This document shows, one piece after another, positions 1-64,000 of a stretch of DNA of 64,000 nt. Positions within the stretch are counted from its first letter, which is position 1. Each line of letters starts with the position of its first letter. The DNA comes from Hyalangium gracile (GTDB lineage Bacteria; Myxococcota; Myxococcia; Myxococcales; Myxococcaceae): NCBI RefSeq assembly GCF_020103725.1, contig NZ_JAHXBG010000024.1, positions 62,001-126,000 on the forward strand, given 5' to 3'. The notes beneath the pieces were generated by a model. That model ran no database searches, was not told the origin of the DNA, and saw only the letters and a list, made by a program, of their open reading frames with translations. A program made the position numbers and the translations under genes.

Positions 1-236
1 GCCCGGTGGAGCGGCTCCTGGAGCTCACGCGCGCGCGGGGTCAGGCTCATGCCTTCCGCGCTGCGCACCAGCAGGGGATCGCCCAGTCGGTCCCGCAGGC
101 GGGCCAGCGCATGGCTCGCCGCGGACTGGGACAGCCCGATGCGCGCGGCGGCTTTCGACACGCTGCCCTCGCTCAGGATCGCGTCCAGCAAGCGCAGCGA
201 CTTGAGGTCCAGGGAGTCCAGATGCATGGCATGCAT
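1..236 (-). CDS. LysR-family transcriptional regulator, N-terminal part only
   Basis: The minus strand reads MHAMHLDSLDLKSLRLLD, then a helix-turn-helix with AAARIGLSQSAASHALARL, then GDPLLVRS and LTPRARELQ. This is the classic LysR DNA-binding N-terminus. The gene runs off the left edge, so the effector-binding domain is not visible. Two in-frame ATGs (236 and 227) could be the start; either leaves few residues before the helix-turn-helix, as is usual in the family. It is divergent from the NmrA-type oxidoreductase at 327, so it is a plausible regulator of that gene (inference from layout). Confidence 0.88.
   Translation of the reverse strand, partial: MHAMHLDSLDLKSLRLLDAILSEGSVSKAAARIGLSQSAASHALARLRDRLGDPLLVRSAEGMSLTPRARELQEPLHR
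222..236. promoter_or_regulatory. 15-nt inverted repeat over the LysR start
   Basis: ATGCATG-G-CATGCAT is a perfect inverted repeat that overlaps the LysR start codon(s) in a 90-nt divergent intergenic region. LysR regulators often bind such sites near their own promoter. The same bases also encode the first residues of the protein, so chance is possible. Confidence 0.3.
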
Positions 237-326
237 AGTCTACATGAACGAGCCGAGGGAGATCTCCCCGCGTCTCGCTGCCAGAGTGGGTTCACACGAC
301 GTCCAGCCCACGTGGGAGGAAGCGAC

Positions 327-1208
327 ATGGAGACTCTGGTCTTTGGAGCGACGGGGAACATCGGCAGCGAGGTGGTGCGTGCACTGGCCGGCCGACCGGA
401 GGTTCACATCCGGGCCGCGACGCGCGAGGTGTCGCAGACCCGCAAGCTGTTCGAGGGGCTCTCGAACGTCGAGCCCGTGCGAGTCGACTGGCAGCAGCCG
501 GGGACTCTCGACGCCGCGCTGGCGGGAGTGAGCCACCTGGTCATCATCAACGCCCTGTCCCCGGAGATGGCGGCGCAGACGGCGGCGCTGATCGCCGCGG
601 CGCGGCGGGCCCAGGTGAGCCGGGTGTTGCGCTTCAGCCTCATGGGCGCCGGAGAGCCGGAGCCCATCCTGGAGGCCCGCTGGCACGACGCGGCCGATGA
701 GCAGGTGCGGCGGAGCGGGCTGGAGTGGGTCATCCTCAAGCCCAACCAGTACTTCCAGAACTTCGTCGGCTTTGGGACCGATGCCACCGTGCGCACCCAG
801 GGAGCCATCTATCTGCCCTACGCGGACGCCCGTGTGAGCAACATCGACACGCGGGACCTGGGGGAGATTGCCGCTCGGGTGTTGCTCGCGCCCCCCGGCG
901 CCCATGCCGGGAAGGAGTATGTGCTGACCGGAGGCGTGGCTCAGACCATGGAGGAGATCGCCGGGAGCATCGGAGAGGTGCTCGGCAAGCCGGTGCGCTA
1001 CACGGCTATTCCGGAAGAACCCGTGCGGCAGGCCATGACGGGGGCCGGCATGCATTCCGTGACGGTCGAAGCCATCCTGGAGTGGTTCGCCTACTGCCGA
1101 GCGGGGCGTGCCATGCGCGTCGATCCCGCCGCCACGCATTTGCTGGGACACCCGCCGCGTCGCAGTGCCGACTTCGCGCGGGACTACGCGCACCGCTACC
1201 AGGGCTGA
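327..1208 (+). CDS. NmrA-like NAD(P)-binding oxidoreductase (SDR superfamily)
   Basis: The 293-residue protein begins METLVFGATGNIGSEVV, which holds the GxxGxxG dinucleotide-binding loop of atypical short-chain dehydrogenases of the NmrA/NAD(P)H-binding group. Later segments such as VIINALSPEMAAQTAAL and LEWVILKPNQYFQN fit this family, which includes redox sensors and quinone or flavonoid reductases. No classical YxxxK active site is obvious, so it may be a sensor or an atypical reductase. The ATG at 327 is chosen because GGGAGGA lies just upstream at 313-319; the frame stays open further upstream but overlaps the LysR gene. A hairpin follows before the convergent gene. Confidence 0.85.
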   Translation: METLVFGATGNIGSEVVRALAGRPEVHIRAATREVSQTRKLFEGLSNVEPVRVDWQQPGTLDAALAGVSHLVIINALSPEMAAQTAALIAAARRAQVSRVLRFSLMGAGEPEPILEARWHDAADEQVRRSGLEWVILKPNQYFQNFVGFGTDATVRTQGAIYLPYADARVSNIDTRDLGEIAARVLLAPPGAHAGKEYVLTGGVAQTMEEIAGSIGEVLGKPVRYTAIPEEPVRQAMTGAGMHSVTVEAILEWFAYCRAGRAMRVDPAATHLLGHPPRRSADFARDYAHRYQG

Positions 1209-1260
1209 GCCGTTTTCTTGTCGCTGCGGAGGGCCACGCACCGCGCCCCTTGTCCCACCC

Positions 1261-1278
1261 GGGGAGAAGCGTCTCCCC
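1261..1278. terminator. Hairpin between convergent genes
   Basis: GGGGAGA-AGCG-TCTCCCC forms a 7-bp perfect stem with a 4-nt loop between two convergent genes (stops at 1208 and 1309). There is no U-run on either side, so it is only a candidate bidirectional terminator. Confidence 0.4.
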
Positions 1279-1308
1279 ACCTCGGGGGCCCTGAAGAATC
1301 CGTAGTCG

Positions 1309-2169
1309 CTAGGGGTCTTCCGAGGCCTCGGCTCCTGAGAAGGAGCGGCCGCACAGCTTGCAAACGAAGTACGACCGGGTGTCCGGGGGCTGCTCGTAGA
1401 AGCGCATCTGGTGCGTCCGCTGGTGGCAACGCGGGCACGTCAGTCTTGCTCCGCTTGCGAGCTTGGCTGCCAGCCGACGTGCGATCTCGTTCGACAGTGC
1501 GATTGCCTGGGCGCGCACGCGTTGCTGCTCTTCGCTCACGAGCGCCTGCGCCGCCCTGTCTCTCTCGGCGGCTTGCCGCTCCTGCTCCAAAGCCCGCCAA
1601 TCCATTCGATACGCGGCCTCTCCCCAGAGCGTGGCCAGGTAGTCACCGAACTCCACGAGTGACTGGCGCGCCACGGGGTGCGCGGAGCGCTCGGCGAAGA
1701 GCGCCTCGAGTGCCTCGCGCGACGGCGCCTCCCGTCGCACCTCGGCCATGGTGGCCTCGGCGGCGTCGAGCGCGGGCCCGTCCAGTCTGCTTCGGAAGTC
1801 GCCACCGACGTACGTGTCCCACTCGCGCCACCGCGAGTAGAGGCTGAAGGACCAGTCGGCGAGCTGGACTGCGGCGAAGTACGGGAACTTGTCAGGAGTC
1901 GGAGGGCCACATGCCAGGAACCACCCCGGCGTGGCCCTGAGAAGCGTGCCGTAACCGGACCAGTGGGAGTAGAGAGCGCTGACGAAGCGTCCGCGAGAGA
2001 ATTCCTCGCGGTCCTTCCAGGTGGCCAGGCAATCGAAGTGCAACGGCGCGTCGTAGTAGCCCCGGAGCCGGGGGGGGGACAAGAGGGGCACACCCGAGGT
2101 CGCCGTGTACGGGCGATCAAGCGCCTGACCGCAAAGTACGCAGGTTGACCCGCTGAGTATCAGCGCCAT
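1309..2169 (-). CDS. Hypothetical protein with N- and C-terminal Cys pairs
   Basis: A 286-residue protein I do not recognise. The start chosen is MALILSGSTC at 2169. It has CVLC near residues 10-13 followed by an HFDC segment, and a C-terminal zinc-ribbon-like region with CPRC and CKLC and SF just after. The middle is helical, with a Glu/Arg/Ala-rich stretch (around residues 175-235) that looks like a coiled coil. The paired CxxC motifs suggest one or two zinc sites, perhaps for nucleic acid or partner binding. It lies 96 nt downstream of, and on the same strand as, the ATPase at 2266-4062, so the two may be co-transcribed and act together. Confidence 0.6.
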   Translation of the reverse strand: MALILSGSTCVLCGQALDRPYTATSGVPLLSPPRLRGYYDAPLHFDCLATWKDREEFSRGRFVSALYSHWSGYGTLLRATPGWFLACGPPTPDKFPYFAAVQLADWSFSLYSRWREWDTYVGGDFRSRLDGPALDAAEATMAEVRREAPSREALEALFAERSAHPVARQSLVEFGDYLATLWGEAAYRMDWRALEQERQAAERDRAAQALVSEEQQRVRAQAIALSNEIARRLAAKLASGARLTCPRCHQRTHQMRFYEQPPDTRSYFVCKLCGRSFSGAEASEDP

Positions 2170-2265
2170 GGGGTGATGACTGTAAGTGCACTGCCAGAGG
2201 CAGCGCAAACCCCTGGATGGCCGCTGCTGGCCGGTCCTGGCAGAGCGGTGGGCCCGAGGTCTCCG

Positions 2266-4062
2266 TCAGTCCGTGCTGTAGAGCACGCCGGTCGGGCCCG
2301 CCCCTTTGTATCGGCACGTGACGCACTCGATGCCGGTCACCACCAGCTCGCGGCGCATGCGATCAGCAAGCTCCTCGTCGTGGGTCGAGAGAATGACCTG
2401 ATACTTTCGATCCTGGACGAGGCTGCGCAGGACTTCGATGAGTGCCGCGGGATGAATCAGATCCTGCTGCCGCAGAGGCTCGTCGAGCAGCAGCGCCGGC
2501 CACCGGCTCCACGGGTAGGCCGCGCTCATGCTCGACAGCAACGCCAGGTCCACGACCCGCGTGGCCCAGGAGGCGCGCAGCCGTTCCGCGATGGCGTCGA
2601 CGGAGGGCAGGGACTCCCTGCTGGCTCGCTCACTGCCCTCGGACTCGACCTGGCGCTGCTCCTCCTCTCTCTGCCAGGCGAGCCATGCATCCGCCAGGCG
2701 CCTCTGCTGCTCACGAAGCTCCTGAAGCCTCGCCTCCTGCTCGACCAGCGCCTTGGGCTGATCGGACGAGGACATGGGGTCGAGGTTGGCCTCATCCCCG
2801 GGAGGCGTATCCAGGGTGGCCAGCAGCTCTGGGTGCTGTTGCAGCAAGGCCTGCGCGGCAAGGAGCTCTTGCTCGATTCGAGCGACTACCTGGTGGTTCT
2901 CCTTGATGGCCGAAGACAGCTGAGCGATCCGCGCCTGGGTGCTGGCCCGTTGTTCATTGATCTCCCCGAGGTCCGGCAGCTGATCTCTCGCGGCTCGAGC
3001 CGTCTCGAGCTCCTGCTGATGACGCTGGCTGTCCTCCGCGAGGGCAGACGGTCTCTGCTCCTGCTCGAGAAGCAGGCTGCGAATCTTGTCGTCCAGGGTC
3101 GTTATCTTCTGGATGTTCTTGTTGATGTCGCGAAGGTAGGACTGAATCATCCACAGCTCGTGCGTGTGGCGGTCGTTCTGGCCCACGAGCAGGGATTTCT
3201 GCTTCACTCCTTCCGCGACCTTCCTACGCGCGGTGATCAACTGGAGAAGCATGTCGCGTCTGGCTTCAGCCTCCGCGACGGCTTGCGAGAGGCGTTCGAG
3301 CAGCACGTCAGCAGGCGGTGCGCCCTCCGGCGCGAGCTCGACTCCCAGGGTTGCCTTCAACGCGGCGGCAATGGCGAGGGCTCTCTCCGTGAGGGCGCCA
3401 GAGGAGGGCCCTCCGCCAGTAGCGGTGAGCTGCGCCAGCCGGGGCCTGCGCGAGAGCAGATCATGCCAGCTGTCCAGGGCCCGCCGTGCGAGATCCTTTT
3501 CCAGCTCCAGCTGGCGTACCCGCTCCGTCAATGCCCGAGTGGCTTCCGCTCCCAGGCTCCTGGCGATCAGCTCGAGCTCGGCGGCGCCTGTGTGTCCTCT
3601 CAGGTGAGTCAGCCGCAAGTGCTCTCCGAGATCGCCAATCTCGTTCGACCAGGAGCCCGCCCGCAGCAGCTCGAGCAGCTGCTGTCGGGTAGGGGATGAG
3701 AGCTCGGCAAACCGCTCGCGACTCTCCTGCTCGCGCGCGGCTCGCCGCTCGATGCGGCTGCTCTCCGCCTCGCCGCTCACGAACTCCAGGCAGACCCGGT
3801 ACTGCTCGACAGGCACATCCTCCTCTCGCCTTGCGAGCAGGCCGCTGTCCCGCCCTCGCTCCTGCCCCTCCCGGTGGAGTGCTTCTGGCCAGCAAGCCTG
3901 TCCAGTGAGTGCCCATTCGATGGCTTCGAAGAGGGTGCGTTTCCCGAGCCCATCCGGGCCCGTCAGAATGGTCACACCAGGGCCTGGCAGGGAGAGCGAG
4001 AAGTCAGCCCCGTATGTGCGGAAGTTGGAGATCTCAATACGCCGGAGATATGACGTCGTCAC
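2266..4062 (-). CDS. RecF/SMC-like coiled-coil ATPase with altered nucleotide-binding motifs
   Basis: The 598-residue protein has the layout of the RecF/RecN/SMC/Rad50-like ABC ATPases: an N-terminal half (IEISNFRTYG, residues 9-18), a central coiled coil rich in Glu, Gln, Arg and Leu (about 170-490), and a C-terminal half with Walker B LLLDEP (about 524-529) and an H-loop STHDEE near 561. The Walker A reads GPDGLGKRT (35-43), with Arg where Ser/Thr normally binds magnesium. No LSGGQ-type signature is visible before Walker B; that region reads SVDAIAERLRASW. No zinc hook CxxC is seen in the coil. The start is a GTG that overlaps the stop of a 30-codon ORF (GTGA). DNA repair or defence are both possible roles; the function is unknown. 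Confidence 0.72.
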   Translation of the reverse strand: MTTSYLRRIEISNFRTYGADFSLSLPGPGVTILTGPDGLGKRTLFEAIEWALTGQACWPEALHREGQERGRDSGLLARREEDVPVEQYRVCLEFVSGEAESSRIERRAAREQESRERFAELSSPTRQQLLELLRAGSWSNEIGDLGEHLRLTHLRGHTGAAELELIARSLGAEATRALTERVRQLELEKDLARRALDSWHDLLSRRPRLAQLTATGGGPSSGALTERALAIAAALKATLGVELAPEGAPPADVLLERLSQAVAEAEARRDMLLQLITARRKVAEGVKQKSLLVGQNDRHTHELWMIQSYLRDINKNIQKITTLDDKIRSLLLEQEQRPSALAEDSQRHQQELETARAARDQLPDLGEINEQRASTQARIAQLSSAIKENHQVVARIEQELLAAQALLQQHPELLATLDTPPGDEANLDPMSSSDQPKALVEQEARLQELREQQRRLADAWLAWQREEEQRQVESEGSERASRESLPSVDAIAERLRASWATRVVDLALLSSMSAAYPWSRWPALLLDEPLRQQDLIHPAALIEVLRSLVQDRKYQVILSTHDEELADRMRRELVVTGIECVTCRYKGAGPTGVLYSTD

Positions 4063-4151
4063 TGCTCGAGTTCCTTCTGGGCATGCATGAGCTGCTCTAC
4101 GGAGGCCGAGGAGGCAGCATAGATGGGATGGAGCAGCGGAGCACTTCCCAT
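4059..4151 (-). CDS. Small ORF translationally coupled to the ATPase gene
   Basis: A 30-codon ORF starts with MGSAPLLHPIYA and ends HAQKELEQ; its TGA overlaps the GTG start of the ATPase by four bases. The frame is closed by a stop just upstream (about 4199-4201), so it cannot be a longer intact gene. It could be a leader peptide, a tiny partner protein, or the tail of a partner gene lost by deletion. No clear ribosome binding site precedes the ATG. I do not recognise the sequence. Confidence 0.35.
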   Translation of the reverse strand: MGSAPLLHPIYAASSASVEQLMHAQKELEQ

Positions 4152-4194
4152 TCGGGAGTTCTCGGCCGTCAGCGGTCCGAGTGACCGCGCCAGC

Positions 4195-4959
4195 CTACTT
4201 CAGGGAGCAGCGCGCCTCGACCACTCCGCGCCCCTCATTCAGCAGCTGCATCTCTCCCGTGCCTCGCAGCTCGTAGCCAATCCACTGCACATCCCCCCCC
4301 TTGCAGATGGGGGCCCGCGCGAAGGACTTCTTGATGCGGGGCGAGCCCTCCAGGCCCACGATCTTGTGCGTCGGCTCCTTGAGCTGCTCGGCCTCCAGCC
4401 GGGTGGGGACCGCGTACAGCCACAGCTCCAGCGTCGAGCCCTCGCGCGCGCACTTGTGCCAGGCCTCGTTCACCGTCGCCTGGAGGGTGTACATGCCCGC
4501 GGGGGTGATGGCCCGGTCGGTGTGGAGCGCCAGGGACTCGAGCCGGTTCACGAGCTCGCAGCGCGGGCAGTAGTACTCCGCTGGCGGGGAGGTGAAGCTG
4601 AGCCGCTCCAGCGGCCCCTTGCCCACCAGCGTGGCCTGCACCGTCTTGGTGCCCGGCCCCTCCTCGCAGATCTGCTTGGGGTACAGCCTCTCCCGGGCTC
4701 CATAGGAGGAGCTAAGGCGAGAGAGGAGGACACGTTGCTCCCGCTCACTGCTCACCGTGAACTGGAGCGACAGCGTCCCTCCCGCCTTCTTCGCGCACTG
4801 GAACCACTTCGGGTCGGCCTCGAAGGCGAGCTCCGCGCCTCTCCAGCTCTCCATCGTGAAGGTGGGCGGCTCCCTGGGCGGCTTCCACTCGCAGTCGGCC
4901 GCCCAGGCCGTCCCGTGTACCGCGCCCAGCATCACGACGATCCACCCAAGCCTCCGCAT
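4195..4959 (-). CDS. Secreted hypothetical protein
   Basis: The 254-residue product starts MRRLGWIVVMLGAVHGTAWAADC, a clear signal peptide with an AWA-A cleavage site. The mature part contains several Cys residues, including YYCPRCE in mid-protein, and is probably periplasmic. The chosen ATG at 4959 is preceded by GGAGGAGAG. It lies divergent from the kinase at 5023, with only 63 nt between the starts, so the two promoters are close or overlap. No known domain is recognised. Confidence 0.7.
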   Translation of the reverse strand: MRRLGWIVVMLGAVHGTAWAADCEWKPPREPPTFTMESWRGAELAFEADPKWFQCAKKAGGTLSLQFTVSSEREQRVLLSRLSSSYGARERLYPKQICEEGPGTKTVQATLVGKGPLERLSFTSPPAEYYCPRCELVNRLESLALHTDRAITPAGMYTLQATVNEAWHKCAREGSTLELWLYAVPTRLEAEQLKEPTHKIVGLEGSPRIKKSFARAPICKGGDVQWIGYELRGTGEMQLLNEGRGVVEARCSLK

Positions 4960-5022
4960 GGTCTCTCCTCCCGGGCGGACCTCCTGGGGCCGCTCTCGAG
5001 AACAGGATAGGCTGAAGACGGC

Positions 5023-6666
5023 ATGAGAGAGCACACCCGAGCGGGCCCTTCTTCGCGGGAAGGCCACACCTGCGCCGTCTGCGAGCACCCGGTCCATGAG
5101 TCGCGCTGTGAGTCGTGTGGCGCGCCGGTCGCCCCCGGCGGCTTCCAGGTGCTTCGCCAGCTGGCGCAAGGGCCCCACTCCCGCATGTTCCTCGCGGAGA
5201 AGGACGGGAGGAGGGTGGCGCTCAAGGAGCTGCTGTTCGCCCTGGTCCCGGACGCCGCCCGGCTCGACGGCTTCGAGCGCGAGGCGGAGTTCCTCCGCCA
5301 GCTCAAGCACCCGCGCATCCCCCGCCTGCTGGCCAGCTTCCGCGAGGGCAGCGGCGTGCACACCCGGCTCTACCTGGCCCAGGAGTTCGTCGAGGGCCGC
5401 TCGCTCCTCGAGGAGCTGGAGGAGCACCGCTTCACGGAGCACGAGGTGCGCCGCGTCGCCCGGCAGGTGCTCGAGGTCCTCATCTATCTGCACGAGCTGT
5501 CGCCCCAGGTCATCCACCGCGACCTGAAGCCGGCCAACCTCATGCGGCGGCCGGATGGCGAGATCGCCCTGGTCGACTTCGGCTCTGCGCGCGATCTCGT
5601 CCGAGGCGCCACGCATCGCTCCACCCTGGTGGGCACCTTCGGCTACATGCCGCCCGAGCAGCTCGGGGGCACCGTCGATGAGACGAGCGACTTGTATGCC
5701 CTGGGGGCCACGCTCATCCACCTGCTGTCCCGCAAGGCCCCCGATGAGCTGCTGCGTCCGGGGATGGAGATCGCCTTCGAGGAGCAGGTCAACGCCTCCG
5801 CGGGCATGAAGGCCTTCCTGGCGCGGCTCACCGAGCGCGACCGAGGTCAGCGCTTTCCCTCCGCCCGGGCCGCGCTGGCGGCGCTCGACGCCCTCGAGAG
5901 GCCACGCCCCGTTGCTGGCGCGGGGCACCAGCGCCCCTCCCAGGCGCGGCTCTTCACCCTCATGGGGGTCGCGGCGGGGATGGTGCTCGCGGGTGCGGTG
6001 GGCGGCTTCCTGCTCCTGTCATCGCCGGCTCGGGTTGCGCCGCCCGTCCAGCCGGTGGCGATACCGCAGGCTCCTGCCGCGGCGGAGCTCCCACCGGCCC
6101 CCAAGCCTCCCGTGGAGCAGGCCCTGCCTCCGCCCGCCACGACTTCCGAGCCCCCACCGAGGGTCGTCAAGAAGGAGGTCAGCAAGCGCCCCAGGAACTC
6201 CGATGAGATAGCGGAGGTCATCACCCTGCGCCCCACGGGGCAGAGCCGTCCACCCCTCCTCGCGAAGGATGTCCAGATCGCGATCGGCCGCGAAGTCACG
6301 CTGGGGGATGCGGCCACGTGTGGGCCTCAGCCCAGCACCGCCGAGGTGGAGAAGGTCGTGCTCGATGCCGAGGGGGGAGGCACCCTCGAGGCGCCGCGCT
6401 CGAACCTGTCCGTGCATATCGCGCTGAAGAACCAGGGCGCGCCCGGCAAGGGGTGTCACAGGGCGGTGGTGCGCCTGAAGGATGCGTCCGGTCAGCCGGT
6501 GGGGCGCGAGGCGACCTTCGAGAACACCAGCACGCGCACCGTTCGTAGCAGCACGCGCACGCTCGAGCTCCCACGCACGCTGCGCGAGGTCCGGCTCGAG
6601 GTGGGCACGGGCCAGGCGCCGGGAGCGGTGTTCACCCTGGACCTCGTTCGAGGCACCTTCCGCTGA
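5023..6666 (+). CDS. Membrane-anchored Ser/Thr protein kinase with N-terminal zinc ribbon
   Basis: The 547-residue protein starts with a short zinc-ribbon-like segment (Cys 17, 20, 30, 33) followed by a Hanks-type kinase domain. Visible residues are VALKEL (Lys 68), IHRDLKPANLM (Asp 167) and VDFGSAR (Asp 185), then GYMPPEQ in the activation segment. The glycine loop is weak (LAQGPHSRMF). After the kinase domain (about 41-285) comes one membrane segment near 310-333, a Pro-rich linker and a C-terminal domain of about 160 residues, probably extracytoplasmic. This layout is common in myxobacteria. It converges with a second kinase gene that ends 20 bases away. Confidence 0.9.
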   Translation: MREHTRAGPSSREGHTCAVCEHPVHESRCESCGAPVAPGGFQVLRQLAQGPHSRMFLAEKDGRRVALKELLFALVPDAARLDGFEREAEFLRQLKHPRIPRLLASFREGSGVHTRLYLAQEFVEGRSLLEELEEHRFTEHEVRRVARQVLEVLIYLHELSPQVIHRDLKPANLMRRPDGEIALVDFGSARDLVRGATHRSTLVGTFGYMPPEQLGGTVDETSDLYALGATLIHLLSRKAPDELLRPGMEIAFEEQVNASAGMKAFLARLTERDRGQRFPSARAALAALDALERPRPVAGAGHQRPSQARLFTLMGVAAGMVLAGAVGGFLLLSSPARVAPPVQPVAIPQAPAAAELPPAPKPPVEQALPPPATTSEPPPRVVKKEVSKRPRNSDEIAEVITLRPTGQSRPPLLAKDVQIAIGREVTLGDAATCGPQPSTAEVEKVVLDAEGGGTLEAPRSNLSVHIALKNQGAPGKGCHRAVVRLKDASGQPVGREATFENTSTRTVRSSTRTLELPRTLREVRLEVGTGQAPGAVFTLDLVRGTFR

Positions 6667-6685
6667 GGCCGCGGACGGCTCGCCC

Positions 6686-9229
6686 TCAAGGCTGCTCGGC
6701 GTCGGAGGTGTCCTCTTCCCGCGACTCGGCCTCGCGCTCCTCCTGGGCCTTGGCCTTCTTGCGCTCCAGGATCCGCAGCTGTCGCCGCTCGCGGCGGCGC
6801 CGGCGAGCGTCCTGAAGGAAGTCCATCCACCGGATGAGCGGATCGCGCCAGGCGGAGTGCTCCTCCCGGGGAAGATCCCGGTTGTTGCGCCCCCACTTCT
6901 CGCGCGCGACCATCTTCGCGTCGTAGCCGAAGAGCGCCTCGTAGAAGGCCTCCCAGTTCTCGCCGCTGTAGGTGCACACGAAGTGGCGCAGCGCCCCTTC
7001 CTCCAGTCCCCGCAGGCGCATGGAGCGCAGCATCTGCTCCACCTGGCTGACGGGGGGCCTTCGCTCGGCTTCCACCTGCCGGTCCACCAGGACGTAGAAG
7101 GCCAGGCCGAAGAGGATCGCTCCGCCGATCATGAAGATCGCCGGGATGATGAGCTGGAAGCGGTAGAGGCCATACCCCGCGGCGCCCAGCATCAGCAGCC
7201 ACGCCAGCCAGGTGAGCAGCGGGGCCTGGAAGACGAACTGGCGGCAGCGCAGGAAGAGCGCTCCCTTCTCGAACACTCCCCGCACGCAGAAGGAGGCGAG
7301 CCAGGCGGCGGCCGTGAAGGCCGCCATCCCCGCCCCCCACGGCGGACCGAGCTTCCACTCGAGCGCGCCGGTGATCACCGCGGACAGCAGCGTGAGCGCG
7401 AGCACGGCCAGGCGGCGCCACCGGGCCCACCGGGCCGCGTTGAACTCCTGCACGCAGCGCTCCAGCAGGTTGGCGTGGTGCTCGCGCGGAGAGAACGTCG
7501 AGTCCCCCTCGAAGCCCAGGAAGCCCTCGAGCGCCTCGATGACGCCGGTCATGTTCTGGAACCGATCGTCGGGGCGCTTGGCCATCATCCGCAGCACGAT
7601 GGCCGACAGCGTCTCGGGCACGTTGGGGTTGCGCTTGTCCGGCGGGACGGGCTGCTCGTTCACGTGCTGCAACATCACCAGGGGCACCGTCTCCGCGATG
7701 AAGGGATGGCGGCCCGTGAGCAGGTGGTACAGCGTGCACCCGAGCGAGTAGATGTCCGCGCGCGCATCCACCTTCGAGGAGTCCTGGACCTGCTCCGGCG
7801 CCATGTAGGCCGGCGTCCCCATGGGGTAGTCGGAGGGGTTCTTCCCGACGTAGGTCAGCGGGCCCTGCGGCTGGCCCTTGCTGCGAGCCCTGCGCGCGCT
7901 GTCGGCGAGCTTCACCAGGCCCAGGTCCGCCACCTTCACGATGCCGTTGTTGTTGAGCAGCAGGTTGTCCGGCTTGATGTCCCGGTGGACCATGCCGCGG
8001 TCGTGGGCGTACTTGAGCCCGCGCGCGGCCTGGAGCACGTAGCCGGCCGCCACCTCCGGATCGAGCGGACCGTTGCGCTTGACCAGGGCCTGCAGGCTCT
8101 GGGCGTCCACATACTCCATGCTGAAGAAGTGGAACTGCTTGTCCGAGCCGCAGTCGTAGATCTGGACGATGTTGTGGTGGATGAGCTGGGCGGCGGCGAA
8201 GGCCTCCTGCGTGAAGCGCAGGACGAACAGGGGATCTCCGGCGAAGCCCGGCCGGAGGATCTTCACGGCCACTTCCCGGTCGAGCGAGAGCTGGGAGGCC
8301 AGCCACACCGTCCCCATGCCGCCGCTGCCCAGCTTGTGGATGAGCTGATAGCCCCCCAGCTTCATGCCCTCGGCGAGCTTCTCCGTCTCGTCGGCCAGCG
8401 GCTGGGTCTCCACCTGCGCCTGGCCCACGGTCTTCCGGGCGCCGGGCAGGGTGGAGGAGTTGATGATCGGCGGGGCCGACGGCGGCTCCGACTCCATCGG
8501 CTGGCGAGGAGGTGGTGTCTTCTTCCCCGTGGCGATCGGCGGAGTCACCAGCTGCGCGCTGGCCCTGGCGGGTGCATCGGGGGGCGGCCCCACGACGGTG
8601 GGCTCGACGGGGAGGGGACTGGCGCCGGTCTTCTCCGGCGGTGCTCCCGGGAGGGTATTGATGGGGTTCTCGTCCGTGCGCGGCTCCTCGAAGCCGGTGC
8701 GGGCGAGCGCCGTACGCGTGGAGGTGCGCGTTCGGGGCGTGGAGGGAGGCTCGGGATACGGCACCAGGATGGTGCGCTCCGCGGGCTGCGCCGGCGCGGC
8801 CTCCTTCCCCGCCCGGGTATCGGGGGGGAGGGTGGTGGCCAGGGCGGCCTGGAGGGCATCGGCTCCAGGCTGGGTATGCATCGGAGCCCCGGGGAGGGTC
8901 TGGGCGGCGATGGCCCCGACATCCTGCACCTCGGTCCGTTCGACGGGCCGCACCGCGGGGATGCCCCGGGTCTCCGAGGGACGCACGGCCTTGCGCTCAC
9001 TGGTCCGCGTTCGCGGTGCCTCCGCCTGGGGTTGGGCGGGGAGCTGGAGCTTGCGCTCGCTGGTCCGCGTTCGTGGTGCCTCCGCCTGGGGTTGAGCGGG
9101 GAGCTGGAGCTTGCGCTCGGATGTCCGTGTGCGTGCGGCCCCGTCCCGGGAGGGGGCGGCCGGGGTGGGGACGATGAGGGTCCTGTCTTTCGCCTCCGCC
9201 TGCGGCGGCTTCTCCTCATCATCCGACAT
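6686..9229 (-). CDS. Large Ser/Thr protein kinase with repeat-rich N-terminus and C-terminal membrane segments
   Basis: The start is MSDDEEKPPQ at 9229. Residues 1 to about 290 are low-complexity Pro/Thr/Arg sequence with three copies of an RTRTSERK-type unit. The kinase domain follows (about 294-570) with LGSGGMGTVWLA, VAVKIL, VHRDIKPDNLLL, a DLG in place of DFG, and GTPAYMAPEQ. The C-terminal third has several hydrophobic segments, such as LAVLALTLLSAVITGAL and FMIGGAILFGLAFYVLV, and ends in a charged Lys/Glu/Arg tail. The catalytic residues are present, so it should be active. The long Ser/Thr-rich N-terminus is a plausible autophosphorylation region (inference). Confidence 0.9.
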   Translation of the reverse strand: MSDDEEKPPQAEAKDRTLIVPTPAAPSRDGAARTRTSERKLQLPAQPQAEAPRTRTSERKLQLPAQPQAEAPRTRTSERKAVRPSETRGIPAVRPVERTEVQDVGAIAAQTLPGAPMHTQPGADALQAALATTLPPDTRAGKEAAPAQPAERTILVPYPEPPSTPRTRTSTRTALARTGFEEPRTDENPINTLPGAPPEKTGASPLPVEPTVVGPPPDAPARASAQLVTPPIATGKKTPPPRQPMESEPPSAPPIINSSTLPGARKTVGQAQVETQPLADETEKLAEGMKLGGYQLIHKLGSGGMGTVWLASQLSLDREVAVKILRPGFAGDPLFVLRFTQEAFAAAQLIHHNIVQIYDCGSDKQFHFFSMEYVDAQSLQALVKRNGPLDPEVAAGYVLQAARGLKYAHDRGMVHRDIKPDNLLLNNNGIVKVADLGLVKLADSARRARSKGQPQGPLTYVGKNPSDYPMGTPAYMAPEQVQDSSKVDARADIYSLGCTLYHLLTGRHPFIAETVPLVMLQHVNEQPVPPDKRNPNVPETLSAIVLRMMAKRPDDRFQNMTGVIEALEGFLGFEGDSTFSPREHHANLLERCVQEFNAARWARWRRLAVLALTLLSAVITGALEWKLGPPWGAGMAAFTAAAWLASFCVRGVFEKGALFLRCRQFVFQAPLLTWLAWLLMLGAAGYGLYRFQLIIPAIFMIGGAILFGLAFYVLVDRQVEAERRPPVSQVEQMLRSMRLRGLEEGALRHFVCTYSGENWEAFYEALFGYDAKMVAREKWGRNNRDLPREEHSAWRDPLIRWMDFLQDARRRRRERRQLRILERKKAKAQEEREAESREEDTSDAEQP
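8993..9112. repeat. Two tandem 60-nt repeats inside the kinase gene
   Basis: Two nearly identical 60-nt units (8993-9052 and 9053-9112) lie in frame near the kinase N-terminus and encode a 20-residue unit containing TRTSERKLQLPAQPQ. A third, partial copy flanks them. The unit may vary in number between strains. Confidence 0.75.
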
Positions 9230-9398
9230 GCGGCCTTGCAGCCTAGCACAACCCTTCCGGTATGGCCCCAGGGACCTGATATGCAATCCAGGGCCCCCCT
9301 CAGTGGTACCTGGAATGGCACGGCAGTGGACGCCTTGTCGCTCGAATGGTTGCAGCCCCCACTTTTAAATGGCAGTCGAGCATTGAGGCGTCGCGGGT

Positions 9399-9887
9399 TC
9401 AGAGTACCGAGACATCGGGTGGGCCTTCGCTCACCTGTCCGACGTAGCCCAGGGTGACGAACTCGAGCAGGTTGCCGAAGGGGTCCGCGAAGTAGACGGA
9501 GGCGTGACCCGGTGGGCCGAGCCGGCGTGGGCCGTCGAGCTTCACGTTCGCGGCTCGCAGTCGGGCGATGCAGGTGTCGAGATCTCCTGGGCGGACCTGC
9601 ATCGCGAGGTGCGGGTGCGGGGCCGGCACCGGGCGGCTGCGCCCCTTCTGGAGGAAGAGGTGCAGCTCCACCGCTTCGCCGAACTGCACGGCGAGGTGCA
9701 GCGGGCTGTTGTCGGCGTCGGCCTCGCGGGCGCGGTCGGGCCTGGAGCGCAGGAAGGTCTCCCGGTCGAACTTCCGCACGCGCTTCGCGCCGAGCAATTC
9801 GACGTAGAAACGCTCGGCGAGCTCGAGATCGTGAACGGGCAGGGTGATGTGGGCGAAACCTTCGACGGCTGGCGCGGGAGGGGTCAT
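9399..9887 (-). CDS. VOC-superfamily (glyoxalase/bleomycin-resistance-like) protein
   Basis: A 162-residue VOC fold protein. GFAHITLPVHDLELAERFYV marks the first beta-alpha-beta module and ASVYFADPFGNLLEFVTLG the last, with His and Glu residues at positions that usually bind a metal. The enzyme class cannot be told from this; VOC members include glyoxalases, dioxygenases and resistance proteins. It is divergent from the LysR regulator at 9954, with a palindromic operator between them, so it is probably that regulator's target. Confidence 0.85.
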   Translation of the reverse strand: MTPPAPAVEGFAHITLPVHDLELAERFYVELLGAKRVRKFDRETFLRSRPDRAREADADNSPLHLAVQFGEAVELHLFLQKGRSRPVPAPHPHLAMQVRPGDLDTCIARLRAANVKLDGPRRLGPPGHASVYFADPFGNLLEFVTLGYVGQVSEGPPDVSVL

Positions 9888-9925
9888 GCGCCAAAGGTGC
9901 CGTTGAGCGGTCGTGATTCACAGTG

Positions 9926-9946
9926 ATATCTGGTGATTCCAGATAT
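9926..9946. promoter_or_regulatory. LysR-type operator between divergent genes
   Basis: ATATCTGG-TGATT-CCAGATAT is a perfect 8-bp inverted repeat and contains the T-N11-A pattern (ATC-N11-GAT) known for LysR regulators. It sits between the VOC gene (start 9887) and the LysR gene. It overlaps a possible earlier LysR start (9945), which favours the ATG at 9954. Confidence 0.65.
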
Positions 9947-9953
9947 GTCCGGG

Positions 9954-10853
9954 ATGAATCTGGCGGCGATCGACCTGAACCTCCTGAACGTGGTGGCCAC
10001 GGTGCTCGAGGAGCGGAGCGCGACCAAGGCGGCGGCGAGGCTGCACGTCACGCAGTCGGCGGTGAGCAATGCCATGAGGCGGGCCCGGGACCTCTTCGGG
10101 GATCCCCTCGTGACGCGCGAGGCGTACGGGCTGGCGCCGACACCCCGCGGCGCGGAGCTGTTGCCGGCCCTGCGTGCCTGGCTCGAGGAAGCACGGCGGC
10201 TGGTCGCGAAGGCGCCCGTGTTCGACCCGGGCACTTCCACTCGGACCTTCACGGTGGCGTGCACGGACGCGGTGGCCATCGCGCTGCTGCAGCCGATGTT
10301 GCGGCTTCTCACGAAGCGGGCCCCGTCGGCGCGGCTGAGATTGGTGACGCTCGATCGGATGATTGCCCACGACGGGTTGGCCCGGGGCGAGGTCGATCTG
10401 TTGATAGGCATTCCACCCGTGATGCCGCCCGGTCACGAGGCCGAGCGGATCTACCAGGATCCACTCGCATGCATCGTGCGCCGCGATCACCCGCGGGTGC
10501 GCTCGAAGCTCACCCTGCCACTCTTTGCCTCGCTACCCCATGTCGATCTCGCGCTCTTCGGCGCCGTCGACGACACGATCGATCGGGCGCTCGCGCGGCA
10601 CGGCAAGGCGCGGACCGTGACGGTTGCCTTGCCTCACTTCTCGAGCGTGCCCCTGGCGGTGCTGGAGACCGACGGCATCGCGACGCTCTCCAGCCGTCTG
10701 GCCCGAGCGTTCGCGGCGCGGCTGCCCTTGAAGGTGCTGGAGCCGCCCCTGGCGCTCGAGCCCGTCGAGGTTCGTCAGGTGTGGCACCGTCGGAGCGAGA
10801 CCGACGCGGCGGTCGGCTTTCTGCGTGCCCTGGTGCGTGAGGCGGCGCGCTGA
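9954..10853 (+). CDS. LysR-family transcriptional regulator
   Basis: A 299-residue full-length LysR protein. It opens MNLAAIDLNLLNVV, then the helix-turn-helix around TKAAARLHVTQSAVSNAMRR, then LFGDPLVTREAYGLAPTPRG. The effector domain fills the rest. ATG 9954 is preferred over GTG 9933 and ATG 9945 because these overlap the palindromic operator and because LysR proteins normally have few residues before the DLNLL motif. The likely role is autoregulation plus control of the divergent VOC gene. The inducer is unknown. Confidence 0.88.
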   Translation: MNLAAIDLNLLNVVATVLEERSATKAAARLHVTQSAVSNAMRRARDLFGDPLVTREAYGLAPTPRGAELLPALRAWLEEARRLVAKAPVFDPGTSTRTFTVACTDAVAIALLQPMLRLLTKRAPSARLRLVTLDRMIAHDGLARGEVDLLIGIPPVMPPGHEAERIYQDPLACIVRRDHPRVRSKLTLPLFASLPHVDLALFGAVDDTIDRALARHGKARTVTVALPHFSSVPLAVLETDGIATLSSRLARAFAARLPLKVLEPPLALEPVEVRQVWHRRSETDAAVGFLRALVREAAR

Positions 10854-10896
10854 AGCCAGGCAGGCCTCGGGACGCCCGCCATGGCGCTCACAGCAC

Positions 10897-12777
10897 TCAG
10901 CGGTCTCCGGCCTCTTCGTTTACCGGCAGATCGAGGGTGAAGGTGGCCCCCTGACCGAGGCCGGGGCTGTCACAGGTGAGCCGCCCCCGCAGCTCCATGG
11001 CGGCCAGGGCGCTGATGTGCAGGCCGAAGCCATGGCCCGTCTTCTTCGTGGTGAAGCCCTGGGTGAACAGGCGCGGCAGGCTCTCCGGTGCGATGCCCAC
11101 GCCATTGTCCGTCACCTGGATGAGCACCCGCTTGCCCTCGGGAGCCGGCCGGATGCCGATGAGCAGGCGCTTGTCCTGGCGCGGGCTCTCCATCAACGCG
11201 TCGCGCGCGTTGCTCAGCAGGTTGACGAGGATCTGCAGCAGCTTGTGCCGGTCCACGGAGAGGGACGGCACCGGGGCATAGTCGCGCTCGATGCGGATGC
11301 CTCGCGCCTCATAGGCGCCGGCGTGCAGGCGCAGCGCCTCGTCGATGAGGAGGGGCAGCTCCACCTCCTCCTGGACGCCCGCCGAGCTCGCGTGCCGCTG
11401 CTGCATGCTGACGATGGACTTGATGTGATCCACCCCCTCGCTCAGGCTGTGCATCTCCTGAAGCAGGGCGTCGCGCTCGTACTGAAGCTGCTCGGACAAG
11501 GCCATGAGGTAGTCCGGGAGCTGTTGGCCGCGCGGATCATGGGTGAGGAACGAGGGGAAGTCACCGGTGTGCTCGCGCAGGAGCTGAACCGCCCTGGCCA
11601 GGTTGGAGACGCGCGACAGGCGCAGCCGGTCCATGACGAGGCCGGCGGAGACGTTGACGCTGTTGAGCGTGTTGCCCACGTTGTGGAGCACGCCGGTGGC
11701 CACCTCCGCCATGCCCGCCTGCCGGGACACATCCAGCAGGGCCCGGTGCATCTCTCCCAGTCGAGCCTCGGCCTCCCTGCGGGCGGTGATGTCCCGCGAG
11801 AAGAGCGTCATCCCCACCGTCTGGCCATTCGCGTCCAGCAGGGGGCTGAGGCGGATGTCCATGGAGAGGCGTGTGCCCTGCAGATCGAACTCGTCCTCGA
11901 AGCGCACGCGCATGCCCTCGAAGACCCTGGCCACGTGAGGCGCCCAGCGCCTGGTGCGCTCCGGACTCTCCTCCGGCAGCTGCTCGCCCACCTGGGGCGC
12001 CCTGCCGAAGCGCAGGAGGTGGAACTGGAGCGCCGCGGCGTTGGCGGCAATCAGCCGTCCCTCCCTGTCGATGGCGAGCACCAGATCATCCGTGCTCTCC
12101 AGGAGGCTGCTGAGCTTGTTCTCGCTCTGGCGCAGAGCCCGCAGCGTCTGCTCGCGCGAGCTCTGGGCGGCATCCGTCGCCGCGTTGTGCAGCGCGCCCA
12201 CGCCCCAGGTTCCCAACATGGAGATGCCGGAGAACAGGTGCATGAGCCAGAACAGGGACGGAGAGATGGGCGGCAGGGTCAGTTCGGCCAGGGTGAAGTA
12301 GAGCGGGAACACCAGGGCGAGGGCCACCACCATGAACAGGGTGATGAAGAGCCCCACGCGAGCGCCCGCCAGGTACACGGCGAAGACGGGGAGCAGCGCG
12401 CAGATGGTGTGCGTGCTGATGAGGGGCACACGGCCCTCCGCGCAGGCCCCGAGGATGGCGAACATCATGCTCGTCAGCAGCATGGCCGCGGGCGGCTGCG
12501 GGGTGGCGGAGCGGCGCGCGACGATCAGGACGCCCACATAGAGCAGGGCGGCGGCCGCGCTGGGGTAGGGAGACAGGCCCGACCACATGGCGCCCGCCGT
12601 GTAGATCGCGTTGAACAGGACCAGGAAGCAGGCGGCGCCCACCAGGAGCCGGTAGCGGACGAGATCCGTGGGCACCCCCTTGCGAAGGGGCTCGGAGAGC
12701 AGGGAGTCCAGTCGCTCCAGGAGCCAGTTACGAGAGGGAGGAGGAGGTGCTGCCGACGCGGAGGAGAGGGTGGCCAT
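10897..12777 (-). CDS. Membrane sensor histidine kinase with PAS domain
   Basis: The 626-residue protein starts MATLSSASAAPP at 12777. It has about six membrane segments in the first 200 residues, then a PAS domain (LLESTDDLVLAIDREGRLIAAN), a dimerisation/phosphoacceptor region with VLHNVGNTLNSV, and a C-terminal HATPase. The HATPase shows LLSNARDAL (N box), VTDNGVGI (G1) and GHGFGLHIS (G2). The HNxGN form of the H box is seen in a subset of myxobacterial and deltaproteobacterial kinases. No response regulator gene is adjacent, so it is an orphan kinase. Confidence 0.88.
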   Translation of the reverse strand: MATLSSASAAPPPPSRNWLLERLDSLLSEPLRKGVPTDLVRYRLLVGAACFLVLFNAIYTAGAMWSGLSPYPSAAAALLYVGVLIVARRSATPQPPAAMLLTSMMFAILGACAEGRVPLISTHTICALLPVFAVYLAGARVGLFITLFMVVALALVFPLYFTLAELTLPPISPSLFWLMHLFSGISMLGTWGVGALHNAATDAAQSSREQTLRALRQSENKLSSLLESTDDLVLAIDREGRLIAANAAALQFHLLRFGRAPQVGEQLPEESPERTRRWAPHVARVFEGMRVRFEDEFDLQGTRLSMDIRLSPLLDANGQTVGMTLFSRDITARREAEARLGEMHRALLDVSRQAGMAEVATGVLHNVGNTLNSVNVSAGLVMDRLRLSRVSNLARAVQLLREHTGDFPSFLTHDPRGQQLPDYLMALSEQLQYERDALLQEMHSLSEGVDHIKSIVSMQQRHASSAGVQEEVELPLLIDEALRLHAGAYEARGIRIERDYAPVPSLSVDRHKLLQILVNLLSNARDALMESPRQDKRLLIGIRPAPEGKRVLIQVTDNGVGIAPESLPRLFTQGFTTKKTGHGFGLHISALAAMELRGRLTCDSPGLGQGATFTLDLPVNEEAGDR

Positions 12778-12922
12778 GGTGGGCACGCACACGGGTAACG
12801 AGCCACCCGCCGCGTGTCCGGGGATTGTGCTCAGGGATTCCGGCTGCTTCCAACGCTCCCGTCGTGTCCTCCGTCTCCGGGTGAAAAGGACTCGCCGCCA
12901 GACGCCTGGGACCGCGGGTATC

Positions 12923-13759
12923 ATGGCGCGCATGCTCATGAATTCCGTGGTGATGGTGGTGCTGCTCGCGAATCCCGCTCAGCCGGCGCCGGCTCGATCG
13001 GCCGCCGCGGCCCAGCCGCTCACGTGGAAGGTGACCGGCTCGGACGTCGCGTTCGAGATGTCCGCGACGGATCTGCGCGCCCTGCGCGGCGGCAAGGAGG
13101 TGTTCGGCCTGAAGTCGCGCGAGAAGAACTTCTTCTCCGACTTCGAGGTCGACGAGGGGGCCGACACGACCGGCTGGGAGGCCTCCCAGTCCATGCAGGT
13201 GCTGTCGGTGGTGGGCCCGTGGGTGAGCTACGAGCTGACGGCAGGGGGCTTCACCGGCGGCGCGCACCCGTACGCGAGCGCGTCCTACGTCACCGAGGAC
13301 GTGACGAAGGACAAGGGCGCCTTCTCGCTGCTCGACGTGTTCCCCGAGAAGGAGGTGCTCAAGGCGCTCAAGGCGGACGGCTTCGTGCGCAAGCACATCC
13401 GCGACGAGCAGGAGTTCGAGAACGCCAGGACGGTGGAGGAGTTGATCGGGTCCCTGGATGCCGGCGAGGACTGCGTGGGTTTCGAGTACGGCGGGCTCGA
13501 GGCCGTGAAGCGCTCGGTCGCGTTCCACCACGTCGAGGGCAACAAGGTCGCCGTGCGCATTGCGTTCGGCCACGCCGCCGAGGTGTGCCGCGGGAGCAAG
13601 TTCGTGGTGGGCGTGCTGTTGCCCATCCCCGCGGCGCGGCGGCCGGCGTTCGAGCGCGCGGCCCGGCGCGCGGAGGGCTTCCTGATGAAGGACGCCAAGG
13701 CCGTGAAGGCCCCTACCGTGCGCTTCTCGTGGGAGCCTCCCGAGCGCAAGCAGAAGTGA
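12923..13759 (+). CDS. Secreted protein, DUF3298/RsiV-PdaC-like
   Basis: A 278-residue protein with a signal peptide (MARMLMNSVVMVVLLANPAQ). The sequence GGAHPYASASYVTED is typical of the DUF3298 region found in RsiV anti-sigma factors and PdaC-type deacetylases. A DUF4163-like beta region precedes it. No catalytic polysaccharide-deacetylase domain is present, so it is probably a periplasmic binding or sensing protein. Three in-frame ATGs (12923, 12932, 12938) are possible starts; all keep the signal sequence. Confidence 0.7.
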   Translation: MARMLMNSVVMVVLLANPAQPAPARSAAAAQPLTWKVTGSDVAFEMSATDLRALRGGKEVFGLKSREKNFFSDFEVDEGADTTGWEASQSMQVLSVVGPWVSYELTAGGFTGGAHPYASASYVTEDVTKDKGAFSLLDVFPEKEVLKALKADGFVRKHIRDEQEFENARTVEELIGSLDAGEDCVGFEYGGLEAVKRSVAFHHVEGNKVAVRIAFGHAAEVCRGSKFVVGVLLPIPAARRPAFERAARRAEGFLMKDAKAVKAPTVRFSWEPPERKQK

Positions 13760-13866
13760 GGGCCCTGGCACGGGGATGTTGCGCCGCGTCGTCCTACCTG
13801 CGTCCCAGTGGTGTCAGTCCCGTGGGGAAGATCTTCCTGGATGAGCGTTCATTCCGAGGGGTGAGC

Positions 13867-13889
13867 CGAACTCGCGCGGTCCTATAGTC
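13867..13889 (+). promoter_or_regulatory. Possible ECF-type promoter of the S8 protease gene
   Basis: CGAAC and GTC are separated by 15 bases, ending 31 bases before the protease start, matching the general GAAC/GTC pattern of extracytoplasmic-function sigma factors. A TATAGT overlaps. This is pattern matching only. Confidence 0.25.
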
Positions 13890-13919
13890 CGCCCGGCTCG
13901 TTCACCAGGGAGGCACACC

Positions 13920-16900
13920 ATGCATCTAGAGAAGTGGGGCTCGTGGCTCGTTGCTCTCGCATTGACTGGCAGCACCGGAGCATTGGCGGCGGATCCTCAG
14001 CCGGCGGCGCTGGCGGAGGTCGAAGCGCAGGTCCGGGCGCTGGGCGGCGAGGAGCACGTCGAGGCGGATCTGCTGGAGATCAAGTTCCGTGACGACCAGC
14101 TCATCCGGTTGCGCGATGGCATGCCCACGGACCTGGCGGGGCGCGGGCTGCGCGCGCCGGCGGCCTCGGTGCTGATGAAGGCGGTGTCGGGCGGCAAGTG
14201 GATGCGCTCCCACGAGGTGCCCGAGGAGGCGCTGGAGCGGCTCCAGGCCGAGGGCCTGAAGCGGACCGCCGAGCCCCAGCCGGACCTCAACCTGTACTTC
14301 CGCGTGCGGCTGCCCGCCGTCCTCGATGCCCAGCGCATCGCGGCGGCCTTCCGCGAGCTTCCCGAGGTGGAGGCCGTCTACCGCGTGCCCCGCCCGGTGG
14401 AGACGCCGCTGGCGCCGGACTACTACTCGATCAGCTCGGGCTCCTATCAGCAGTACCAGGACGAGGCGCCCGTGGGCATCGATGGGCGCTATGCCCAGAC
14501 CGTGCCGGGGGCGCGTGGCACCGGTGTGAAGATCTGCGACATCGAGTACAGCTTCAACGCCGCGCACGTGGACCTGGGCACGGTGACGGTCATCGGCCCG
14601 GCGGGAGTGGATCCGTTCAGCAACGACAACCACGGCACCGCGGTGCTGGGGGTGTACGGCAGCCTTCCCAACGGCGAGGGCACCCTGGGCATCGCCCATG
14701 ACGCGCAGAAGCTGTTCGCGTACGCCAACACGCGCTCCGGCGGCTACAACGTGGGCGCCGCCGTGACGACCTGCGCGGCCAACCTCGGCGCGGGCGATGT
14801 CATCGTCATCGAGCAGCAGCTGAGCGGGCCGCTGGGCGGCACGAACTACGTGCCCTCCGAGTGGTACAAGCCCTGGTACGACGCCATCAAGGCGGCGGTG
14901 GCGGCCAACAAGGTCGTCGTCGCGGCGGCGGGCAACGGCGGCCAGAACCTGGATGCGCCCATCTACTCCACGGGCAACGGCGGTCACTACCCGTTCCTGC
15001 CGCAGAACGACTCGGGCGCCATCATCGTGGGAGCCGGCCAGTCGCCCGTCTATGGCCCCAGCGCGCGCGCTGCCCACTCCTTCTCCAACTACGGCTCCAC
15101 GGTGGATCTGCAGGGGTGGGGTGACCGGGTGACGACCACCGGCTACGGCGGCCTCTACAGCTCCGAGGGCGTCAACCGCTGGTACACCGGCACCTTCTCG
15201 GGCACCTCGAGCGCGACGCCCATCGTCGCGGGCGCGGTGGCCAGCGTCCAGGGCGCCTCCATCGCCGCGGGGCAGGGCGTGCTCAGCCCCAGCGCGATGC
15301 GCAGCCTCCTGCTGAGCACCGGCACGCCGCAGGCTGGCTCGAATCACATCGGCCCCTTGCCGAACCTGCGCCAGGCCCTGTCGGCCCTCTCCATCACCAA
15401 CCTCTGGATCTCGCCCGAGAGCCCCGTGCGCCCCGCGGAGCCTTCCACCGCGCAGGCGGACTCGACCGCGGTCGCCGCGGGCAATGGCCTCTACCTCGTC
15501 GTCTGGTCGGACTTCACCTCGGGCGCCCCGGACATCCTCGCGGCTCGCGTGAAGGCCTCGGACGGCGCGCTGCTGGATACCACCCCCATCTTCATCGGCA
15601 CGGCGCCGGGCGCCCAGGTCAACCCCGCCGTGACCTTCGACGGCACCCACTTCCTGGTGGTGTGGGAAGATCACCAGAGCCTCCCGCGCATCTTCGGCGC
15701 CCGCGTGAGGGCCGTGGATGGTGCCGTGGTGACGCCGCCCTTCCTGGTCAGCCAGACGCCCCCAGGGCCCTTCTCGCTGCCCCAGACCGACCCCGCCGTG
15801 GCCTTCGATGCGGCGAGCTCGAACTACCTGGTGACCTGGAGCAGCTTCTTCCATGAGAACGGGAGCGTGGGCTCCGGCATCCTGGGCATCCGCATCCAGG
15901 CCTCGAGCGGCGCGCTCGTCGAGCCGCAGAGCTTCCTGGTCGGCCGCGACGGCCGCGACGGCCGCGTCGCCTCCGCGAACGGCTCCTTCCTGGTGTCCTG
16001 GACGAGGGCAAGCAACATCGAGGCCGCGCGCGTCTCTGGCGCCTCGGGGAGCGTGCTGGATGCCACCCCCATCTCCCTGGCCGCGACGGCCGCCAACGAG
16101 CACAGCTCCGCAGTGGCCGCCCGTGAGGGTAGGGCCGCGGGTGACGGCGAGTTCCTGGTGGTCTGGACGGGAGCGGACAACACCCTGAGGGGCCGGCGGC
16201 TGCGGGCCTCGGACGGCGCCACGCTCGAGGCCTCGGACTTCGTGGTGGGGGCGGCGGCCGTCGTTCCCGCGTCGGTGACGTACGATGGGCAGGACTACCG
16301 GGTGGCCTGGCAGGGCACGCGGGATGGCGCGCGCAAGGTGCTGACCACGCGAGTGTCCGCCGATGGCGAGGTGGCCTCCGACGCGGAGGCCGCCCTCTCC
16401 GAGGTGTCTTCCTCCTCGAGGACGAAGCGGGTCGGCATCGCCGCGACGAGCGTGGGCCGTTTCCTGGCGACCTACCTGCAGCACCAGCCGACCGGGAACC
16501 TGCACCGCGCCCGCATGCGGCTCGCGAAGGCCCTGCCCGAGCCCGTGCCGTGCGAGTCGCTCACGCCGCTCCTGGTGCTCGATGGCAGGGCGGAGAGCAC
16601 CCTGGAGTGCGGACCGGGCACCTACAGCGACGCGGGCGCCCGGGCGTTCGACGGCTGCGGCAACCCGATCCAGGTGCGCGCGTACAACGCGGGGAATGAC
16701 TCGTCCGGTCCCGGCCCGCTGCTGGGGTCCGAGGGCAGCTACACGGTCTCGTACTCCGCCTGGGACGCCCAGGGGCAGACGGTGAGCGCCTCGCGCACGG
16801 TGAACGTGGAGGATCGGACCGCGCCGACGCTGGCGCTCCAAGGCCCGGCCTCCATGACGCACACGTGCGGCAGCCCGTGGGTGGACCCTGGCGTCCAGGC

Positions 16901-17066
16901 GCAGGATGCGTGCTACGGCAACGTCTCCACCTGGGGGTGGCACGTCGGCGAGGTGAACGGCTGGGCCGAGGGCACCTACACCGTGACGTACTTCGTGGCG
17001 GACGGTAGCGGCAACGCCTCCGCGCCGGTGACTCGCACCGTGGAAGTCATCGACTGCCCCTGGTAG
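13920..17066 (+). CDS. Secreted S8 (subtilisin-like) serine peptidase with C-terminal DUF5011/HYR-like modules
   Basis: The 1048-residue precursor has a signal peptide (LVALALTGSTGALAA), a propeptide-like region (about 30-160) and an S8 catalytic domain. The catalytic triad is readable: Asp near 207 in ICDIEYSF (instead of the usual DTG), His near 238 in NDNHGTAV, and Ser near 430 in GTSSATP. Residues 500-880 hold repeats of a beta-propeller type (DGTHFLVVWEDH, DSTAVAAGNGLYLVVWSD). The last 170 residues contain Cys-bearing Ig-like modules (YSDAGARAFDGCGN, VDPGVQAQDAC) like DUF5011. It is likely an extracellular protease for predation or surface processing. GGGAGG precedes the ATG. Confidence 0.9.
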   Translation: MHLEKWGSWLVALALTGSTGALAADPQPAALAEVEAQVRALGGEEHVEADLLEIKFRDDQLIRLRDGMPTDLAGRGLRAPAASVLMKAVSGGKWMRSHEVPEEALERLQAEGLKRTAEPQPDLNLYFRVRLPAVLDAQRIAAAFRELPEVEAVYRVPRPVETPLAPDYYSISSGSYQQYQDEAPVGIDGRYAQTVPGARGTGVKICDIEYSFNAAHVDLGTVTVIGPAGVDPFSNDNHGTAVLGVYGSLPNGEGTLGIAHDAQKLFAYANTRSGGYNVGAAVTTCAANLGAGDVIVIEQQLSGPLGGTNYVPSEWYKPWYDAIKAAVAANKVVVAAAGNGGQNLDAPIYSTGNGGHYPFLPQNDSGAIIVGAGQSPVYGPSARAAHSFSNYGSTVDLQGWGDRVTTTGYGGLYSSEGVNRWYTGTFSGTSSATPIVAGAVASVQGASIAAGQGVLSPSAMRSLLLSTGTPQAGSNHIGPLPNLRQALSALSITNLWISPESPVRPAEPSTAQADSTAVAAGNGLYLVVWSDFTSGAPDILAARVKASDGALLDTTPIFIGTAPGAQVNPAVTFDGTHFLVVWEDHQSLPRIFGARVRAVDGAVVTPPFLVSQTPPGPFSLPQTDPAVAFDAASSNYLVTWSSFFHENGSVGSGILGIRIQASSGALVEPQSFLVGRDGRDGRVASANGSFLVSWTRASNIEAARVSGASGSVLDATPISLAATAANEHSSAVAAREGRAAGDGEFLVVWTGADNTLRGRRLRASDGATLEASDFVVGAAAVVPASVTYDGQDYRVAWQGTRDGARKVLTTRVSADGEVASDAEAALSEVSSSSRTKRVGIAATSVGRFLATYLQHQPTGNLHRARMRLAKALPEPVPCESLTPLLVLDGRAESTLECGPGTYSDAGARAFDGCGNPIQVRAYNAGNDSSGPGPLLGSEGSYTVSYSAWDAQGQTVSASRTVNVEDRTAPTLALQGPASMTHTCGSPWVDPGVQAQDACYGNVSTWGWHVGEVNGWAEGTYTVTYFVADGSGNASAPVTRTVEVIDCPW

Positions 17067-17102
17067 TCACGCCTCGAGGTGACGAGCCGAGCTCGGAGCG
17101 CT

Positions 17103-18143
17103 TCACTTCGAGCGGCCCGGGCCGCGGAGAGTCGAGATGCGGCCTTGCTCTCCGACGGCCCAGAGTCCCTTGCCAGCAACGGCGCTGGAGACCGCGTGGA
17201 AGCCCGTGGAGTCCAGGGGCTTCCAGCTCTTGCCCCCATCCACGGACAGGTCCGTGCCGGAGGGCCCCACGGTGACGAGCGTCGGGCCCGGTGCCCCTCG
17301 GAGCTGCGCCACGCAGGAGCGATAGCCGGTGGGCCGCGCACCGGTGGGCGTGCTCCAGGTCCGGCCTCCGTCGCGGGTGAGGGCCACGTTGCCGCTCGGG
17401 TCTTCCGGGCGGCGGTAGTTGCCTCCGACGGCGATGCCCTCGCGCTCGTTCCAGAAGAGCAGCGAGAAGACTCCCGCGCCCTCGCCGGTGGCCAGCGGCG
17501 TGGTCGCCACGGCCCAGGTGCGGCCCCGATCCGACGAGTAGAGCACTCGCGCCGCCGGGCCTCCCAGTCCAAACCAGACATGGCGCTCGCCGTACACGGC
17601 GATGCTCGTGCCGCTGGCGGCAAAGCCTCCCTCGCCCGGTAGCGCCGCGGGGAGGGCCTCGGCCGGGACGGGCGTCCAGTTCGCGCCCCCGTCCGAAGTC
17701 ACCACCAGCAGGAAGCGGCCATCCACCGGATCGCTGAAGGCAATGCCATTGCGCTCATCCCAGAAGGCCATCGCGTCGAAGAATGCCTTGGGATGGCGGT
17801 TGGTGAACTGCAGCGTCCAGTGCTCGCCGCCGTCCACCGTCTTGTAGATGCGAGACTTCTCGCCCTCGCCGATGGCGAGCAGATACGCCGTGCTGGCGCT
17901 GAAGGCATCCACGTCGCGGAAGTCGAGCTCGCCGGCTCCTGGCACGGTGCCGGCCTTCCACGTCTTTCCTCCATCCGTCGTCCGGACGAAGGTCCCCTTG
18001 TCGCCGCTGGCCCACGCCACGCGCTCATCGACGGCGCTGACTCCCCGCAGGCGCACAGGGGTTCCACTCGTCTGGGGTTCCCAGGGCACGCCCGTGCCTC
18101 CCAGCGTCAGCCATGCCACGAGCCACACCGCTCCGGTCGTCAT
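17103..18143 (-). CDS. Secreted BNR/YCF48-like beta-propeller protein
   Basis: A 346-residue protein with a signal peptide (MTTGAVWLVAWLTLGGTGVP). It carries repeats of the BNR/sortilin type: TTDGGKTWKAG, TVDGGEHWTLQ, TSDGGANWTPV, SSDRGRTWAVA, TRDGGRTWSTP and SVDGGKSWKPL. These Asp-box repeats build a six- or seven-bladed propeller, as in YCF48/HCF136-like proteins. It is probably periplasmic or outer-surface and is often annotated as an oxidoreductase, without evidence here. GGAGGACAC precedes the ATG. A small lipoprotein gene lies directly upstream on the same strand. Confidence 0.85.
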   Translation of the reverse strand: MTTGAVWLVAWLTLGGTGVPWEPQTSGTPVRLRGVSAVDERVAWASGDKGTFVRTTDGGKTWKAGTVPGAGELDFRDVDAFSASTAYLLAIGEGEKSRIYKTVDGGEHWTLQFTNRHPKAFFDAMAFWDERNGIAFSDPVDGRFLLVVTSDGGANWTPVPAEALPAALPGEGGFAASGTSIAVYGERHVWFGLGGPAARVLYSSDRGRTWAVATTPLATGEGAGVFSLLFWNEREGIAVGGNYRRPEDPSGNVALTRDGGRTWSTPTGARPTGYRSCVAQLRGAPGPTLVTVGPSGTDLSVDGGKSWKPLDSTGFHAVSSAVAGKGLWAVGEQGRISTLRGPGRSK

Positions 18144-18176
18144 GTGTCCTCCACGCGGGCGCCAGGGTAGCTTGCT

Positions 18177-18338
18177 TCAGGGGCAGTTCACGACGTTCAC
18201 CGTGTAGATGCTCCCCTCGATGTGGAAGGCGCCAGATTCATCAATCGGTCCGCAAGCACTCAATGCGAGTGCAAGGCCAACGAGAGCGCGGCGGAGAGGG
18301 AATGGACTCGACTGCGGCGTGGCAAGGATGTGTCGCAA
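18177..18338 (-). CDS. Small lipoprotein (53 aa), TTG start
   Basis: The reading frame starts at TTG with GGAGG seven bases upstream. It has a basic N-terminus (PLRRALVG), a hydrophobic core and the lipobox LALSAC, followed by GPIDESGAF and a short tail ending VNVVNCP. The total is 53 residues. It lies 33 bases upstream of the BNR protein on the same strand, so co-transcription is likely. The start codon and lipobox together make it credible despite its size. The function is unknown. Confidence 0.62.
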   Translation of the reverse strand: MRHILATPQSSPFPLRRALVGLALALSACGPIDESGAFHIEGSIYTVNVVNCP

Positions 18339-18791
18339 GGTGAAGCCTCCAGTCAGAGGGTGAGAGGATTATGACTGGCGGCGATGCAAAGAGAAATACG
18401 AATTGACGTCAGTTTTTGAGATAGTGATTGCCTTGCAAAGATAGATAGTGTCTGCAATTGATTGGGCCCTGAATCGCACTCGCCTTGGAAAGATGGGCCG
18501 TGTCTGCAATTCATTGGGGCCGCGGCTCGGGAGTCCTGGGAGCCGTCCGGTGGAGTCCGGAGCTGTAGGCACTCAGGGCCCCTGCTGCGCTGCTCGACCA
18601 CCAGAAGGTGCGGATTCTACGAGTCTCTCCTCGGGCACTCGAGGCTCTCTCGGAGAGCCGGCGCAACCAGAGGAGGCTTCAGCACTTGCGTACTTCTACT
18701 TCCGAGCGACGTTGAGACCGCGAGCTGACCCGACTGCTCGGCACCTGGTGAAGGGCTCGCGGCCGACGGCGGCGCTACCACAACAGCTCGA
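18339..18791. other. A+T-richer, gene-poor stretch with an imperfect direct repeat
   Basis: Part of this stretch (about 18360-18520) is clearly richer in A and T than its surroundings. Frames on both strands lack normal myxobacterial codon use, and I see no convincing protein gene. It contains the direct repeat listed separately. It could be an old insertion remnant or a non-coding RNA or regulatory region. Confidence 0.5.
18430..18521. repeat. Imperfect direct repeat, about 40 nt, period 52
   Basis: Two copies, about 18430-18468 and 18482-18521, share GCCTTG, AAAGAT, then TGTCTGCAATT and ATTGGG with few differences between them. The two copies together fill about 92 nt. No coding explanation is apparent. 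Confidence 0.65.
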
Positions 18792-18878
18792 CTACGACTG
18801 CACCGGGCCTTCAGGGAACTCCTCGAAGGACTCAGGGTACATCCTGCAAGCGGCATTGGCGGTCTGAGTGAGTGACAT
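18792..18878 (-). CDS. Possible small peptide gene (28 aa)
   Basis: ATG at 18878 is preceded by a strong AGGAGG six bases upstream. The frame reads MSLTQTANAACRMY, then FEEFPEGPVQS and stop. Beyond the stop the sequence shows no clear gene. The good ribosome binding site is the main evidence. It could be a true small protein, a peptide precursor, or the start of a gene broken by a stop or frameshift. I do not recognise it. Confidence 0.35.
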   Translation of the reverse strand: MSLTQTANAACRMYPESFEEFPEGPVQS

Positions 18879-19092
18879 GGCGGTTCCTCCTGGGGAAAGG
18901 GCCGTGTGTTCCCGCCCTCAGGGAAATAGAAGCAAAACCCGTCCACCCGGTCAATGTGTTTTCTTATCTCGTGATACTACCCCCCAGATCTCTGGACCGA
19001 CAGTGTGGAACGCTATTTTGCAATCAAGACCAACTGTGGGTTTGGCGCCCTTCACCCGACGTGCACGTACGTTGTATCACCTCGGATCGAGC

Positions 19093-19398
19093 ATGAATGA
19101 GCCCGACTCAGACCACGAAGAGCGGTCTCGCCCCTCTTCGATCCTGTCCGCCGAACGCTTCTGGTGGGTCCTCGCGGCGCTCACCTGCGTGACGGTGGGG
19201 CTGCCCATGCTGTTCGTCAAGGCGCCCGTCGAGCACACCCTCGTCGCGTGGCTGGTCGTGGTCCTGGTGTACCTCGGCCTCCTTCTCCTATTCGGCAGAC
19301 GCTTCGTCCTTGAGGGCGCGATCCTTGCGTTCCTGCTCGCGGTGATCGTCGCCCGGGTGCTCCACGTCGTTCACGGAGTGCTGAAGGCCTCTTCCTGA
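19093..19398 (+). CDS. Small membrane protein
   Basis: A 101-residue protein with a charged N-terminus (MNEPDSDHEERSRP) and three hydrophobic segments: WVLAALTCVTVGLPMLFV, LVAWLVVVLVYLGLLLLF and ILAFLLAVIVARVLHVV. It is an inner-membrane protein of unknown role. The upstream 150 nt are A+T-richer and may hold the promoter. No strong ribosome binding site is seen before ATG 19093; ATG 19097 is in a different frame. Confidence 0.6.
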   Translation: MNEPDSDHEERSRPSSILSAERFWWVLAALTCVTVGLPMLFVKAPVEHTLVAWLVVVLVYLGLLLLFGRRFVLEGAILAFLLAVIVARVLHVVHGVLKASS

Positions 19399-19431
19399 GT
19401 GCTTAGTATCCGCGCTCCCAAGGAGGGGACC

Positions 19432-19818
19432 ATGACGAAGCCCTACAAGCCGGAAGGCTATGCGAGCGTGTCGGTGTACCTGATGGCCAACGGCGCTCAG
19501 CGCGTCATCGACTTCTTGAAGAAGACCTTCGATGCCCAGGAGCTGCGCCGGTACGACGCGCCCAACGGCACGATCATGCACGCCGAGGTCCGCATCGATG
19601 ACACGGTGGTGATGATCTCGGACGGGGGAGGGCCGTATCCCGCCTTCCCCGTCTGGCTCCACGTCTACGTGCCGGACGTGGACGCCACCTACCAGCGGGC
19701 CCTGGCCGCGGGCGGAGTCTCCGTCCAGGAGCCGGTCCAGAAGGGCGATCCGGACCGGCGCGGAGGCGTGAAGGATCCCGCCGGCAATACGTGGTGGATC
19801 TCCACCCAGGTCGGCTGA
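19432..19818 (+). CDS. VOC-family protein (PhnB/glyoxalase-like)
   Basis: A 128-residue protein starting MTKPYKPEGYASVSVYLM, preceded by AGGAGGGG. It has features of PhnB-like VOC proteins: FLKKTFDAQELRRYDAP, HAEVRIDDTVVMISD and a final VKDPAGNTWWIST. It is probably a small-molecule-binding or lyase-like dimer, with unknown substrate. It follows the small membrane protein by 33 bases and may share its transcript. Confidence 0.85.
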   Translation: MTKPYKPEGYASVSVYLMANGAQRVIDFLKKTFDAQELRRYDAPNGTIMHAEVRIDDTVVMISDGGGPYPAFPVWLHVYVPDVDATYQRALAAGGVSVQEPVQKGDPDRRGGVKDPAGNTWWISTQVG

Positions 19819-19872
19819 GCCAGGGCGAGGGCATGCCCGTCAGTCGGCGGGCGCGGCGCCTGGGCCGGACGC

Positions 19873-21261
19873 TCAGTAGACGCGGACGTTGTCGATGCCC
19901 GCGCCGAAGAAGGTCCCGTCGTTGGCGTCCAGCGAGGCGAAGCCCACCGCGGTGAGCGGGCTGTTGGCGACGAACGAGAAGGTGTGGGTCTGCCAGGGCG
20001 TCATGAAGTAGGCCGGCGTGCCCTGCGTGCTGACGGAGTGGCTGGACACGGCCACGCCGTTGACCCCCACCCAGAAGCTGGAGACAGCCCCGGTGCCCGC
20101 CGACAGCGCCGCGTAGTTGAACGTCACCGTGTAGGTCCGGCCCACCACGGTCGGGAACGTCTGCGTCGCGGCGCCGTTGCCGTAGTTGTAGTAGCCGTTC
20201 TTGAGCGACAGCCACTGGCTGCCCTCGCTGGCCAGCGCGGTGTTGGTCCCGAAGGCGTGCGAGCGCACCAGCGTCACGCCGTAGCCCACGTCCGTCCACC
20301 CCTTCAGCGCGCCGGTGACGGTGCCGCCGCCGTTGCGCACGGCCGGGATGCCGACGGAGGTGCTGATGCGCTGGGCCTCGAAGCCCGAGTTCACCAGCAG
20401 GCCCACGCCCGTGGAGCCGGTGGCGAACTGCTTGTAGGCGTGGGCGAAGCGACTGCCGAGCTCCACGGTGCCGGCGGTGTCGTAGTGCAGGTCATCCGCG
20501 TTGCGCGACAGATCATCGGTGAGCACCAGCGCCGCGCGTGGATCCGCCTTGGCCACGGCGACCTGGGCGGCCTGGACGTTGCTCCAGTACGCGGCATACC
20601 CCGAGGGGTTCACCTGGCCCATGATGAAGGGCAGGCTCGGCTGGCCGTAGCCGGTGCGCGCCAGGGAGATGAACTCCTGGAGCCGCGTCTGGTAGGCCGC
20701 CGAGCTCTCCTGGGTGGTGCCGTCCGTCTCTCCCTGCATCCAGAAGAAGGCGGAGAGGCGCCCCGTGTCCCCCAGCGCCGAGGGCATCCAGTAGGCCGCG
20801 GTGTGGTACCGGGTGAAGAGCTGATGGGCGAGCTCGTTGCTTGCCGGGGCCCAGTCCTGGCCGGGGGAGGGGGCGAGGCTGGTGGCGCCCACCGCGTGCT
20901 TGACGACGGCAACGCGCGGGTAGCCCAGGGTGTCGGCGATGTCCTTGCCGGCGCTCAGCTCCGGCCCGAAGGCGCTGCCCGTGTAGAGCACGTTCACCAG
21001 CTCCGTGGGCGCCTGCATGTCGTTCCAGCTGGGGTAGAGGACGGAGGAGTTCGGTCCCCAGAACTTCACCTTCGTCTGCGCGCCAGCGTACGCCGCCAGG
21101 GGCCCCGTCAGCTGGGAAGAGGTGGCCGCGTAGCCGACCATGTTCGACTGGCCAGCGAAGATGAACACCGGGATCTCCGCCCCCGCGTCGGTGGGAACGG
21201 CGGCTCCCAGCAGGGTGGACAGGAAGGCGACGGCAGCACGCATCGGAGTGGCTGGCTTCAT
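19873..21261 (-). CDS. Secreted SASA-type (sialate O-acetylesterase-like) carbohydrate esterase
   Basis: The 462-residue precursor starts MKPATPMRAAVAF at 21261 with a signal peptide. The esterase domain begins IPVFIFAGQSNMVGY, where GQSNM holds the nucleophile Ser of the SASA/SGNH family. Further motifs are WMQGETDG and a C-terminal DLHYDTAG with the Asp/His pair. These fit carbohydrate esterases (CE6-like) that remove acetyl groups from plant or cell-wall glycans. Residues from about 300 to the end form a beta-rich domain resembling a carbohydrate-binding module (VNSGFEAQR, WTDVGYGVT, FGAGIDNVRVY). A role in extracellular polymer degradation is inferred. Confidence 0.85.
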   Translation of the reverse strand: MKPATPMRAAVAFLSTLLGAAVPTDAGAEIPVFIFAGQSNMVGYAATSSQLTGPLAAYAGAQTKVKFWGPNSSVLYPSWNDMQAPTELVNVLYTGSAFGPELSAGKDIADTLGYPRVAVVKHAVGATSLAPSPGQDWAPASNELAHQLFTRYHTAAYWMPSALGDTGRLSAFFWMQGETDGTTQESSAAYQTRLQEFISLARTGYGQPSLPFIMGQVNPSGYAAYWSNVQAAQVAVAKADPRAALVLTDDLSRNADDLHYDTAGTVELGSRFAHAYKQFATGSTGVGLLVNSGFEAQRISTSVGIPAVRNGGGTVTGALKGWTDVGYGVTLVRSHAFGTNTALASEGSQWLSLKNGYYNYGNGAATQTFPTVVGRTYTVTFNYAALSAGTGAVSSFWVGVNGVAVSSHSVSTQGTPAYFMTPWQTHTFSFVANSPLTAVGFASLDANDGTFFGAGIDNVRVY

Positions 21262-21461
21262 GGTCGGACGTCCTCGTTGGAGCAAGGCTGGACACCGGAG
21301 GGCTCATCCCTCCGCGTCAGCATGCGGGCGTCCGTGTAGCTGGACCGGCCGGGTGAGGCTGTGAGCGGCTTCTCTCGGAAGCAGTGAGCGCGTTCACAGA
21401 CAGGGGCCGAGCGGGCGCTGGCCCCTCGAGTCGCCTGGGCGGTACCTCATGTTACCGCGCT

Positions 21462-21791
21462 TCATTCCCCTTCCAGGTCTCGTTTCAGCTTCGAGAGCAG
21501 GTCCACCGCCGCGGTGGCGTACGAGGAGATCCACCGGTCGTGGATCTCCTTGAAGGGGGCCGCGTTCAGGTAGTTCCACCGCTTGCGCCCCTCGCGCACG
21601 GGGATGATCAGCTCCGCCTTCTCGAGCACCCCCAGGTGCTGCATCACCGTGCAGCGGTCCAGGGCCGCCTCGAAGTGCTCGCACAATTCCCCGGTGGTGC
21701 GCGGCCCTTCCTTCAGGAGATCCAGGATCTCCCGCCGCCGCGAGTCCGCCAGTGCCTTGAACAGGAGATCGTCCCGGGCCGCCCTTGACAT
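21462..21791 (-). CDS. ArsR-family transcriptional regulator
   Basis: A 109-residue winged-helix protein: FKALADSRRREILDLL, then TTGELCEHFEAALDRCTVMQHLGVLEKAELI and REGRKRWNYLN. This belongs to the ArsR group that is commonly paired with AHSA1/SRPBCC proteins. It is divergent from such a gene (21845), with a perfect palindrome across its start codon. It is probably an autorepressor that also controls the neighbour. Confidence 0.9.
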   Translation of the reverse strand: MSRAARDDLLFKALADSRRREILDLLKEGPRTTGELCEHFEAALDRCTVMQHLGVLEKAELIIPVREGRKRWNYLNAAPFKEIHDRWISSYATAAVDLLSKLKRDLEGE

Positions 21792-21809
21792 GTTATAAAT
21801 CTATAACAT
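21790..21809. promoter_or_regulatory. ArsR operator candidate
   Basis: ATGTTATA-AATC-TATAACAT is a perfect 8-bp inverted repeat in a strikingly A+T-rich spot. It overlaps the ArsR start codon and lies 36 bases before the AHSA1 gene. A TTGACA lies at 21785-21790. The site fits an operator shared by both genes. Confidence 0.65.
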
Positions 21810-21844
21810 ATCCATGGGTAGAACCCAAACGGAAGGCGAGCCCC

Positions 21845-22282
21845 ATGGAGCCCAAGTTCCAGGTACAGCTGAAGATCCAGAAGCCGGTCGCGGAGGTCTT
21901 CGAAGCCGTCGTCAATCCCAAGAAGCTCAGCGGCTACTTCGTCCAGCAGGCGAGCGCGCCGCTGGTCGAGGGCACCACCGTCAAGTGGAGCTTCATGGAA
22001 GTGCCGGGCGAGTTCGATGTCATCGTCCGCCAGGTCATCAAGGACGAGCGCATCGTCTTCGAGTGGCCGGCCGACGACAGCTACAACACCCGGGTGGTGA
22101 TGGTCTTCAAGCCGATCGATCCCAGGAACACGATGGTGCAGATCAGCGAGTCCGGCTGGAAGGCTGACGACAAGGGGATCGAGGCCTCATACGGCAACGC
22201 CGGCGGGTGGATGCACATGATGATGTGCCTCAAGGCCTACCTCGAGCACGGCATCAACCTCCGCGCCGGCGGGGCCTTCTGA
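21845..22282 (+). CDS. SRPBCC/AHSA1-domain protein
   Basis: A 145-residue protein starting MEPKFQVQLKIQKPVAEVFEAV, typical of the AHSA1 (activator of Hsp90 homologue) branch of the START/Bet v1-like fold. RIVFEWPADDSYNTRVVMVF and a C-terminal helix with GGWMHMMMCLKAYLEHG complete the fold. Such proteins bind hydrophobic ligands; the ligand here is unknown. It pairs with the divergent ArsR regulator. Confidence 0.88.
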   Translation: MEPKFQVQLKIQKPVAEVFEAVVNPKKLSGYFVQQASAPLVEGTTVKWSFMEVPGEFDVIVRQVIKDERIVFEWPADDSYNTRVVMVFKPIDPRNTMVQISESGWKADDKGIEASYGNAGGWMHMMMCLKAYLEHGINLRAGGAF

Positions 22283-22287
22283 GTGAG

Positions 22288-22312
22288 CAACTGGTATGAC
22301 AAGCATACCAGT
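22288..22312. repeat. 25-nt palindromic element, copy 1
   Basis: The element is CA followed by ACTGGTATG-ACAAG-CATACCAGT: 9-bp perfect arms and a 5-nt loop. It lies between the convergent AHSA1 (stop 22282) and CsgG-like (stop 22375) genes. An identical 25-nt copy occurs at 54048-54072. There is no U-run after the stem. Confidence 0.85.
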
Positions 22313-22374
22313 CGGTGGCGGTCTCGCCCGACATGGGCCCCTCCACGGCACGATGACTGGTGCGTGTCCGGAGC

Positions 22375-24195
22375 TCAGGGCCGGGCGGTGTCACCCGCGC
22401 CCTCGCTCGCGGGGCGGCAGTGCGGGATGTAGTTCTTCAGGTATCCCTCGACGTCGCTCTTGCTTCCGCCCAGCTCGAAGTAGCGGGGCAGGAGCGCGTG
22501 GAAGCTGGCGCAGTCCCCTGCGTTCGCGGCCTCGAGGCCGGAGCGGGTGAGCAGGCCGCCGAGGTAGGGCTTGAGCTCGCGCGTCTGGCCGCACTTCGCA
22601 TCCAGCTCGAGGAACATCTCGCGCGCCGCCTTGTAGCCCTGGGTGATGAGGCGCCGGTTCATCTCCTGGCTGTAGCCCGCGAGGATGCCGGACTTGTCGC
22701 AGGTGGCCAGGTGCGCGTTGTACTGCGTCCCCGCGTTGTCATAGTGGTTGGAGCCGACTCCCAGCGCGGTCTTGATCTTGTTGCTGATGTACTTGAAGTG
22801 GTCCGAGGTGGGGTGGCGATCCAGGAACTGCTGCCACCGGGCGACGGCCTGCTCCACCTGGCCTCGGAGCATGTACGCGTCCCCGTATAGCTCGAGAGCC
22901 CGCCGCGTGCGGAACTCCCGCTGTCGGGGCAGGCTGGCCTCTGCCTCCTCGAGCGCCTGATCCAGCATGCGGAACCCGTCCTTCATGGCGGAGGGAGCCT
23001 GGTCGGCGAGAGTGGGCCCCATGTGGAACACGGGATCGCCATCCCGGAACTTCCCCATCAGGATGAACTCCGCCACGCCCAGGGCCGCCTCGTCGTCGTA
23101 GGAGAGCGTGCGGTGCCGCGCCAGCCTCAGCCGCTCCTCATCCTCGGGCTGGAGCTTCAGATCCGTACTGCCGATGTACGCCGCGCCATCGATGACGTTG
23201 TGGAAGCGGCGGAAGTGCTCGGCGCTCTCACGGATGTAGGCCAGCGCCTGCTCGCGCCAGCCCTGCAACAGGGCCAGCGCCTGCTTCTCGTGCCCGGGCA
23301 GGACGACGTGGGGGGACTGCTTCGCCAGGTGCTTCACCCGGAGGGTATGGAGCAGGTACTGCATGCGGACCTGCCGGTAGCCCAGGCGCATGGCGGACGC
23401 CCTCTCGTCTGCGTCGGGAGGAAGGGGCGCCTCGAGGAACTCCTCGGCCCGCCGTCCGAGCGCCTCGTACACCTCGGAGAGGGTGTCGGCCCGCTTCACC
23501 TCCGAGGCCTTGAGCCGCTCGAGGATCTGTTCGTGGCGCTCGCGCGCGAGCAGGAACGCGGGCGCCTTGCTGACCACCGCGGCCAGCTGCTTGCTGGCCT
23601 CCTGGAGCTTGCCCTGGTCCGCCAGATCGATGCCCTTGGAGTAGCTCAGGAGCGTGTCCAGGTCCGGGGCCCGGCTCCGGAGCCGGGGAGTTCCGCTGAG
23701 CTTGAGCTGCAGGCCCGCCACGAACCTGCTCACCAGCTGCTGCTGCAGATCGAAGAGCTTGTTCTTCAGGCCGGTGACCTGCTCGCCGACGATGACGCCG
23801 CCGGTCTTGTTCTCGACGAGCCGGATGTCGATGCGTAGCTGGGGCTCCATGGCCAGGAACGAGCCGGCCACCGTGTACTGCGCGCCCACCAGCTGGCCGA
23901 TGCGCACCGACGTCTTCGGATCGAAGTACTTGCTCCGCTGGAGCTTCTGCTCGTCGATGATCTGCTGGAGCTTCTCGCGCTCGACGAGCTGGAGCTCCTG
24001 CACGGAGGACAGGTCCGTCACCATCATGTCCGCGAAGCCCTTCTGCAGCACGTCGAGCGAGGCGTCGCCGGTGTTGTTGTCGAAGTAGAGGACGGCGACG
24101 ACGCGCTTGGCGGCGGTGCTCTCCGCGTGGGCGGTCAGCGCGGGGACGAGCAGGCTCCACAGGGCGAGAGCCAGCAGGCGGGACTTGGGGACCAT
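22375..24195 (-). CDS. Exported protein with CsgG/TolB-like N-terminal domain
   Basis: The 606-residue precursor starts MVPKSRLLALALWSLL at 24195, with a signal peptide ending near AHA. Residues about 25-170 resemble the CsgG/FlgO/TolB-like family that senses or builds envelope structures: VVAVLYFDNNTGDASLDVL, FADMMVTDLSSV, LVEREKLQQII and VGAQYTVAGSFL. The rest is helical with tetratricopeptide-like character (GKLQEASKQLAAVVSKAPAF, LARERHEQILERL). It is probably periplasmic. The exact function is unknown. It converges on the palindromic element at 22.3 kb. Confidence 0.72.
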   Translation of the reverse strand: MVPKSRLLALALWSLLVPALTAHAESTAAKRVVAVLYFDNNTGDASLDVLQKGFADMMVTDLSSVQELQLVEREKLQQIIDEQKLQRSKYFDPKTSVRIGQLVGAQYTVAGSFLAMEPQLRIDIRLVENKTGGVIVGEQVTGLKNKLFDLQQQLVSRFVAGLQLKLSGTPRLRSRAPDLDTLLSYSKGIDLADQGKLQEASKQLAAVVSKAPAFLLARERHEQILERLKASEVKRADTLSEVYEALGRRAEEFLEAPLPPDADERASAMRLGYRQVRMQYLLHTLRVKHLAKQSPHVVLPGHEKQALALLQGWREQALAYIRESAEHFRRFHNVIDGAAYIGSTDLKLQPEDEERLRLARHRTLSYDDEAALGVAEFILMGKFRDGDPVFHMGPTLADQAPSAMKDGFRMLDQALEEAEASLPRQREFRTRRALELYGDAYMLRGQVEQAVARWQQFLDRHPTSDHFKYISNKIKTALGVGSNHYDNAGTQYNAHLATCDKSGILAGYSQEMNRRLITQGYKAAREMFLELDAKCGQTRELKPYLGGLLTRSGLEAANAGDCASFHALLPRYFELGGSKSDVEGYLKNYIPHCRPASEGAGDTARP

Positions 24196-24231
24196 GGGTC
24201 CATTAGAGCCCAATCCCCAGCGTCGGAACAT

Positions 24232-24258
24232 CCTCCCGGAGGCAGTCCCTCCGGGAGG
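24232..24258 (-). terminator. Hairpin between two minus-strand genes
   Basis: CCTCCCGGAGG and CCTCCGGGAGG form an 11-bp stem with a 5-nt loop between the VCBS/HYR gene (stop at 24271) and the CsgG-like gene (start 24195). No U-run follows. It may end transcription of the VCBS/HYR gene or stabilise a transcript; it also contains AGGAGG-like sequence. Confidence 0.45.
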
Positions 24259-24270
24259 AGTCCGGGTTCA

Positions 24271-26511
24271 TCACGGCAGGGAGAGGTCGAGGCTCACCCG
24301 GACGCCGAACTGGCACGAGGCCGAGTTGCCCGAGCCGTCCTTGGCGGTGCACGTGACGGGCGTCAGGCCCGGGATGAAGAGGGAGCCGGGCGGGTGGCTG
24401 CAGGTGACCTGCGCCGGGCCGCACGTGTCGCTGGCCGACACGTGGAAGTCGACGGCGATGCTGATCTGTCCGAGGCTGATGGAGGCATCCACGGAGATGG
24501 GGCAGCTGATGACCGGCGGCGTGGTGTCGCCGCGCACCGTGACGTTGAAGGCGCAGGAGGCGGTGTTCTCCGAGCCGTCCGTCGCGGAGCACGTGACGGC
24601 CGTCTGGCCCACGGGGAAGGTGGCGCCCGAGTCATGCGAGCAGGTGACGGGGGCCTCGCCGCAGTTGTCCGCCGCCGACGCCTGGAAGTAGACCGCCGTG
24701 CCGTTCGGAGAGCAGCTCTCGATCGTCTGCGAGGCGGAGCAGCTCACGGTGGGCTTCGTGGTGTCCACCACGGTGACGGCGCCCACGCACTGCGCGCTGT
24801 CCTCGCCGTCGTTGGCCGTCAACGTGACGTAGTGGCTGCCCAGGCCGAAGGGCCCGGCGGGCGACTCGGAGACGGAGAGCGGACCGGGCTGGCCGTCCGG
24901 ATCATGGCTGCCGTTGTTCACGCTGGCGCTGGCCTGGCACTGGGCGTCGGCGCTGACGGTGATGTTCTGGCAGATGGCCACGGGCGGCTCGTTCTCCGGG
25001 GGCGGGGGAGGGGGCGAGCACGAGAAGTCACCCGCGACGTTGGAGCGGAAGGTGTTGAGCCGAGGCTTCTGCCAGTGGCTCACCGGGTGGGCGGGGATGC
25101 TGCCGTCCTCGTTCACGTTGGTGACGGAGTAGGCGTGCTGGTTCCAGATGCGGCGCGTGTGAGCCCAGCCCTCCTGCGTGTCGTGGTACACGCGGATGCC
25201 GTGGTACGGCGGGTAGGCCAGATCGTTGGTCGCCACGATCAGATCCGCCGCGAAGTCTCCGTCCACGTCCGCGATGACCGGGTTCTCGTGCGTGGTGCCC
25301 GAGCTGTGCCGCGTCTGGAAGCGCACCGCGCCCGTGGCGCCGTTGTAGATGCGCAGCGACACCTCGTCCGCGAACACCAGCTCCATGTTCCCGTCGTCCT
25401 CGAAGTCGAACGCGGTGGCGCCGGACTTGCCGGAACTCCAGTCCTGGATGGGGCTGCTCCACTTCACGCTGCCGTCGCTCTCCAGCACGCTGAAGGCGTT
25501 GTCGCCCACCACGCCGATCTCCGGCAGGCCGTCATGGTCCACATCCGCCAGGGTGGGGCCGCCGCCACAGCCGTTCGAGCAGCCACCCGGGATGTCCTTG
25601 GTCCACAGCAGCGCGCAGTTGTCATCGAGCAGGCTCACCTTGCCGTGGCCGGCCACGACGATCTCGCCCTTGGTGTCGCCGTCGAAGTTGCCCACCGCCG
25701 ACAGGCCCGACTCGATGGTCGTGTTGGCGCACTTCAGGCTGCCATCGGCCCTGTACACCGAGCGGCCGTTGATGACTTCCTGCGTGCCGTCGCCGTCGAT
25801 GTCGGCCGCGAACGACACCGGGCCCGTGTACTGCGCGCCGCCCATCCCGTCCGTGCCCACCCACTTCAGCGCCCCCGTGTTGCTGTACACGCGGTTGCCG
25901 TCGAGGATCTCCACCGTGCCGTCGCCGTCCAGATCCGCCAGCGAGGGGCCGCCCCACTCGTTGTAGTCGAACGCGTCCTCGGCCGATCGGAACTTGAAGG
26001 TGCCGTCGTTCTCGTAGCAGATGATGCCGCGCCCGTTGGACGGGATGCCGCAGATCTCCACCTTCCCATCGCCGTCGATGTCTCCCAGCGCGATGCTCGC
26101 GGCGGCCTTGATGCGGTGGGCCGGATCCGTCACCGCCCACAGGTCGCGCCCGTCATCGCCGCTGATGGCGCGCAGCACGCCCTCCCTCCAGTCCACGTCA
26201 TCCTCGGGCACGTCCCGGAAGGAGCTGAAGATGACGTCGGGGGTGCCGTCCTGGTTCACGTCGGCCACCGCTGGCGTCATCATCACCTGGTTGAACTCGG
26301 GCAGGGTGGAGCTGCCGGTCCATGCCCACTGCAGCGCGGGCTCGAAGTGAGGGACGAAGGGGGGGCGGTCCTCGCACTCCTCCTGGAGGTTCCGCGCCGC
26401 TCGCGCCTTCGCCGCGTCCTCCGCGCTCGTGGTGTCGCACGCGCCGCCGAAGGCCAGCGCTGCCAGCGCCGCGACGAGCCGCTTCTTGTGGATGCCACGT
26501 CCGTACGCCAT
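24271..26511 (-). CDS. Secreted VCBS/FG-GAP repeat protein with HYR-like modules
   Basis: The 746-residue product has an exported N-terminus (AALAALAFGGACD, a weak lipobox). Residues about 50-460 carry calcium-binding-like FG-GAP/VCBS repeats such as ADVNQDGTPDVIF, GDIDGDGKVEIC, ADLDGDGTVEIL and AADIDGDGTQEV, forming a beta-propeller. A Pro-rich hinge (SPPPPPPENEPP) leads to three HYR/Ig-like modules rich in Cys, with TVVDTTKPTVSCSAS and DTTPPVISCP. It is a paralogue of the N-terminal half of the protein at 39297 (for example WTGSSTLPEFNQVMMTP against WTGSTVLPNHKQVMMTP). The role is likely adhesion or matrix. Confidence 0.85.
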   Translation of the reverse strand: MAYGRGIHKKRLVAALAALAFGGACDTTSAEDAAKARAARNLQEECEDRPPFVPHFEPALQWAWTGSSTLPEFNQVMMTPAVADVNQDGTPDVIFSSFRDVPEDDVDWREGVLRAISGDDGRDLWAVTDPAHRIKAAASIALGDIDGDGKVEICGIPSNGRGIICYENDGTFKFRSAEDAFDYNEWGGPSLADLDGDGTVEILDGNRVYSNTGALKWVGTDGMGGAQYTGPVSFAADIDGDGTQEVINGRSVYRADGSLKCANTTIESGLSAVGNFDGDTKGEIVVAGHGKVSLLDDNCALLWTKDIPGGCSNGCGGGPTLADVDHDGLPEIGVVGDNAFSVLESDGSVKWSSPIQDWSSGKSGATAFDFEDDGNMELVFADEVSLRIYNGATGAVRFQTRHSSGTTHENPVIADVDGDFAADLIVATNDLAYPPYHGIRVYHDTQEGWAHTRRIWNQHAYSVTNVNEDGSIPAHPVSHWQKPRLNTFRSNVAGDFSCSPPPPPPENEPPVAICQNITVSADAQCQASASVNNGSHDPDGQPGPLSVSESPAGPFGLGSHYVTLTANDGEDSAQCVGAVTVVDTTKPTVSCSASQTIESCSPNGTAVYFQASAADNCGEAPVTCSHDSGATFPVGQTAVTCSATDGSENTASCAFNVTVRGDTTPPVISCPISVDASISLGQISIAVDFHVSASDTCGPAQVTCSHPPGSLFIPGLTPVTCTAKDGSGNSASCQFGVRVSLDLSLP

Positions 26512-26687
26512 GTCGCATCTCCTCCGCTCTGGGGGTGAGCCCGCAGACCCGACTCGGACTGATTTGCGTCAGACCGTTTTTTCGGGATCTCCGTGGAGGA
26601 AGGTGTCCGCGTACTTCAAGAGCCCGGCAATTTTCCCCGCTGCGCGCCGTGGATGCCGCCAGTGTATGGAGGTTGCCTCCACGCACG

Positions 26688-26706
26688 GCGTGACCAGCCG
26701 TCACGC
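26688..26706 (-). terminator. Hairpin after the HAD-IG nucleotidase gene
   Basis: GCGTGAC-CAGCC-GTCACGC is a perfect 7-bp stem with a 5-nt loop starting 21 bases after the stop at 26727. No U-run. The next 180 bases up to 26512 hold the promoter region of the VCBS gene; I see no gene there. Confidence 0.4.
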
Positions 26707-26726
26707 TCGCCGAGGTGCTCGGGTCG

Positions 26727-28436
26727 TCACTCCTTGCCCGAGCCCTTCGGCGGGCCCTCGCTGCCCAGCGGCGACAGCTTTCCGGACAGCGCGCCGGCCT
26801 GCTCGTGCGGCATCAAGTCCCTGGGCGAGCGGTAGTACTGCATCGGCGAGTAGTGCAGGAAGTTCGACACGCGGCTGGTGTACAGGCACGCGTACTGCTC
26901 CACCTGGTACCCGAAGCGGCTGTTCTCGTTGCCTTCCTTGAACAGCAGCCCCCAGTACGGGTTGAAGCCTTCCTCCACGTCCCGCTCCAGCGTGTCGGCG
27001 ATCCCCATCGACTCCTTCAGCGCGCGGCGCACCACGTCCAGCTCCGACTTCAGCTGCCGCCGCGCCTCCTCCTCGCGCGCTCGCTCCTCCGGGCTCAGCG
27101 TGTCGCGCTCCAGCCGCCGCTCCAGCGTATTGAGCGCCGTCTTGATGGCGTTCACCTCGTCATCCAGCCGCGCCCGGGTGATCTCGATCTCCGACAGCCG
27201 GGAGATCTCCTCCCGCCGCGCGTCGGTGTAGGTGATCTCGTCCTCGATCTCCTGGACGATCATGCACGTGCGCCACAGCGAGGACTTCTTCGACTTGAGG
27301 ATGTCGCCGTAGATGTGATCGCCCACGTAGAGGATGTTCTCGCCCCGGTGGCCGGTGAGCTCCTCGAACTGCGCCAGGTTGCCGCCCGAGTACACCTTGC
27401 CGCGCTCCAGCGTCTTCGCCTCGCCCACCACGCGCCCTTCCTCGGTGGAGCTGTCCAGCTCCAGGAACGGCCGCTGCTCGCCGAAGAAGCCCGGCTTGCC
27501 CGCCGCCGTGACGACGAAGTCGAAGTAGTTGCGCCAGCTCGGGTACTCCGGCAGCTGCCCGTCCAGCAGGTAGCTCATCACCGCCTTCGTGTAGTCCCAC
27601 GCCGAGTTCGTCAGCAGGAACAGCCGCTTGCCCCCCGAGCGCAGCTTGTGCAGCGTGGGCCCCAGCTCCGGATCCTGGAAGATGTAGCGGGACAGATCCT
27701 TGCGCACCTCGCGCTTGAGCGAGTTGTCCCGGTGCACCGTGTCGATCGCCTCGCGGATGTTGTCGTACAGCTTGCCGTAGTCCACCCGCTCGCCCAGCGA
27801 CTCCAGCAGCTCGATGATGCCGGCGAACAGGCACGTCTCCGGCAGCGCGAACAGCGTGTCGTTCCACGCGAACCGCGGATCCTTGGGGCGCACCAGCTTG
27901 TGGCGGTACAGCTCCCGGCGCACCTCCGTCTTGAGCGGCCGCAGCCCGTGCCACCCGCGCCCCACGTGCCCGAAGCGGTCCATCTTCAGGATGTTGCCGT
28001 GCAGGCGGTCCACCGCCAGCCCGCGCATCACGAAGTGGTGATCGTAGAGCAGGTGGCCGATGACCGGGTTGTAGCCGTACTGGCCCACCAGCCTCGCCAG
28101 CGTCATGTCGAACGAGAGCTGCTCGAGCCGCCGCATGTGGTAGATGGCCAGCGTGTAGTCCATGTCGAAGCCGATCAGCTCCACCGTGGACATCCGCAGG
28201 TTGCGGTTGACGAACACGTCCCGCGCCCTGGGCGTATCCGGGCGCTCGCGGGGGGCGCTGAGCAGGCGGGAGAGCTCGCCGTTTGTCAGGAGCTCCTGGG
28301 CGCGGCGGGCCGCTTCTTCGGCGCGGGCTCGGTTCAGCGAGGAGCGGAAGCTGCCGTGGAGGAGATCCTCCGGCGTGGGTCCGCCGGGGATGGGGGCGTT
28401 CGGGGGTACAGTGGGTGCCAAGCGATCCAGGGTCAT
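26727..28436 (-). CDS. HAD-IG family 5'-nucleotidase-like protein
   Basis: A 569-residue member of the HAD superfamily, 5'-nucleotidase (cN-II/HAD-IG) group. The catalytic DxDxT motif is visible as LIGFDMDYTLAIYHM. Motif II is FLLTNSAWDYTKAV, and the late acidic motif is YVGDHIYGDILKSKK. A long coiled-coil segment follows near residues 425-500 (EEISRLSEIEITRARLDD). The likely reaction is hydrolysis of nucleoside 5'-monophosphates in the cytoplasm. The start MTLDRLAPT at 28436 was chosen; its ribosome binding site is weak. It is divergent from the zinc-ribbon gene at 28519. Confidence 0.9.
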   Translation of the reverse strand: MTLDRLAPTVPPNAPIPGGPTPEDLLHGSFRSSLNRARAEEAARRAQELLTNGELSRLLSAPRERPDTPRARDVFVNRNLRMSTVELIGFDMDYTLAIYHMRRLEQLSFDMTLARLVGQYGYNPVIGHLLYDHHFVMRGLAVDRLHGNILKMDRFGHVGRGWHGLRPLKTEVRRELYRHKLVRPKDPRFAWNDTLFALPETCLFAGIIELLESLGERVDYGKLYDNIREAIDTVHRDNSLKREVRKDLSRYIFQDPELGPTLHKLRSGGKRLFLLTNSAWDYTKAVMSYLLDGQLPEYPSWRNYFDFVVTAAGKPGFFGEQRPFLELDSSTEEGRVVGEAKTLERGKVYSGGNLAQFEELTGHRGENILYVGDHIYGDILKSKKSSLWRTCMIVQEIEDEITYTDARREEISRLSEIEITRARLDDEVNAIKTALNTLERRLERDTLSPEERAREEEARRQLKSELDVVRRALKESMGIADTLERDVEEGFNPYWGLLFKEGNENSRFGYQVEQYACLYTSRVSNFLHYSPMQYYRSPRDLMPHEQAGALSGKLSPLGSEGPPKGSGKE

Positions 28437-28518
28437 AACACGCGCCCCGCGCCCGAGCACTCACACGGCGCGTCCTCCTTGCGGGTATCCGAGGGAGCGT
28501 GGCACGCTCCGGGGTGCG

Positions 28519-28815
28519 ATGCGGTCGCCAGCCAGACGCCAGCCCTCGGACGCCGAGATCCACGCGCGGCTGTCCGCCCGAATCGAAGCCCTGGAGGACC
28601 GGGTGCGTCGGCTGGAGTCGCACGTCCGTCGCGCCGTGTCCTCCGGCCAGGTCCGCTCCAAGGCCAGCACTCCAGCCAGGCAGGCACGCTCGCGGAAGCC
28701 TCGGCCGCGCTGCCCCGGCTGCACGCTGGAGCTGCCTCGCGGCCGGCGCGGTGAGACGTGCGTCTGGTGTGGCTTCCACTTCTCCGCCGTCCGACGACGG
28801 GCAGGCAAGGGATGA
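28519..28815 (+). CDS. Small coiled-coil/zinc-ribbon protein
   Basis: A 98-residue protein: an Arg-rich N-terminus, a coiled coil (IHARLSARIEALEDRVRRLE), a basic linker and a C-terminal zinc ribbon with CPGC and CVWC. Its stop overlaps the start of the pseudokinase gene (ATGA), which implies translational coupling and a shared role. It may act as an adaptor. No known family is recognised. Confidence 0.62.
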   Translation: MRSPARRQPSDAEIHARLSARIEALEDRVRRLESHVRRAVSSGQVRSKASTPARQARSRKPRPRCPGCTLELPRGRRGETCVWCGFHFSAVRRRAGKG

Positions 28816-31142
28816 CGGGCTCCAACTACCGGCTCACCGGGCAGATCGAGGCGGGAGACCTGGCGGAGCTCTACAAGGCCTCGCAGGATTCCGGCGACGA
28901 CGTGGTGGTGAAGCTGTTCCACGCCAAGACGTCGGACCCGGCCTACGCGCGCGCGCTGGCGGAGACGTCCCGGGTGCTCAACCCGCTGCCCCACCGGGGC
29001 ATCGTCCACTACGTGGACATCGGCTTCGTGAAGCAGCGGCTCGCCGTGGTCCGCGAGCACGTGGATGGCCACACGCTCGGCACCGCGCTCCAGCGGCTCC
29101 ACACCAAGGAGGTCCTCCTCCCGTCGGCGCTGGCGCTCTACCTCATCATCCAGCTGGCCGAGACGGTGCAGAAGGCGCACGACGCTGGAGTCATCCACGG
29201 CGCCATCACCCCCGGCAACCTGCTGCTGTCCCGCGAGGGGCTGCCGGGCATCTGCGACTTTGGCGCGCTCCGGGCGCTGATGGCGGTGCCGGAGCTCAAG
29301 CGCAGCTTCGCCACCCGGGGCCGCAGCGCCTACCGCGCCCCCGAGGTGGGCCGTGGGGATGAGCCGAGCGTCGTCTCGGACGTCTACTCCCTGGGCGCCA
29401 TCGCCTACGAGCTGCTCACGCTGCGCGAGGCCGTGGTCTCCGGCGGCGCCACCATCAGCACCCGCAGCGGAGGCCTGCCGCCCCCCAGCCGCCTGGACCG
29501 GCGCATCAACGCGCGGCTGGATCCCCTCATCCTGCGCGCGGTGGAGCCGCTGCCCAGCCGGCGCTACCGCTCGGCGGGGGACTTCGCCTCGGCGCTGCGC
29601 AACTTCTTCTCCGCCAGCGGCGGCATGCCCGGCCAGGAGGATCTGCGCCGCTTCGTCCGCGAGCTCGTGCCCAACGAGGTGAACCTGACCTCCCTGGGCC
29701 CCGTGCCGTTCTCCGAGTCCTTCCGGCTCACGCCCGTCACCGGGGCGGAGATCGCCGATGTGCGCGCCGAGCCCCTGGAGGCCTCGGTGGTGGCGCGTCC
29801 CTCGTTCAGCCGCTCGCTGCGCGAGGACGAGGCGATGGCGGAGACCACGGAGGCCGCCCCGGTCTTCGAGGAGTACAAGCCGGAGGACTGGGCACCGCGA
29901 GAGCCCACCCAGCTGGCCCCGCCCAAGGCCGAGCCCGTGCAGGAGCGCACCCGGCTGAGCCCGCCCCGGGACGAGCCCTCCGTGGAATACACCCCGGTCG
30001 ACGCGCCCGGCGCCGAGCCCGTGCAGGAGCGCACCCGGCTGAGCCCGCCTCGGGACGAGCCGACGATGGAGCGCACCCAGGCAGTTGCGCCTCGGGATGA
30101 GCCCGCCCTGGACGCCACCCCCGTCAACCCGCCCCGGTCCGAGCCGTACTCCTCGCTGGAGCCCACCCGCGCCGGGCAGCAGGCACCCGTGGACGAGGGC
30201 GAGCACACCGAGCGGAGCGCCGTCGGGCCGATGGAGCAGGGCTGGGAGGCTCCGCCGGGCGCGGCGCCGCCCAGGGCTCGCAAGCAGCTCGTCCCGCAGG
30301 GAGGCGTCAGCTCCGGCAGGGAGGGCACCCACGTCGGTCGCAACCCCCGGTTCAAGTGGGTGGAGGACTTCTCCGACGAGAAGACGCGCCTGGCGGACGA
30401 TCTCCAGGCCGAGTCTCCGCCGCCCGCCAAGGGCGGAACGAGCGCCCGGGCCGCGCTCCCGCCCGCGCCGCAGACATCTTCTCGCCCGCCGCCTTCGCTC
30501 GTACGCCCGCCGGCCGCGGAGGAGCCCCCTCAGCACGGCCACAAGGATCGGCCCGAGATCCCCATGCCGCCGCCCACGAGCGATGACATCGCCGCGGCGG
30601 GGGGAGGCAAGCGCCTCTTCACGGAGGAGCGCAACCTCCTGGCCCTGACGCGCCGGCGGCAGCGGGCCCTGGGAATGGCCGCCGCCATCGCGGTGGTGGG
30701 CCTCTTCGCATTCCTGCTCGCCGTGTGGCAGTTCGACGGGCCTCCGCCGCAGCAGCCGAAGGCAGCGGAGCCTCCGGAGGATCCCCGCGCGTCCGCCATC
30801 ACCGGCGCGGTGGAGCAGTACGGCACGCCCCGCCCCAAGCCCGAGTCTCCCAAGCCCGAGGCCAGCGCGCCGGGCGAGCGGGAGGAGGGGGTGGAGGCGC
30901 CCAAGCCGGATGCCAACTCCGCCTTCATCACCCTGAAGACCAACGTGCCGGCGCGCGTCTTCATCGATGGGGTGCTGCAGCGCAAGCGGACGCCGCTGGT
31001 GAAGTACCCGGTGAAGCCCGGCAACCGGAGCTTCGTGCTGGAGTCCATCGGGACGAAGGAGCAGGTTCCCTTCAACCTGCGCCTGGAGCGCGGCAAGCAC
31101 CACGTCGTCGAAGAGGTCTTCAAGTCCCCCCCGAGGCGCTAA
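28812..31142 (+). CDS. Membrane-anchored pseudokinase with PEGA domain
   Basis: The 776-residue protein has a Hanks-type kinase fold at about 8-275. The ATP-site Lys is present (VVVKLF, Lys 34) and so is CDFGAL (Asp 149). The catalytic HRD motif reads HGA (129-131) and the following Lys is Thr 133, so the catalytic Asp is missing. This suggests a pseudokinase that may bind but not transfer phosphate. Then come a long Pro/Glu-rich linker with repeats (about 370-600), one membrane segment near 618-640 (AAAIAVVGLFAFLLAV) and a C-terminal PEGA domain (ARVFIDGVLQRKRTPL). It is coupled to the zinc-ribbon gene and lies 3 bases before a response regulator. Confidence 0.85.
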   Translation: MTGSNYRLTGQIEAGDLAELYKASQDSGDDVVVKLFHAKTSDPAYARALAETSRVLNPLPHRGIVHYVDIGFVKQRLAVVREHVDGHTLGTALQRLHTKEVLLPSALALYLIIQLAETVQKAHDAGVIHGAITPGNLLLSREGLPGICDFGALRALMAVPELKRSFATRGRSAYRAPEVGRGDEPSVVSDVYSLGAIAYELLTLREAVVSGGATISTRSGGLPPPSRLDRRINARLDPLILRAVEPLPSRRYRSAGDFASALRNFFSASGGMPGQEDLRRFVRELVPNEVNLTSLGPVPFSESFRLTPVTGAEIADVRAEPLEASVVARPSFSRSLREDEAMAETTEAAPVFEEYKPEDWAPREPTQLAPPKAEPVQERTRLSPPRDEPSVEYTPVDAPGAEPVQERTRLSPPRDEPTMERTQAVAPRDEPALDATPVNPPRSEPYSSLEPTRAGQQAPVDEGEHTERSAVGPMEQGWEAPPGAAPPRARKQLVPQGGVSSGREGTHVGRNPRFKWVEDFSDEKTRLADDLQAESPPPAKGGTSARAALPPAPQTSSRPPPSLVRPPAAEEPPQHGHKDRPEIPMPPPTSDDIAAAGGGKRLFTEERNLLALTRRRQRALGMAAAIAVVGLFAFLLAVWQFDGPPPQQPKAAEPPEDPRASAITGAVEQYGTPRPKPESPKPEASAPGEREEGVEAPKPDANSAFITLKTNVPARVFIDGVLQRKRTPLVKYPVKPGNRSFVLESIGTKEQVPFNLRLERGKHHVVEEVFKSPPRR
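29931..30061. repeat. In-frame 84-nt repeat in the pseudokinase linker
   Basis: Two copies start at 29931 and 30015 and encode EPVQERTRLSPPRDEP nearly identically. Further degenerate copies follow to about 30170. They form part of the extended Pro/Glu linker. Confidence 0.7.
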
Positions 31143-31145
31143 AGC

Positions 31146-31802
31146 ATGGAGCGGACCCGCGTCTACGTCGTCGAGGATCAACCCCAGCTGCTCAAGAACC
31201 TGGTGAAGGTGCTGGGGACGTTTCCGGAGCTGGAGGTGGTGGGCACCTCGCAGGATGGCGAGGAGGCCGTGGAGGACATCCTCCGGGTGCGGCCCCAGCT
31301 CGTCCTGCTGGATCTGGAGCTGCCCGGCATCAACGGCATCCAGGTGACGCAGCGGGTGAAGCGCCGGGCCCCCGAGGTGGAGATCCTCATCCTCACCTCG
31401 TTCGAGGATGAACAGAAGGTGTACGAGGCCATCCAGGCGGGGGCCTCGGGCTACCTGGTGAAGCGGGTGGGGCCGGAGAAGATCCGCTCCGGCATCCAGG
31501 AGGTGATGGAGGGCGGCACGGTGCTCGAGCCCATCATCGCCCGCAGGTTCTGGAACTACTTCCAGTCCATTCAGGCGAAACCGCCGGACAAGAAGGACAA
31601 CCCCTGGGGGCTCACCCCTACCGAGTACGAGGTGCTGCGCTACGTGGCCAAGGGGCTGTCCAACGCCGAGGTGGGGCAGGTGATGACGATGGAGCGGCGC
31701 ACGGTGCGCACCCACCTGTCCCATATCTATCGGAAGATGGGCGTCAACTCGCACGTGGAGGCCGTAGTGTTGGCCCTGCGCGCGGGCATCGTGGAGCTGT
31801 AG
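31146..31802 (+). CDS. Response regulator, receiver plus LuxR-type HTH (NarL/FixJ family)
   Basis: A 218-residue regulator. The receiver domain has VVEDQ, the phosphoacceptor Asp in LVLLDLELPG, LTSF and LVKRV with the conserved Lys. The C-terminal LuxR helix-turn-helix reads LTPTEYEVLRYVAKGLSNAEVGQVM and TVRTHLSHIYRKMGV. It sits 3 bases after the pseudokinase and probably shares its transcript. No histidine kinase lies beside it, so it may take its signal from a distant kinase or from the pseudokinase complex (inference). Confidence 0.92.
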   Translation: MERTRVYVVEDQPQLLKNLVKVLGTFPELEVVGTSQDGEEAVEDILRVRPQLVLLDLELPGINGIQVTQRVKRRAPEVEILILTSFEDEQKVYEAIQAGASGYLVKRVGPEKIRSGIQEVMEGGTVLEPIIARRFWNYFQSIQAKPPDKKDNPWGLTPTEYEVLRYVAKGLSNAEVGQVMTMERRTVRTHLSHIYRKMGVNSHVEAVVLALRAGIVEL

Positions 31803-31835
31803 CGAAGCCGCTCCCCTCCTTATATAGGGGGGATC

Positions 31836-33170
31836 ATGCCCAAGGCTCCTCCGCGTCCCCCAGCTCCCAAGGCGGATCCCGCTCTCCAGTCCCTGCTCGA
31901 GGTCTACGAGGCCACGCTGTCCAACGGCCTGCGCGTGCGGCTGCTGCCCAACCGGCAGACCCCCGTGGTGAGCCTCTACACCTTCTTCCAGGTCGGCTCG
32001 CGCAACGAGCGCCCCGGCATCACCGGCATCAGCCACCTGTTCGAGCACATGATGTTCAACGGGGCCAAGAAGTACGGCCCCAAGGAGTTCGACCGGGTGC
32101 TCGAGTCGAACGGCGGCCGCTCCAACGCGTACACCTCCAATGACATGACGGTGTACTACGACGACTTCTCCTCGGACGCGCTGGAGACGGTGCTGGATCT
32201 GGAGTCGGACCGGATGCGCTCGCTGCGCATCTCGGACGCCACGCTGGCCAGCGAGCGCGAGGTGGTGAAGGAGGAGCGCCGCGTCCGCGTGGACAACGAG
32301 ATCACCGGCATGCTGGACGAGGAGCTGGGCACGCTCGTCTACAAGGCCCACCCGTACCGCTGGCCCGTCATCGGCTGGATGGCCGACATCGAGAACATCT
32401 CCCGCCACGACTGCGAGGACTACTTCCGCACGTACTACGCGCCCAACAACGCGGTGCTGTACGTGTCCGGTGACATCGATCCGAAGAAGACGCTGGCGCT
32501 CATCCGCCGCTACTACGGGGACATCCCCAAGGGCCCCAAGCCGCTGCCGGTGATCGACGCCGAGCCGTCCCAGAAGGGCGAGCGGCGCGCCGCGCTCCGC
32601 CACCCGGCGCAGTCACCCTCGCTGATGCTCGGCTTCCGCGGCCCGCGCGCCACCGAGCAGGACACCCTGGTGCTGGACGTCATCCAGTACGCGCTGAACA
32701 AGGGGGAGGGGAGCCGGCTGGTGAAGGGGCTCGTCTACGAGCAGCAGATCGCCGTGTCCGTGATGTTCGACTGGGGCTGGCGCATCGATCCGGGCACGCT
32801 CGTGTTCTACCTGGAGCTCAAGCCGGACTCGGATCCCCAGAAGGCCGAGGCCGCCCTCTACGCCGAGCTGGAGAAGGTGGCGCGAGACGGCCTCACCGAG
32901 CGCGAGCTGCAGAAGGCCAAGAACAACCTGCGCGCCGATCAGCTCCGCGAGCTGGGCACCAACAGCGGCCGCGCCCACGCGGTGGGCCACTACGAGGCGC
33001 TGCTGGGCTCGTGGCGCGAGCTGCTCACCCTGCCTGACCGCTACGCCTCCATCACCAACGAGCAGGTGAAGGCCACCGCGGCCAGGTACTTCGCGCCCGA
33101 GCGGCGCTCCGTGGTGACGCTGCTCCCCGAGTCCGAGCCCCAGTCCGAGTCCGACACCGCCGCCGCCTGA
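31836..33170 (+). CDS. M16-family zinc metallopeptidase, catalytic subunit
   Basis: A 444-residue peptidase of the M16B type. The inverted zinc motif HLFEH (67-71) is present, and the distal zinc ligand Glu 147 lies 76 residues later in VVKEERR, the spacing known for M16. The N-terminal core domain is TLSNGLRVRLLPN and onwards, and the second half is the usual inactive repeat. No signal peptide is seen. It pairs with a second, non-catalytic M16 subunit 27 bases downstream; such pairs form heterodimers. Confidence 0.92.
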   Translation: MPKAPPRPPAPKADPALQSLLEVYEATLSNGLRVRLLPNRQTPVVSLYTFFQVGSRNERPGITGISHLFEHMMFNGAKKYGPKEFDRVLESNGGRSNAYTSNDMTVYYDDFSSDALETVLDLESDRMRSLRISDATLASEREVVKEERRVRVDNEITGMLDEELGTLVYKAHPYRWPVIGWMADIENISRHDCEDYFRTYYAPNNAVLYVSGDIDPKKTLALIRRYYGDIPKGPKPLPVIDAEPSQKGERRAALRHPAQSPSLMLGFRGPRATEQDTLVLDVIQYALNKGEGSRLVKGLVYEQQIAVSVMFDWGWRIDPGTLVFYLELKPDSDPQKAEAALYAELEKVARDGLTERELQKAKNNLRADQLRELGTNSGRAHAVGHYEALLGSWRELLTLPDRYASITNEQVKATAARYFAPERRSVVTLLPESEPQSESDTAAA

Positions 33171-33197
33171 GCAGCCCTGAGCTTCCAAGGAAACCCG

Positions 33198-34577
33198 ATG
33201 GCCACCCGAGCCCGATCCCGAGCCACCCCGAAGCAGGAGAAGACGGCGGCCTCCCGCCCGCTCAAGCTCCCCGCAGTCACCGAGAGCACCACCTCCAGCG
33301 GCCTGACGGTGCTCGCCGCCGAGCGCGGCCCGCTGCCGCTCGTCTCCGCGCGCCTGGTGCTGCGCGCCGGCAGCGCCACGGACCCGAAGGACAAGTTCGG
33401 CCTGGCCGACTTCACCGTGCGCCTGCTGCGGCGTGGCACCGCCCGCATGAGCGCCGACGAGCTCGACGAGGCCATCGAGTTCGTGGGCGCCAGCGTCTCC
33501 GGCGGCGTGAGCGAGGATCTGATGTCGCTCTACGTCACCACGCCCGCCGAGCACTTCCCGGCCATGCTCTCCGTGCTGGGGCAGCTGGTGCGCGAGCCCA
33601 CCTTCCCCGAGAAGGAGGTGGAGCTGGCCCGGGACCGCGCGCTGGCGCAGTTCGCCAACGATCTGGACGATCCGGGCACCGTGGCGGACCGGGCCTTCAC
33701 CCGCGCGCTGTGGGGAGACCATCCCTACGGGCATGACGTGGGGGGCTCGGCCCCGCACGTGCGCACCTTCACGCGGGAGGACGTGGAGCGCTTCTACCGC
33801 CAGCGCATCGGCCCCAAGGGCGCCCTGCTGGTGGTGGTGGGCGCGGTGAAGCCTGAGCTGGTGGCCGCCGAGGCCGAGAAGGCCTTCGCCGGCTGGACGC
33901 AGCCCGAGCAGCTCGAGCCCGAGGCGGCTCCGGCCGTGGAGGGCGTGGCGCAGGCGGGGAAGATCCTCATCGTGGACAAGCCGGACCAGACGCAGTCCCA
34001 GGTCCGCATCGGCGGGCCGGGCTACCGCCTGGGCCACCCGGACTACTTCCCGGCCACGGCGATGAACATCGCCCTGGGCGGAGGCTTCACCTCCCGGCTC
34101 GTCAACGAGATCCGCGTGGAGCGCGGCCTGTCCTACGGCGTGGGCAGCTACTTCGACGCCATGAACGCCGGCGGCGCCTTCGCGATCACCACCTTCACCA
34201 AGACGGCCTCCACGCGGGAGATCATCGACGTGGCGCTCGGCGAGGTGGCCAAGGTCCGCAAGGGCGGCATCACGCCTCGCGAGCTCAAGTCGGCGCAGAC
34301 GTACCTGGCCGGCCTCTACCCGCTGCGCACGGAGACCAATGACTCCGTCGCCTCCATCCTGGCGGACATCCGCGTACACGGGCTGGGGGAGGACTGGGTG
34401 GAGAAGTTCCGGGATCGGCTGCGCGCGGTGACGCCCAAGCAGGCCAGGGAGGCCGCCGCGAAGTACCTCTTCCCCAAGCCCCCGGCCATCGTGGTGCTCG
34501 GCAAGGCCTCCGAGGTGCGGAAGCAGCTCAAGGGCCTGGGCCCCATCTCCGTGGCGTCGGTGTCGGAGTACGAGTGA
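33198..34577 (+). CDS. M16-family peptidase-like, non-catalytic subunit
   Basis: A 459-residue M16 homologue without the HxxEH motif: the matching region reads FGLADFTVRLLRRGTARM. The C-terminal substrate-binding segment with GLSYGVGSYF, typical of the non-catalytic subunits (R/Y motif), is present. It should form a heterodimer with the upstream catalytic subunit. The tail overlaps the start of the pseudouridine synthase (GTGA), so the three genes look like one operon. Confidence 0.9.
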   Translation: MATRARSRATPKQEKTAASRPLKLPAVTESTTSSGLTVLAAERGPLPLVSARLVLRAGSATDPKDKFGLADFTVRLLRRGTARMSADELDEAIEFVGASVSGGVSEDLMSLYVTTPAEHFPAMLSVLGQLVREPTFPEKEVELARDRALAQFANDLDDPGTVADRAFTRALWGDHPYGHDVGGSAPHVRTFTREDVERFYRQRIGPKGALLVVVGAVKPELVAAEAEKAFAGWTQPEQLEPEAAPAVEGVAQAGKILIVDKPDQTQSQVRIGGPGYRLGHPDYFPATAMNIALGGGFTSRLVNEIRVERGLSYGVGSYFDAMNAGGAFAITTFTKTASTREIIDVALGEVAKVRKGGITPRELKSAQTYLAGLYPLRTETNDSVASILADIRVHGLGEDWVEKFRDRLRAVTPKQAREAAAKYLFPKPPAIVVLGKASEVRKQLKGLGPISVASVSEYE

Positions 34578-35275
34578 CCGAGCTCCGCGTTCTCCACGAG
34601 GGCGCGGGGCTGCTCGTGGTGGCCAAGCCCGCCGGGGTGCTCGTCATCCCCGGGCGCGGCGAGGGTGAGCCTTCCCTGCGCGAGCTGCTCGAGGAGCAGC
34701 TGCGCCGCAAGGTCTTCGTGGTGCACCGGCTGGATCGCGACACCTCCGGGGTGCTCGTCTTCGCGCTGGATGCCGAGCGGCACCGCGCGCTCTCCCAGGC
34801 CTTCGAAGGGGGCCAGGTGCGCAAGCGCTACCGGGCCCTGGTGGAGGGCAGGGTGGATGCGCCCCAAATGGTGGACGCGGCGCTGGTGCCCGCGCGCAAG
34901 GGGCGCATGCGAGTGGCCCGGCCAGGAGAGCAGGGCAAGCCGTCGCGCACGCGCGTGAGGCCGGTGGAGACCTTCGAGCGGGCCTCGCTCGTGGAGGCCG
35001 AGCCGCTCACCGGCCGCACCCATCAGATCCGCGTCCACCTGCTGTCCCTGGGGCACCCGCTGCTGGTGGATCACCAGTACGGCCGCTCCGAGCCGCTGAC
35101 GGAGAAGGAGCTCGGCGGCACCTCCGACACGGTGGTGTTGGCCAGGACTCCCCTCCACGCGGCAAGGCTCGAGTGGCCCGCGCTCCCCGGAGTGGAGCCT
35201 CGCGCATTCGATGCGCCGCTGCCCGAGGACATGGGCTGTGCGCTGCAACTGCTGCGCGGCATGTCTCAGCGCTGA
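34574..35275 (+). CDS. RluA-family pseudouridine synthase
   Basis: A 233-residue protein with the catalytic motif HRLDRDTSGVL, where the Asp after LxR attacks the uridine. LTGRTHQIRVHLLSLGHPLLVD marks the C-terminal motif of RluA/RluC/RluD-type enzymes. The substrate position (rRNA or tRNA) cannot be assigned from sequence alone, and there is no S4 domain. It begins with GTG and overlaps the preceding M16 gene by 4 bases. Confidence 0.9.
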   Translation: MTELRVLHEGAGLLVVAKPAGVLVIPGRGEGEPSLRELLEEQLRRKVFVVHRLDRDTSGVLVFALDAERHRALSQAFEGGQVRKRYRALVEGRVDAPQMVDAALVPARKGRMRVARPGEQGKPSRTRVRPVETFERASLVEAEPLTGRTHQIRVHLLSLGHPLLVDHQYGRSEPLTEKELGGTSDTVVLARTPLHAARLEWPALPGVEPRAFDAPLPEDMGCALQLLRGMSQR

Positions 35276-35920
35276 GCTCCGACGTGTCAAAAGCCGGGGC
35301 GACGCGTCGGCGACACACGTCGAAATGGCCGGATCCTCGACGCTTCCCCGCCGCTTCGCTCGGAGACGCGCGTCGCCTCGTGACAGGAAGGGCCGGGCAC
35401 GTGTCTTGCTATCGCCACGGCCTGTGTTGAATCCCGGGTGTTGTGGGATGCCTGTTTCCGCCTGCTTGTGTCGACTGTCAGAGGCAGAGTGTATGAAGTG
35501 AAAGAAGTTGATTGCGGATTTTTCTATATAGGCTAAACAGTCTGTGCGGCAGAGGGGGCGACCATGGTGGGGAGGATCAACGGCGATCCAGCGGAACGGT
35601 CGGCGCTCAATAAGACCGCAAACGAGGAAATCCTCGCGACCGTTGCCTCGGCAGCGCAGACCTACAACGTGACCTTCGAGATCACCTTGCCAGTTGACGA
35701 GACACCCTGCACTCTCTCGAACGCGGATTCTGCGGGAAAAGGAACCATCCCTGCTTTCAGGGTGAATCTCCTGCCTCTCTCTTCGTCTTCACGCCTGTAC
35801 CCAACCCCACGCTGAAGCTTCACCTGGTCTTCACCGCTCGTCGTATTCGCACATCTGCTGTTTTCACCTACACGAGAATTTAACAGCATTTGAGAATTTC
35901 CCCCTCAAGGGAGGAGTGCA
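35276..35920. promoter_or_regulatory. 645-nt A+T-richer region upstream of the surface lipoprotein gene
   Basis: G+C falls clearly over this stretch, notably around 35490-35550 and 35820-35900. It carries a T-rich run with TATATA at about 35526-35531 and probably the promoter of the 35921 gene. A doubtful short reading frame lies inside (35564-35815). I see no other gene. Confidence 0.5.
35564..35815 (+). CDS. Doubtful short hypothetical ORF (83 aa)
   Basis: Starts MVGRINGDPAERSALN with GAGGGGGCGACC just before the ATG. The first 50 residues look protein-like (NEEILATVASAAQTYNV), but the tail is low complexity and the codon use differs from neighbours. It may be a real small gene, a degraded gene or chance. 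No family is recognised. Confidence 0.3.
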   Translation: MVGRINGDPAERSALNKTANEEILATVASAAQTYNVTFEITLPVDETPCTLSNADSAGKGTIPAFRVNLLPLSSSSRLYPTPR

Positions 35921-38900
35921 ATGCAGCAACTCAGTCGTAGTTGGAAAGGAATGATGGCGGCAGGGCTCCTGGCCTGGACCGCTGCCTGTGGAGGCGCCTC
36001 GCAAGACGCGACTCAGGGCAACGGGCAGGGCGCGGCGCTCACCGGCGCGACCTCGGTTCCGGGCACTCCGCCCGCGGGCTACGAGGGCTCGGCGCTGCAG
36101 AAGCAGGCCGCTGCCACCGCTCTGGCCACCACCCCGCTGGCTCCGATCGTCACCGAGTCCGGCTTCATCTCGCTGTCGCTGGACGGAGTTGGCACCAACG
36201 GCTCCTCCGGCATCGTACAGGTCAACAAGCCCGCGGGCGCGACGGTGAAGGCCGCGTACCTGGCGGCCGCCAGCACCGGTTTCTCCAACTACTCCATCCC
36301 GAACGGCGGCGTGAAGATCGACGGCCAGTCGGTGAACTGGGGTCGCTCCATCCAGAGCGGCATCTCCTCGTACAACCACTGGGCGGACGTCACCTCGCTG
36401 GTGGCCAGCAAGATCAACTCGGCCCCCGCCGGCCGCGTGAACTTCACCGTCACCGAGACGCAGAGCTACAGCGTGGACGGTGAGATCCTCGCGGTGGTGT
36501 TCAACAACCCGGCCGCGACGACAGTCAACACGGTCATCCTGCTGTTCGGCGCCCAGAGCACCGGCGGCGACACCTTCCGCATCGGCCTGGCCGAGCCCAT
36601 CAACAAGGCCGACCCGAACCTGGGCCTGGATCTCTCCCTGGGTATCTCCTTCGGCTACCAGGACGGCTCTTCCTCCGAGCGCCAGGTCAGCATCATCGAC
36701 GTCAACGGCTCGCGGCTGACCTCGCAGGCCGGTGGCCAGGATGACGGCGCCTCCGAGGACGGCGCGCTGATCACCGTGGGCGGCCTGGACGACTCCAACG
36801 CCAACCCGAACCCGAACGCCGGTGGCCCGGGCTTCCGCGGGGATGACGAGCTCTATGATCTGCGTCCGTTCGTCGCCAACGGCGCCACGCAGATCACCAT
36901 CGCCACGCGCAACCCCTCCAACGACGACAACATCTTCTTCGGCGCGCTGTCGCTGACCTCCGCCGCGGCCATCATCGGCGAGGGCATCGTCCTCGGCCCC
37001 ACGACGTCCACGGGCCCGGTGGGCAGCAGCCACACCGTGACGGCCACCCTGCAGGATGACAACGGCAACCCGCTGCTCAACCGCACGGTGACCTTCCGCG
37101 TGCGCACCGGCCCCAACGCCAACGTCACCGGCACCGCCGTGACGAACGCCCAGGGCAAGGCCACCTTCACCTACACCGGCAACGGCGGGGTGGGCCGCGA
37201 CGACATCCAGGCCTCCTTCGTGAGGTCCAACGGCCAGACGGCGACGTCGAACTCCGCGTTCCGTGACTGGACCGCGGCGAACCGCCCGCCGACTGCCTCC
37301 TGCGGCAACCTGGTCCTCGAGGCCGACCTGACCTGCGGCGCCACCGGCTCCATCAACAACGGCTCGTCCGATCCGGACGGTGACCAGTTCAACTGCACCC
37401 AGTCTCCCGCGGGCCCGTACGGCCCGGGCACCACGACCGTCACCCTGACGTGCACGGACTCCAAGGGTGCCTCCGCGAGCTGCTCCGCCACCGTGCAGGT
37501 GGTGGACAACACCGGCCCGTCGATCGTCTGCCCGAGCAACAAGGTGGCCGAGTGCGTGGACAACGCCGCGTTCGTGGACGCGGGCCTGGCCACCGCCAGG
37601 GACAACTGCGGTGAGGCCAACGTGAGCAGCCCGCCCCCGGCGAGCTACCCGCTGGGCGTCACCCCCGTGGTGCACACCGCGACCGACTCCTCGTACAACA
37701 CGGCCAGCTGCACCAGCCTGGTCACCGTTCAGGACACCCAGGCTCCCGCCATCGTCCTGCGCGGCGAGGGCACCATCGCCCTGGAGTGCCGCGCGGCCTT
37801 CACGGATCCGGGCGCCGTGTCCAACGACGTGTGCGTCGGCGGCGCGTCGACCATCACCACGGCCGGCTCCGTCAACACGGGCGCCCCGGGCACCTACGCG
37901 CTGACCTACACGGCGACGGATCCGTCGGGTAACGCCTCGTCCGTCTCGCGCGCGGTCATCGTCGAGGACACCCAGGCTCCCACCATCACGCTGAACGGCG
38001 GGGCCTACATCGACGTGGAGTGCAACGGCGACTTCGAGGATCCGGGCGCCGTGGCCAACGACGCGTGCCAGGGTGCGCTGCCCGTCACCATCTCCGGTGG
38101 CATCGACTCGACCCAGTCCGGCACCTACGTCATCACCTACAGCGCGGCTGACTCCGCGGGCAACGCCGTCAGCGTGACCCGTAACGTCACCGTGGGTCCG
38201 TGCGAGACCTGCATCGAGATCAACCTGAGCGACTACAACCTGTTCCTGCTCGGGGACTACAACGGTGGCCACGACGTGGTGGGCAAGGTGGCGGCCGGCG
38301 GCAACATCACCATGGATAACTTCGCGGTGGGCTCGGGCCTGGCGGCCAGCGACACGGCCAACGTGCTGGTGGCCGGTGGCAACCTGTCCCTCAACCGCGG
38401 CGCGGTCTTCGGTGATGCTCGCTACGGCGGCAGCTTCAGCACCAACCCGTCCGTCATCTTCCCGCGTGGCGGCGCGGCTCAGGGCACGCCGATCGACTTC
38501 GCGGCCAAGGCCGCCGAGCTGCAGGCGCTGTCCGCGCAGCTGGCCAGCCTGCCGGTGAATGGCACCACCACGAAGTACAACTGGGGTGGCATCTACCTGA
38601 AGGGCACCGACGCGAGCGTGAACGTGGTCAGCGTCCAGGCGAGCGACTTCAACGGCGCCAAGCTGCTGGACATCAACGCTCCGGCCGGCTCGCTGATGGT
38701 GGTCAACATCTACGGCGCCTCCGCCACGTTCGGTGGCTTCGGCACCCAGTTCAGCGGCGGCGTCAACCAGACCGGCGTCGTGTACAACTTCGTCGGGACC
38801 ACCAGCATCAGCGCTCAGGGCTTCGGCTTCTGGGGCACGGTGCTGGCGCCGAGCGCGGACGTCACGTTCCACAACGGCAGCTGGGACGGCGGCTTCTACG

Positions 38901-38989
38901 CCAAGTCCTTCACGGGCAACGCCGAGGGTCACATCAACCCGCTCGGCGACCACAGCATCTGCCCGCCGACGTCGGACTACAACTACTGA
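35921..38989 (+). CDS. Large surface lipoprotein: Ig-like/DUF5011 modules plus choice-of-anchor A domain
   Basis: The 1022-residue precursor has a lipoprotein-like signal (LLAWTAACGG). Residues about 70-345 form a beta-rich domain similar to those in other myxobacterial exoproteins. About 355-445 is a Big-type Ig module (NPLLNRTVTFRV). Then follow HYR/DUF5011-like modules with Cys pairs (DPDGDQFNCTQSPAGP, VQDTQAPAIVLRG, FTDPGAVSNDVC). About 762-1015 is a choice-of-anchor A domain (NLSDYNLFLLGDYNGGHDV, GWGGI-like and FWGTVLAPSADVTF). GGGAGGAG precedes the ATG. It is a probable cell-surface or matrix adhesin. Confidence 0.88.
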   Translation: MQQLSRSWKGMMAAGLLAWTAACGGASQDATQGNGQGAALTGATSVPGTPPAGYEGSALQKQAAATALATTPLAPIVTESGFISLSLDGVGTNGSSGIVQVNKPAGATVKAAYLAAASTGFSNYSIPNGGVKIDGQSVNWGRSIQSGISSYNHWADVTSLVASKINSAPAGRVNFTVTETQSYSVDGEILAVVFNNPAATTVNTVILLFGAQSTGGDTFRIGLAEPINKADPNLGLDLSLGISFGYQDGSSSERQVSIIDVNGSRLTSQAGGQDDGASEDGALITVGGLDDSNANPNPNAGGPGFRGDDELYDLRPFVANGATQITIATRNPSNDDNIFFGALSLTSAAAIIGEGIVLGPTTSTGPVGSSHTVTATLQDDNGNPLLNRTVTFRVRTGPNANVTGTAVTNAQGKATFTYTGNGGVGRDDIQASFVRSNGQTATSNSAFRDWTAANRPPTASCGNLVLEADLTCGATGSINNGSSDPDGDQFNCTQSPAGPYGPGTTTVTLTCTDSKGASASCSATVQVVDNTGPSIVCPSNKVAECVDNAAFVDAGLATARDNCGEANVSSPPPASYPLGVTPVVHTATDSSYNTASCTSLVTVQDTQAPAIVLRGEGTIALECRAAFTDPGAVSNDVCVGGASTITTAGSVNTGAPGTYALTYTATDPSGNASSVSRAVIVEDTQAPTITLNGGAYIDVECNGDFEDPGAVANDACQGALPVTISGGIDSTQSGTYVITYSAADSAGNAVSVTRNVTVGPCETCIEINLSDYNLFLLGDYNGGHDVVGKVAAGGNITMDNFAVGSGLAASDTANVLVAGGNLSLNRGAVFGDARYGGSFSTNPSVIFPRGGAAQGTPIDFAAKAAELQALSAQLASLPVNGTTTKYNWGGIYLKGTDASVNVVSVQASDFNGAKLLDINAPAGSLMVVNIYGASATFGGFGTQFSGGVNQTGVVYNFVGTTSISAQGFGFWGTVLAPSADVTFHNGSWDGGFYAKSFTGNAEGHINPLGDHSICPPTSDYNY

Positions 38990-39028
38990 GCCGGTGGGGG
39001 CTCGGGCCACCGGGCTCCCTCCGCTCCT

Positions 39029-39052
39029 GAGTCAGGAGCTGCCTCCTGACTC
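39029..39052 (+). terminator. Hairpin after the surface lipoprotein gene
   Basis: GAGTCAGGAG-CTGC-CTCCTGACTC is a perfect 10-bp stem with a 4-nt loop. The preceding CTCCT can pair with the left arm instead, so alternative folds are possible. A second stem (CCCGCCGG 39055-39062 with CCGGCGGG 39081-39088) follows. Confidence 0.55.
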
Positions 39053-39093
39053 CACCCGCCGGGCCTGAGCACGCCTCGGGCCGGCGGGAAGAG

Positions 39094-39125
39094 GGCTCCA
39101 GCACTCCGGTGCTGGGGCCTTCTTG
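39094..39125 (+). terminator. Probable intrinsic terminator
   Basis: GGCTCCAGCAC-TCCG-GTGCTGGGGCC forms a stem of eleven pairs or near-pairs, followed by TTCTT. It is the third hairpin in 100 nt, before the next co-directional gene at 39297. Confidence 0.65.
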
Positions 39126-39296
39126 CGTTTCAGGCAGTCCCCCCGGCACACACTTCCACCTAGAAAGCCCCACTACCCGACAGCCCCGCTCTTCGTGAAT
39201 ACCTTGCGCTCGATTCCGACCTGACGGTAAAGGTGCACCCCCACGAAATTCTTTCCGGCCGACGCGCCGTCGGGGGTGCCGGCCAATGGGGGCAAC

Positions 39297-41915
39297 ATGA
39301 GAAAGCAACAAGGGAAGTTCACGAAGGCAGCGCATGGCGCGAGGGCCCTGTCCCTCGCGGTGCTGGCTTCATGCGCGAGCGCGGTGGAGGAAGAGTCCCT
39401 GTCCCAGCAGCGCTCGGCGGTCTCCACGGCGGAGGCCTGCGAGGTGGTTCCGCCCTTCAATCCCAACTTCGAGCCGGAGCTGGAGTGGGAGTGGACGGGC
39501 AGCACCGTCCTGCCCAACCACAAGCAGGTGATGATGACGCCCATCGTCGCGGAGGTGAGCGGCGATGGCGTGCCGGACGTGATCTTCAACACCTTCGCGG
39601 GCACCAACTACACCACCGATGGCGTGCTGCGCGCGATCAGCGGGGCGGACGGCAGCGAGCTGTGGACGGTGACGGATTCGACGCGCCGGGTGCGAGGCGC
39701 GGCGAGCATCGCGGCCGGAGACATCGACGGCGACGGGAAGGTGGAGCTGTGCACCATCCCCGAGAACGGCACGGGCGTCATGTGCTTCGAGCATGACGGG
39801 ACGTTCAAGTTCCGGACGGGGACCAACTCGACCAACAACTGGGGTGGCCCCTCGCTGGCGGATCTGAACGGCGACGGGACGGTGGAGATCATCGACGGCA
39901 ACACCGTCTACTCCAACACGGGGGTGATGAAGTGGAGGGGCTCGGACGGGCCCGGTGGTCCGGGCAGCACCGGACCGCTCTCCTTCGCGGCGGACATCGA
40001 CCAGGACGGCACGCCCGAGGTGGTCAACGATCGGGCCATCTACCTGGCCAACGGCACCCCGAAGTGCGTGAACAACAACATCGGCCACGGGCTGGCGGGC
40101 GTGGGCAACTTCGACGCGGATCCGTACGGCGAGGTCGTCGTGGTGTGGGAGGGCCGCGTGACGTTGATGGACGACACGTGCGCCACCCTGTGGACGCAGC
40201 AGATCCCCGGCGGCGGAGCCGGCGGCGCGCCCAACATCGCGGACTTCGACAATGACGGGCAGGCGGAGATCGGCGTGGCGGGCGCCAGCCAGTACGTGGT
40301 CTTCGAGACGAACGGGACGCTGCGCTGGAGCAGCCCCACGCAGGACCTCAGCTCCAACCGCACCGGCTCCTCCACCTTCGACTTCGAGGGGGATGGCAAG
40401 GCCGAGGTCGTCTATGGGGACGAGACGCGGCTGCGCATCTACGACGGCGCCACGGGCGCGGTGCGCTTCAGCGTGCCGCACAGCTCGGGCACCACGTACG
40501 AGAACCCCGTCATCGTCGACGTGGACGGCGACAACAACGCGGAGATCGTCATCGCCTCCAACAACTACGCCAACCCGGGCGTGGCGGGCATCCGCGTGTT
40601 CCGCGACAAGAAGGACGGCTGGGTGAACACCCGGCGCATCTGGAACCAGCACGCGTACTCCGTCACCAACGTCAACGAGGACGGGACGATCCCCCAGCAC
40701 GCGGCGACGAACTGGAGGACCGCGGGCCTCAACACCTTCCGAGCCAACAGCCAGGGCGCCGGCACCACCAGCCCCTTCGCGGCGGCGGATCTGGTGGCCT
40801 CGGATGTGGCGGCGGCGTGTGACAGCGCCACGCAGGGCGTGAGCCTCACGGCCCGGGTGCGCAACCTGGGTGACGCGGCCGCCTCCGCGGGCCTGCCGGT
40901 GGCCTTCTACCGGGGCAATCCGGCCTCGGGCGGCACGCTGCTCGGCGTCGTCCAGGTGCCATCCGTGCTGGCCGCGGGCGCCGAGGCGTGGGTGACCCTG
41001 CAGCTGGCTTCGCCCCCGGGCGGCTCCGCCCAGGTGTTCGCCGTGGCGGATGACAACGGCTCGGGCGCGAGCCGCGAGCTCGAGTGCCGCGAGGACAACA
41101 ACGCCGGCTCGGCGCAGGCGAGCCTGGGCTGCGGCGGCGGCAGCTGCATCGAGGTGCGGCTGAGCGACTACAACCTGTTCCTGCTCGAGGACTACAACGG
41201 TGGCCACGATGTGGTGGGCAGGGTGGCGGCCGGTGGTGACATCGCCATGGAGGACTTCGCGGTGGGCTCGGGCCTGGCGGCCAGCGACACGGCCAACGTG
41301 CTGGTCGCGGGCGGCAACCTGACCCTCACGCGCGGCGCGGTCTGGGGCGATGCCTGGTACGGGGCCGGCTACAGCTCGGACCTGACCGTCATCTACCCGC
41401 GAGGCGCCGTGTCCCAGGGCATGCCCATCGACTTCGCGACGCGGGGCGCCCAGCTGCGCGCGCTGTCGGCTCAGCTGTCCGCGCTGGCGGTCAACGGCAC
41501 CACGACGAAGCACGGCTGGGGCGGCATCTCCCTGTACGGGACGGACCCGAGCGTGAACGTGTTCACCGTGCAGGCCAGTGACTTCACCGGCGCGACGCTG
41601 CTGGACATCCAGGCTCCGGCCGGCTCGCTGGCGGTGGTGAACATCCACGGGGCGTCGGCCGCGTTCTCCGCCTTCGGCCACCAGTTCGGCGGGGGCATCG
41701 ACCAGCACGGGGTGCTGTACAACTTCGTGGATGCCACCAGCATCAACGCCCAGGGCTTCGGCTTCTGGGGTACGGTGCTGGCGCCGTACGCGGACGTCAC
41801 GTTCACCGACGGCAGCTGGGATGGCGGCATGTACGCGAAGTCGCTGACGGGCAACGCGGAGGGCCACATCAACCCGCTGGACGAGCACGTCATCTGCCCG
41901 GACGTCCAGAACTAG
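39297..41915 (+). CDS. Surface lipoprotein: VCBS/FG-GAP propeller, CARDB-like and choice-of-anchor A domains
   Basis: The 872-residue precursor has a lipobox LAVLASC. Residues about 60-490 carry FG-GAP/VCBS repeats (AEVSGDGVPDVIF, GDIDGDGKVELC, ADLNGDGTVEII, VDVDGDNNAEIV). About 495-610 resembles a CARDB module (SLTARVRNLGDAAASAG). About 616-868 is a choice-of-anchor A domain almost identical at DNA level to that of the 35921 gene. It appears to be a chimera of the 24271-type propeller and the 35921-type anchor. It is a probable adhesin or matrix protein. ATG 39297 was chosen; the in-frame GTG at 39276 is an alternative. Confidence 0.87.
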   Translation: MRKQQGKFTKAAHGARALSLAVLASCASAVEEESLSQQRSAVSTAEACEVVPPFNPNFEPELEWEWTGSTVLPNHKQVMMTPIVAEVSGDGVPDVIFNTFAGTNYTTDGVLRAISGADGSELWTVTDSTRRVRGAASIAAGDIDGDGKVELCTIPENGTGVMCFEHDGTFKFRTGTNSTNNWGGPSLADLNGDGTVEIIDGNTVYSNTGVMKWRGSDGPGGPGSTGPLSFAADIDQDGTPEVVNDRAIYLANGTPKCVNNNIGHGLAGVGNFDADPYGEVVVVWEGRVTLMDDTCATLWTQQIPGGGAGGAPNIADFDNDGQAEIGVAGASQYVVFETNGTLRWSSPTQDLSSNRTGSSTFDFEGDGKAEVVYGDETRLRIYDGATGAVRFSVPHSSGTTYENPVIVDVDGDNNAEIVIASNNYANPGVAGIRVFRDKKDGWVNTRRIWNQHAYSVTNVNEDGTIPQHAATNWRTAGLNTFRANSQGAGTTSPFAAADLVASDVAAACDSATQGVSLTARVRNLGDAAASAGLPVAFYRGNPASGGTLLGVVQVPSVLAAGAEAWVTLQLASPPGGSAQVFAVADDNGSGASRELECREDNNAGSAQASLGCGGGSCIEVRLSDYNLFLLEDYNGGHDVVGRVAAGGDIAMEDFAVGSGLAASDTANVLVAGGNLTLTRGAVWGDAWYGAGYSSDLTVIYPRGAVSQGMPIDFATRGAQLRALSAQLSALAVNGTTTKHGWGGISLYGTDPSVNVFTVQASDFTGATLLDIQAPAGSLAVVNIHGASAAFSAFGHQFGGGIDQHGVLYNFVDATSINAQGFGFWGTVLAPYADVTFTDGSWDGGMYAKSLTGNAEGHINPLDEHVICPDVQN

Positions 41916-41923
41916 CAGGCCGG

Positions 41924-41951
41924 GGAGGGGGCTCGTGCGCGGGTCCCCTCC
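41924..41951. terminator. Hairpin candidate between convergent genes
   Basis: GGAGGGG and CCCCTCC form a 7-bp stem around a 14-nt loop between convergent genes (stops 41915 and 41989). No U-run. Confidence 0.3.
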
Positions 41952-41988
41952 GCCGTTCGGTCCAGCTGAGCCAGGCCCTGTGCCGGGC

Positions 41989-42657
41989 TCAGGGCTTGCC
42001 CAGGATGAACTCGTTGGACATGCCGGTGTGCCCCGCGTAGTCCTCGACGATGAGCTTCATCGAGCTCTCCGTGGAGTCATCGCCGGTGAACCGCTGCTTG
42101 AGCTCTCCGTTCTTGAAGGCATCACTCACCTTCGGGTCCACATTCCCCTGGGTGGAGCGGACGATCACCCGGCCGTTGAACAGCGCCGCATCCGGCCCCA
42201 GCGCCCGGATGGTGACCATGAAGGGACGGTGGCGAATCTGCTCGCCGATGGGATCGATCTCGAACCCGGTGAGGTTGAGCGGCGGGTTCACCTGAAGGCC
42301 CTGCTCGAGCACCACCTGCCGCCCGTCCTGGAGCTGGACCTTCACGTCCTGTGCTCCCACGGCCAGCCACGGGATGACGTCCACCGTGAGCTGGCGGCCG
42401 CTCTTCTGGGCCTGGATGACGTCGAACTCCTTGTCCGCGATGCGCACCCGCTCGGTGGCGATCAGCTCCGCGCCGTTGCTGCCGTAGTCCACCTTCACCG
42501 GCAGCACGCCTTCGAACTCCAGCGTGAGCAGGAAGCGCGAGTCCGCGGGGATGCTCGCGGGCTCGACGGACACGAGCGTGGGCAGGGGCAGCTCACTCGA
42601 GCCACACGCGCACAACAGCAGGACAGGCAGCGACACCCATTGACGCATGACGGACAT
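41989..42657 (-). CDS. Lipoprotein, paralogue of the upstream neighbour
   Basis: A 222-residue lipoprotein with lipobox LLLCAC in the first 20 residues. The N-terminal half (VSVEPASIPADSRFLLTLEF) looks like an IPT/TIG-type Ig fold. The C-terminal half has LTGFEIDPIGEQIRHRPF and VTIRALGPDA, closely matching the protein at 42666. It is the last gene of a three-gene minus-strand operon, with only 8 bases after the upstream stop. No known family is recognised. Confidence 0.78.
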   Translation of the reverse strand: MSVMRQWVSLPVLLLCACGSSELPLPTLVSVEPASIPADSRFLLTLEFEGVLPVKVDYGSNGAELIATERVRIADKEFDVIQAQKSGRQLTVDVIPWLAVGAQDVKVQLQDGRQVVLEQGLQVNPPLNLTGFEIDPIGEQIRHRPFMVTIRALGPDAALFNGRVIVRSTQGNVDPKVSDAFKNGELKQRFTGDDSTESSMKLIVEDYAGHTGMSNEFILGKP

Positions 42658-42665
42658 AGCGTCGC

Positions 42666-43418
42666 TCAGTGAGGCCGGACGCGGAAGGAGTTCGACAGCC
42701 CCTTGTTACCCCGACTGTCCTTGACCAGGACGTAGACCCCTGGGCCCTGCTGGGACAGGGAGATCTCCTCCACACGCACTCCGCCCGAGAAGGCTCCCCG
42801 GGTGATGGACTTCAGGTGCCCCTTGCTGGCGCGCAACGTCACATCCCCCGAGAAGCTGTTGGCGTCCGGGCCCTCGGCGCGGATGGTGATCCGGAAGGGC
42901 TTGTTGCGGACCTGCTCCTGGATGGGATCGATCTGGAAGCCGGTGATGCCGCCTCCGATCTCCTCGAACGGCTCATCCGGCCCCGGGCCTCCATCGCCCT
43001 GCGTCCCGCCATCATCGGACCGCGGGGTGCCGTTGAGCGTCGGCGCGGGAACGATCGAGAAGGCGCGCTCCCGCAGGGCCTCGCGGCCATCCGCCAGCGT
43101 CACCTGGATGTCGTAGTCGCCCAGCTCCAGCCCCTCGGGGACCGGGACGATGAGCGTGCCGTCCGGCTCGGCGAAGGGGGTGTCCACCTGCCGCCCCGCC
43201 AGGCGCACCGTCATCGCCAGCTGCTCGGGGTCCACGAGCTGCTCCTGGTAGTCCACGGTGATGGGCAGCAGCGCGTCCACCCGCACCGAGAGGCTGGACG
43301 GCACGCCCACGGCCACCCGCTCCGGAGACACCGAGACGATGGAGGGAGCCGGCAGCGAGGCGGGCTCGCAGGCGGCCCAGAGCAGGAGAGGCAACAGCGC
43401 GCAGACGGCTCGCTTCAT
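42666..43418 (-). CDS. Lipoprotein with Ig-like N-terminus
   Basis: A 250-residue lipoprotein (LLPLLLWAACEP). The Ig-like N-terminus reads PSIVSVSPERVAVGVPSS, then a Gly/Asp-rich linker (SDDGGTQGDGGPGPDEP), then the conserved C-terminal part ITGFQIDPIQEQVRNKPF and ITIRAEGPDANSF. Paralogous to the downstream gene at 41989. Its ATG overlaps the stop of the upstream outer-membrane-like gene (ATGA), so it is translationally coupled. It probably sits in the outer membrane. Confidence 0.78.
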   Translation of the reverse strand: MKRAVCALLPLLLWAACEPASLPAPSIVSVSPERVAVGVPSSLSVRVDALLPITVDYQEQLVDPEQLAMTVRLAGRQVDTPFAEPDGTLIVPVPEGLELGDYDIQVTLADGREALRERAFSIVPAPTLNGTPRSDDGGTQGDGGPGPDEPFEEIGGGITGFQIDPIQEQVRNKPFRITIRAEGPDANSFSGDVTLRASKGHLKSITRGAFSGGVRVEEISLSQQGPGVYVLVKDSRGNKGLSNSFRVRPH

Positions 43419-44758
43419 GGTTCGTACCTCACGCCCAGGCAGACGCCGGCTCCACCGAGCTGCGCATCCAGGCGGGCTGTCTGGGCGGGGCCATACTCTC
43501 CGCGCAGCTCGAGCAGCAGGCTCACGCGCCCGAGCCGGTACGCCCCCTGCGCGGCGAGGAAGGCCATGGGGGCCAGCTTGCTCTCGTCGAAGCCCTGCTG
43601 GAAGTCACTGGAGACTTCGTGCTGGAAGGGGAGCACGCCGGCTCCGGCGCGGCCGTACAGCGTGAAGGCCGAGCGCTGGAGCACGGTGAGGCGCGCGGAG
43701 GCCAGCAGCGGGCCCGCGAGCACGCGCGAGTGCAGCGTGCCGAAGCCCTCGATCGTCGCATCCAGCGAGGCGCTGCGCACCCCCACCTCCAGCTCCGCCG
43801 CGAGCCGCTCCTGCCAGAAGGGCAGGGGATGGGACACGCCCACGGCCAGCGCCGGGCCGCGGTTGGCGCCTCCAGCGAAGAAGGCCCCCGCCAGCAGGTG
43901 CAGGGCCAGCTTGCGAGAGGCGGGAGCGACAGGGGGCGGGGCGGCGACCACCGGCGCGGCGATCTCCTGCATCACGCTGGCCTGGGCCCGGGCGGTGTCA
44001 CGGGCCTCGCGGCGCCGGGCCTCCACGGAGACGGTCTTCGCGTCGGCCGCGGGGCTCACGCGGTAGCGCACGGGAGCTCCGGCCTGAGGCTCCACGCTGG
44101 CCCCCTCCGTGGAGAGCTCCAGGTCCGCGGCGCTCAAGGACTCCTCGCCCGCCACCACCAGCCAGCCACCCGAGCGGGGCAGGGGCTCGGGCGAGAGCAT
44201 CGCCACCAGCGGACGGTGGTCCGGCACCTCCAGCTTCACCACGCGATCGGTCTTCAGCGAGCCGCGCGTGGCCAGCACGTGCGCCTCCTTCATCGCCGGA
44301 GGCACCTCGACGGGCACCTGCGCGCGGCCGCGCCGATCCGCCTTCACGGGACCGAAGCGCGCCCCGGCGATCTCGATCACCACCTCCGCGCCGGGATCCG
44401 TGGTGACCGGCAGCGTCGTGCGCCCCAGCATGGGGATGCGGACGACGGCCACCTCGGGCGGGCCCTGGGGCGCGCTCACCGAGAACATCAGCACGGCCAG
44501 CAGCGGGTACTTGATGTCCGGCGGCGTCCACCGGAACTTCCGGCTCGCGCCGCCCGCGACCACCTGCTGCTCGAAGCTCCCCGAGGACGCCGTCGCGTGC
44601 ACCGGCCCGGCGCCCTCTGGCAGCCGGACCTCCAGCTCCACCGCCGCGTCCTGCCCGAGCACCACCCGCTCCGGCGTGGCCCGCACTTCCGGTGGCGCCG
44701 CTGCCGCGGTCCCCGGAAGCAAGACGAAAGCGAGGGAAAGCACGAACAGCAGGCGCAT
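43415..44758 (-). CDS. Exported protein, probable outer-membrane barrel with Ig-like N-terminus
   Basis: A 447-residue precursor starting MRLLFVLSLAFVLLPG at 44758, with a clear signal peptide ending AAAA. Residues about 25-270 look like Ig-type folds (VVLGQDAAVELEVRLPEGAG, TLPVTTDPGAEVVIE). The last 160 residues alternate in the way of outer-membrane beta strands (LALHLLAGAFFAGGA, FTLYGRAGAGVLPF, RLGRVSLLLELRGEYG) and end CLGVRYEP. It leads an operon with two lipoproteins. I infer a surface complex; there is no direct homologue known to me. Confidence 0.72.
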   Translation of the reverse strand: MRLLFVLSLAFVLLPGTAAAAPPEVRATPERVVLGQDAAVELEVRLPEGAGPVHATASSGSFEQQVVAGGASRKFRWTPPDIKYPLLAVLMFSVSAPQGPPEVAVVRIPMLGRTTLPVTTDPGAEVVIEIAGARFGPVKADRRGRAQVPVEVPPAMKEAHVLATRGSLKTDRVVKLEVPDHRPLVAMLSPEPLPRSGGWLVVAGEESLSAADLELSTEGASVEPQAGAPVRYRVSPAADAKTVSVEARRREARDTARAQASVMQEIAAPVVAAPPPVAPASRKLALHLLAGAFFAGGANRGPALAVGVSHPLPFWQERLAAELEVGVRSASLDATIEGFGTLHSRVLAGPLLASARLTVLQRSAFTLYGRAGAGVLPFQHEVSSDFQQGFDESKLAPMAFLAAQGAYRLGRVSLLLELRGEYGPAQTARLDAQLGGAGVCLGVRYEP

Positions 44759-44797
44759 AAGGAACTCCGCGAACATCACTCCTCGCGGGGTCCCAGG

Positions 44798-45373
44798 TCA
44801 ATCCTCTGAAGGCGCGGACACGGCTGCGGGGGCCTCGGCGGAGGCCTGCTCTGTAGTCGAAGGTGAGAGCGGCTTGTCGGCGGGGCCCGTGTGGCGAGCA
44901 CCGGGCGGGCTGAAGGTTGGCCGCTCGGCGGGGCCGCCACGGCCGTGGACGAGCGTCTTCGTCTCGGACTTGAACGCGATGTCCACCTTGTCCCCGCGCA
45001 CCGCCGTCACCAGGCCCAGGCCGAAGGTGGGGTGCTGGATCACCTGATCCATCTTGTAGGTGTCCTTGGGGCTGTACTTCGCCGCGTTGGCGATGTCCTT
45101 GCCGGCCAGCTGCTCCTCGAAGGAGATGACGACCTTCTCGGGCTTCTCCGCTCGGGGCGTGCTGGCGCGCGCGGTGCTGGCGCGCGAGGAGGCCGACGGC
45201 TTGTCCGTGGCGCCCGGGGCGCTGCGGTAGGCATGATCACCGCCGCACGTGTTGCAGCGCACGCGGGCGATCTTGGTGCCCACCATCGCGAGGATGGTGT
45301 GCGCCAGCGGAGTGGGGAGTTTGCAGCGGGTGCAGAAGGCGTCGACCTCGCCGCCAACCTTGTAAGTAGCCAT
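44798..45373 (-). CDS. Zinc-site protein with CarD/Tudor-like domain
   Basis: A 191-residue protein. The N-terminus has CTRC (14-17) and CNTC (about 40-43), a likely zinc ribbon. Residues about 105-145 read VIQHPTFGLGLVTAVRGDKVDIAF, the pattern of CarD/UvrD-type Tudor-like SH3 folds that bind RNA polymerase or nucleic acid. The two parts are joined by an Ala/Ser/Arg linker, and the C-terminus is Pro/Ala-rich and disordered. It is divergent from the MCE permease gene at 45519. A transcription or RNA-related role is inferred. Confidence 0.7.
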   Translation of the reverse strand: MATYKVGGEVDAFCTRCKLPTPLAHTILAMVGTKIARVRCNTCGGDHAYRSAPGATDKPSASSRASTARASTPRAEKPEKVVISFEEQLAGKDIANAAKYSPKDTYKMDQVIQHPTFGLGLVTAVRGDKVDIAFKSETKTLVHGRGGPAERPTFSPPGARHTGPADKPLSPSTTEQASAEAPAAVSAPSED

Positions 45374-45518
45374 CTGGGTGCTCGGTTCGGGTCTCGCGGA
45401 CCCGGGTCATGAGTAAAAAGGGGGGCGCAACATAACGATCAGCCCCGAGTAAGCACAACCGTCTCCACCGGGGACTTGTGCCGCTGAACCGGGCACGTAG
45501 AGTGAGGCAGGACCCACC

Positions 45519-46334
45519 ATGGCGACCGAGAACGCAGACAAGGCGACCCAGGAGCCGTCCCTCCTCCTTCAATCGCTCGAGAAGTTCGTCAAGTCGGCGG
45601 TGGGCGTCGTCTCCAACATCGGTGGGGTGACGTACCTGGGATTCCAGGTCGCTCGTTGGAGCCTCAAGCGGCCATACAGGCTGACCAACCTGTTCGCGCA
45701 GCTGGACTTCGTGGGCGTGGGCTCCATCTTCATCGTCGGGCTGACGGGGCTGTTCACCGGCATGGTGTTCGCCACGCAGACCGGGAGCGCCTTCGCGCTC
45801 TTCGACGCCGAGAGCATGGTGGGCCCCACGGTGGCGCTGACGCTCACGCGCGAGCTGGCCCCGGTGTTCTCCGCGCTCATGGTCACCATGCGAGCAGGCT
45901 CCGCCATGTGCACGGAGCTGGGCACCATGCGTGTCACCGAGCAGGTGGACGCGCTGGAGACGATGGCCGTCAACCCCATCCAGTACCTGCTGGTGCCCCG
46001 GGTGCTCTCCGGCCTCATCATGGTGCCGGTGCTCACCATGCTCTTCAACACCACGGGCATGTCGGGCTCGTACTTCGTGGCCGTGGTGGCCAACGACATC
46101 TCCGCCGGCACCTTCCTCAGTCGCACCCAGCAGTGGCTGGATCCCATCGATCTCTACGAGGGCCTCATCAAGGCGGCCCTCTTCGGGCTCTCGGTGACGC
46201 TGGTGTGCTGCTACAAGGGCTTCAACGCGTCGGGCGGCGCCAAGGGCGTGGGCCAGGCCACCACCGAGGCCATGGTCACCAGCGCGATGACCATCTTCAT
46301 CATCGACTTCTTCGTTGGCGTGATGATGCACTGA
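45519..46334 (+). CDS. MlaE-family ABC transporter permease
   Basis: A 271-residue integral membrane protein of the MlaE/YrbE family. It has several transmembrane helices, GLTGLFTGMVFATQTG, VGPTVALTLTRELAPVFSAL and the family motif around CCYKGFNASGGAKGVG. It forms the inner-membrane channel of a retrograde or anterograde phospholipid transporter. Its TGA overlaps the ATG of the ATPase gene (46334). Confidence 0.93.
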   Translation: MATENADKATQEPSLLLQSLEKFVKSAVGVVSNIGGVTYLGFQVARWSLKRPYRLTNLFAQLDFVGVGSIFIVGLTGLFTGMVFATQTGSAFALFDAESMVGPTVALTLTRELAPVFSALMVTMRAGSAMCTELGTMRVTEQVDALETMAVNPIQYLLVPRVLSGLIMVPVLTMLFNTTGMSGSYFVAVVANDISAGTFLSRTQQWLDPIDLYEGLIKAALFGLSVTLVCCYKGFNASGGAKGVGQATTEAMVTSAMTIFIIDFFVGVMMH

Positions 46335-47113
46335 TGAGCGCCGCCTCTGCCGCCCCGGCCGCCGCGCGGCCGATGATCCAGGTCGTCGACCTGCACAAGA
46401 CGTTCGGCGAGCACAAGGTGCTCACGGGCATCAACCTCACCATCCCCGAGGGCAGCACGTGCGTCATCCTCGGCGGCTCGGGCTCCGGCAAGACGGTGCT
46501 GATGAAGCACATGATCGGCCTGCTCAAGCCGGACCAGGGCCAGGTGCTCATCGACGGAGAGGACATCGTCCCGCTGGGGGACGTGGAGCTGGAGCGGGTG
46601 CGCCGCAAGTTCGGCATGGTGTTCCAGGCCGCGGCGCTCTTCGACTCGATGAACGTGTTCGAGAACGTGGCCTTCCCGCTGCGCGAGCACCGCAAGGAGC
46701 TGCCCGAGGAGCAGGTGCGGCAGATCGTCCGCTCCAAGCTGGACCTGATGGGCCTGCCCGTCTCCGTGGAGTCCAAGTTCCCGGCGGATCTGTCCGGTGG
46801 CATGCGCAAGCGCGTGGGCCTGGCGCGCGCGGTCATCCTGGATCCGAAGATCGTCCTCTATGACGAGCCCACCACGGGCCTGGATCCCATCACCACGGAC
46901 TACGTGGACGAGATGATCCTGGAGGCGCAGGCCCAGCTGAAGGTGACCAGCGTCGTCATCAGCCACGACATCGCCTCGGCCTTCAACGTGGGCAACTACA
47001 TCGCCTTCCTGTCCAAGGGCCTCATCATCGAATTCGGACCTCCGGAGCAGCTGCGCAACTCCGAGAACCCCGTGGTCCAGAAGTTCCTGCAGACATGGTT
47101 CGGGAAGAACTAG
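46334..47113 (+). CDS. MlaF-family ABC transporter ATPase
   Basis: A 259-residue ATP-binding subunit with Walker A GGSGSGKT, signature LSGGMRKR, Walker B VLYDEPTTGLDP and H-loop VISHD. It powers lipid transport by the MlaE permease encoded just upstream. The two genes overlap by one base. Confidence 0.95.
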   Translation: MSAASAAPAAARPMIQVVDLHKTFGEHKVLTGINLTIPEGSTCVILGGSGSGKTVLMKHMIGLLKPDQGQVLIDGEDIVPLGDVELERVRRKFGMVFQAAALFDSMNVFENVAFPLREHRKELPEEQVRQIVRSKLDLMGLPVSVESKFPADLSGGMRKRVGLARAVILDPKIVLYDEPTTGLDPITTDYVDEMILEAQAQLKVTSVVISHDIASAFNVGNYIAFLSKGLIIEFGPPEQLRNSENPVVQKFLQTWFGKN

Positions 47114-47201
47114 CCATGCGGACCCTTCACAGGGAAATGCTGGCACCCGGGCCGCAAACCGCTATTGTCCCCCCGGCCGGACCCCCTCGGAGTCACTCCA
47201 G

Positions 47202-48725
47202 GTGAAGAAGCTCGTCACGCCGTTCCGTGTAGGACTGCTGGTGCTCGCTGCCGGCGCCTTCTTCTTCGCGTTCTTCGTGTTCGCGCGGAAGGGTGGTTTG
47301 AGCGACAAGGAAGCCACCTCCGTGTGGGCCTACTTCCGGGACGCCTCGGGCCTGAGCGCCAAGAGCCGCGTGCAGATCGCCGGCATCCCCGTGGGAGAGA
47401 TCAGCCAGATCACCCTGGAGGGCACGCGCGCCAAGGTGCTGCTGAAGATCCGCCGGGACGTGGATCTGCGCGAGGACGCCGTGCTCACCAAGCGCTCCGA
47501 GTCCCTGCTGGGGGACTACCTGCTGGATCTCAACCCCGGCACCGAGCAGGCCCCGCTGATGCCGGAGAACGGGCAGATCCGTCGGGTGATCGACACCCAG
47601 GGCATGGAGGCCGTCTTCCAGTCGCTCAGCCAGATCACCGCGGACATCCAGCAGGTGACGGCGGCGCTGCGAGACGTGCTCGGCGGAGAGAAGGGCGCCG
47701 GCTCGCTGCAGCGGATCGTCGAGAACCTCATCCGCCTGTCGGAGTCCGTGGACAACACGGTGCGCTCCAGCGGCGAGCGGCTCAACGCCATCCTCGCCAA
47801 CTTCCAGGGCGTCTCCGAGGACGTGCGCGGGCTGACGGCGGAGAACGAGGCGGAGGTCACCCGCATCGTCAACAACATCGAGGGCATCACCAAGGACGTG
47901 CGCGAGGTGCTCAACACCGTGAAGACGGTGGTGGGCAGCAACGAGGGCGATCTGAAGGAGGGCGTGTCCAGCCTGAAGGAGACGATCCAGAAGCTGGACC
48001 GGACGCTGGGCAACCTGGAGCAGATCACCCAGAACGTGCGCGAGGGCGAGGGCGTGGTGGGCACGCTGCTGGCGGACAAGCAGCTGGGCCAGCGGCTCAC
48101 GGAGGCGGTGACGGACGTGTCCGACTACGCCAGCCGGCTCACCGGTCTGCAGACGGAGGTGGGCCTGCAGGCCACCTACCTGGTGGCCCAGGGGCGCTCG
48201 AAGAACAGCCTCTCGCTGCGGCTCATCCCCAAGCCGGACAAGTACTACCTGCTGGAGATCATCGACGATCCGCGCGGCCTGGTGGAGGTGCAGGTGGTGC
48301 AGAACAACCCGCCCGCCTCTGGCCAGCCGGTGGAGCAGACGCAGAAGATCACCCGGGAGACGTTCAAGATCAGCGCCCAGTTCGCCAAGCGCTACTACTT
48401 CACCACGCTGCGCTTCGGCCTGATCGAGTCCACCGGTGGCGTGGGCGCGGACCTGCACTTCCTGGAGGACGCGCTGACGCTGAAGCTGGACGCCTTCAAC
48501 TTCTCGGCGGAGGAACTGCGCTACCCGCGGCTGCGCGCCACGCTGCGCGCCCAGGCCTTCGATCACCTCTTCGTGACGGCCGGCATGGACGACATCCTCA
48601 ACGCCCAGCAGCGCGACACGGCGACCCGGCGCCTGATCGCCGGCCGGGACTTCTTCTTCGGCGGCGGCATCTTCTTCACCGACGATGATCTGAAGGCCCT
48701 GCTCCCGTCCGTGCCCACGCCGTGA
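47202..48725 (+). CDS. MCE/MlaD-family protein
   Basis: The 507-residue protein starts with GTG and a membrane anchor (VGLLVLAAGAFFFAFFVF). The MCE domain lies at about 38-120 (VWAYFRDASGLSAKSRVQIAGI, LLGDYLLDLN). A long helical region (about 130-310) follows, with coiled-coil repeats. It ends in a beta-rich tail of about 170 residues that includes TLRFGLIESTGG and FFFGGGIFF, a possible outer-membrane-like segment. It is the lipid-binding periplasmic component of the Mla-type system. Its length is greater than E. coli MlaD. Confidence 0.9.
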   Translation: MKKLVTPFRVGLLVLAAGAFFFAFFVFARKGGLSDKEATSVWAYFRDASGLSAKSRVQIAGIPVGEISQITLEGTRAKVLLKIRRDVDLREDAVLTKRSESLLGDYLLDLNPGTEQAPLMPENGQIRRVIDTQGMEAVFQSLSQITADIQQVTAALRDVLGGEKGAGSLQRIVENLIRLSESVDNTVRSSGERLNAILANFQGVSEDVRGLTAENEAEVTRIVNNIEGITKDVREVLNTVKTVVGSNEGDLKEGVSSLKETIQKLDRTLGNLEQITQNVREGEGVVGTLLADKQLGQRLTEAVTDVSDYASRLTGLQTEVGLQATYLVAQGRSKNSLSLRLIPKPDKYYLLEIIDDPRGLVEVQVVQNNPPASGQPVEQTQKITRETFKISAQFAKRYYFTTLRFGLIESTGGVGADLHFLEDALTLKLDAFNFSAEELRYPRLRATLRAQAFDHLFVTAGMDDILNAQQRDTATRRLIAGRDFFFGGGIFFTDDDLKALLPSVPTP

Positions 48726-48832
48726 GCCTCGCTGCTTGACCTGGGGCCTGGAACGTCGTACCCCGTCGCGGCACGGGTCTTGCCCTGAGCGCCGTGCCGG
48801 AGTCTTCAACCAGGCATCTCCCAGGAAGCTTC

Positions 48833-49756
48833 ATGTCTCTGCTCGTCGTCGGCTCGGTCGCGCTGGATTCGGTGGAAACCCCCTTCGGCAAGAAGGAGGA
48901 CGTGCTCGGTGGCTCGGCCACCTTCTTCTCCACCTCGGCTTCGTTCTTCAACCCGGTGCAGCTGGTGGCCGTGGTGGGCGAGGACTTCCCCGAGGAGCAC
49001 GTGCACTTCCTGCGCGCCCGCGGCATCCACCTGGATGGCCTCACGCGTGAGAAGGGCCGCACCTTCCGCTGGAAGGGCAAGTACGGCTTCCAGCTCAACG
49101 AGGCGCAGACGCTGGACACCCAGCTCAACGTCTTCCAGAGCTTCGCGCCCCGGCTGCCCGAGGCCTACCGCAACGCCCCCTACGTCTTCCTGGGCAACAT
49201 CCACCCCGAGCTGCAGTCCCAGGTGCTGGATCAGGTGAAGGCCCCCCGGCTGGTGGCCGCCGACACCATGAACTTCTGGATCCAGGGCACCCGCGAGGCG
49301 CTCCTCAAGACGCTCAAGCGCGTGGATCTGCTCTTCGTCAACGACGCGGAGCTGCGCCAGCTCTCCGGCGAGCACAACATCGTCAAGGCCGCCCAGGCGG
49401 TGCTCGGCATGGGCCCCAGCCGCGTCGTCATCAAGCGCGGCGAGTACGGCGCGCTGCTCTTCGAGCGCGAGCACATCTTCGCCTGCCCGGCCTTCCCGCT
49501 CGAGGACGTGTTCGATCCCACCGGCGCCGGAGACACCTTCGCCGGCGGCTTCATGGGCACCCTGGCCACCGCGGACCGCTACGAGCCGGACGTGCTGCGC
49601 CGCGCCATGGTGATGGGCAGCGTGATGGCCTCCTTCACCGTGGAGCGCTTCAGCCTGGACCGCCTGCGCGATCTCACCCGCCAGGAGATCCACCGCCGCT
49701 TCAGTGAATTCAAGCGGTTGACGCACTTCGACGACCTCGGTCCCCTGCAGGGCTGA
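48833..49756 (+). CDS. PfkB-family carbohydrate/nucleoside kinase
   Basis: A 307-residue sugar kinase of the PfkB/ribokinase family. It starts MSLLVVGSVALDSVETPFG, and AGGAAG precedes the ATG. The C-terminal signature DPTGAGDTFAGGFMGTL contains the catalytic Asp of the anion hole region. A mid-protein NDAELRQLSG motif also fits. The substrate (sugar or nucleoside such as adenosine) cannot be fixed from sequence. Confidence 0.9.
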   Translation: MSLLVVGSVALDSVETPFGKKEDVLGGSATFFSTSASFFNPVQLVAVVGEDFPEEHVHFLRARGIHLDGLTREKGRTFRWKGKYGFQLNEAQTLDTQLNVFQSFAPRLPEAYRNAPYVFLGNIHPELQSQVLDQVKAPRLVAADTMNFWIQGTREALLKTLKRVDLLFVNDAELRQLSGEHNIVKAAQAVLGMGPSRVVIKRGEYGALLFEREHIFACPAFPLEDVFDPTGAGDTFAGGFMGTLATADRYEPDVLRRAMVMGSVMASFTVERFSLDRLRDLTRQEIHRRFSEFKRLTHFDDLGPLQG

Positions 49757-49787
49757 CCAGAAGGCTGAAAAAACCGTCCTCCCGGAC

Positions 49788-49818
49788 TTGACGGATGTGG
49801 GCACGCACCGTACGGTGC
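49788..49818 (+). promoter_or_regulatory. Promoter-like site with a 14-bp palindrome, before the PilZ gene
   Basis: TTGACG (49788-49793) and TACGGT (49811-49816) are 17 bases apart, as for a sigma-70-type promoter with a weak -10. The perfect palindrome GCACCGTACGGTGC (49805-49818) overlaps the -10 and could be an operator. Confidence 0.45.
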
Positions 49819-49869
49819 CGCATCACTGTCATTTTCCAGGCTCCTGGAAGAGGATAGGAGCAAGAGTCC

Positions 49870-50241
49870 GTGAGCCTAGCCGTGGAGGAAGTCGGGTCGA
49901 TGGAGAACCGGAAGTACGGGCGAGTCCCGTCTCGCATGCGCTGCTGGTGCGAGGGTGACAACGTCACCCTGTACTCGCGTGTTGGCAATCTGAGCGAGGG
50001 CGGGCTCTTCCTGCGTACCAGCACTCCGCTGCGGGAGGGCGTGCAGGCGACGGTCCGGTTGGGAGTAGGGGAGGAATATGGCCCCGAGGTGCAGACATTG
50101 GCCAAGGTGGTCTGGTCGCGCCACAATGACAAGCAGTGGCCCTCGGGGATGGGGCTGCAGTTCGAGTCGCTCGATGCGGCGAGCCTGGAGCGGCTCAGGC
50201 AGATCATCTCCTACGAGAGAGCACGGTGGCCCGGAGCCTGA
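49870..50241 (+). CDS. PilZ-domain protein
   Basis: A 123-residue protein (GTG start; ATG 49900 would give 113 residues). The family pattern is visible: RKYGRVPSRMRCWCEG, then VGNLSEGGLFLRTSTPL, then GLQFESLDAASLERLRQ. PilZ proteins bind cyclic di-GMP through an Arg-rich N-terminal motif; here only RKYGRVPSR is left, so binding is uncertain. In myxobacteria such proteins are linked to motility or exopolysaccharide. AGGAG lies before the GTG. Confidence 0.85.
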   Translation: MSLAVEEVGSMENRKYGRVPSRMRCWCEGDNVTLYSRVGNLSEGGLFLRTSTPLREGVQATVRLGVGEEYGPEVQTLAKVVWSRHNDKQWPSGMGLQFESLDAASLERLRQIISYERARWPGA

Positions 50242-50277
50242 GCGGCTCTGAGGCTCCCTGGGCGAGGCACACGAACC

Positions 50278-51009
50278 ATGCGGATTGCGGTCATCTCCGA
50301 CATCCACAGCAACATCGAGGCGCTCACGGAGGTGCTCCGCACGGCGGATCGCCACAAGGTGGACCGCGTCGTCTCGCTGGGAGACATCGTCGGCTACGGG
50401 GCGTCTCCCAACGAGTGCTGTGATCTGGTGCGCTCGGTGACGGAGGTGACGCTGCTGGGCAACCACGACGCGGCGGTGGCCGGCCGCATGGACTACTCGT
50501 ACTACTACGACGCGGCCCGGCACGCGCTGGACTGGTCGGCCAGCGTGCTCTCGGAGGAGAACCTGGGGTGGCTGCGGAGCCTGCCGTACACGTACCGGAT
50601 CGGCGAGGTGGGCTTCTGCCACGGCTCGCCCATCGAGCCCAAGGCGTACGAGTACATCTTCGCGCTGGAGCAGGCGCGGGAGCTGACGCCCTTCGTGGCG
50701 GAGCTGCCGGAAGTGACGTTCATCGGCCACAGCCACCTGTGCAAGGCGTTCGCCATCGGCAACGGCGAGGTGAACGACGTGGTGGCCCAGAAGTTCGGCA
50801 TCCGGCGGGGCTACAAGTACATCATCTCGGTGGGCAGCGTGGGGCAGCCGCGGGACTACGACAACCGGGCCTGCTTCGTGATCTGCGACACGGACGCGCG
50901 CACGGTGGAGTACACCCGCGTGGAGTACGACATCGAGACGGCGGCGCAGAAGATCTTCGACGCGGATCTGGCGCTGAACTTCGGCAAGCGCCTGTTCCTG
51001 GGCGTCTGA
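50278..51009 (+). CDS. Calcineurin-like metallophosphoesterase
   Basis: A 243-residue phosphoesterase of the YfcE/MJ0936 type. Metal-binding motifs are visible: ISDIHSNIEAL, LGDIVGYG, LLGNHDAAV, FCHGSP and FIGHSHL. It likely hydrolyses phosphodiesters or phosphomonoesters; the substrate is unknown. It follows the PilZ gene by 36 bases. Confidence 0.92.
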   Translation: MRIAVISDIHSNIEALTEVLRTADRHKVDRVVSLGDIVGYGASPNECCDLVRSVTEVTLLGNHDAAVAGRMDYSYYYDAARHALDWSASVLSEENLGWLRSLPYTYRIGEVGFCHGSPIEPKAYEYIFALEQARELTPFVAELPEVTFIGHSHLCKAFAIGNGEVNDVVAQKFGIRRGYKYIISVGSVGQPRDYDNRACFVICDTDARTVEYTRVEYDIETAAQKIFDADLALNFGKRLFLGV

Positions 51010-51073
51010 GAGCTGGGCCGGGCCCCGCCGAAATGCGGCGGGACGGCCGGAAACGTGGCATAAACCGCACCCT

Positions 51074-51796
51074 GTGCGGAACCACAGCCTGACGACCCTG
51101 AGTCGGCCCCTCGTGGGCCTTGTCTCCACCGTCCTGATCGCGCTGGCGCCGGCCGGATGCCGCAAGGATCCCGGTCCCCCGTCGCCCGAGTACGAGCAGG
51201 CGCACCAGCGCTTCAGCAAGCTGTACGGGCAGAAGCTGGACGAGGCGTTCCTCGAGCCGGAGATGGAAGAGATCGAGGCGCTGCTCCAGCAGGTGCCTGC
51301 GGACAGCATCGACGCGCCCTCGGCGAAGGAGCTGCAGCAGCGCATCGCCAACGGCCGGGCGAAGATGGAGCAGGCCCGCAAGGAGCGGGAGGCCGCCATC
51401 GCGGCGGCGCAGGAGGTGCCGGATCTGCCTCCCTCGACGCCGACGGCCGAGCCGGAGCCCGAGCCGGCTCCGGCGCCCGCCGCGCCAGAGGACGCGGGGG
51501 TGGTGGATTCGGGGCCGGTGGTGGGCTCGGCGGCGTCCGCGCTCTCGGGCGGCTACCTGGGGTGCTTCCAGTCGATCAGGCCGATCAACGTGGTGGGCAA
51601 GGGGATGCGGGACGCCTGGGAGATGTCTGACCGGGCGCGGTGCAGCCAGGTGTACCCGGCCTTCGTCGGTCAGGTGCTCCTCATCGAAGACGGCAAGGTC
51701 CTGGCGATGTTACCGAAGGACTCCGTGCGTGTGACCTACCAGCTGGCGGACGGCGGCACGACGACCGGGAACCCCAACGCGGATGCGGGGCGGTGA
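51074..51796 (+). CDS. Lipoprotein with coiled coil and Pro/Glu linker
   Basis: A 240-residue lipoprotein (lipobox LAPAGC; GTG start). The mature part begins with a helical region (ALLQQVPADSIDAPSAKELQQ, AKMEQARKEREAAIAAAQ), then a Pro/Glu/Ala linker, and ends in a small domain with two Cys (YLGCFQSIRPINVVG, RARCSQVYPAF). It sits 54 bases upstream of psd. I recognise no family. Confidence 0.7.
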   Translation: MRNHSLTTLSRPLVGLVSTVLIALAPAGCRKDPGPPSPEYEQAHQRFSKLYGQKLDEAFLEPEMEEIEALLQQVPADSIDAPSAKELQQRIANGRAKMEQARKEREAAIAAAQEVPDLPPSTPTAEPEPEPAPAPAAPEDAGVVDSGPVVGSAASALSGGYLGCFQSIRPINVVGKGMRDAWEMSDRARCSQVYPAFVGQVLLIEDGKVLAMLPKDSVRVTYQLADGGTTTGNPNADAGR

Positions 51797-51850
51797 GCTG
51801 ACGCGGTCGTTCCCCAGCCCTGGCCAGAAACCTTCGAGACTTCGCTCGCA

Positions 51851-52693
51851 ATGAACGAACAGACCTTCATGAAGTTGATGCAGATCCTTCCCAAGTCCGC
51901 CCTGTCGTCGGTGGTGGGGCTGGCCACTCGGCTGCCCGCGCCGGCGCCGGTGCACCGCATGGCGATGAAGGCCTTCGCCAAGGCGTACCACGTGGACATG
52001 CAGGAGGCCGAGGGCTCGTTCGATCGCTACTCCACCTTCGCGGAGTTCTTCACGCGCGGGCTGAAGCCGGGGCTGCGGCCGGTGGACGCGGGTGAGAAGG
52101 TGGTGGTGTCGCCGGTGGACGGGCGGGTGTCGCAGGTGGGCTACTCGGACAACGGGCGGTGCCTGCAGGCCAAGGGCATCGAGTACACGGTGGACGAGCT
52201 GCTGGGCGACAAGGCGGCGGCGGCGCCGTTCCACGGCGGAGCGTGGACGACGCTGTACCTGTCGCCGCGGGACTACCACCGCATCCACGCGCCGCTCGGA
52301 GGGATGATCACGGGCTACGCGTACATCCCGGGAGAGTTCTGGCCGGTGAATCCGGCGTCGGTGAAGAACAAGCAGTCGCTGTTCTGCGTGAACGAGCGGC
52401 TCATCACCTACCTGGACACGGTGGCGGGCAAGTGCGCGGTGGTGAAGGTGGGCGCCACATGCGTGTCGCGCATCAAGGCGGCGTACGACGAGGTGATCAC
52501 GCACACGGGCCAGCCGGGCAAGGTGCACTCGTATTCGACGCACCTGCCGGTGGAGAAGGCCGGGGAGCTGGGGCGCTTCGAGATGGGGTCCACGGTGATC
52601 CTGCTGTTCGAGCCCAAGCGGGTGAAGTGGGACGACAGCCTGCAGCCGGAGACGGTGGTGCGGATGGGCCGTCGCATCGGGGAGATCGTGTGA
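51851..52693 (+). CDS. psd: Phosphatidylserine decarboxylase
   Basis: The 280-residue proenzyme converts phosphatidylserine to phosphatidylethanolamine. VSPVDGRVSQVGY, FHGGAWTTLYLSPRDYHRIHAPL and the C-terminal FEMGSTVILLFE are all characteristic; the GST triplet is the self-cleavage site that makes the pyruvoyl group. It is an inner-membrane enzyme. Its stop overlaps the GTG start of hisS (GTGA). Confidence 0.93.
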   Translation: MNEQTFMKLMQILPKSALSSVVGLATRLPAPAPVHRMAMKAFAKAYHVDMQEAEGSFDRYSTFAEFFTRGLKPGLRPVDAGEKVVVSPVDGRVSQVGYSDNGRCLQAKGIEYTVDELLGDKAAAAPFHGGAWTTLYLSPRDYHRIHAPLGGMITGYAYIPGEFWPVNPASVKNKQSLFCVNERLITYLDTVAGKCAVVKVGATCVSRIKAAYDEVITHTGQPGKVHSYSTHLPVEKAGELGRFEMGSTVILLFEPKRVKWDDSLQPETVVRMGRRIGEIV

Positions 52694-53997
52694 GCCAGAA
52701 GATCAGCGGTGTGAAGGGGATGAACGATCTCCTGCCGGGCGAGCTGAGCTCGGACATGGCTCCGATGGAGACATGGCAGTACCTGGAGCGGGCGGTGCGC
52801 GAGGTGTTCTCGCGGTTCGGCTACGGAGAGATCCGCACGCCGGTGCTGGAGGACACGGCGCTCTTCGTGCGCAGCGTGGGCGAGGAGACGGACATCGTCG
52901 GCAAGGAGATGTACACCTTCGAGGACAAGGGCGGCCGCAGCCTGTCCATGCGTCCGGAGGGCACGGCGCCGGCGGTGCGGGCGTACATAGAGCACGCGGT
53001 GGCCAACCAGGAGCCGCTGACGCGCTGGTACTACGTGGGACCGATGTTCCGGTACGAGCGGATGAAGACGGGCCGCTACCGGCAGTTCTATCAGATCGGT
53101 GCGGAGGCGCTGGGCTCGAAGGAGGCGGCGCAGGACGTCGAGCTGATGGACATGGTGGTGCAGCTGCTGGAGCAGGTGGGGCTCAAGGAGATCTCGCTCA
53201 ACCTGAACTCGCTGGGGGACGACGCGTGTCGCCCTGCGTACCAGCAGAGGCTGGTGGACTACCTGAAGTCGCACCGCGAGGAGCTGTGCGAGGACTGCCA
53301 GCGGCGGCTCGAGACGAACCCGCTGCGGGTGCTGGACTGCAAGAACGCGAAGTGCCAGGCGGTGGTGCAGGCGGCGCCGAACATCCTCCAGGCGCTGTGC
53401 GAGCCGTGCAAGGCGCACTTCGAGGACGTGAAGCGGAAGCTGGACGCGCTGGGGATCCGGTACGTGGTGAACCCGCAGATCGTCCGCGGGTTGGACTACT
53501 ACACGCGCACGACGTTCGAGTTCATCGCGGCGCACCCGGCGCTGGGCACGGCGAGCACGGTGGGCGGGGGCGGGCGGTACGACAAGCTGCTGAAGGCGCT
53601 GGGTGGGCCGGACATCCCCGCGGTGGGGTTCGCGCTGGGGATGGATCGGCTGACGCTGCTCCTGAAGGAGGGCGGGCAGAAGTACAGCGCGCCGCCGGAT
53701 CTGTTCGTGGCGGTGGCGGACGAGGGCTCGGCGGATGCGGCGTTCGCGCTGGCCAGCCGGCTGCGGAAGGAAGGGCTGCGGGTGGAGTTCGACACTCGCG
53801 GCGGCAGCCTGAAGAGCCAGATGAAGCGAGCGGACAAGACGAAGGCGCGCTTCACGCTCGTGCTGGGCCAGGCGGAGCGGGAGAGCGGCAAGGCGCAGCT
53901 CAAGCCAATGGCGGGCGGCGATCCGATTCCAGTGTCGCTGAACGAAGTGGCCCAGGCTGTGCGCGCCGCGCCCCAGGCCCCCGCGACCCAAGGCTGA
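52690..53997 (+). CDS. hisS: Histidine--tRNA ligase
   Basis: A 435-residue class II aminoacyl-tRNA synthetase. Motif 1 lies near GVKGMNDLLPGE; motif 2 reads GPMFRYERMKTGRYRQFYQ; the histidine-binding segment is GGGGRYDKLL and motif 3 is GFALGMDRLTLLL. The C-terminal anticodon-binding domain follows (about 335-430). It starts with GTG overlapping psd. A palindromic element lies 50 bases after its stop. Confidence 0.95.
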   Translation: MSQKISGVKGMNDLLPGELSSDMAPMETWQYLERAVREVFSRFGYGEIRTPVLEDTALFVRSVGEETDIVGKEMYTFEDKGGRSLSMRPEGTAPAVRAYIEHAVANQEPLTRWYYVGPMFRYERMKTGRYRQFYQIGAEALGSKEAAQDVELMDMVVQLLEQVGLKEISLNLNSLGDDACRPAYQQRLVDYLKSHREELCEDCQRRLETNPLRVLDCKNAKCQAVVQAAPNILQALCEPCKAHFEDVKRKLDALGIRYVVNPQIVRGLDYYTRTTFEFIAAHPALGTASTVGGGGRYDKLLKALGGPDIPAVGFALGMDRLTLLLKEGGQKYSAPPDLFVAVADEGSADAAFALASRLRKEGLRVEFDTRGGSLKSQMKRADKTKARFTLVLGQAERESGKAQLKPMAGGDPIPVSLNEVAQAVRAAPQAPATQG

Positions 53998-54047
53998 AAG
54001 CGTGACCCGAGGCGGGGGCTGAGGCCCCTGCCGGTTTCGTGGTCCGC

Positions 54048-54072
54048 CAACTGGTATGACAAGCATACCAGT
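54048..54072. repeat. 25-nt palindromic element, copy 2
   Basis: Identical to 22288-22312: CA then ACTGGTATG-ACAAG-CATACCAGT. It again lies between convergent genes (hisS stop 53997 and lipoprotein stop 54114). Confidence 0.85.
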
Positions 54073-54113
54073 TCGGCCAGCGTGAGCCGGGAGCCCTCGG
54101 TCCCGGGGGCCGG

Positions 54114-54638
54114 CTACTGGCTCAACCGTTCTCCGTTCGCGCCGACGACTCGCGTCTTGCCGTCCTTGTCGACCTCGAGCCGCAGCTGTGGCTTCTCCTG
54201 GGCATCGTTGATGACGATGCTCGCCACACCCTTGTCCACACCCAGGACGATGCGCTCCTTCCAGTCCTGGCGGAAGGTGATGTTCGGCTGGCCCTTGATG
54301 AGGCCGATGCACATCGCCTCGTAGCCCTCGTCGCTGTCGAAGCACAGCCCATTGATGCCCACGGGCTCGAGCATTCCGAGCCCTCCGACTTCCTTCCCGG
54401 ACGAGTCCATGAACTGGATGCCGTACGCCGTGACCGCGCGCTTCAGGCCCTTGGGATCGGGCAGCGGCGCGCCGATGCGGATGCGCGCCTGACCATGCTC
54501 ATCGACGATGTTCAGCTCACGCACCGAGATCGACTCGGGAGACTGGGTTGCGGCTTGGACGCCTGAACACGCTCCGAGGACAGAGACGGCGCAGGAACCG
54601 ACGACCTTCAGAGCGAGACGGCGGACAGGATTTGACAT
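54114..54638 (-). CDS. Exported hypothetical protein (probable lipoprotein)
   Basis: A 174-residue precursor starting MSNPVRRLALKVVGS at 54638. The signal peptide ends in VLGACSG, a plausible lipobox. The mature protein (VRELNIVDEHGQARIRIGAP, GKTRVVGANGERLSQ) is beta-rich and repetitive, with pairs such as DEHGQAR and DSSGKEV. I recognise no family. It is alone, with a helical-phase direct repeat upstream. Confidence 0.65.
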   Translation of the reverse strand: MSNPVRRLALKVVGSCAVSVLGACSGVQAATQSPESISVRELNIVDEHGQARIRIGAPLPDPKGLKRAVTAYGIQFMDSSGKEVGGLGMLEPVGINGLCFDSDEGYEAMCIGLIKGQPNITFRQDWKERIVLGVDKGVASIVINDAQEKPQLRLEVDKDGKTRVVGANGERLSQ

Positions 54639-54717
54639 GGCAAGGCCCCTTTCCAGGATGGATTGGGGCGGCAACCTAGAGAGAACCGAGACACCGTGAA
54701 TCACGGCCGCGCGTTCA

Positions 54718-54737
54718 TTGCGTCATGGTTGCGTCAT
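54718..54737. repeat. Two TTGCGTCAT direct repeats, 11-bp period
   Basis: Copies at 54718-54726 and 54729-54737 lie 80-100 bases upstream of the exported-protein gene (start 54638). A one-helix-turn direct repeat suits a response regulator or activator site. Confidence 0.4.
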
Positions 54738-54826
54738 TCCGAGGCCCGCTCGGCTCAGACGTGTCTTCGCAGGTACTCGGCGGCGCGCTTGATGACTTCG
54801 ATGAAGTCCCGCTGCAGGAGGGATCG

Positions 54827-55531
54827 CTAGAGGCGGTCCGCCGCCTGCAGCTCGTCGCCCAGGCGCAATCGCTCTTCCTCCGAGAGCGGGAGCTGCTGGA
54901 GCTCCGTACGCAGGGCCCTGGCGCGTTCCTCATCCCCCAGCGCCACGGCCAGCTCGGCGCGGGCCGCGAGTGCGCGGGCTTGCTCGAAAGGGGAGGCCGC
55001 TTCATTCCGGGCCAGCGCCAGGTCGAGGACCTTGGCTGCCGCGGCGTCGTCCATCTTGTTGTCACGCAGTCGGGCCGCCATCTCCAGCGCCCGCTCCATC
55101 CTCGAGCGCTGCCCGGGCTCGTGCTTCTCCGGGGACTTGGAGGCCTCTTCAGGGGCGTTTCGCTTGACGAAGATGACCGAGTTGCCGGCCAGGTCGACCA
55201 GGGTGAACCGGCTCTGCCTCGGCTTCATCCGCGTGATCCGGGGGACGCCTGCGATGGGGAGCTTGCCGTACCGCTTCCGCAGGGCCTCGGCGAACGTCTC
55301 GTGCAGGTTCTCCACCTCCTCGACCACGACGAGGCACGCGCTGAACGCCGCCTCCGGGTTCAGCCCCTTGAGGCCGAAGAAGTGCAGCTCGAAGCCCCCG
55401 CGTCGCACCACCGCGTACGGATTTGGCGAGAGCTGCCGGTAGGTCACCTCGAAGCCCAGGGCCTTGTAGAACTCCAGCGTCTCGTCGAGCGAGACACAGG
55501 GCAGCAGGGGAATCGTCGTCTCGGCCGTCAT
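54827..55531 (-). CDS. VOC-domain protein with helical C-terminal extension
   Basis: A 234-residue protein. Residues 1-125 are a VOC/bleomycin-resistance-like domain (PLLPCVSLDETLEFYKALGF, LHFFGLKGLNPEAAF, LVDLAGNSVIFVKR). From about 126 on there is a helical, tetratricopeptide-like tail (ALEMAARLRDNKMDDAAAAK) not seen in simple VOC proteins. Its start overlaps the MarR stop (ATGA), so the two are one operon. It may bind the MarR ligand or act as a resistance protein. Confidence 0.8.
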   Translation of the reverse strand: MTAETTIPLLPCVSLDETLEFYKALGFEVTYRQLSPNPYAVVRRGGFELHFFGLKGLNPEAAFSACLVVVEEVENLHETFAEALRKRYGKLPIAGVPRITRMKPRQSRFTLVDLAGNSVIFVKRNAPEEASKSPEKHEPGQRSRMERALEMAARLRDNKMDDAAAAKVLDLALARNEAASPFEQARALAARAELAVALGDEERARALRTELQQLPLSEEERLRLGDELQAADRL

Positions 55532-56010
55532 TCGCGCGATCCTTTCTGTCCGTCGTGGGAGGCTGCCGCCTCGTCCTCGAGCCGCTGGCGTACCTCTCGC
55601 AGCGCGTCGACCGCGTCCCGGAGGCGCCGTGGGTCCACTCCCGCGCCGATCCGGTTCGCCCAGACCGCGTGCCGCTGTTCCACCTGCCGCAGCGCCTCGC
55701 GTCCCTTGGCCGTCATCGAGATGAGCCGGGCGCGGCGGTGGTGCGGGTTGTCGAGGTATTCGATGAAGCCATCCCGCTCGAGCGCATCGGCGGTCTGCTG
55801 CACGCTCTGCCGGGTCAGCCCCATGAGCCGGGCCACGTTCGCGACCGGCGCAGCGCCATGGTCCACCACGCCGAGCACCTGCCAGCGGGCGCTGCTGAGC
55901 CCGACCGGCTCGGCCAGCAGATCCCCCGCCGCGAGCGCCAGCCCGTTGAGGCGGAACACCTCCAGCACCAGCTCGGTGAACACCTCGCCCGATGACGTCA
56001 GCTTCGCCAT
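55528..56010 (-). CDS. MarR-family transcriptional regulator
   Basis: A 160-residue winged-helix regulator starting MAKLTSSGEVFTELV. VANVARLMGLTRQSVQQTADAL is the recognition helix region, and RLISMTAKGREAL is the wing. A strong set of half-sites lies just upstream (56020-56047), as expected for autoregulation. It is co-transcribed with the VOC gene downstream. Confidence 0.9.
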   Translation of the reverse strand: MAKLTSSGEVFTELVLEVFRLNGLALAAGDLLAEPVGLSSARWQVLGVVDHGAAPVANVARLMGLTRQSVQQTADALERDGFIEYLDNPHHRRARLISMTAKGREALRQVEQRHAVWANRIGAGVDPRRLRDAVDALREVRQRLEDEAAASHDGQKGSRE

Positions 56011-56019
56011 TCGCAAGTT

Positions 56020-56047
56020 CCTGTCATATTGACAGGAGCCTGTCAAT
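56020..56047. promoter_or_regulatory. MarR operator: overlapping inverted repeats
   Basis: ATTGACAGG-AG-CCTGTCAAT (56028-56047) is a perfect 9-bp inverted repeat. It overlaps a second repeat, CCTGTCA-TAT-TGACAGG (56020-56036). Three half-sites in 28 nt lie directly before the MarR start at 56010. Confidence 0.75.
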
Positions 56048-56056
56048 CGAGCCGCG

Positions 56057-56509
56057 CTAGGGCTTGCCGAGATCGATCGTGTCCGGCAGCTCGTTCACGT
56101 CCTTCTCGCCGAGAGGCGGGAAGTGGAGCGCCAGCTGCTCGCCGATCTCCTGGATGCCGGCCACCAGCCCGCCGGTGAAGTCTCCGGTCCGGAAGTGCTC
56201 GCCGAGCACCTTCGCCACGCGGTCCCAGAAGTCCTGGCCGACCCTGGCGTGGATGCCCGCGTCTCCCAGCACCACGAACCGGTGCCGGGCGGGAACGACG
56301 AAGAGCAGCACGCCGTTGCGCTCGCGGGTGGCGGTCATCCCCAGCCGCTCGAAGGCGAGCTCGGCCGCGCGCTGGACGTTGCCCCAGAAGAGCGGCGCGA
56401 GCGACACCCGCACCTCACCCGAGGTTCGCTGCTCCGCCTTCCGGAGCGCCTCCTCCACCCGGGGCAGATCGATGTGCCGGAGGAACTGCCGTCGCGTCAG
56501 CAACCTCAT
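56057..56509 (-). CDS. TPM-domain protein, short form
   Basis: A 150-residue TPM (TLP18.3/Psb32/MOLO-1) fold protein without signal peptide or membrane segment: VEEALRKAEQRTSGEVRVSL, ERNGVLLFVVPARHRFVVLGD and FTGGLVAGIQEIGEQL. Often found beside LemA and a membrane TPM protein, as here. It may be a phosphatase-like or assembly factor. The upstream gene ends 15 bases away. Confidence 0.82.
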   Translation of the reverse strand: MRLLTRRQFLRHIDLPRVEEALRKAEQRTSGEVRVSLAPLFWGNVQRAAELAFERLGMTATRERNGVLLFVVPARHRFVVLGDAGIHARVGQDFWDRVAKVLGEHFRTGDFTGGLVAGIQEIGEQLALHFPPLGEKDVNELPDTIDLGKP

Positions 56510-56524
56510 GCGTATCGCCTCCCG

Positions 56525-57274
56525 TCACCAGGCTCCGCTCGCGCCACCGCCGCCCGAGCGTCCGCCTCCGCCTCGAAAGGAGCCGCCCGCGCTGCCGCCC
56601 CAGCGCCCACCTCGGCGGCCGCCTCCGCTGCTCAGGATCTGCAGCAGCAGGTAGAACGCCAGCCGGGGGTGGGTGATGACGAAGATCAGCAGCGCGATCC
56701 CCAGGAGCATGTAGAGGATCTTCTCCCCGGTCGAAGGCGCCTGCTCCGAGCCCCCACGGACGCGAGACACGGGCGGGGGAGGGGACGTCTCGCCGCCGAG
56801 GGTTCCCAGGAGCGCGTCCACGGCCGCGATCACCCCCGTGTCCGCCTCTCCCTCGCGGAACCTCGGGAGCGCCTCCTCGGAGATGATCCGCGAGGCGACC
56901 GCATCTGGCACCACGGGCTCGAGCCCGTACCCGACCTCGATCCGGATCCGCCGCTCCCCGGCGAACACGAAGACCGCCAGCCCGTCATCCCTGCCGCGCT
57001 TGCCAATTCCCCACGCCTCGAAGGTCCGGGCCGCCCACTCCTCGAGCGGGACGCCCTCGGTGTCCTGGCCGATCCAGACGATCACCTGGCGGCCCGTGTC
57101 CCGCTCGTACTTCTGGAGCCGCGCATCCAGCGAGCGCCGGGTGGACTCGGAGAGGAACCCGGCCGTGTCCGTCACCCACCGCGTGGGAGCGGGCGGAGGC
57201 TGGAAGCCGGCCGCGAGCGCCCCGAGGCACGACAGGAGGACGGCCAGCGCCGCCCATGGCCTCAGCCCGCGCAC
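56525..57274 (-). CDS. TPM-domain membrane protein (YgcG-like)
   Basis: A 249-residue exported protein (GTG start; signal LAVLLSCLGALAAG). The TPM domain reads VTDTAGFLSESTRRSLDARL, GLAVFVFAGERRIRIEVGYGLE and FREGEADTGVIAAVDALL. A membrane helix (YMLLGIALLIFVIT) and a Gly/Arg-rich tail (GGGRRGGRWGGSAGG) follow. This matches YgcG-type proteins, partner of LemA. It starts two bases after the LemA stop. Confidence 0.87.
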   Translation of the reverse strand: MRGLRPWAALAVLLSCLGALAAGFQPPPAPTRWVTDTAGFLSESTRRSLDARLQKYERDTGRQVIVWIGQDTEGVPLEEWAARTFEAWGIGKRGRDDGLAVFVFAGERRIRIEVGYGLEPVVPDAVASRIISEEALPRFREGEADTGVIAAVDALLGTLGGETSPPPPVSRVRGGSEQAPSTGEKILYMLLGIALLIFVITHPRLAFYLLLQILSSGGGRRGGRWGGSAGGSFRGGGGRSGGGGASGAW

Positions 57275-57276
57275 GG

Positions 57277-57876
57277 CTAGAACTGGACCTTGGGCGCCTC
57301 GGACGCGCCCTGCTGTGCCTGGAAGTAGGGCTTCTCGGCGAAGCGCCCGCCGAAGAACCCGGCGAAGAGGACGGTGGGGAAGCTGCCGCGCCGGGTGTTG
57401 AAGGCCTGCGCCGCCTCATTGAAGCGCATGCGCTCCACGGAGATCCGGTTCTCGGTGCCCTCGAGCTGCGCCTGGAGCGCGGAGAAGTTCTGCGTGGCCT
57501 TCAGCTCGGGGTAGCGCTCCACCGTCACCAGCAGCCGCGAGAGCGCGCTCGAGAGGTTCTGCTGCGCCTGCTGGAACTGCTGGAAGGCCGCCGGATCCTC
57601 GAGGATGTCCTTGCTGGCCGTGGTCGTCACCTGGCTGGCCTTGGCCCGAGCCTCGGTGACGCGGGTCAGGGTCTCCTGCTCGAAGTTCGCCGCGCCCTTG
57701 ACGGTGGCGACCAGGTTGGGAACCAGATCGAGCCTGCGCTGGTACACGTTCTCCACCTGGCCCCACTGCGCCTTCACCGCCTGATCCAGGCCCACCAGAG
57801 AGTTGTACGAGCCGATGCCCGCCACCGCGAGCACGGCGACCAACGCGACGAGCGCCACTCCCACCCACTTGCCCAT
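57277..57876 (-). CDS. LemA-family protein
   Basis: A 199-residue protein starting MGKWVGVALVALVAVLAVAG at 57876, after a GGAGGAGCTC ribosome binding site. The LemA pattern is visible: YNSLVGLDQAVKAQWGQVEN, RRLDLVPNLVATVKG and a C-terminal AFNTRRGSFP. One N-terminal membrane helix and an all-helical body. It forms an operon with the two TPM genes. The exact function is unknown. Confidence 0.92.
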   Translation of the reverse strand: MGKWVGVALVALVAVLAVAGIGSYNSLVGLDQAVKAQWGQVENVYQRRLDLVPNLVATVKGAANFEQETLTRVTEARAKASQVTTTASKDILEDPAAFQQFQQAQQNLSSALSRLLVTVERYPELKATQNFSALQAQLEGTENRISVERMRFNEAAQAFNTRRGSFPTVLFAGFFGGRFAEKPYFQAQQGASEAPKVQF

Positions 57877-58068
57877 GAGCTCCTCCGCTAGGGGAGCCCA
57901 CACCTGCTCGGTCTGGGCTCGACAGTCCTTGTTGGCTGCTGTCGCCAGGGGGTGCAACGCGTGTACCGCGAGCGTGGTGGCTGCTGGACGCTGCGTGGAT
58001 GCAGGTTCTGCGCGCTGTCCGAGACCGCGCGCAAGGATTGCCCCCGCGACGGAGAAGGTGGCCCCGGC

Positions 58069-58950
58069 TCAGTACGCGCACGCCCGATCGCACGGGAGGC
58101 TCGGAGAGCGCCAGACGCGGATGTCGTCGACGTAGTACTCGGAGCCTGCGCTGGTATCGACCGAGGTGAAGAACGTGAATGTCCGGTTGAATTCCTGGGA
58201 CAGGCCCGCCGCGACGGTGACGTTGTGCCAGCCATCATCCAGCGGCTCGGTGTAGTCCGAGATGATGTTCGCGGAGCCACCCGAGCTATTGAAGTGGCGG
58301 GTGGTGAGGGTGATCCGGCCTCGGGTGGTACCTCGCCGGAACCAGGCGGACACGCAGTAGACTACCCCCACGGGGGCTCCCGTGAATTGGGCTTCCTTCA
58401 ACTCCACGCCGTACGTGCCGGCGGAGGTGGAGGTGCGCGTCATCTTGATCGCGCCCGTTCCCGATCTCACGGTGGTGCTGGTGGGATCGATCCTGCCGCG
58501 ACCGGTGCCATCGAAGTAGTCGTTGATGTCGAGCGGAGGCTCGGCGCCCCCCTCGATCAAGAGGTTGGGAGGACAGCCCGCGTCCTGGGGCGAGCCCGCA
58601 TCCGGTGTTCCAGCATCGGGACCTGGCGGGTTGTTTCCTCCATCGGAGGTCCCGCCATCAGCTGGTACTCCCGCATCGGGGCCGCCATCCGCGCCGCCGC
58701 CCGTGCCGCCATCCTCGCCCCCATCGCTGCTCCCGCCGTCCCCCGGTCCCGGCCCGCCACACGAGGGCACCTCGGACGCGAGCTGGCACGTGCCCTGGCA
58801 GCAGACGAGCTCCTCGTCGACGCAGGAGTGCTCCGGGTCACAAGGGCGCCCGATCAGGGAATGAAGCTCGGGCTGACAGCTCGCCACCAACCCTGCTGCC
58901 AGGAGGGTCAGAAGCAGCAGGAAGCTGGCTTGCACGCGGGCACGGAGCAC
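58069..58950 (-). CDS. Lipoprotein with Cys-rich motif and carbohydrate-binding-like domain
   Basis: A 293-residue lipoprotein (lipobox LVASC; the GTG at 58950 with AAGGA upstream is preferred). A short Cys-rich segment with six Cys (CDPEHSCVDEELVCCQGTC) is followed by a long Gly/Asp linker, then a beta-rich C-terminal domain (NLLIEGGAEPPL, VRSGTGAIKMTRT, YYVDDIRVW) resembling CBM4/9-like carbohydrate-binding folds. The linker style is typical for myxobacterial surface lipoproteins. Confidence 0.75.
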   Translation of the reverse strand: MLRARVQASFLLLLTLLAAGLVASCQPELHSLIGRPCDPEHSCVDEELVCCQGTCQLASEVPSCGGPGPGDGGSSDGGEDGGTGGGADGGPDAGVPADGGTSDGGNNPPGPDAGTPDAGSPQDAGCPPNLLIEGGAEPPLDINDYFDGTGRGRIDPTSTTVRSGTGAIKMTRTSTSAGTYGVELKEAQFTGAPVGVVYCVSAWFRRGTTRGRITLTTRHFNSSGGSANIISDYTEPLDDGWHNVTVAAGLSQEFNRTFTFFTSVDTSAGSEYYVDDIRVWRSPSLPCDRACAY

Positions 58951-59102
58951 GGTTCCTTCCACCTTACCCGGCCTGCCGGCAGGGCGCAGAGCGAGCCACC
59001 GGGCTGATAGTCTCAGGCTATCAGATGGATTGAAACGATGTCATGGCGACTATCTCAGCCCGGGCGCATCCTTCTCGAGGTTTCGAAGGAAGGAGCTTGG
59101 GT

Positions 59103-59693
59103 ATGAGTATCGCCGTGCTGGCTGCCATGGGTTCGGGTGCGCTCCACGCGCTCTCCGGTCCGGATCACCTGCTCAGCCTGGCGCCTCTCTCGGTGGGGCG
59201 GCGTCATGGCGCCTGGCGTGTGGGGCTGGTCTGGGGGCTGGGGCACGGTCTCGGCACGCTCGCGGCGGCGGCGGTGCTCATGCTGGCGCTGTCCGCCGTG
59301 CCCCTGGAGGGGATCGATCGCTGGGCCGAGCGTGTGGCTGGGTTCGCCCTCCTGGTCATGGGCGCCTGGGGAGTGAGGCGGCGGGCGATCGCCGCGTCGA
59401 CGGAGACGGTGTCTCGGGGAGTGCTCGCGGTAGGGCTCGTCCATGGGATGACGGGTGCCGCGGCGCTGCTGCTCCTCCTGCCTGCCGTCGTCTCCGGCAC
59501 GGCCGCCTATCGCGCCCTGTATCTCGGAGGCTTCGCGGTGGGCAGCACCCTGGCCATGGCGGCGCTCACCTCGGCCATCGCCGCCGTGTCCCGGGCTCGC
59601 CGGGTGCCCGCGGCCTTCGGGACGTACGTGCCCCGGGCGGCCTCGGCGCTGTCGGTCGTGCTGGGCGGCGCGTGGGTGGTCGGGAGCATCTGA
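59103..59693 (+). CDS. NicO/UreH-like membrane transporter
   Basis: A 196-residue integral membrane protein starting MSIAVLAAMGSGALHALSG, with AAGGAG upstream. The HALSGPDHLL motif resembles the His/Asp signature of nickel/cobalt transporters (NicO, UreH-like). Six or so hydrophobic segments follow (VGLVWGLGHGLGTLAAAAVL, LLLLLPAVVSG). A role in metal efflux or uptake is inferred and not certain; no metalloenzyme genes lie nearby. Confidence 0.72.
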   Translation: MSIAVLAAMGSGALHALSGPDHLLSLAPLSVGRRHGAWRVGLVWGLGHGLGTLAAAAVLMLALSAVPLEGIDRWAERVAGFALLVMGAWGVRRRAIAASTETVSRGVLAVGLVHGMTGAAALLLLLPAVVSGTAAYRALYLGGFAVGSTLAMAALTSAIAAVSRARRVPAAFGTYVPRAASALSVVLGGAWVVGSI

Positions 59694-59771
59694 AGGCTCG
59701 AAGGGCTGCCTACGAGGCTCGGAGGCAGGGCCGAGGCACATCCGTGCTCGGGATGAGGGGGCAGCTCAGGT

Positions 59772-60686
59772 ATGGATCGGCGCGTGAAGCCACTGCTGAC
59801 CGTCATCGCGGGACCGACCGCCTCGGGCAAGACCGGGCTCGCCGTGGAGCTCGCTCGCCGCGCGGGCGGAGAGATCGTGAACGCGGACTCGCAGCAGGTG
59901 TACCGCCTCTTCGACATCGGCACGGCCAAGCCCTCCGCGGAGGAGCTCGCCGCGGTGCCGCACCACCTCATCTCCGTGGTGGAGCCGCTCGAGTCGTTCT
60001 CGGCGGCGGAGTACCAGCGCCGGGCGGACGCGGCGATCGCGGACATCGCCTCTCGGGGGAAGCCGGTGTTCGTCGTGGGCGGGACGGGGCTCTACCTGCG
60101 GATCCTGCTGCACGGAGTCGTCGAGGCGCCCGGGGCGGATCCAGCGCTCCGGGCCTCGCTGGAGGCGCAGGCGGCCGCCGAGGGGCGGGAGGCCGTGCAC
60201 CGCCAGCTCGCCCAGGTGGACCCGGAGACGGCGGCGAAGCTGCCCACGCAGGACCTGGTGCGCGTCATCCGAGCGCTGGAGATCCACGCGCAGACGGGGA
60301 TTCCGGCCTCCCAGTGGCGCCGGGAGCACGGCTTCGCGCCGGACCGGTACCCGTTCCGGATGTTCGTCCTGGAGCCGCCGCGAGAGCAGCTCTACGTGAC
60401 GATCAACGCGCGCACGGAGGCGATGTTCGCCAGAGGGCTCGTGGAGGAGACGCGGGAGCTGCTCGCGCGCGGGTACGCGGAGGCCGCGCCCATGCGCAGC
60501 GTGGGCTACGTGCAGGCCCGAGCGGTCGTCGAGGGCCGGATGACGCGAGAGGAGGCCCTCCAGGATACGGCCCAGGAGACGCGCCGCTACGCCAAGCGGC
60601 AGCTCACCTGGTTCCGCAAGGAGGCCGGTGCCGTGCACCTGGCCCCACCGTATGAAGCCCTGCGAAGCCTGGCTCAGGAGGCGTAG
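59772..60686 (+). CDS. miaA: tRNA dimethylallyltransferase
   Basis: The 304-residue enzyme transfers a dimethylallyl group to A37 of tRNAs that read codons starting with U. The P-loop GPTASGKTGL, DSQQVYR, the tRNA-binding VGGTGLYLR and the late motif YAKRQLTWFRKE are all present. The first step of i6A/ms2i6A synthesis. It converges with the FAD-REC gene; the two ends overlap by 13 bases. Confidence 0.95.
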   Translation: MDRRVKPLLTVIAGPTASGKTGLAVELARRAGGEIVNADSQQVYRLFDIGTAKPSAEELAAVPHHLISVVEPLESFSAAEYQRRADAAIADIASRGKPVFVVGGTGLYLRILLHGVVEAPGADPALRASLEAQAAAEGREAVHRQLAQVDPETAAKLPTQDLVRVIRALEIHAQTGIPASQWRREHGFAPDRYPFRMFVLEPPREQLYVTINARTEAMFARGLVEETRELLARGYAEAAPMRSVGYVQARAVVEGRMTREEALQDTAQETRRYAKRQLTWFRKEAGAVHLAPPYEALRSLAQEA

Positions 60687-62407
60687 CGACCGGACTCCGC
60701 GTCCACGGGGCTCTCCGAGACTCGCGCGGGCGCGGGCGTCGAGACGACCGGAGCCTCGTGGCCCATCAGCAGCCGTAGCAGGCGAGCCGGCTCCACGGGC
60801 TTGGGCAGGAAGGCCTCGGCGCCGGCATCCAGCGCTCGCTGCCGGACATGGGGCCGGTTCAGGCCGCTCATCACGAACACGCGCGTCTGGCGCGTCAGCG
60901 GGTGCTGCTTGAGGCCCTCGCACAGCCTCAAGCCGTCCACCCAGTGCAGCACCACGTCCAGCAGGATGGCCGTGGGCGGCCGCCGTGCCACCGCGCAGAA
61001 CAGGGCCAGCTCGTCCGCGAAGGACACCACCGTGGCGCCCGTGGACTCCAGGAGCTGCGTGATGGCCTCCCGAGCATCCGGGTCGTCGTCCACGACGTAG
61101 TAGAGGTCCGGCTCCAGCTGGGGAATCGTCGTGGGGATCGGCTCCATCGCCGTGCGCAGCCACGAGCCCATCACCTCGCGCAGGCCCGCCCAGCGCGCCG
61201 AGGCCAGCAGGGCCAGTGGGGTAGGGGCAGCCAGCCCCAGCACCCCGCCGCTGTAGACGCCACCCACCGAGCCACGCTGGCGTGCCGCCAGGAACGCGGC
61301 CGGAGCCCGGCGACCCGCGCGCCGCAGCCAGGCGATGGAGCGAGCTCCCGCCGCCGCGTCCTCCATCAGCTCGGAGAGCCCCTCACGGACATACCGACGC
61401 TCGAGCTGCGAGGCCTCCAGGCCTCCATCCAGCAGCCCCACCGCGCCGCGGCTGCATGTGGCCAGCGTCTCCGAAACACCGATCTGCAGCGGGTGTCCGA
61501 GCGCCGCCGGCCCCACCGCGATCTGCCCCGGCGCCACGAGCGAGCGCCCCGGACCGAACGGCAGCCGCGTCGTCTCCAGCGCCGTCAGCTCGAAGCCTTC
61601 CTCGATGAGGCCATCGCGCGCCGCCATCATCAGGGCCTGGCACAGATCGGCGGGGGTGACCGCCGGCCCGAAGGCGATCGCGTACACGGAGTGCGCGGCG
61701 GGCAGCAGGAACAGTCCATCCACCGTCGGCAGGGGAGCGATCCACAGCCGGGCCAGCGGCGAGAGCGTGAGCCGGGAGGTGCTCTGGCGCAGCCGGGCCT
61801 GTACCGCGGCCACGGTGGGCGCCGGCCGGAACCCCGGGAAGAACGAGTCCCCGAGCGAGCTCCCCGCGCCCGCGGCCAGGGCCGCCGCGTGGAAGCGCTC
61901 GCCACTGCCCTGGGCCCGGACCACCAGCGGGCCACTGTTGCGCACCGGAGCCGGAGCATCCGGAGCCGGAGGCTGGCTCTCGACGCGGTCGACGTGGCGA
62001 TCCACGAACCGGGCGCCCTGGGCCGTCGCGGCGGTGACGAGCGCCTCGCGCACCATCGCCAGCCCGCCCCGTCCCTGGGGCCAGCCATCCACCACCCACA
62101 GGCCACCGGGAGGCGCGGGCAGCAACTCCCGCCGTCCCTGGGCCAGGAGCTCCACGCCGCGCAGCTCCAGCGAGCGCCACTCCAGCGGGACGCGGCAGCC
62201 CAGCGCGGCCAGGCGCGAGCGACACTCGGGTGTCAGGACCACGGGCGGCGTGACGCTCTCGGATTCACCGTGCGAGTACACCCGCACTTCCAGCGCGATG
62301 CCGCGAGCGCGTCCATTGAAGAGCAGGGAGGCGGCCAGTCCCGCGCCGGCAATCCCACCGCCGATCACCGCTACCCTCGAACCGCTCACCAGCCTGCTTC
62401 CGCTCAT
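60674..62407 (-). CDS. Flavoprotein fused to a C-terminal response-regulator receiver domain
   Basis: A 577-residue protein starting MSGSRLVSGSRVAVIG. The N-terminal Rossmann motif AVIGGGIAGAGLAASLL is typical of FAD-dependent monooxygenase or oxidoreductase proteins, and the first 430 residues fit that fold (GGLWVVDGWPQGRGG, VAAGQI-like and LPAAHSVYAIAF). From about residue 434 a receiver domain follows: VVDDDPDAREAI, phosphoacceptor Asp near 484 in ILLDVVLHW, VMSGLNR and FLPKPVEP. All key receiver residues are present. The fusion is unusual. It lies just before a REC-GGDEF gene on the same strand (48 nt downstream of that gene's stop). Confidence 0.82.
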   Translation of the reverse strand: MSGSRLVSGSRVAVIGGGIAGAGLAASLLFNGRARGIALEVRVYSHGESESVTPPVVLTPECRSRLAALGCRVPLEWRSLELRGVELLAQGRRELLPAPPGGLWVVDGWPQGRGGLAMVREALVTAATAQGARFVDRHVDRVESQPPAPDAPAPVRNSGPLVVRAQGSGERFHAAALAAGAGSSLGDSFFPGFRPAPTVAAVQARLRQSTSRLTLSPLARLWIAPLPTVDGLFLLPAAHSVYAIAFGPAVTPADLCQALMMAARDGLIEEGFELTALETTRLPFGPGRSLVAPGQIAVGPAALGHPLQIGVSETLATCSRGAVGLLDGGLEASQLERRYVREGLSELMEDAAAGARSIAWLRRAGRRAPAAFLAARQRGSVGGVYSGGVLGLAAPTPLALLASARWAGLREVMGSWLRTAMEPIPTTIPQLEPDLYYVVDDDPDAREAITQLLESTGATVVSFADELALFCAVARRPPTAILLDVVLHWVDGLRLCEGLKQHPLTRQTRVFVMSGLNRPHVRQRALDAGAEAFLPKPVEPARLLRLLMGHEAPVVSTPAPARVSESPVDAESGRYAS

Positions 62408-62455
62408 CCGCACCCTCGCTCGCCCTTCGGTTCGCCGCCTGCTCTTCGAATCGCC

Positions 62456-63421
62456 TCAGTGCCTCTGCGCCACCGCCGAAGGGGGAACGACCATCGAGTT
62501 GCCGTACACCACCACCCGATCCCGCCCCTCTCGCTTGGCCACATAGAGCGCCGCATCCGCCGCCTTCAGCAGCGCCTCCGTGTTCTCGCGTGGCGTGCCC
62601 TGGGAGTGGTCCGCGATGCCCACGCTCACGCTCAGCCCGAAGGGGGCTGGCCGTCCATCACTGCGCTGCACCGTCACATTGCGCAGCCCGGCGCGGATGC
62701 GCTCGGCGAACGCCGCCGCCTCGATGGCTGTCTGGTGCGGCAGCAGGGCGACGAACTCATCCCCGCCGAAGCGCGCCGCGAAGTCCGACTCGCGCAGGTT
62801 GCTCTTGAGGTGCGAGGCGAGCGCCAGGATCGCCCGGTTGCCCACATCGTGGCCCATCCCGTCGTTGATGGCCTTGAGGTGGTCCAGATCGATCACCACC
62901 ACCGACAGCGGATACTGGTAGCGGTTGGCGCGGCGGAACTCCTCTTCCATCCGCAGGGTGAGGGCCCGGAAGTTGGCCAGCCCGGTGAGCGCATCCGTCT
63001 GGGCCAGCACCCGGAGCCGGTGCTGGTGCTCGCTCTGCCGCAGCGCCCGGTCGATGCGCGCCAGCAGCTCTCGGGCGCTGGCCGGCTTGTGGATGAAGTC
63101 CACCGCGCCCATCTCCAGGCAGCGCTCCAGGGTGGCCTCGTCCGTGTCCCCGGTGAGGAAGATGACGGGCACGGCATCCGTGCGCACATCCTTCTGCAGG
63201 TTCTCCAGCACGGAGAGCCCATCCCCGCTGGGCAGGAACCGATCCAGGAGGATCAGATCCGGCCGGTGCTCCCGCGCCAGCTCGATGCCGGCTTCAGCAT
63301 CGGGGGCCGTCAGCACCTCGAACTTCGACACCAGCAAGTCCGAGAGGCTTTCTCGAACACCCGCATCGTCCTCGATGATGAGGACGAGGGCCCGTTCACT
63401 GCCACGGCCGCGCCGTTCCAT
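62456..63421 (-). CDS. REC-GGDEF diguanylate cyclase response regulator
   Basis: A 321-residue protein starting MERRGRGSERALVLIIEDDAG. The receiver domain (about 12-128) has IIEDD, phosphoacceptor Asp in LILLDRFLPSG, FLTGD and IHKPA. The GGDEF domain (about 145-310) has an intact RFGGDEF active site and the inhibitory I-site RESD five residues before it. It should make cyclic di-GMP under phosphorylation control. No EAL domain. Its stop lies 48 bases upstream of the FAD-REC start, so an operon is likely. Confidence 0.94.
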   Translation of the reverse strand: MERRGRGSERALVLIIEDDAGVRESLSDLLVSKFEVLTAPDAEAGIELAREHRPDLILLDRFLPSGDGLSVLENLQKDVRTDAVPVIFLTGDTDEATLERCLEMGAVDFIHKPASARELLARIDRALRQSEHQHRLRVLAQTDALTGLANFRALTLRMEEEFRRANRYQYPLSVVVIDLDHLKAINDGMGHDVGNRAILALASHLKSNLRESDFAARFGGDEFVALLPHQTAIEAAAFAERIRAGLRNVTVQRSDGRPAPFGLSVSVGIADHSQGTPRENTEALLKAADAALYVAKREGRDRVVVYGNSMVVPPSAVAQRH

Positions 63422-63818
63422 GCAACGCTCCGCTGCGCACGCCTGCCCCGAAATGGCAGGTCGAAGATCTCGAGCGCCACGCCCTATGGAGTGCTCCTGA
63501 CGCCCTCGCGCCCCTCGCGCTTCCGCCGCCGTCGCCCGCAACTCCCAGCACTCGCTGTCAGCCGCAACCTTCACCCGAGACCTCCGGCTGCCAAGTCCAC
63601 TCGTCTCTTTTTCCGCCGCCCCTCTGCGGAGGCGCGCTGGACGTGGGAGCAAGCCGTGTGCCCCGGGTGGAACCCGGCGGCCGGAGTTATTTCGGGCGGT
63701 TGCGGTGACCGCTACACTTCACGTCTTACTCGCCCGGAAGACCTTCCAGCGTGGGAAGTCGTGACGCGGTAGGAATTCCCGTACGCCGGAGAACGGATGA
63801 GGCCCCCAAGGTGCGTAG
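63422..63818. other. Intergenic region without a clear gene
   Basis: About 400 nt between two minus-strand genes. It must carry the promoter of the diguanylate cyclase. Short hairpins such as CCGGG-TGGAA-CCCGG (63663-63677) are visible in the part near 63660-63760. I see no protein gene, tRNA or recognisable riboswitch. Confidence 0.5.
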
Positions 63819-64000
63819 CTAACGTCGATTAATGAACTGCATGCGGCGTCCGCCGCCCCCGCCCATGGTGGGGGGAGGGGGAGGGGCCTCGAGGCCGAAC
63901 TGCCACCAGGTGGGCTCGTAGGGCTTCATCTTCAGCCGCTTGTCGTTCTGCAGCTGGGTGAGGCTGGCCTTGAGCTTCTCCTCGGTGGGGTTGGTCTCCA
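63819..64000 (-). CDS. Hypothetical protein, C-terminal end only
   Basis: The frame enters from the right edge and ends at TAG. It reads ETNPTEEKLKASLTQLQND, KMKPYEPTWWQFGLEAP, a Pro/Gly stretch, then MQFINRR and stop. Codon use is normal for this genome, so it is a real gene whose start lies beyond the window. I recognise no family. Confidence 0.6.
   Translation of the reverse strand, partial: ETNPTEEKLKASLTQLQNDKRLKMKPYEPTWWQFGLEAPPPPPTMGGGGGRRMQFINRR

Follow-up and report, generated by a model that had tools for sequence, protein, structure and literature searches.

The window, by which we mean the whole 64,000-nucleotide stretch of Hyalangium gracile DNA that we analysed, has near one end a minus-strand gene for a protein of two domains (Table 1). 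Its reading frame has no internal stop and encodes 577 amino acids, counted from the ATG at 62407. The gene lies directly downstream of a REC-GGDEF gene, as the initial annotation had described. Both genes are on the minus strand, and a gap of 48 bases separates them (REC-GGDEF start at 63421, stop at 62456). A convergent gene that we take to be miaA overlaps the stop of the two-domain gene by 13 bases at its 3' end. The gene adjoining miaA (59043-59693) has a weak match to HupE/UreJ_2 (E = 3.1e-4, below the cut-off). On the other side, a TPR-repeat gene lies upstream of the REC-GGDEF gene on the same strand (63822-64000 of the window, continuing to L064:7569) and is present in 15 of the 20 loci that we compared. 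Divergent from it, at L064:7614-8495, is a gene whose product also has a receiver domain (residues 79-187, then a weak cupin-like match); this gene is found in 7 of the 20 loci.

Table 1. Features of the locus, in window positions. Residue numbers are those of the 577-aa protein, and fractions are rows of the family alignment unless controls are named.
Feature	Position	Strand	Details
Flavoprotein-fold and receiver gene	60674..62407	-	577 aa; orthologous to MXAN_3734 of Myxococcus xanthus, which shares an operon with dmxB according to excerpts of PMC8844925
N-terminal domain, residues 9-418	61154..62383	-	GGR/PHBH/flavin-halogenase fold in the model, with degenerate FAD motifs; AlphaFold, Foldseek, VIA-align
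GGGIAG glycine-rich dinucleotide motif, residues 16-21, kept	62345..62362	-	G16 78/78, G18 78/78, G21 78/79
Ser45, end of beta2	62273..62275	-	E/D in only 18/80; 9/9 in same-genome control flavoproteins
Pro300, in place of the GD-motif Asp	61508..61510	-	Asp 1/79, Glu 3/79; control Asp 11/11; register via HMM alignment to ChlB4
Receiver domain, C-terminal, residues 434-550	60758..61108	-	PF00072, 71.2 bits
Asp484, predicted phosphoacceptor	60956..60958	-	78/78
dmxB ortholog, REC-GGDEF, 321 aa	62456..63421	-	D60, RESD at 210, GGDEF at 219
miaA	59772..60686	+	Convergent; named from recognition of its sequence; regular neighbour in compared loci

The upstream gene identifies the locus. Read from the ATG at 63421, its Asp60, its RESD motif (the I-site) and its GGDEF motif have the residue numbers published for DmxB (PMC4877007). 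(PMC8844925, PMC4877007, PMC7694542 and PMC8880074 are cited here and below from excerpts.) Also, dmxB of M. xanthus strain AM003 (L076) is followed by a gene whose 577-aa product is about 75% identical to the window protein. Because of these two matches, we identify the window gene as the ortholog of MXAN_3734, which comes second in the dmxB operon. DmxB is the cyclase behind the rise in c-di-GMP during fruiting. In M. xanthus, dmxB and MXAN_3734 form one operon (PMC8844925). Deleting MXAN_3734 left development normal in the conditions tested, and DmxB with the D60N substitution was functional, so that phosphorylation of its receiver is not needed (PMC4877007). The remainder of MXAN_3734, outside the receiver, was published as having "no known domains" (PMC8844925, PMC4877007). 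DmxB is also listed as core among the fruiting proteins of Myxococcaceae in PMC7694542, the excerpts of which do not mention MXAN_3734; the main text of PMC6791715 mentions neither protein. A search of 19 kb for an MrpC-like site upstream of dmxB, with one mismatch to the consensus allowed, gave no match.

The fusion of the two domains, proposed in the initial annotation, was borne out by the intact reading frame and by 28 aligned relatives from other genomes, which have 537-580 residues and the identical domain order. Other proteins with this order, which the annotation had suggested looking for, turned up across myxobacterial genomes. A frameshift, or an assembly or sequencing error that joined two separate genes, would have undone the proposal and is ruled out for all practical purposes: the same fusion recurs across the compared genomes, except for genes that are split at contig ends. 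A chance reading frame is likewise ruled out by the presence of the gene in 79 of 195 genomes and by its dN/dS ratios. In four pairwise comparisons, both domains were under purifying selection: the flavoprotein-like part had dN/dS values of 0.10-0.23, and the receiver had values of 0.06-0.12. The N-terminal domain is 73-91% identical across most of the family.

The receiver is intact. It matches Response_reg (PF00072) at residues 438-545 (440-547 if the protein is read as 579 aa), well above the cut-off of 30.2 bits (Table 1). Its active site is invariant: D441 and D442 are found in 79/79 rows, and D484, S/T514, and K536 in 78/78. The phosphoacceptor that had been placed near residue 484 is exactly residue 484 in the 577-aa numbering, and we predict from the sequence that it is phosphorylated. 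We also considered whether this receiver was recently duplicated from that of DmxB. This is unsupported: in its own genome, the DmxB receiver is just one of many at about 30% identity.

The N-terminal domain is harder to recognize. In the window protein, residues 1-430 matched no Pfam family at E values up to 1, and searching the PDB with its sequence alone gave nothing convincing. An AlphaFold model was built from 29 sequences (mean pLDDT 79.3, pTM 0.68), and Foldseek matched it to solved flavoproteins with E values down to 1.9e-15. In VIA-align, all 1000 of the 1000 chains aligned had Z of at least 8. The best match was the geranylgeranyl-reductase-like protein 3oz2 (Z = 25.9, rmsd 3.8, 357 residues aligned). 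Halogenases and PHBH-type monooxygenases came next, no more than about 4 Z units lower, and many of them were mutually tied. In the model, the superfamily (GGR/PHBH/flavin-halogenase) is clear but the subfamily is ambiguous. In addition, the family profile reaches the proteins CmlS (E = 1.3e-4) and ChlB4. Distant members of the family mostly have weak Pfam matches to FAD/NAD families, and two of these matches are above the cut-off (NAD_binding_9 in L061 and DAO in L105).

We then examined the residues that hold the cofactor. (The counts cover 79 genomes and 82 rows, the difference being due to G133, G157, and G162, whose genes are broken across contigs.) In flavoproteins, a Glu or Asp at the end of beta2 contacts the adenosine ribose, and the Asp of the GD motif is a ribityl-binding residue. 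The glycines of GxGxxG are conserved throughout the family (Table 1), and residues 16-23 of the window protein are GGGIAGAG. The acids are mostly lost. At the end of beta2, 62 of 80 rows lack Glu or Asp and mostly have Ala or Ser instead. The Asp of the DG motif, a feature of the monooxygenase subgroup, is found in 0 of 78 rows and is Ala181 in the window protein. At the place of the GD-motif Asp, in the register given by the HMM alignment to the halogenase ChlB4, Pro or Ala is dominant. As a control, we used the ordinary FAD_binding_3 (PF01494) proteins of the window's own genome, with 14 matches. All nine near-full-length matches (L107-L115) have the beta2 acid, and all eleven that span the GD region have its Asp (L117, L118, and L120 do not cover this region and were excluded).

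Other N-terminal residues are conserved instead, namely R65 (78/80), R264 (78/79), and D265 (77/79). Because of these residues and the low dN/dS, we conclude that the domain is selected rather than decaying, though in a pattern unlike that of an ordinary flavoenzyme. It seems to be a flavoprotein scaffold without the usual use of FAD. Thus, of the flavoprotein Rossmann domain in the initial annotation, the fold and the glycine motif stand, but most of the key FAD-contacting acids do not. The loss of the beta2, DG, and GD acids comes close to what the annotation had said would refute it, and the label "FAD-dependent" is not supported for the window protein (Ser45, Ala181, Pro300) or for most of the family. 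Redox chemistry in this domain is unsupported, and so is the suggested link between redox chemistry and cyclic di-GMP. In M. xanthus, DmxB functions without receiver phosphorylation, and the mutant deleted for this gene developed normally under the conditions examined (PMC4877007). A caveat is that motif loss is not proof of FAD loss: 18 of 80 rows keep the beta2 acid, the GD place has Glu in three rows and Asp in one, and Rossmann sites vary.

In the main rival reading, the protein would be a true flavoenzyme (a reductase, a monooxygenase, or halogenase-like) that is gated by its receiver and binds FAD in an altered pocket. The retained fold and GxGxxG motif, the purifying selection, and the FAD/NAD matches of the distant members would all fit such an enzyme. 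But the three acids are found in just 0/78 (DG), 1/79 (GD), and 18/80 (beta2) rows, and the window protein has no Pfam match to a flavoprotein at E values up to 1, so we consider this reading somewhat unlikely.

How the gene is distributed ties it to the cyclase. A search with the N-terminal domain profile located the gene in 79 of 195 Myxococcota genomes and in 20 of 90 genera, at one locus each apart from splits at contig ends. Of these genomes, 70 belong to the window's family (Myxococcaceae), in which at least 20 others are without the gene, and 9 to four further families of the same order. In 75 of the 79 genomes, a cyclase gene with the same orientation lies upstream, at a distance of no more than 400 bp. 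As for the exceptions, the contig of G120 begins at the flavoprotein-receiver gene, and G157, G159, and G160 (all from one family) have the gene without an adjoining cyclase gene. Among the 20 listed same-family genomes without the gene, a DmxB ortholog of at least 270 bits occurs only in G107, where dmxB is followed by miaA with no flavoprotein-receiver gene between them (L103:7496-9683).

A search of viral contigs for the gene found none, and a degenerate-pattern scan of genome contigs found 32 loci, 31 of them in records titled as myxobacteria and one in a record titled Comamonas. The apparent absence outside Myxococcota comes from this single scan and is not proof. The Comamonas record (Comamonas sp. 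KCTC 72670; L101, BNCN01000013.1, 6654-12556) has a Myxococcus-like dmxB, the flavoprotein-receiver gene, and miaA, and is probably mislabelled or contaminated.

Outside the window's family, the counterparts of DmxB can include a kinase. Three of them (L057:8869-11466, L060:4803-6740, and L062:6034-7737) have the order HisKA-HATPase-REC-GGDEF, while the cyclase of L059 has HisKA without the ATPase and that of L061 has neither. The three fused cyclases place a kinase with two receivers, which is only suggestive. The operon may have begun as a kinase-cyclase plus a second receiver, with the kinase part lost in Myxococcaceae; such a loss would fit with DmxB D60N still working in M. xanthus.

Two receivers in one operon, and the cyclases of L057, L060, and L062 with their fused hybrid kinase, would also fit a phosphate sink. 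Here one kinase would serve both receivers, which would compete for its phosphoryl groups, and the N-terminal domain would set only stability or location. We consider this quite improbable: since DmxB D60N is functional in M. xanthus (PMC4877007), diverted phosphate would matter little there, and the N-terminal domain is strongly conserved (see the identities above).

Our preferred reading, to which we give a probability of about 0.45, is that the protein is a phospho-switched regulator encoded in the dmxB operon, whose flavoprotein-fold domain serves as a module for binding a ligand or a partner without the usual use of FAD. It builds on the anatomy, the fold, the operon order, the phyletic coupling, and the conserved residues. 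In the proposed mechanism, a histidine kinase (an orphan in Myxococcaceae, fused to the cyclase in some relatives) would phosphorylate Asp484. The receiver would then alter its contact with the N-terminal domain, and this would change what that domain binds, which might be a small molecule, DmxB, or some other protein. DmxB is a candidate partner that may be contacted directly. The output would tune a c-di-GMP-linked branch of behaviour. Several observations point against this reading: the deletion had no developmental phenotype, DmxB D60N is functional, a minority of the family keeps the acid, and the gene and the cyclase are apart in some genomes.

Signals could also run the other way, with the N-terminal domain as a redox or ligand sensor that modulates the rates of phosphorylation and dephosphorylation of the receiver. 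The receiver comes last, as in sensor-receiver fusions, and the fold is able to bind dinucleotides, but the FAD motifs of a classical flavin sensor are absent and the literature that we searched had no example. We view a sensor as improbable. More speculatively, the old flavin pocket might be reused for the dinucleotide made by the cyclase (c-di-GMP or 3',3'-cGAMP). The protein would then be either a cyclic-dinucleotide receptor with a new class of fold, gated by phosphorylation, or a phospho-switched protein that controls DmxB directly. Retention of the glycine motif despite the loss of the FAD acids would make sense on this idea, as would the coupling of the gene to the cyclase gene, yet we regard it as a long shot.

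If the preferred pseudo-flavoprotein reading is true, this would be a response regulator with a type of output domain that is absent from the literature searched. We found no receiver-flavoprotein fusions in the open-licence literature of PubMed Central (subscription papers were outside this scope), and PMC8880074 is, in its excerpts, unrelated to such fusions. Within that literature, the locus tag and the deletion of MXAN_3734 were already known, and the gene is named only in PMC8844925 and PMC4877007. What our analysis adds to the excerpts of these two papers is a fold, the loss of FAD residues, the invariance of the receiver, and the partner cyclases with a fused kinase in relatives, all of which make an uncharacterised gene directly testable. 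DmxB makes the rise in c-di-GMP that M. xanthus needs for fruiting, and its operon partner had neither a full domain assignment nor an assigned role.

The closest known system is MXAN_3734, the ortholog of the window protein: it has 577 residues and a C-terminal receiver and is encoded directly downstream of dmxB. The difference is in the remainder, published as having no known domains outside the receiver (PMC8844925 and PMC4877007, in excerpts) and here assigned, in the window ortholog, to a flavoprotein fold with degenerate FAD motifs. Proteins that are GGR-like, PHBH, and halogenases (3oz2, 5buk, 7fco, and 1ykj) resemble the window protein in fold (Z of 22-26) and in GxGxxG. However, it shares only 12-16% identity with them, is missing the beta2, DG, and GD acids, and has an extra receiver at its C terminus. 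Receiver cyclases of the PleD/WspR and DmxB types also carry a receiver, and one adjoins the family gene in 75 of the 79 genomes, whereas the family protein is without GGDEF. Finally, Rab GDI and Rab escort protein may offer a precedent. These are eukaryotic proteins without a receiver, in which the fold of a flavoprotein monooxygenase acts as a regulator without FAD.
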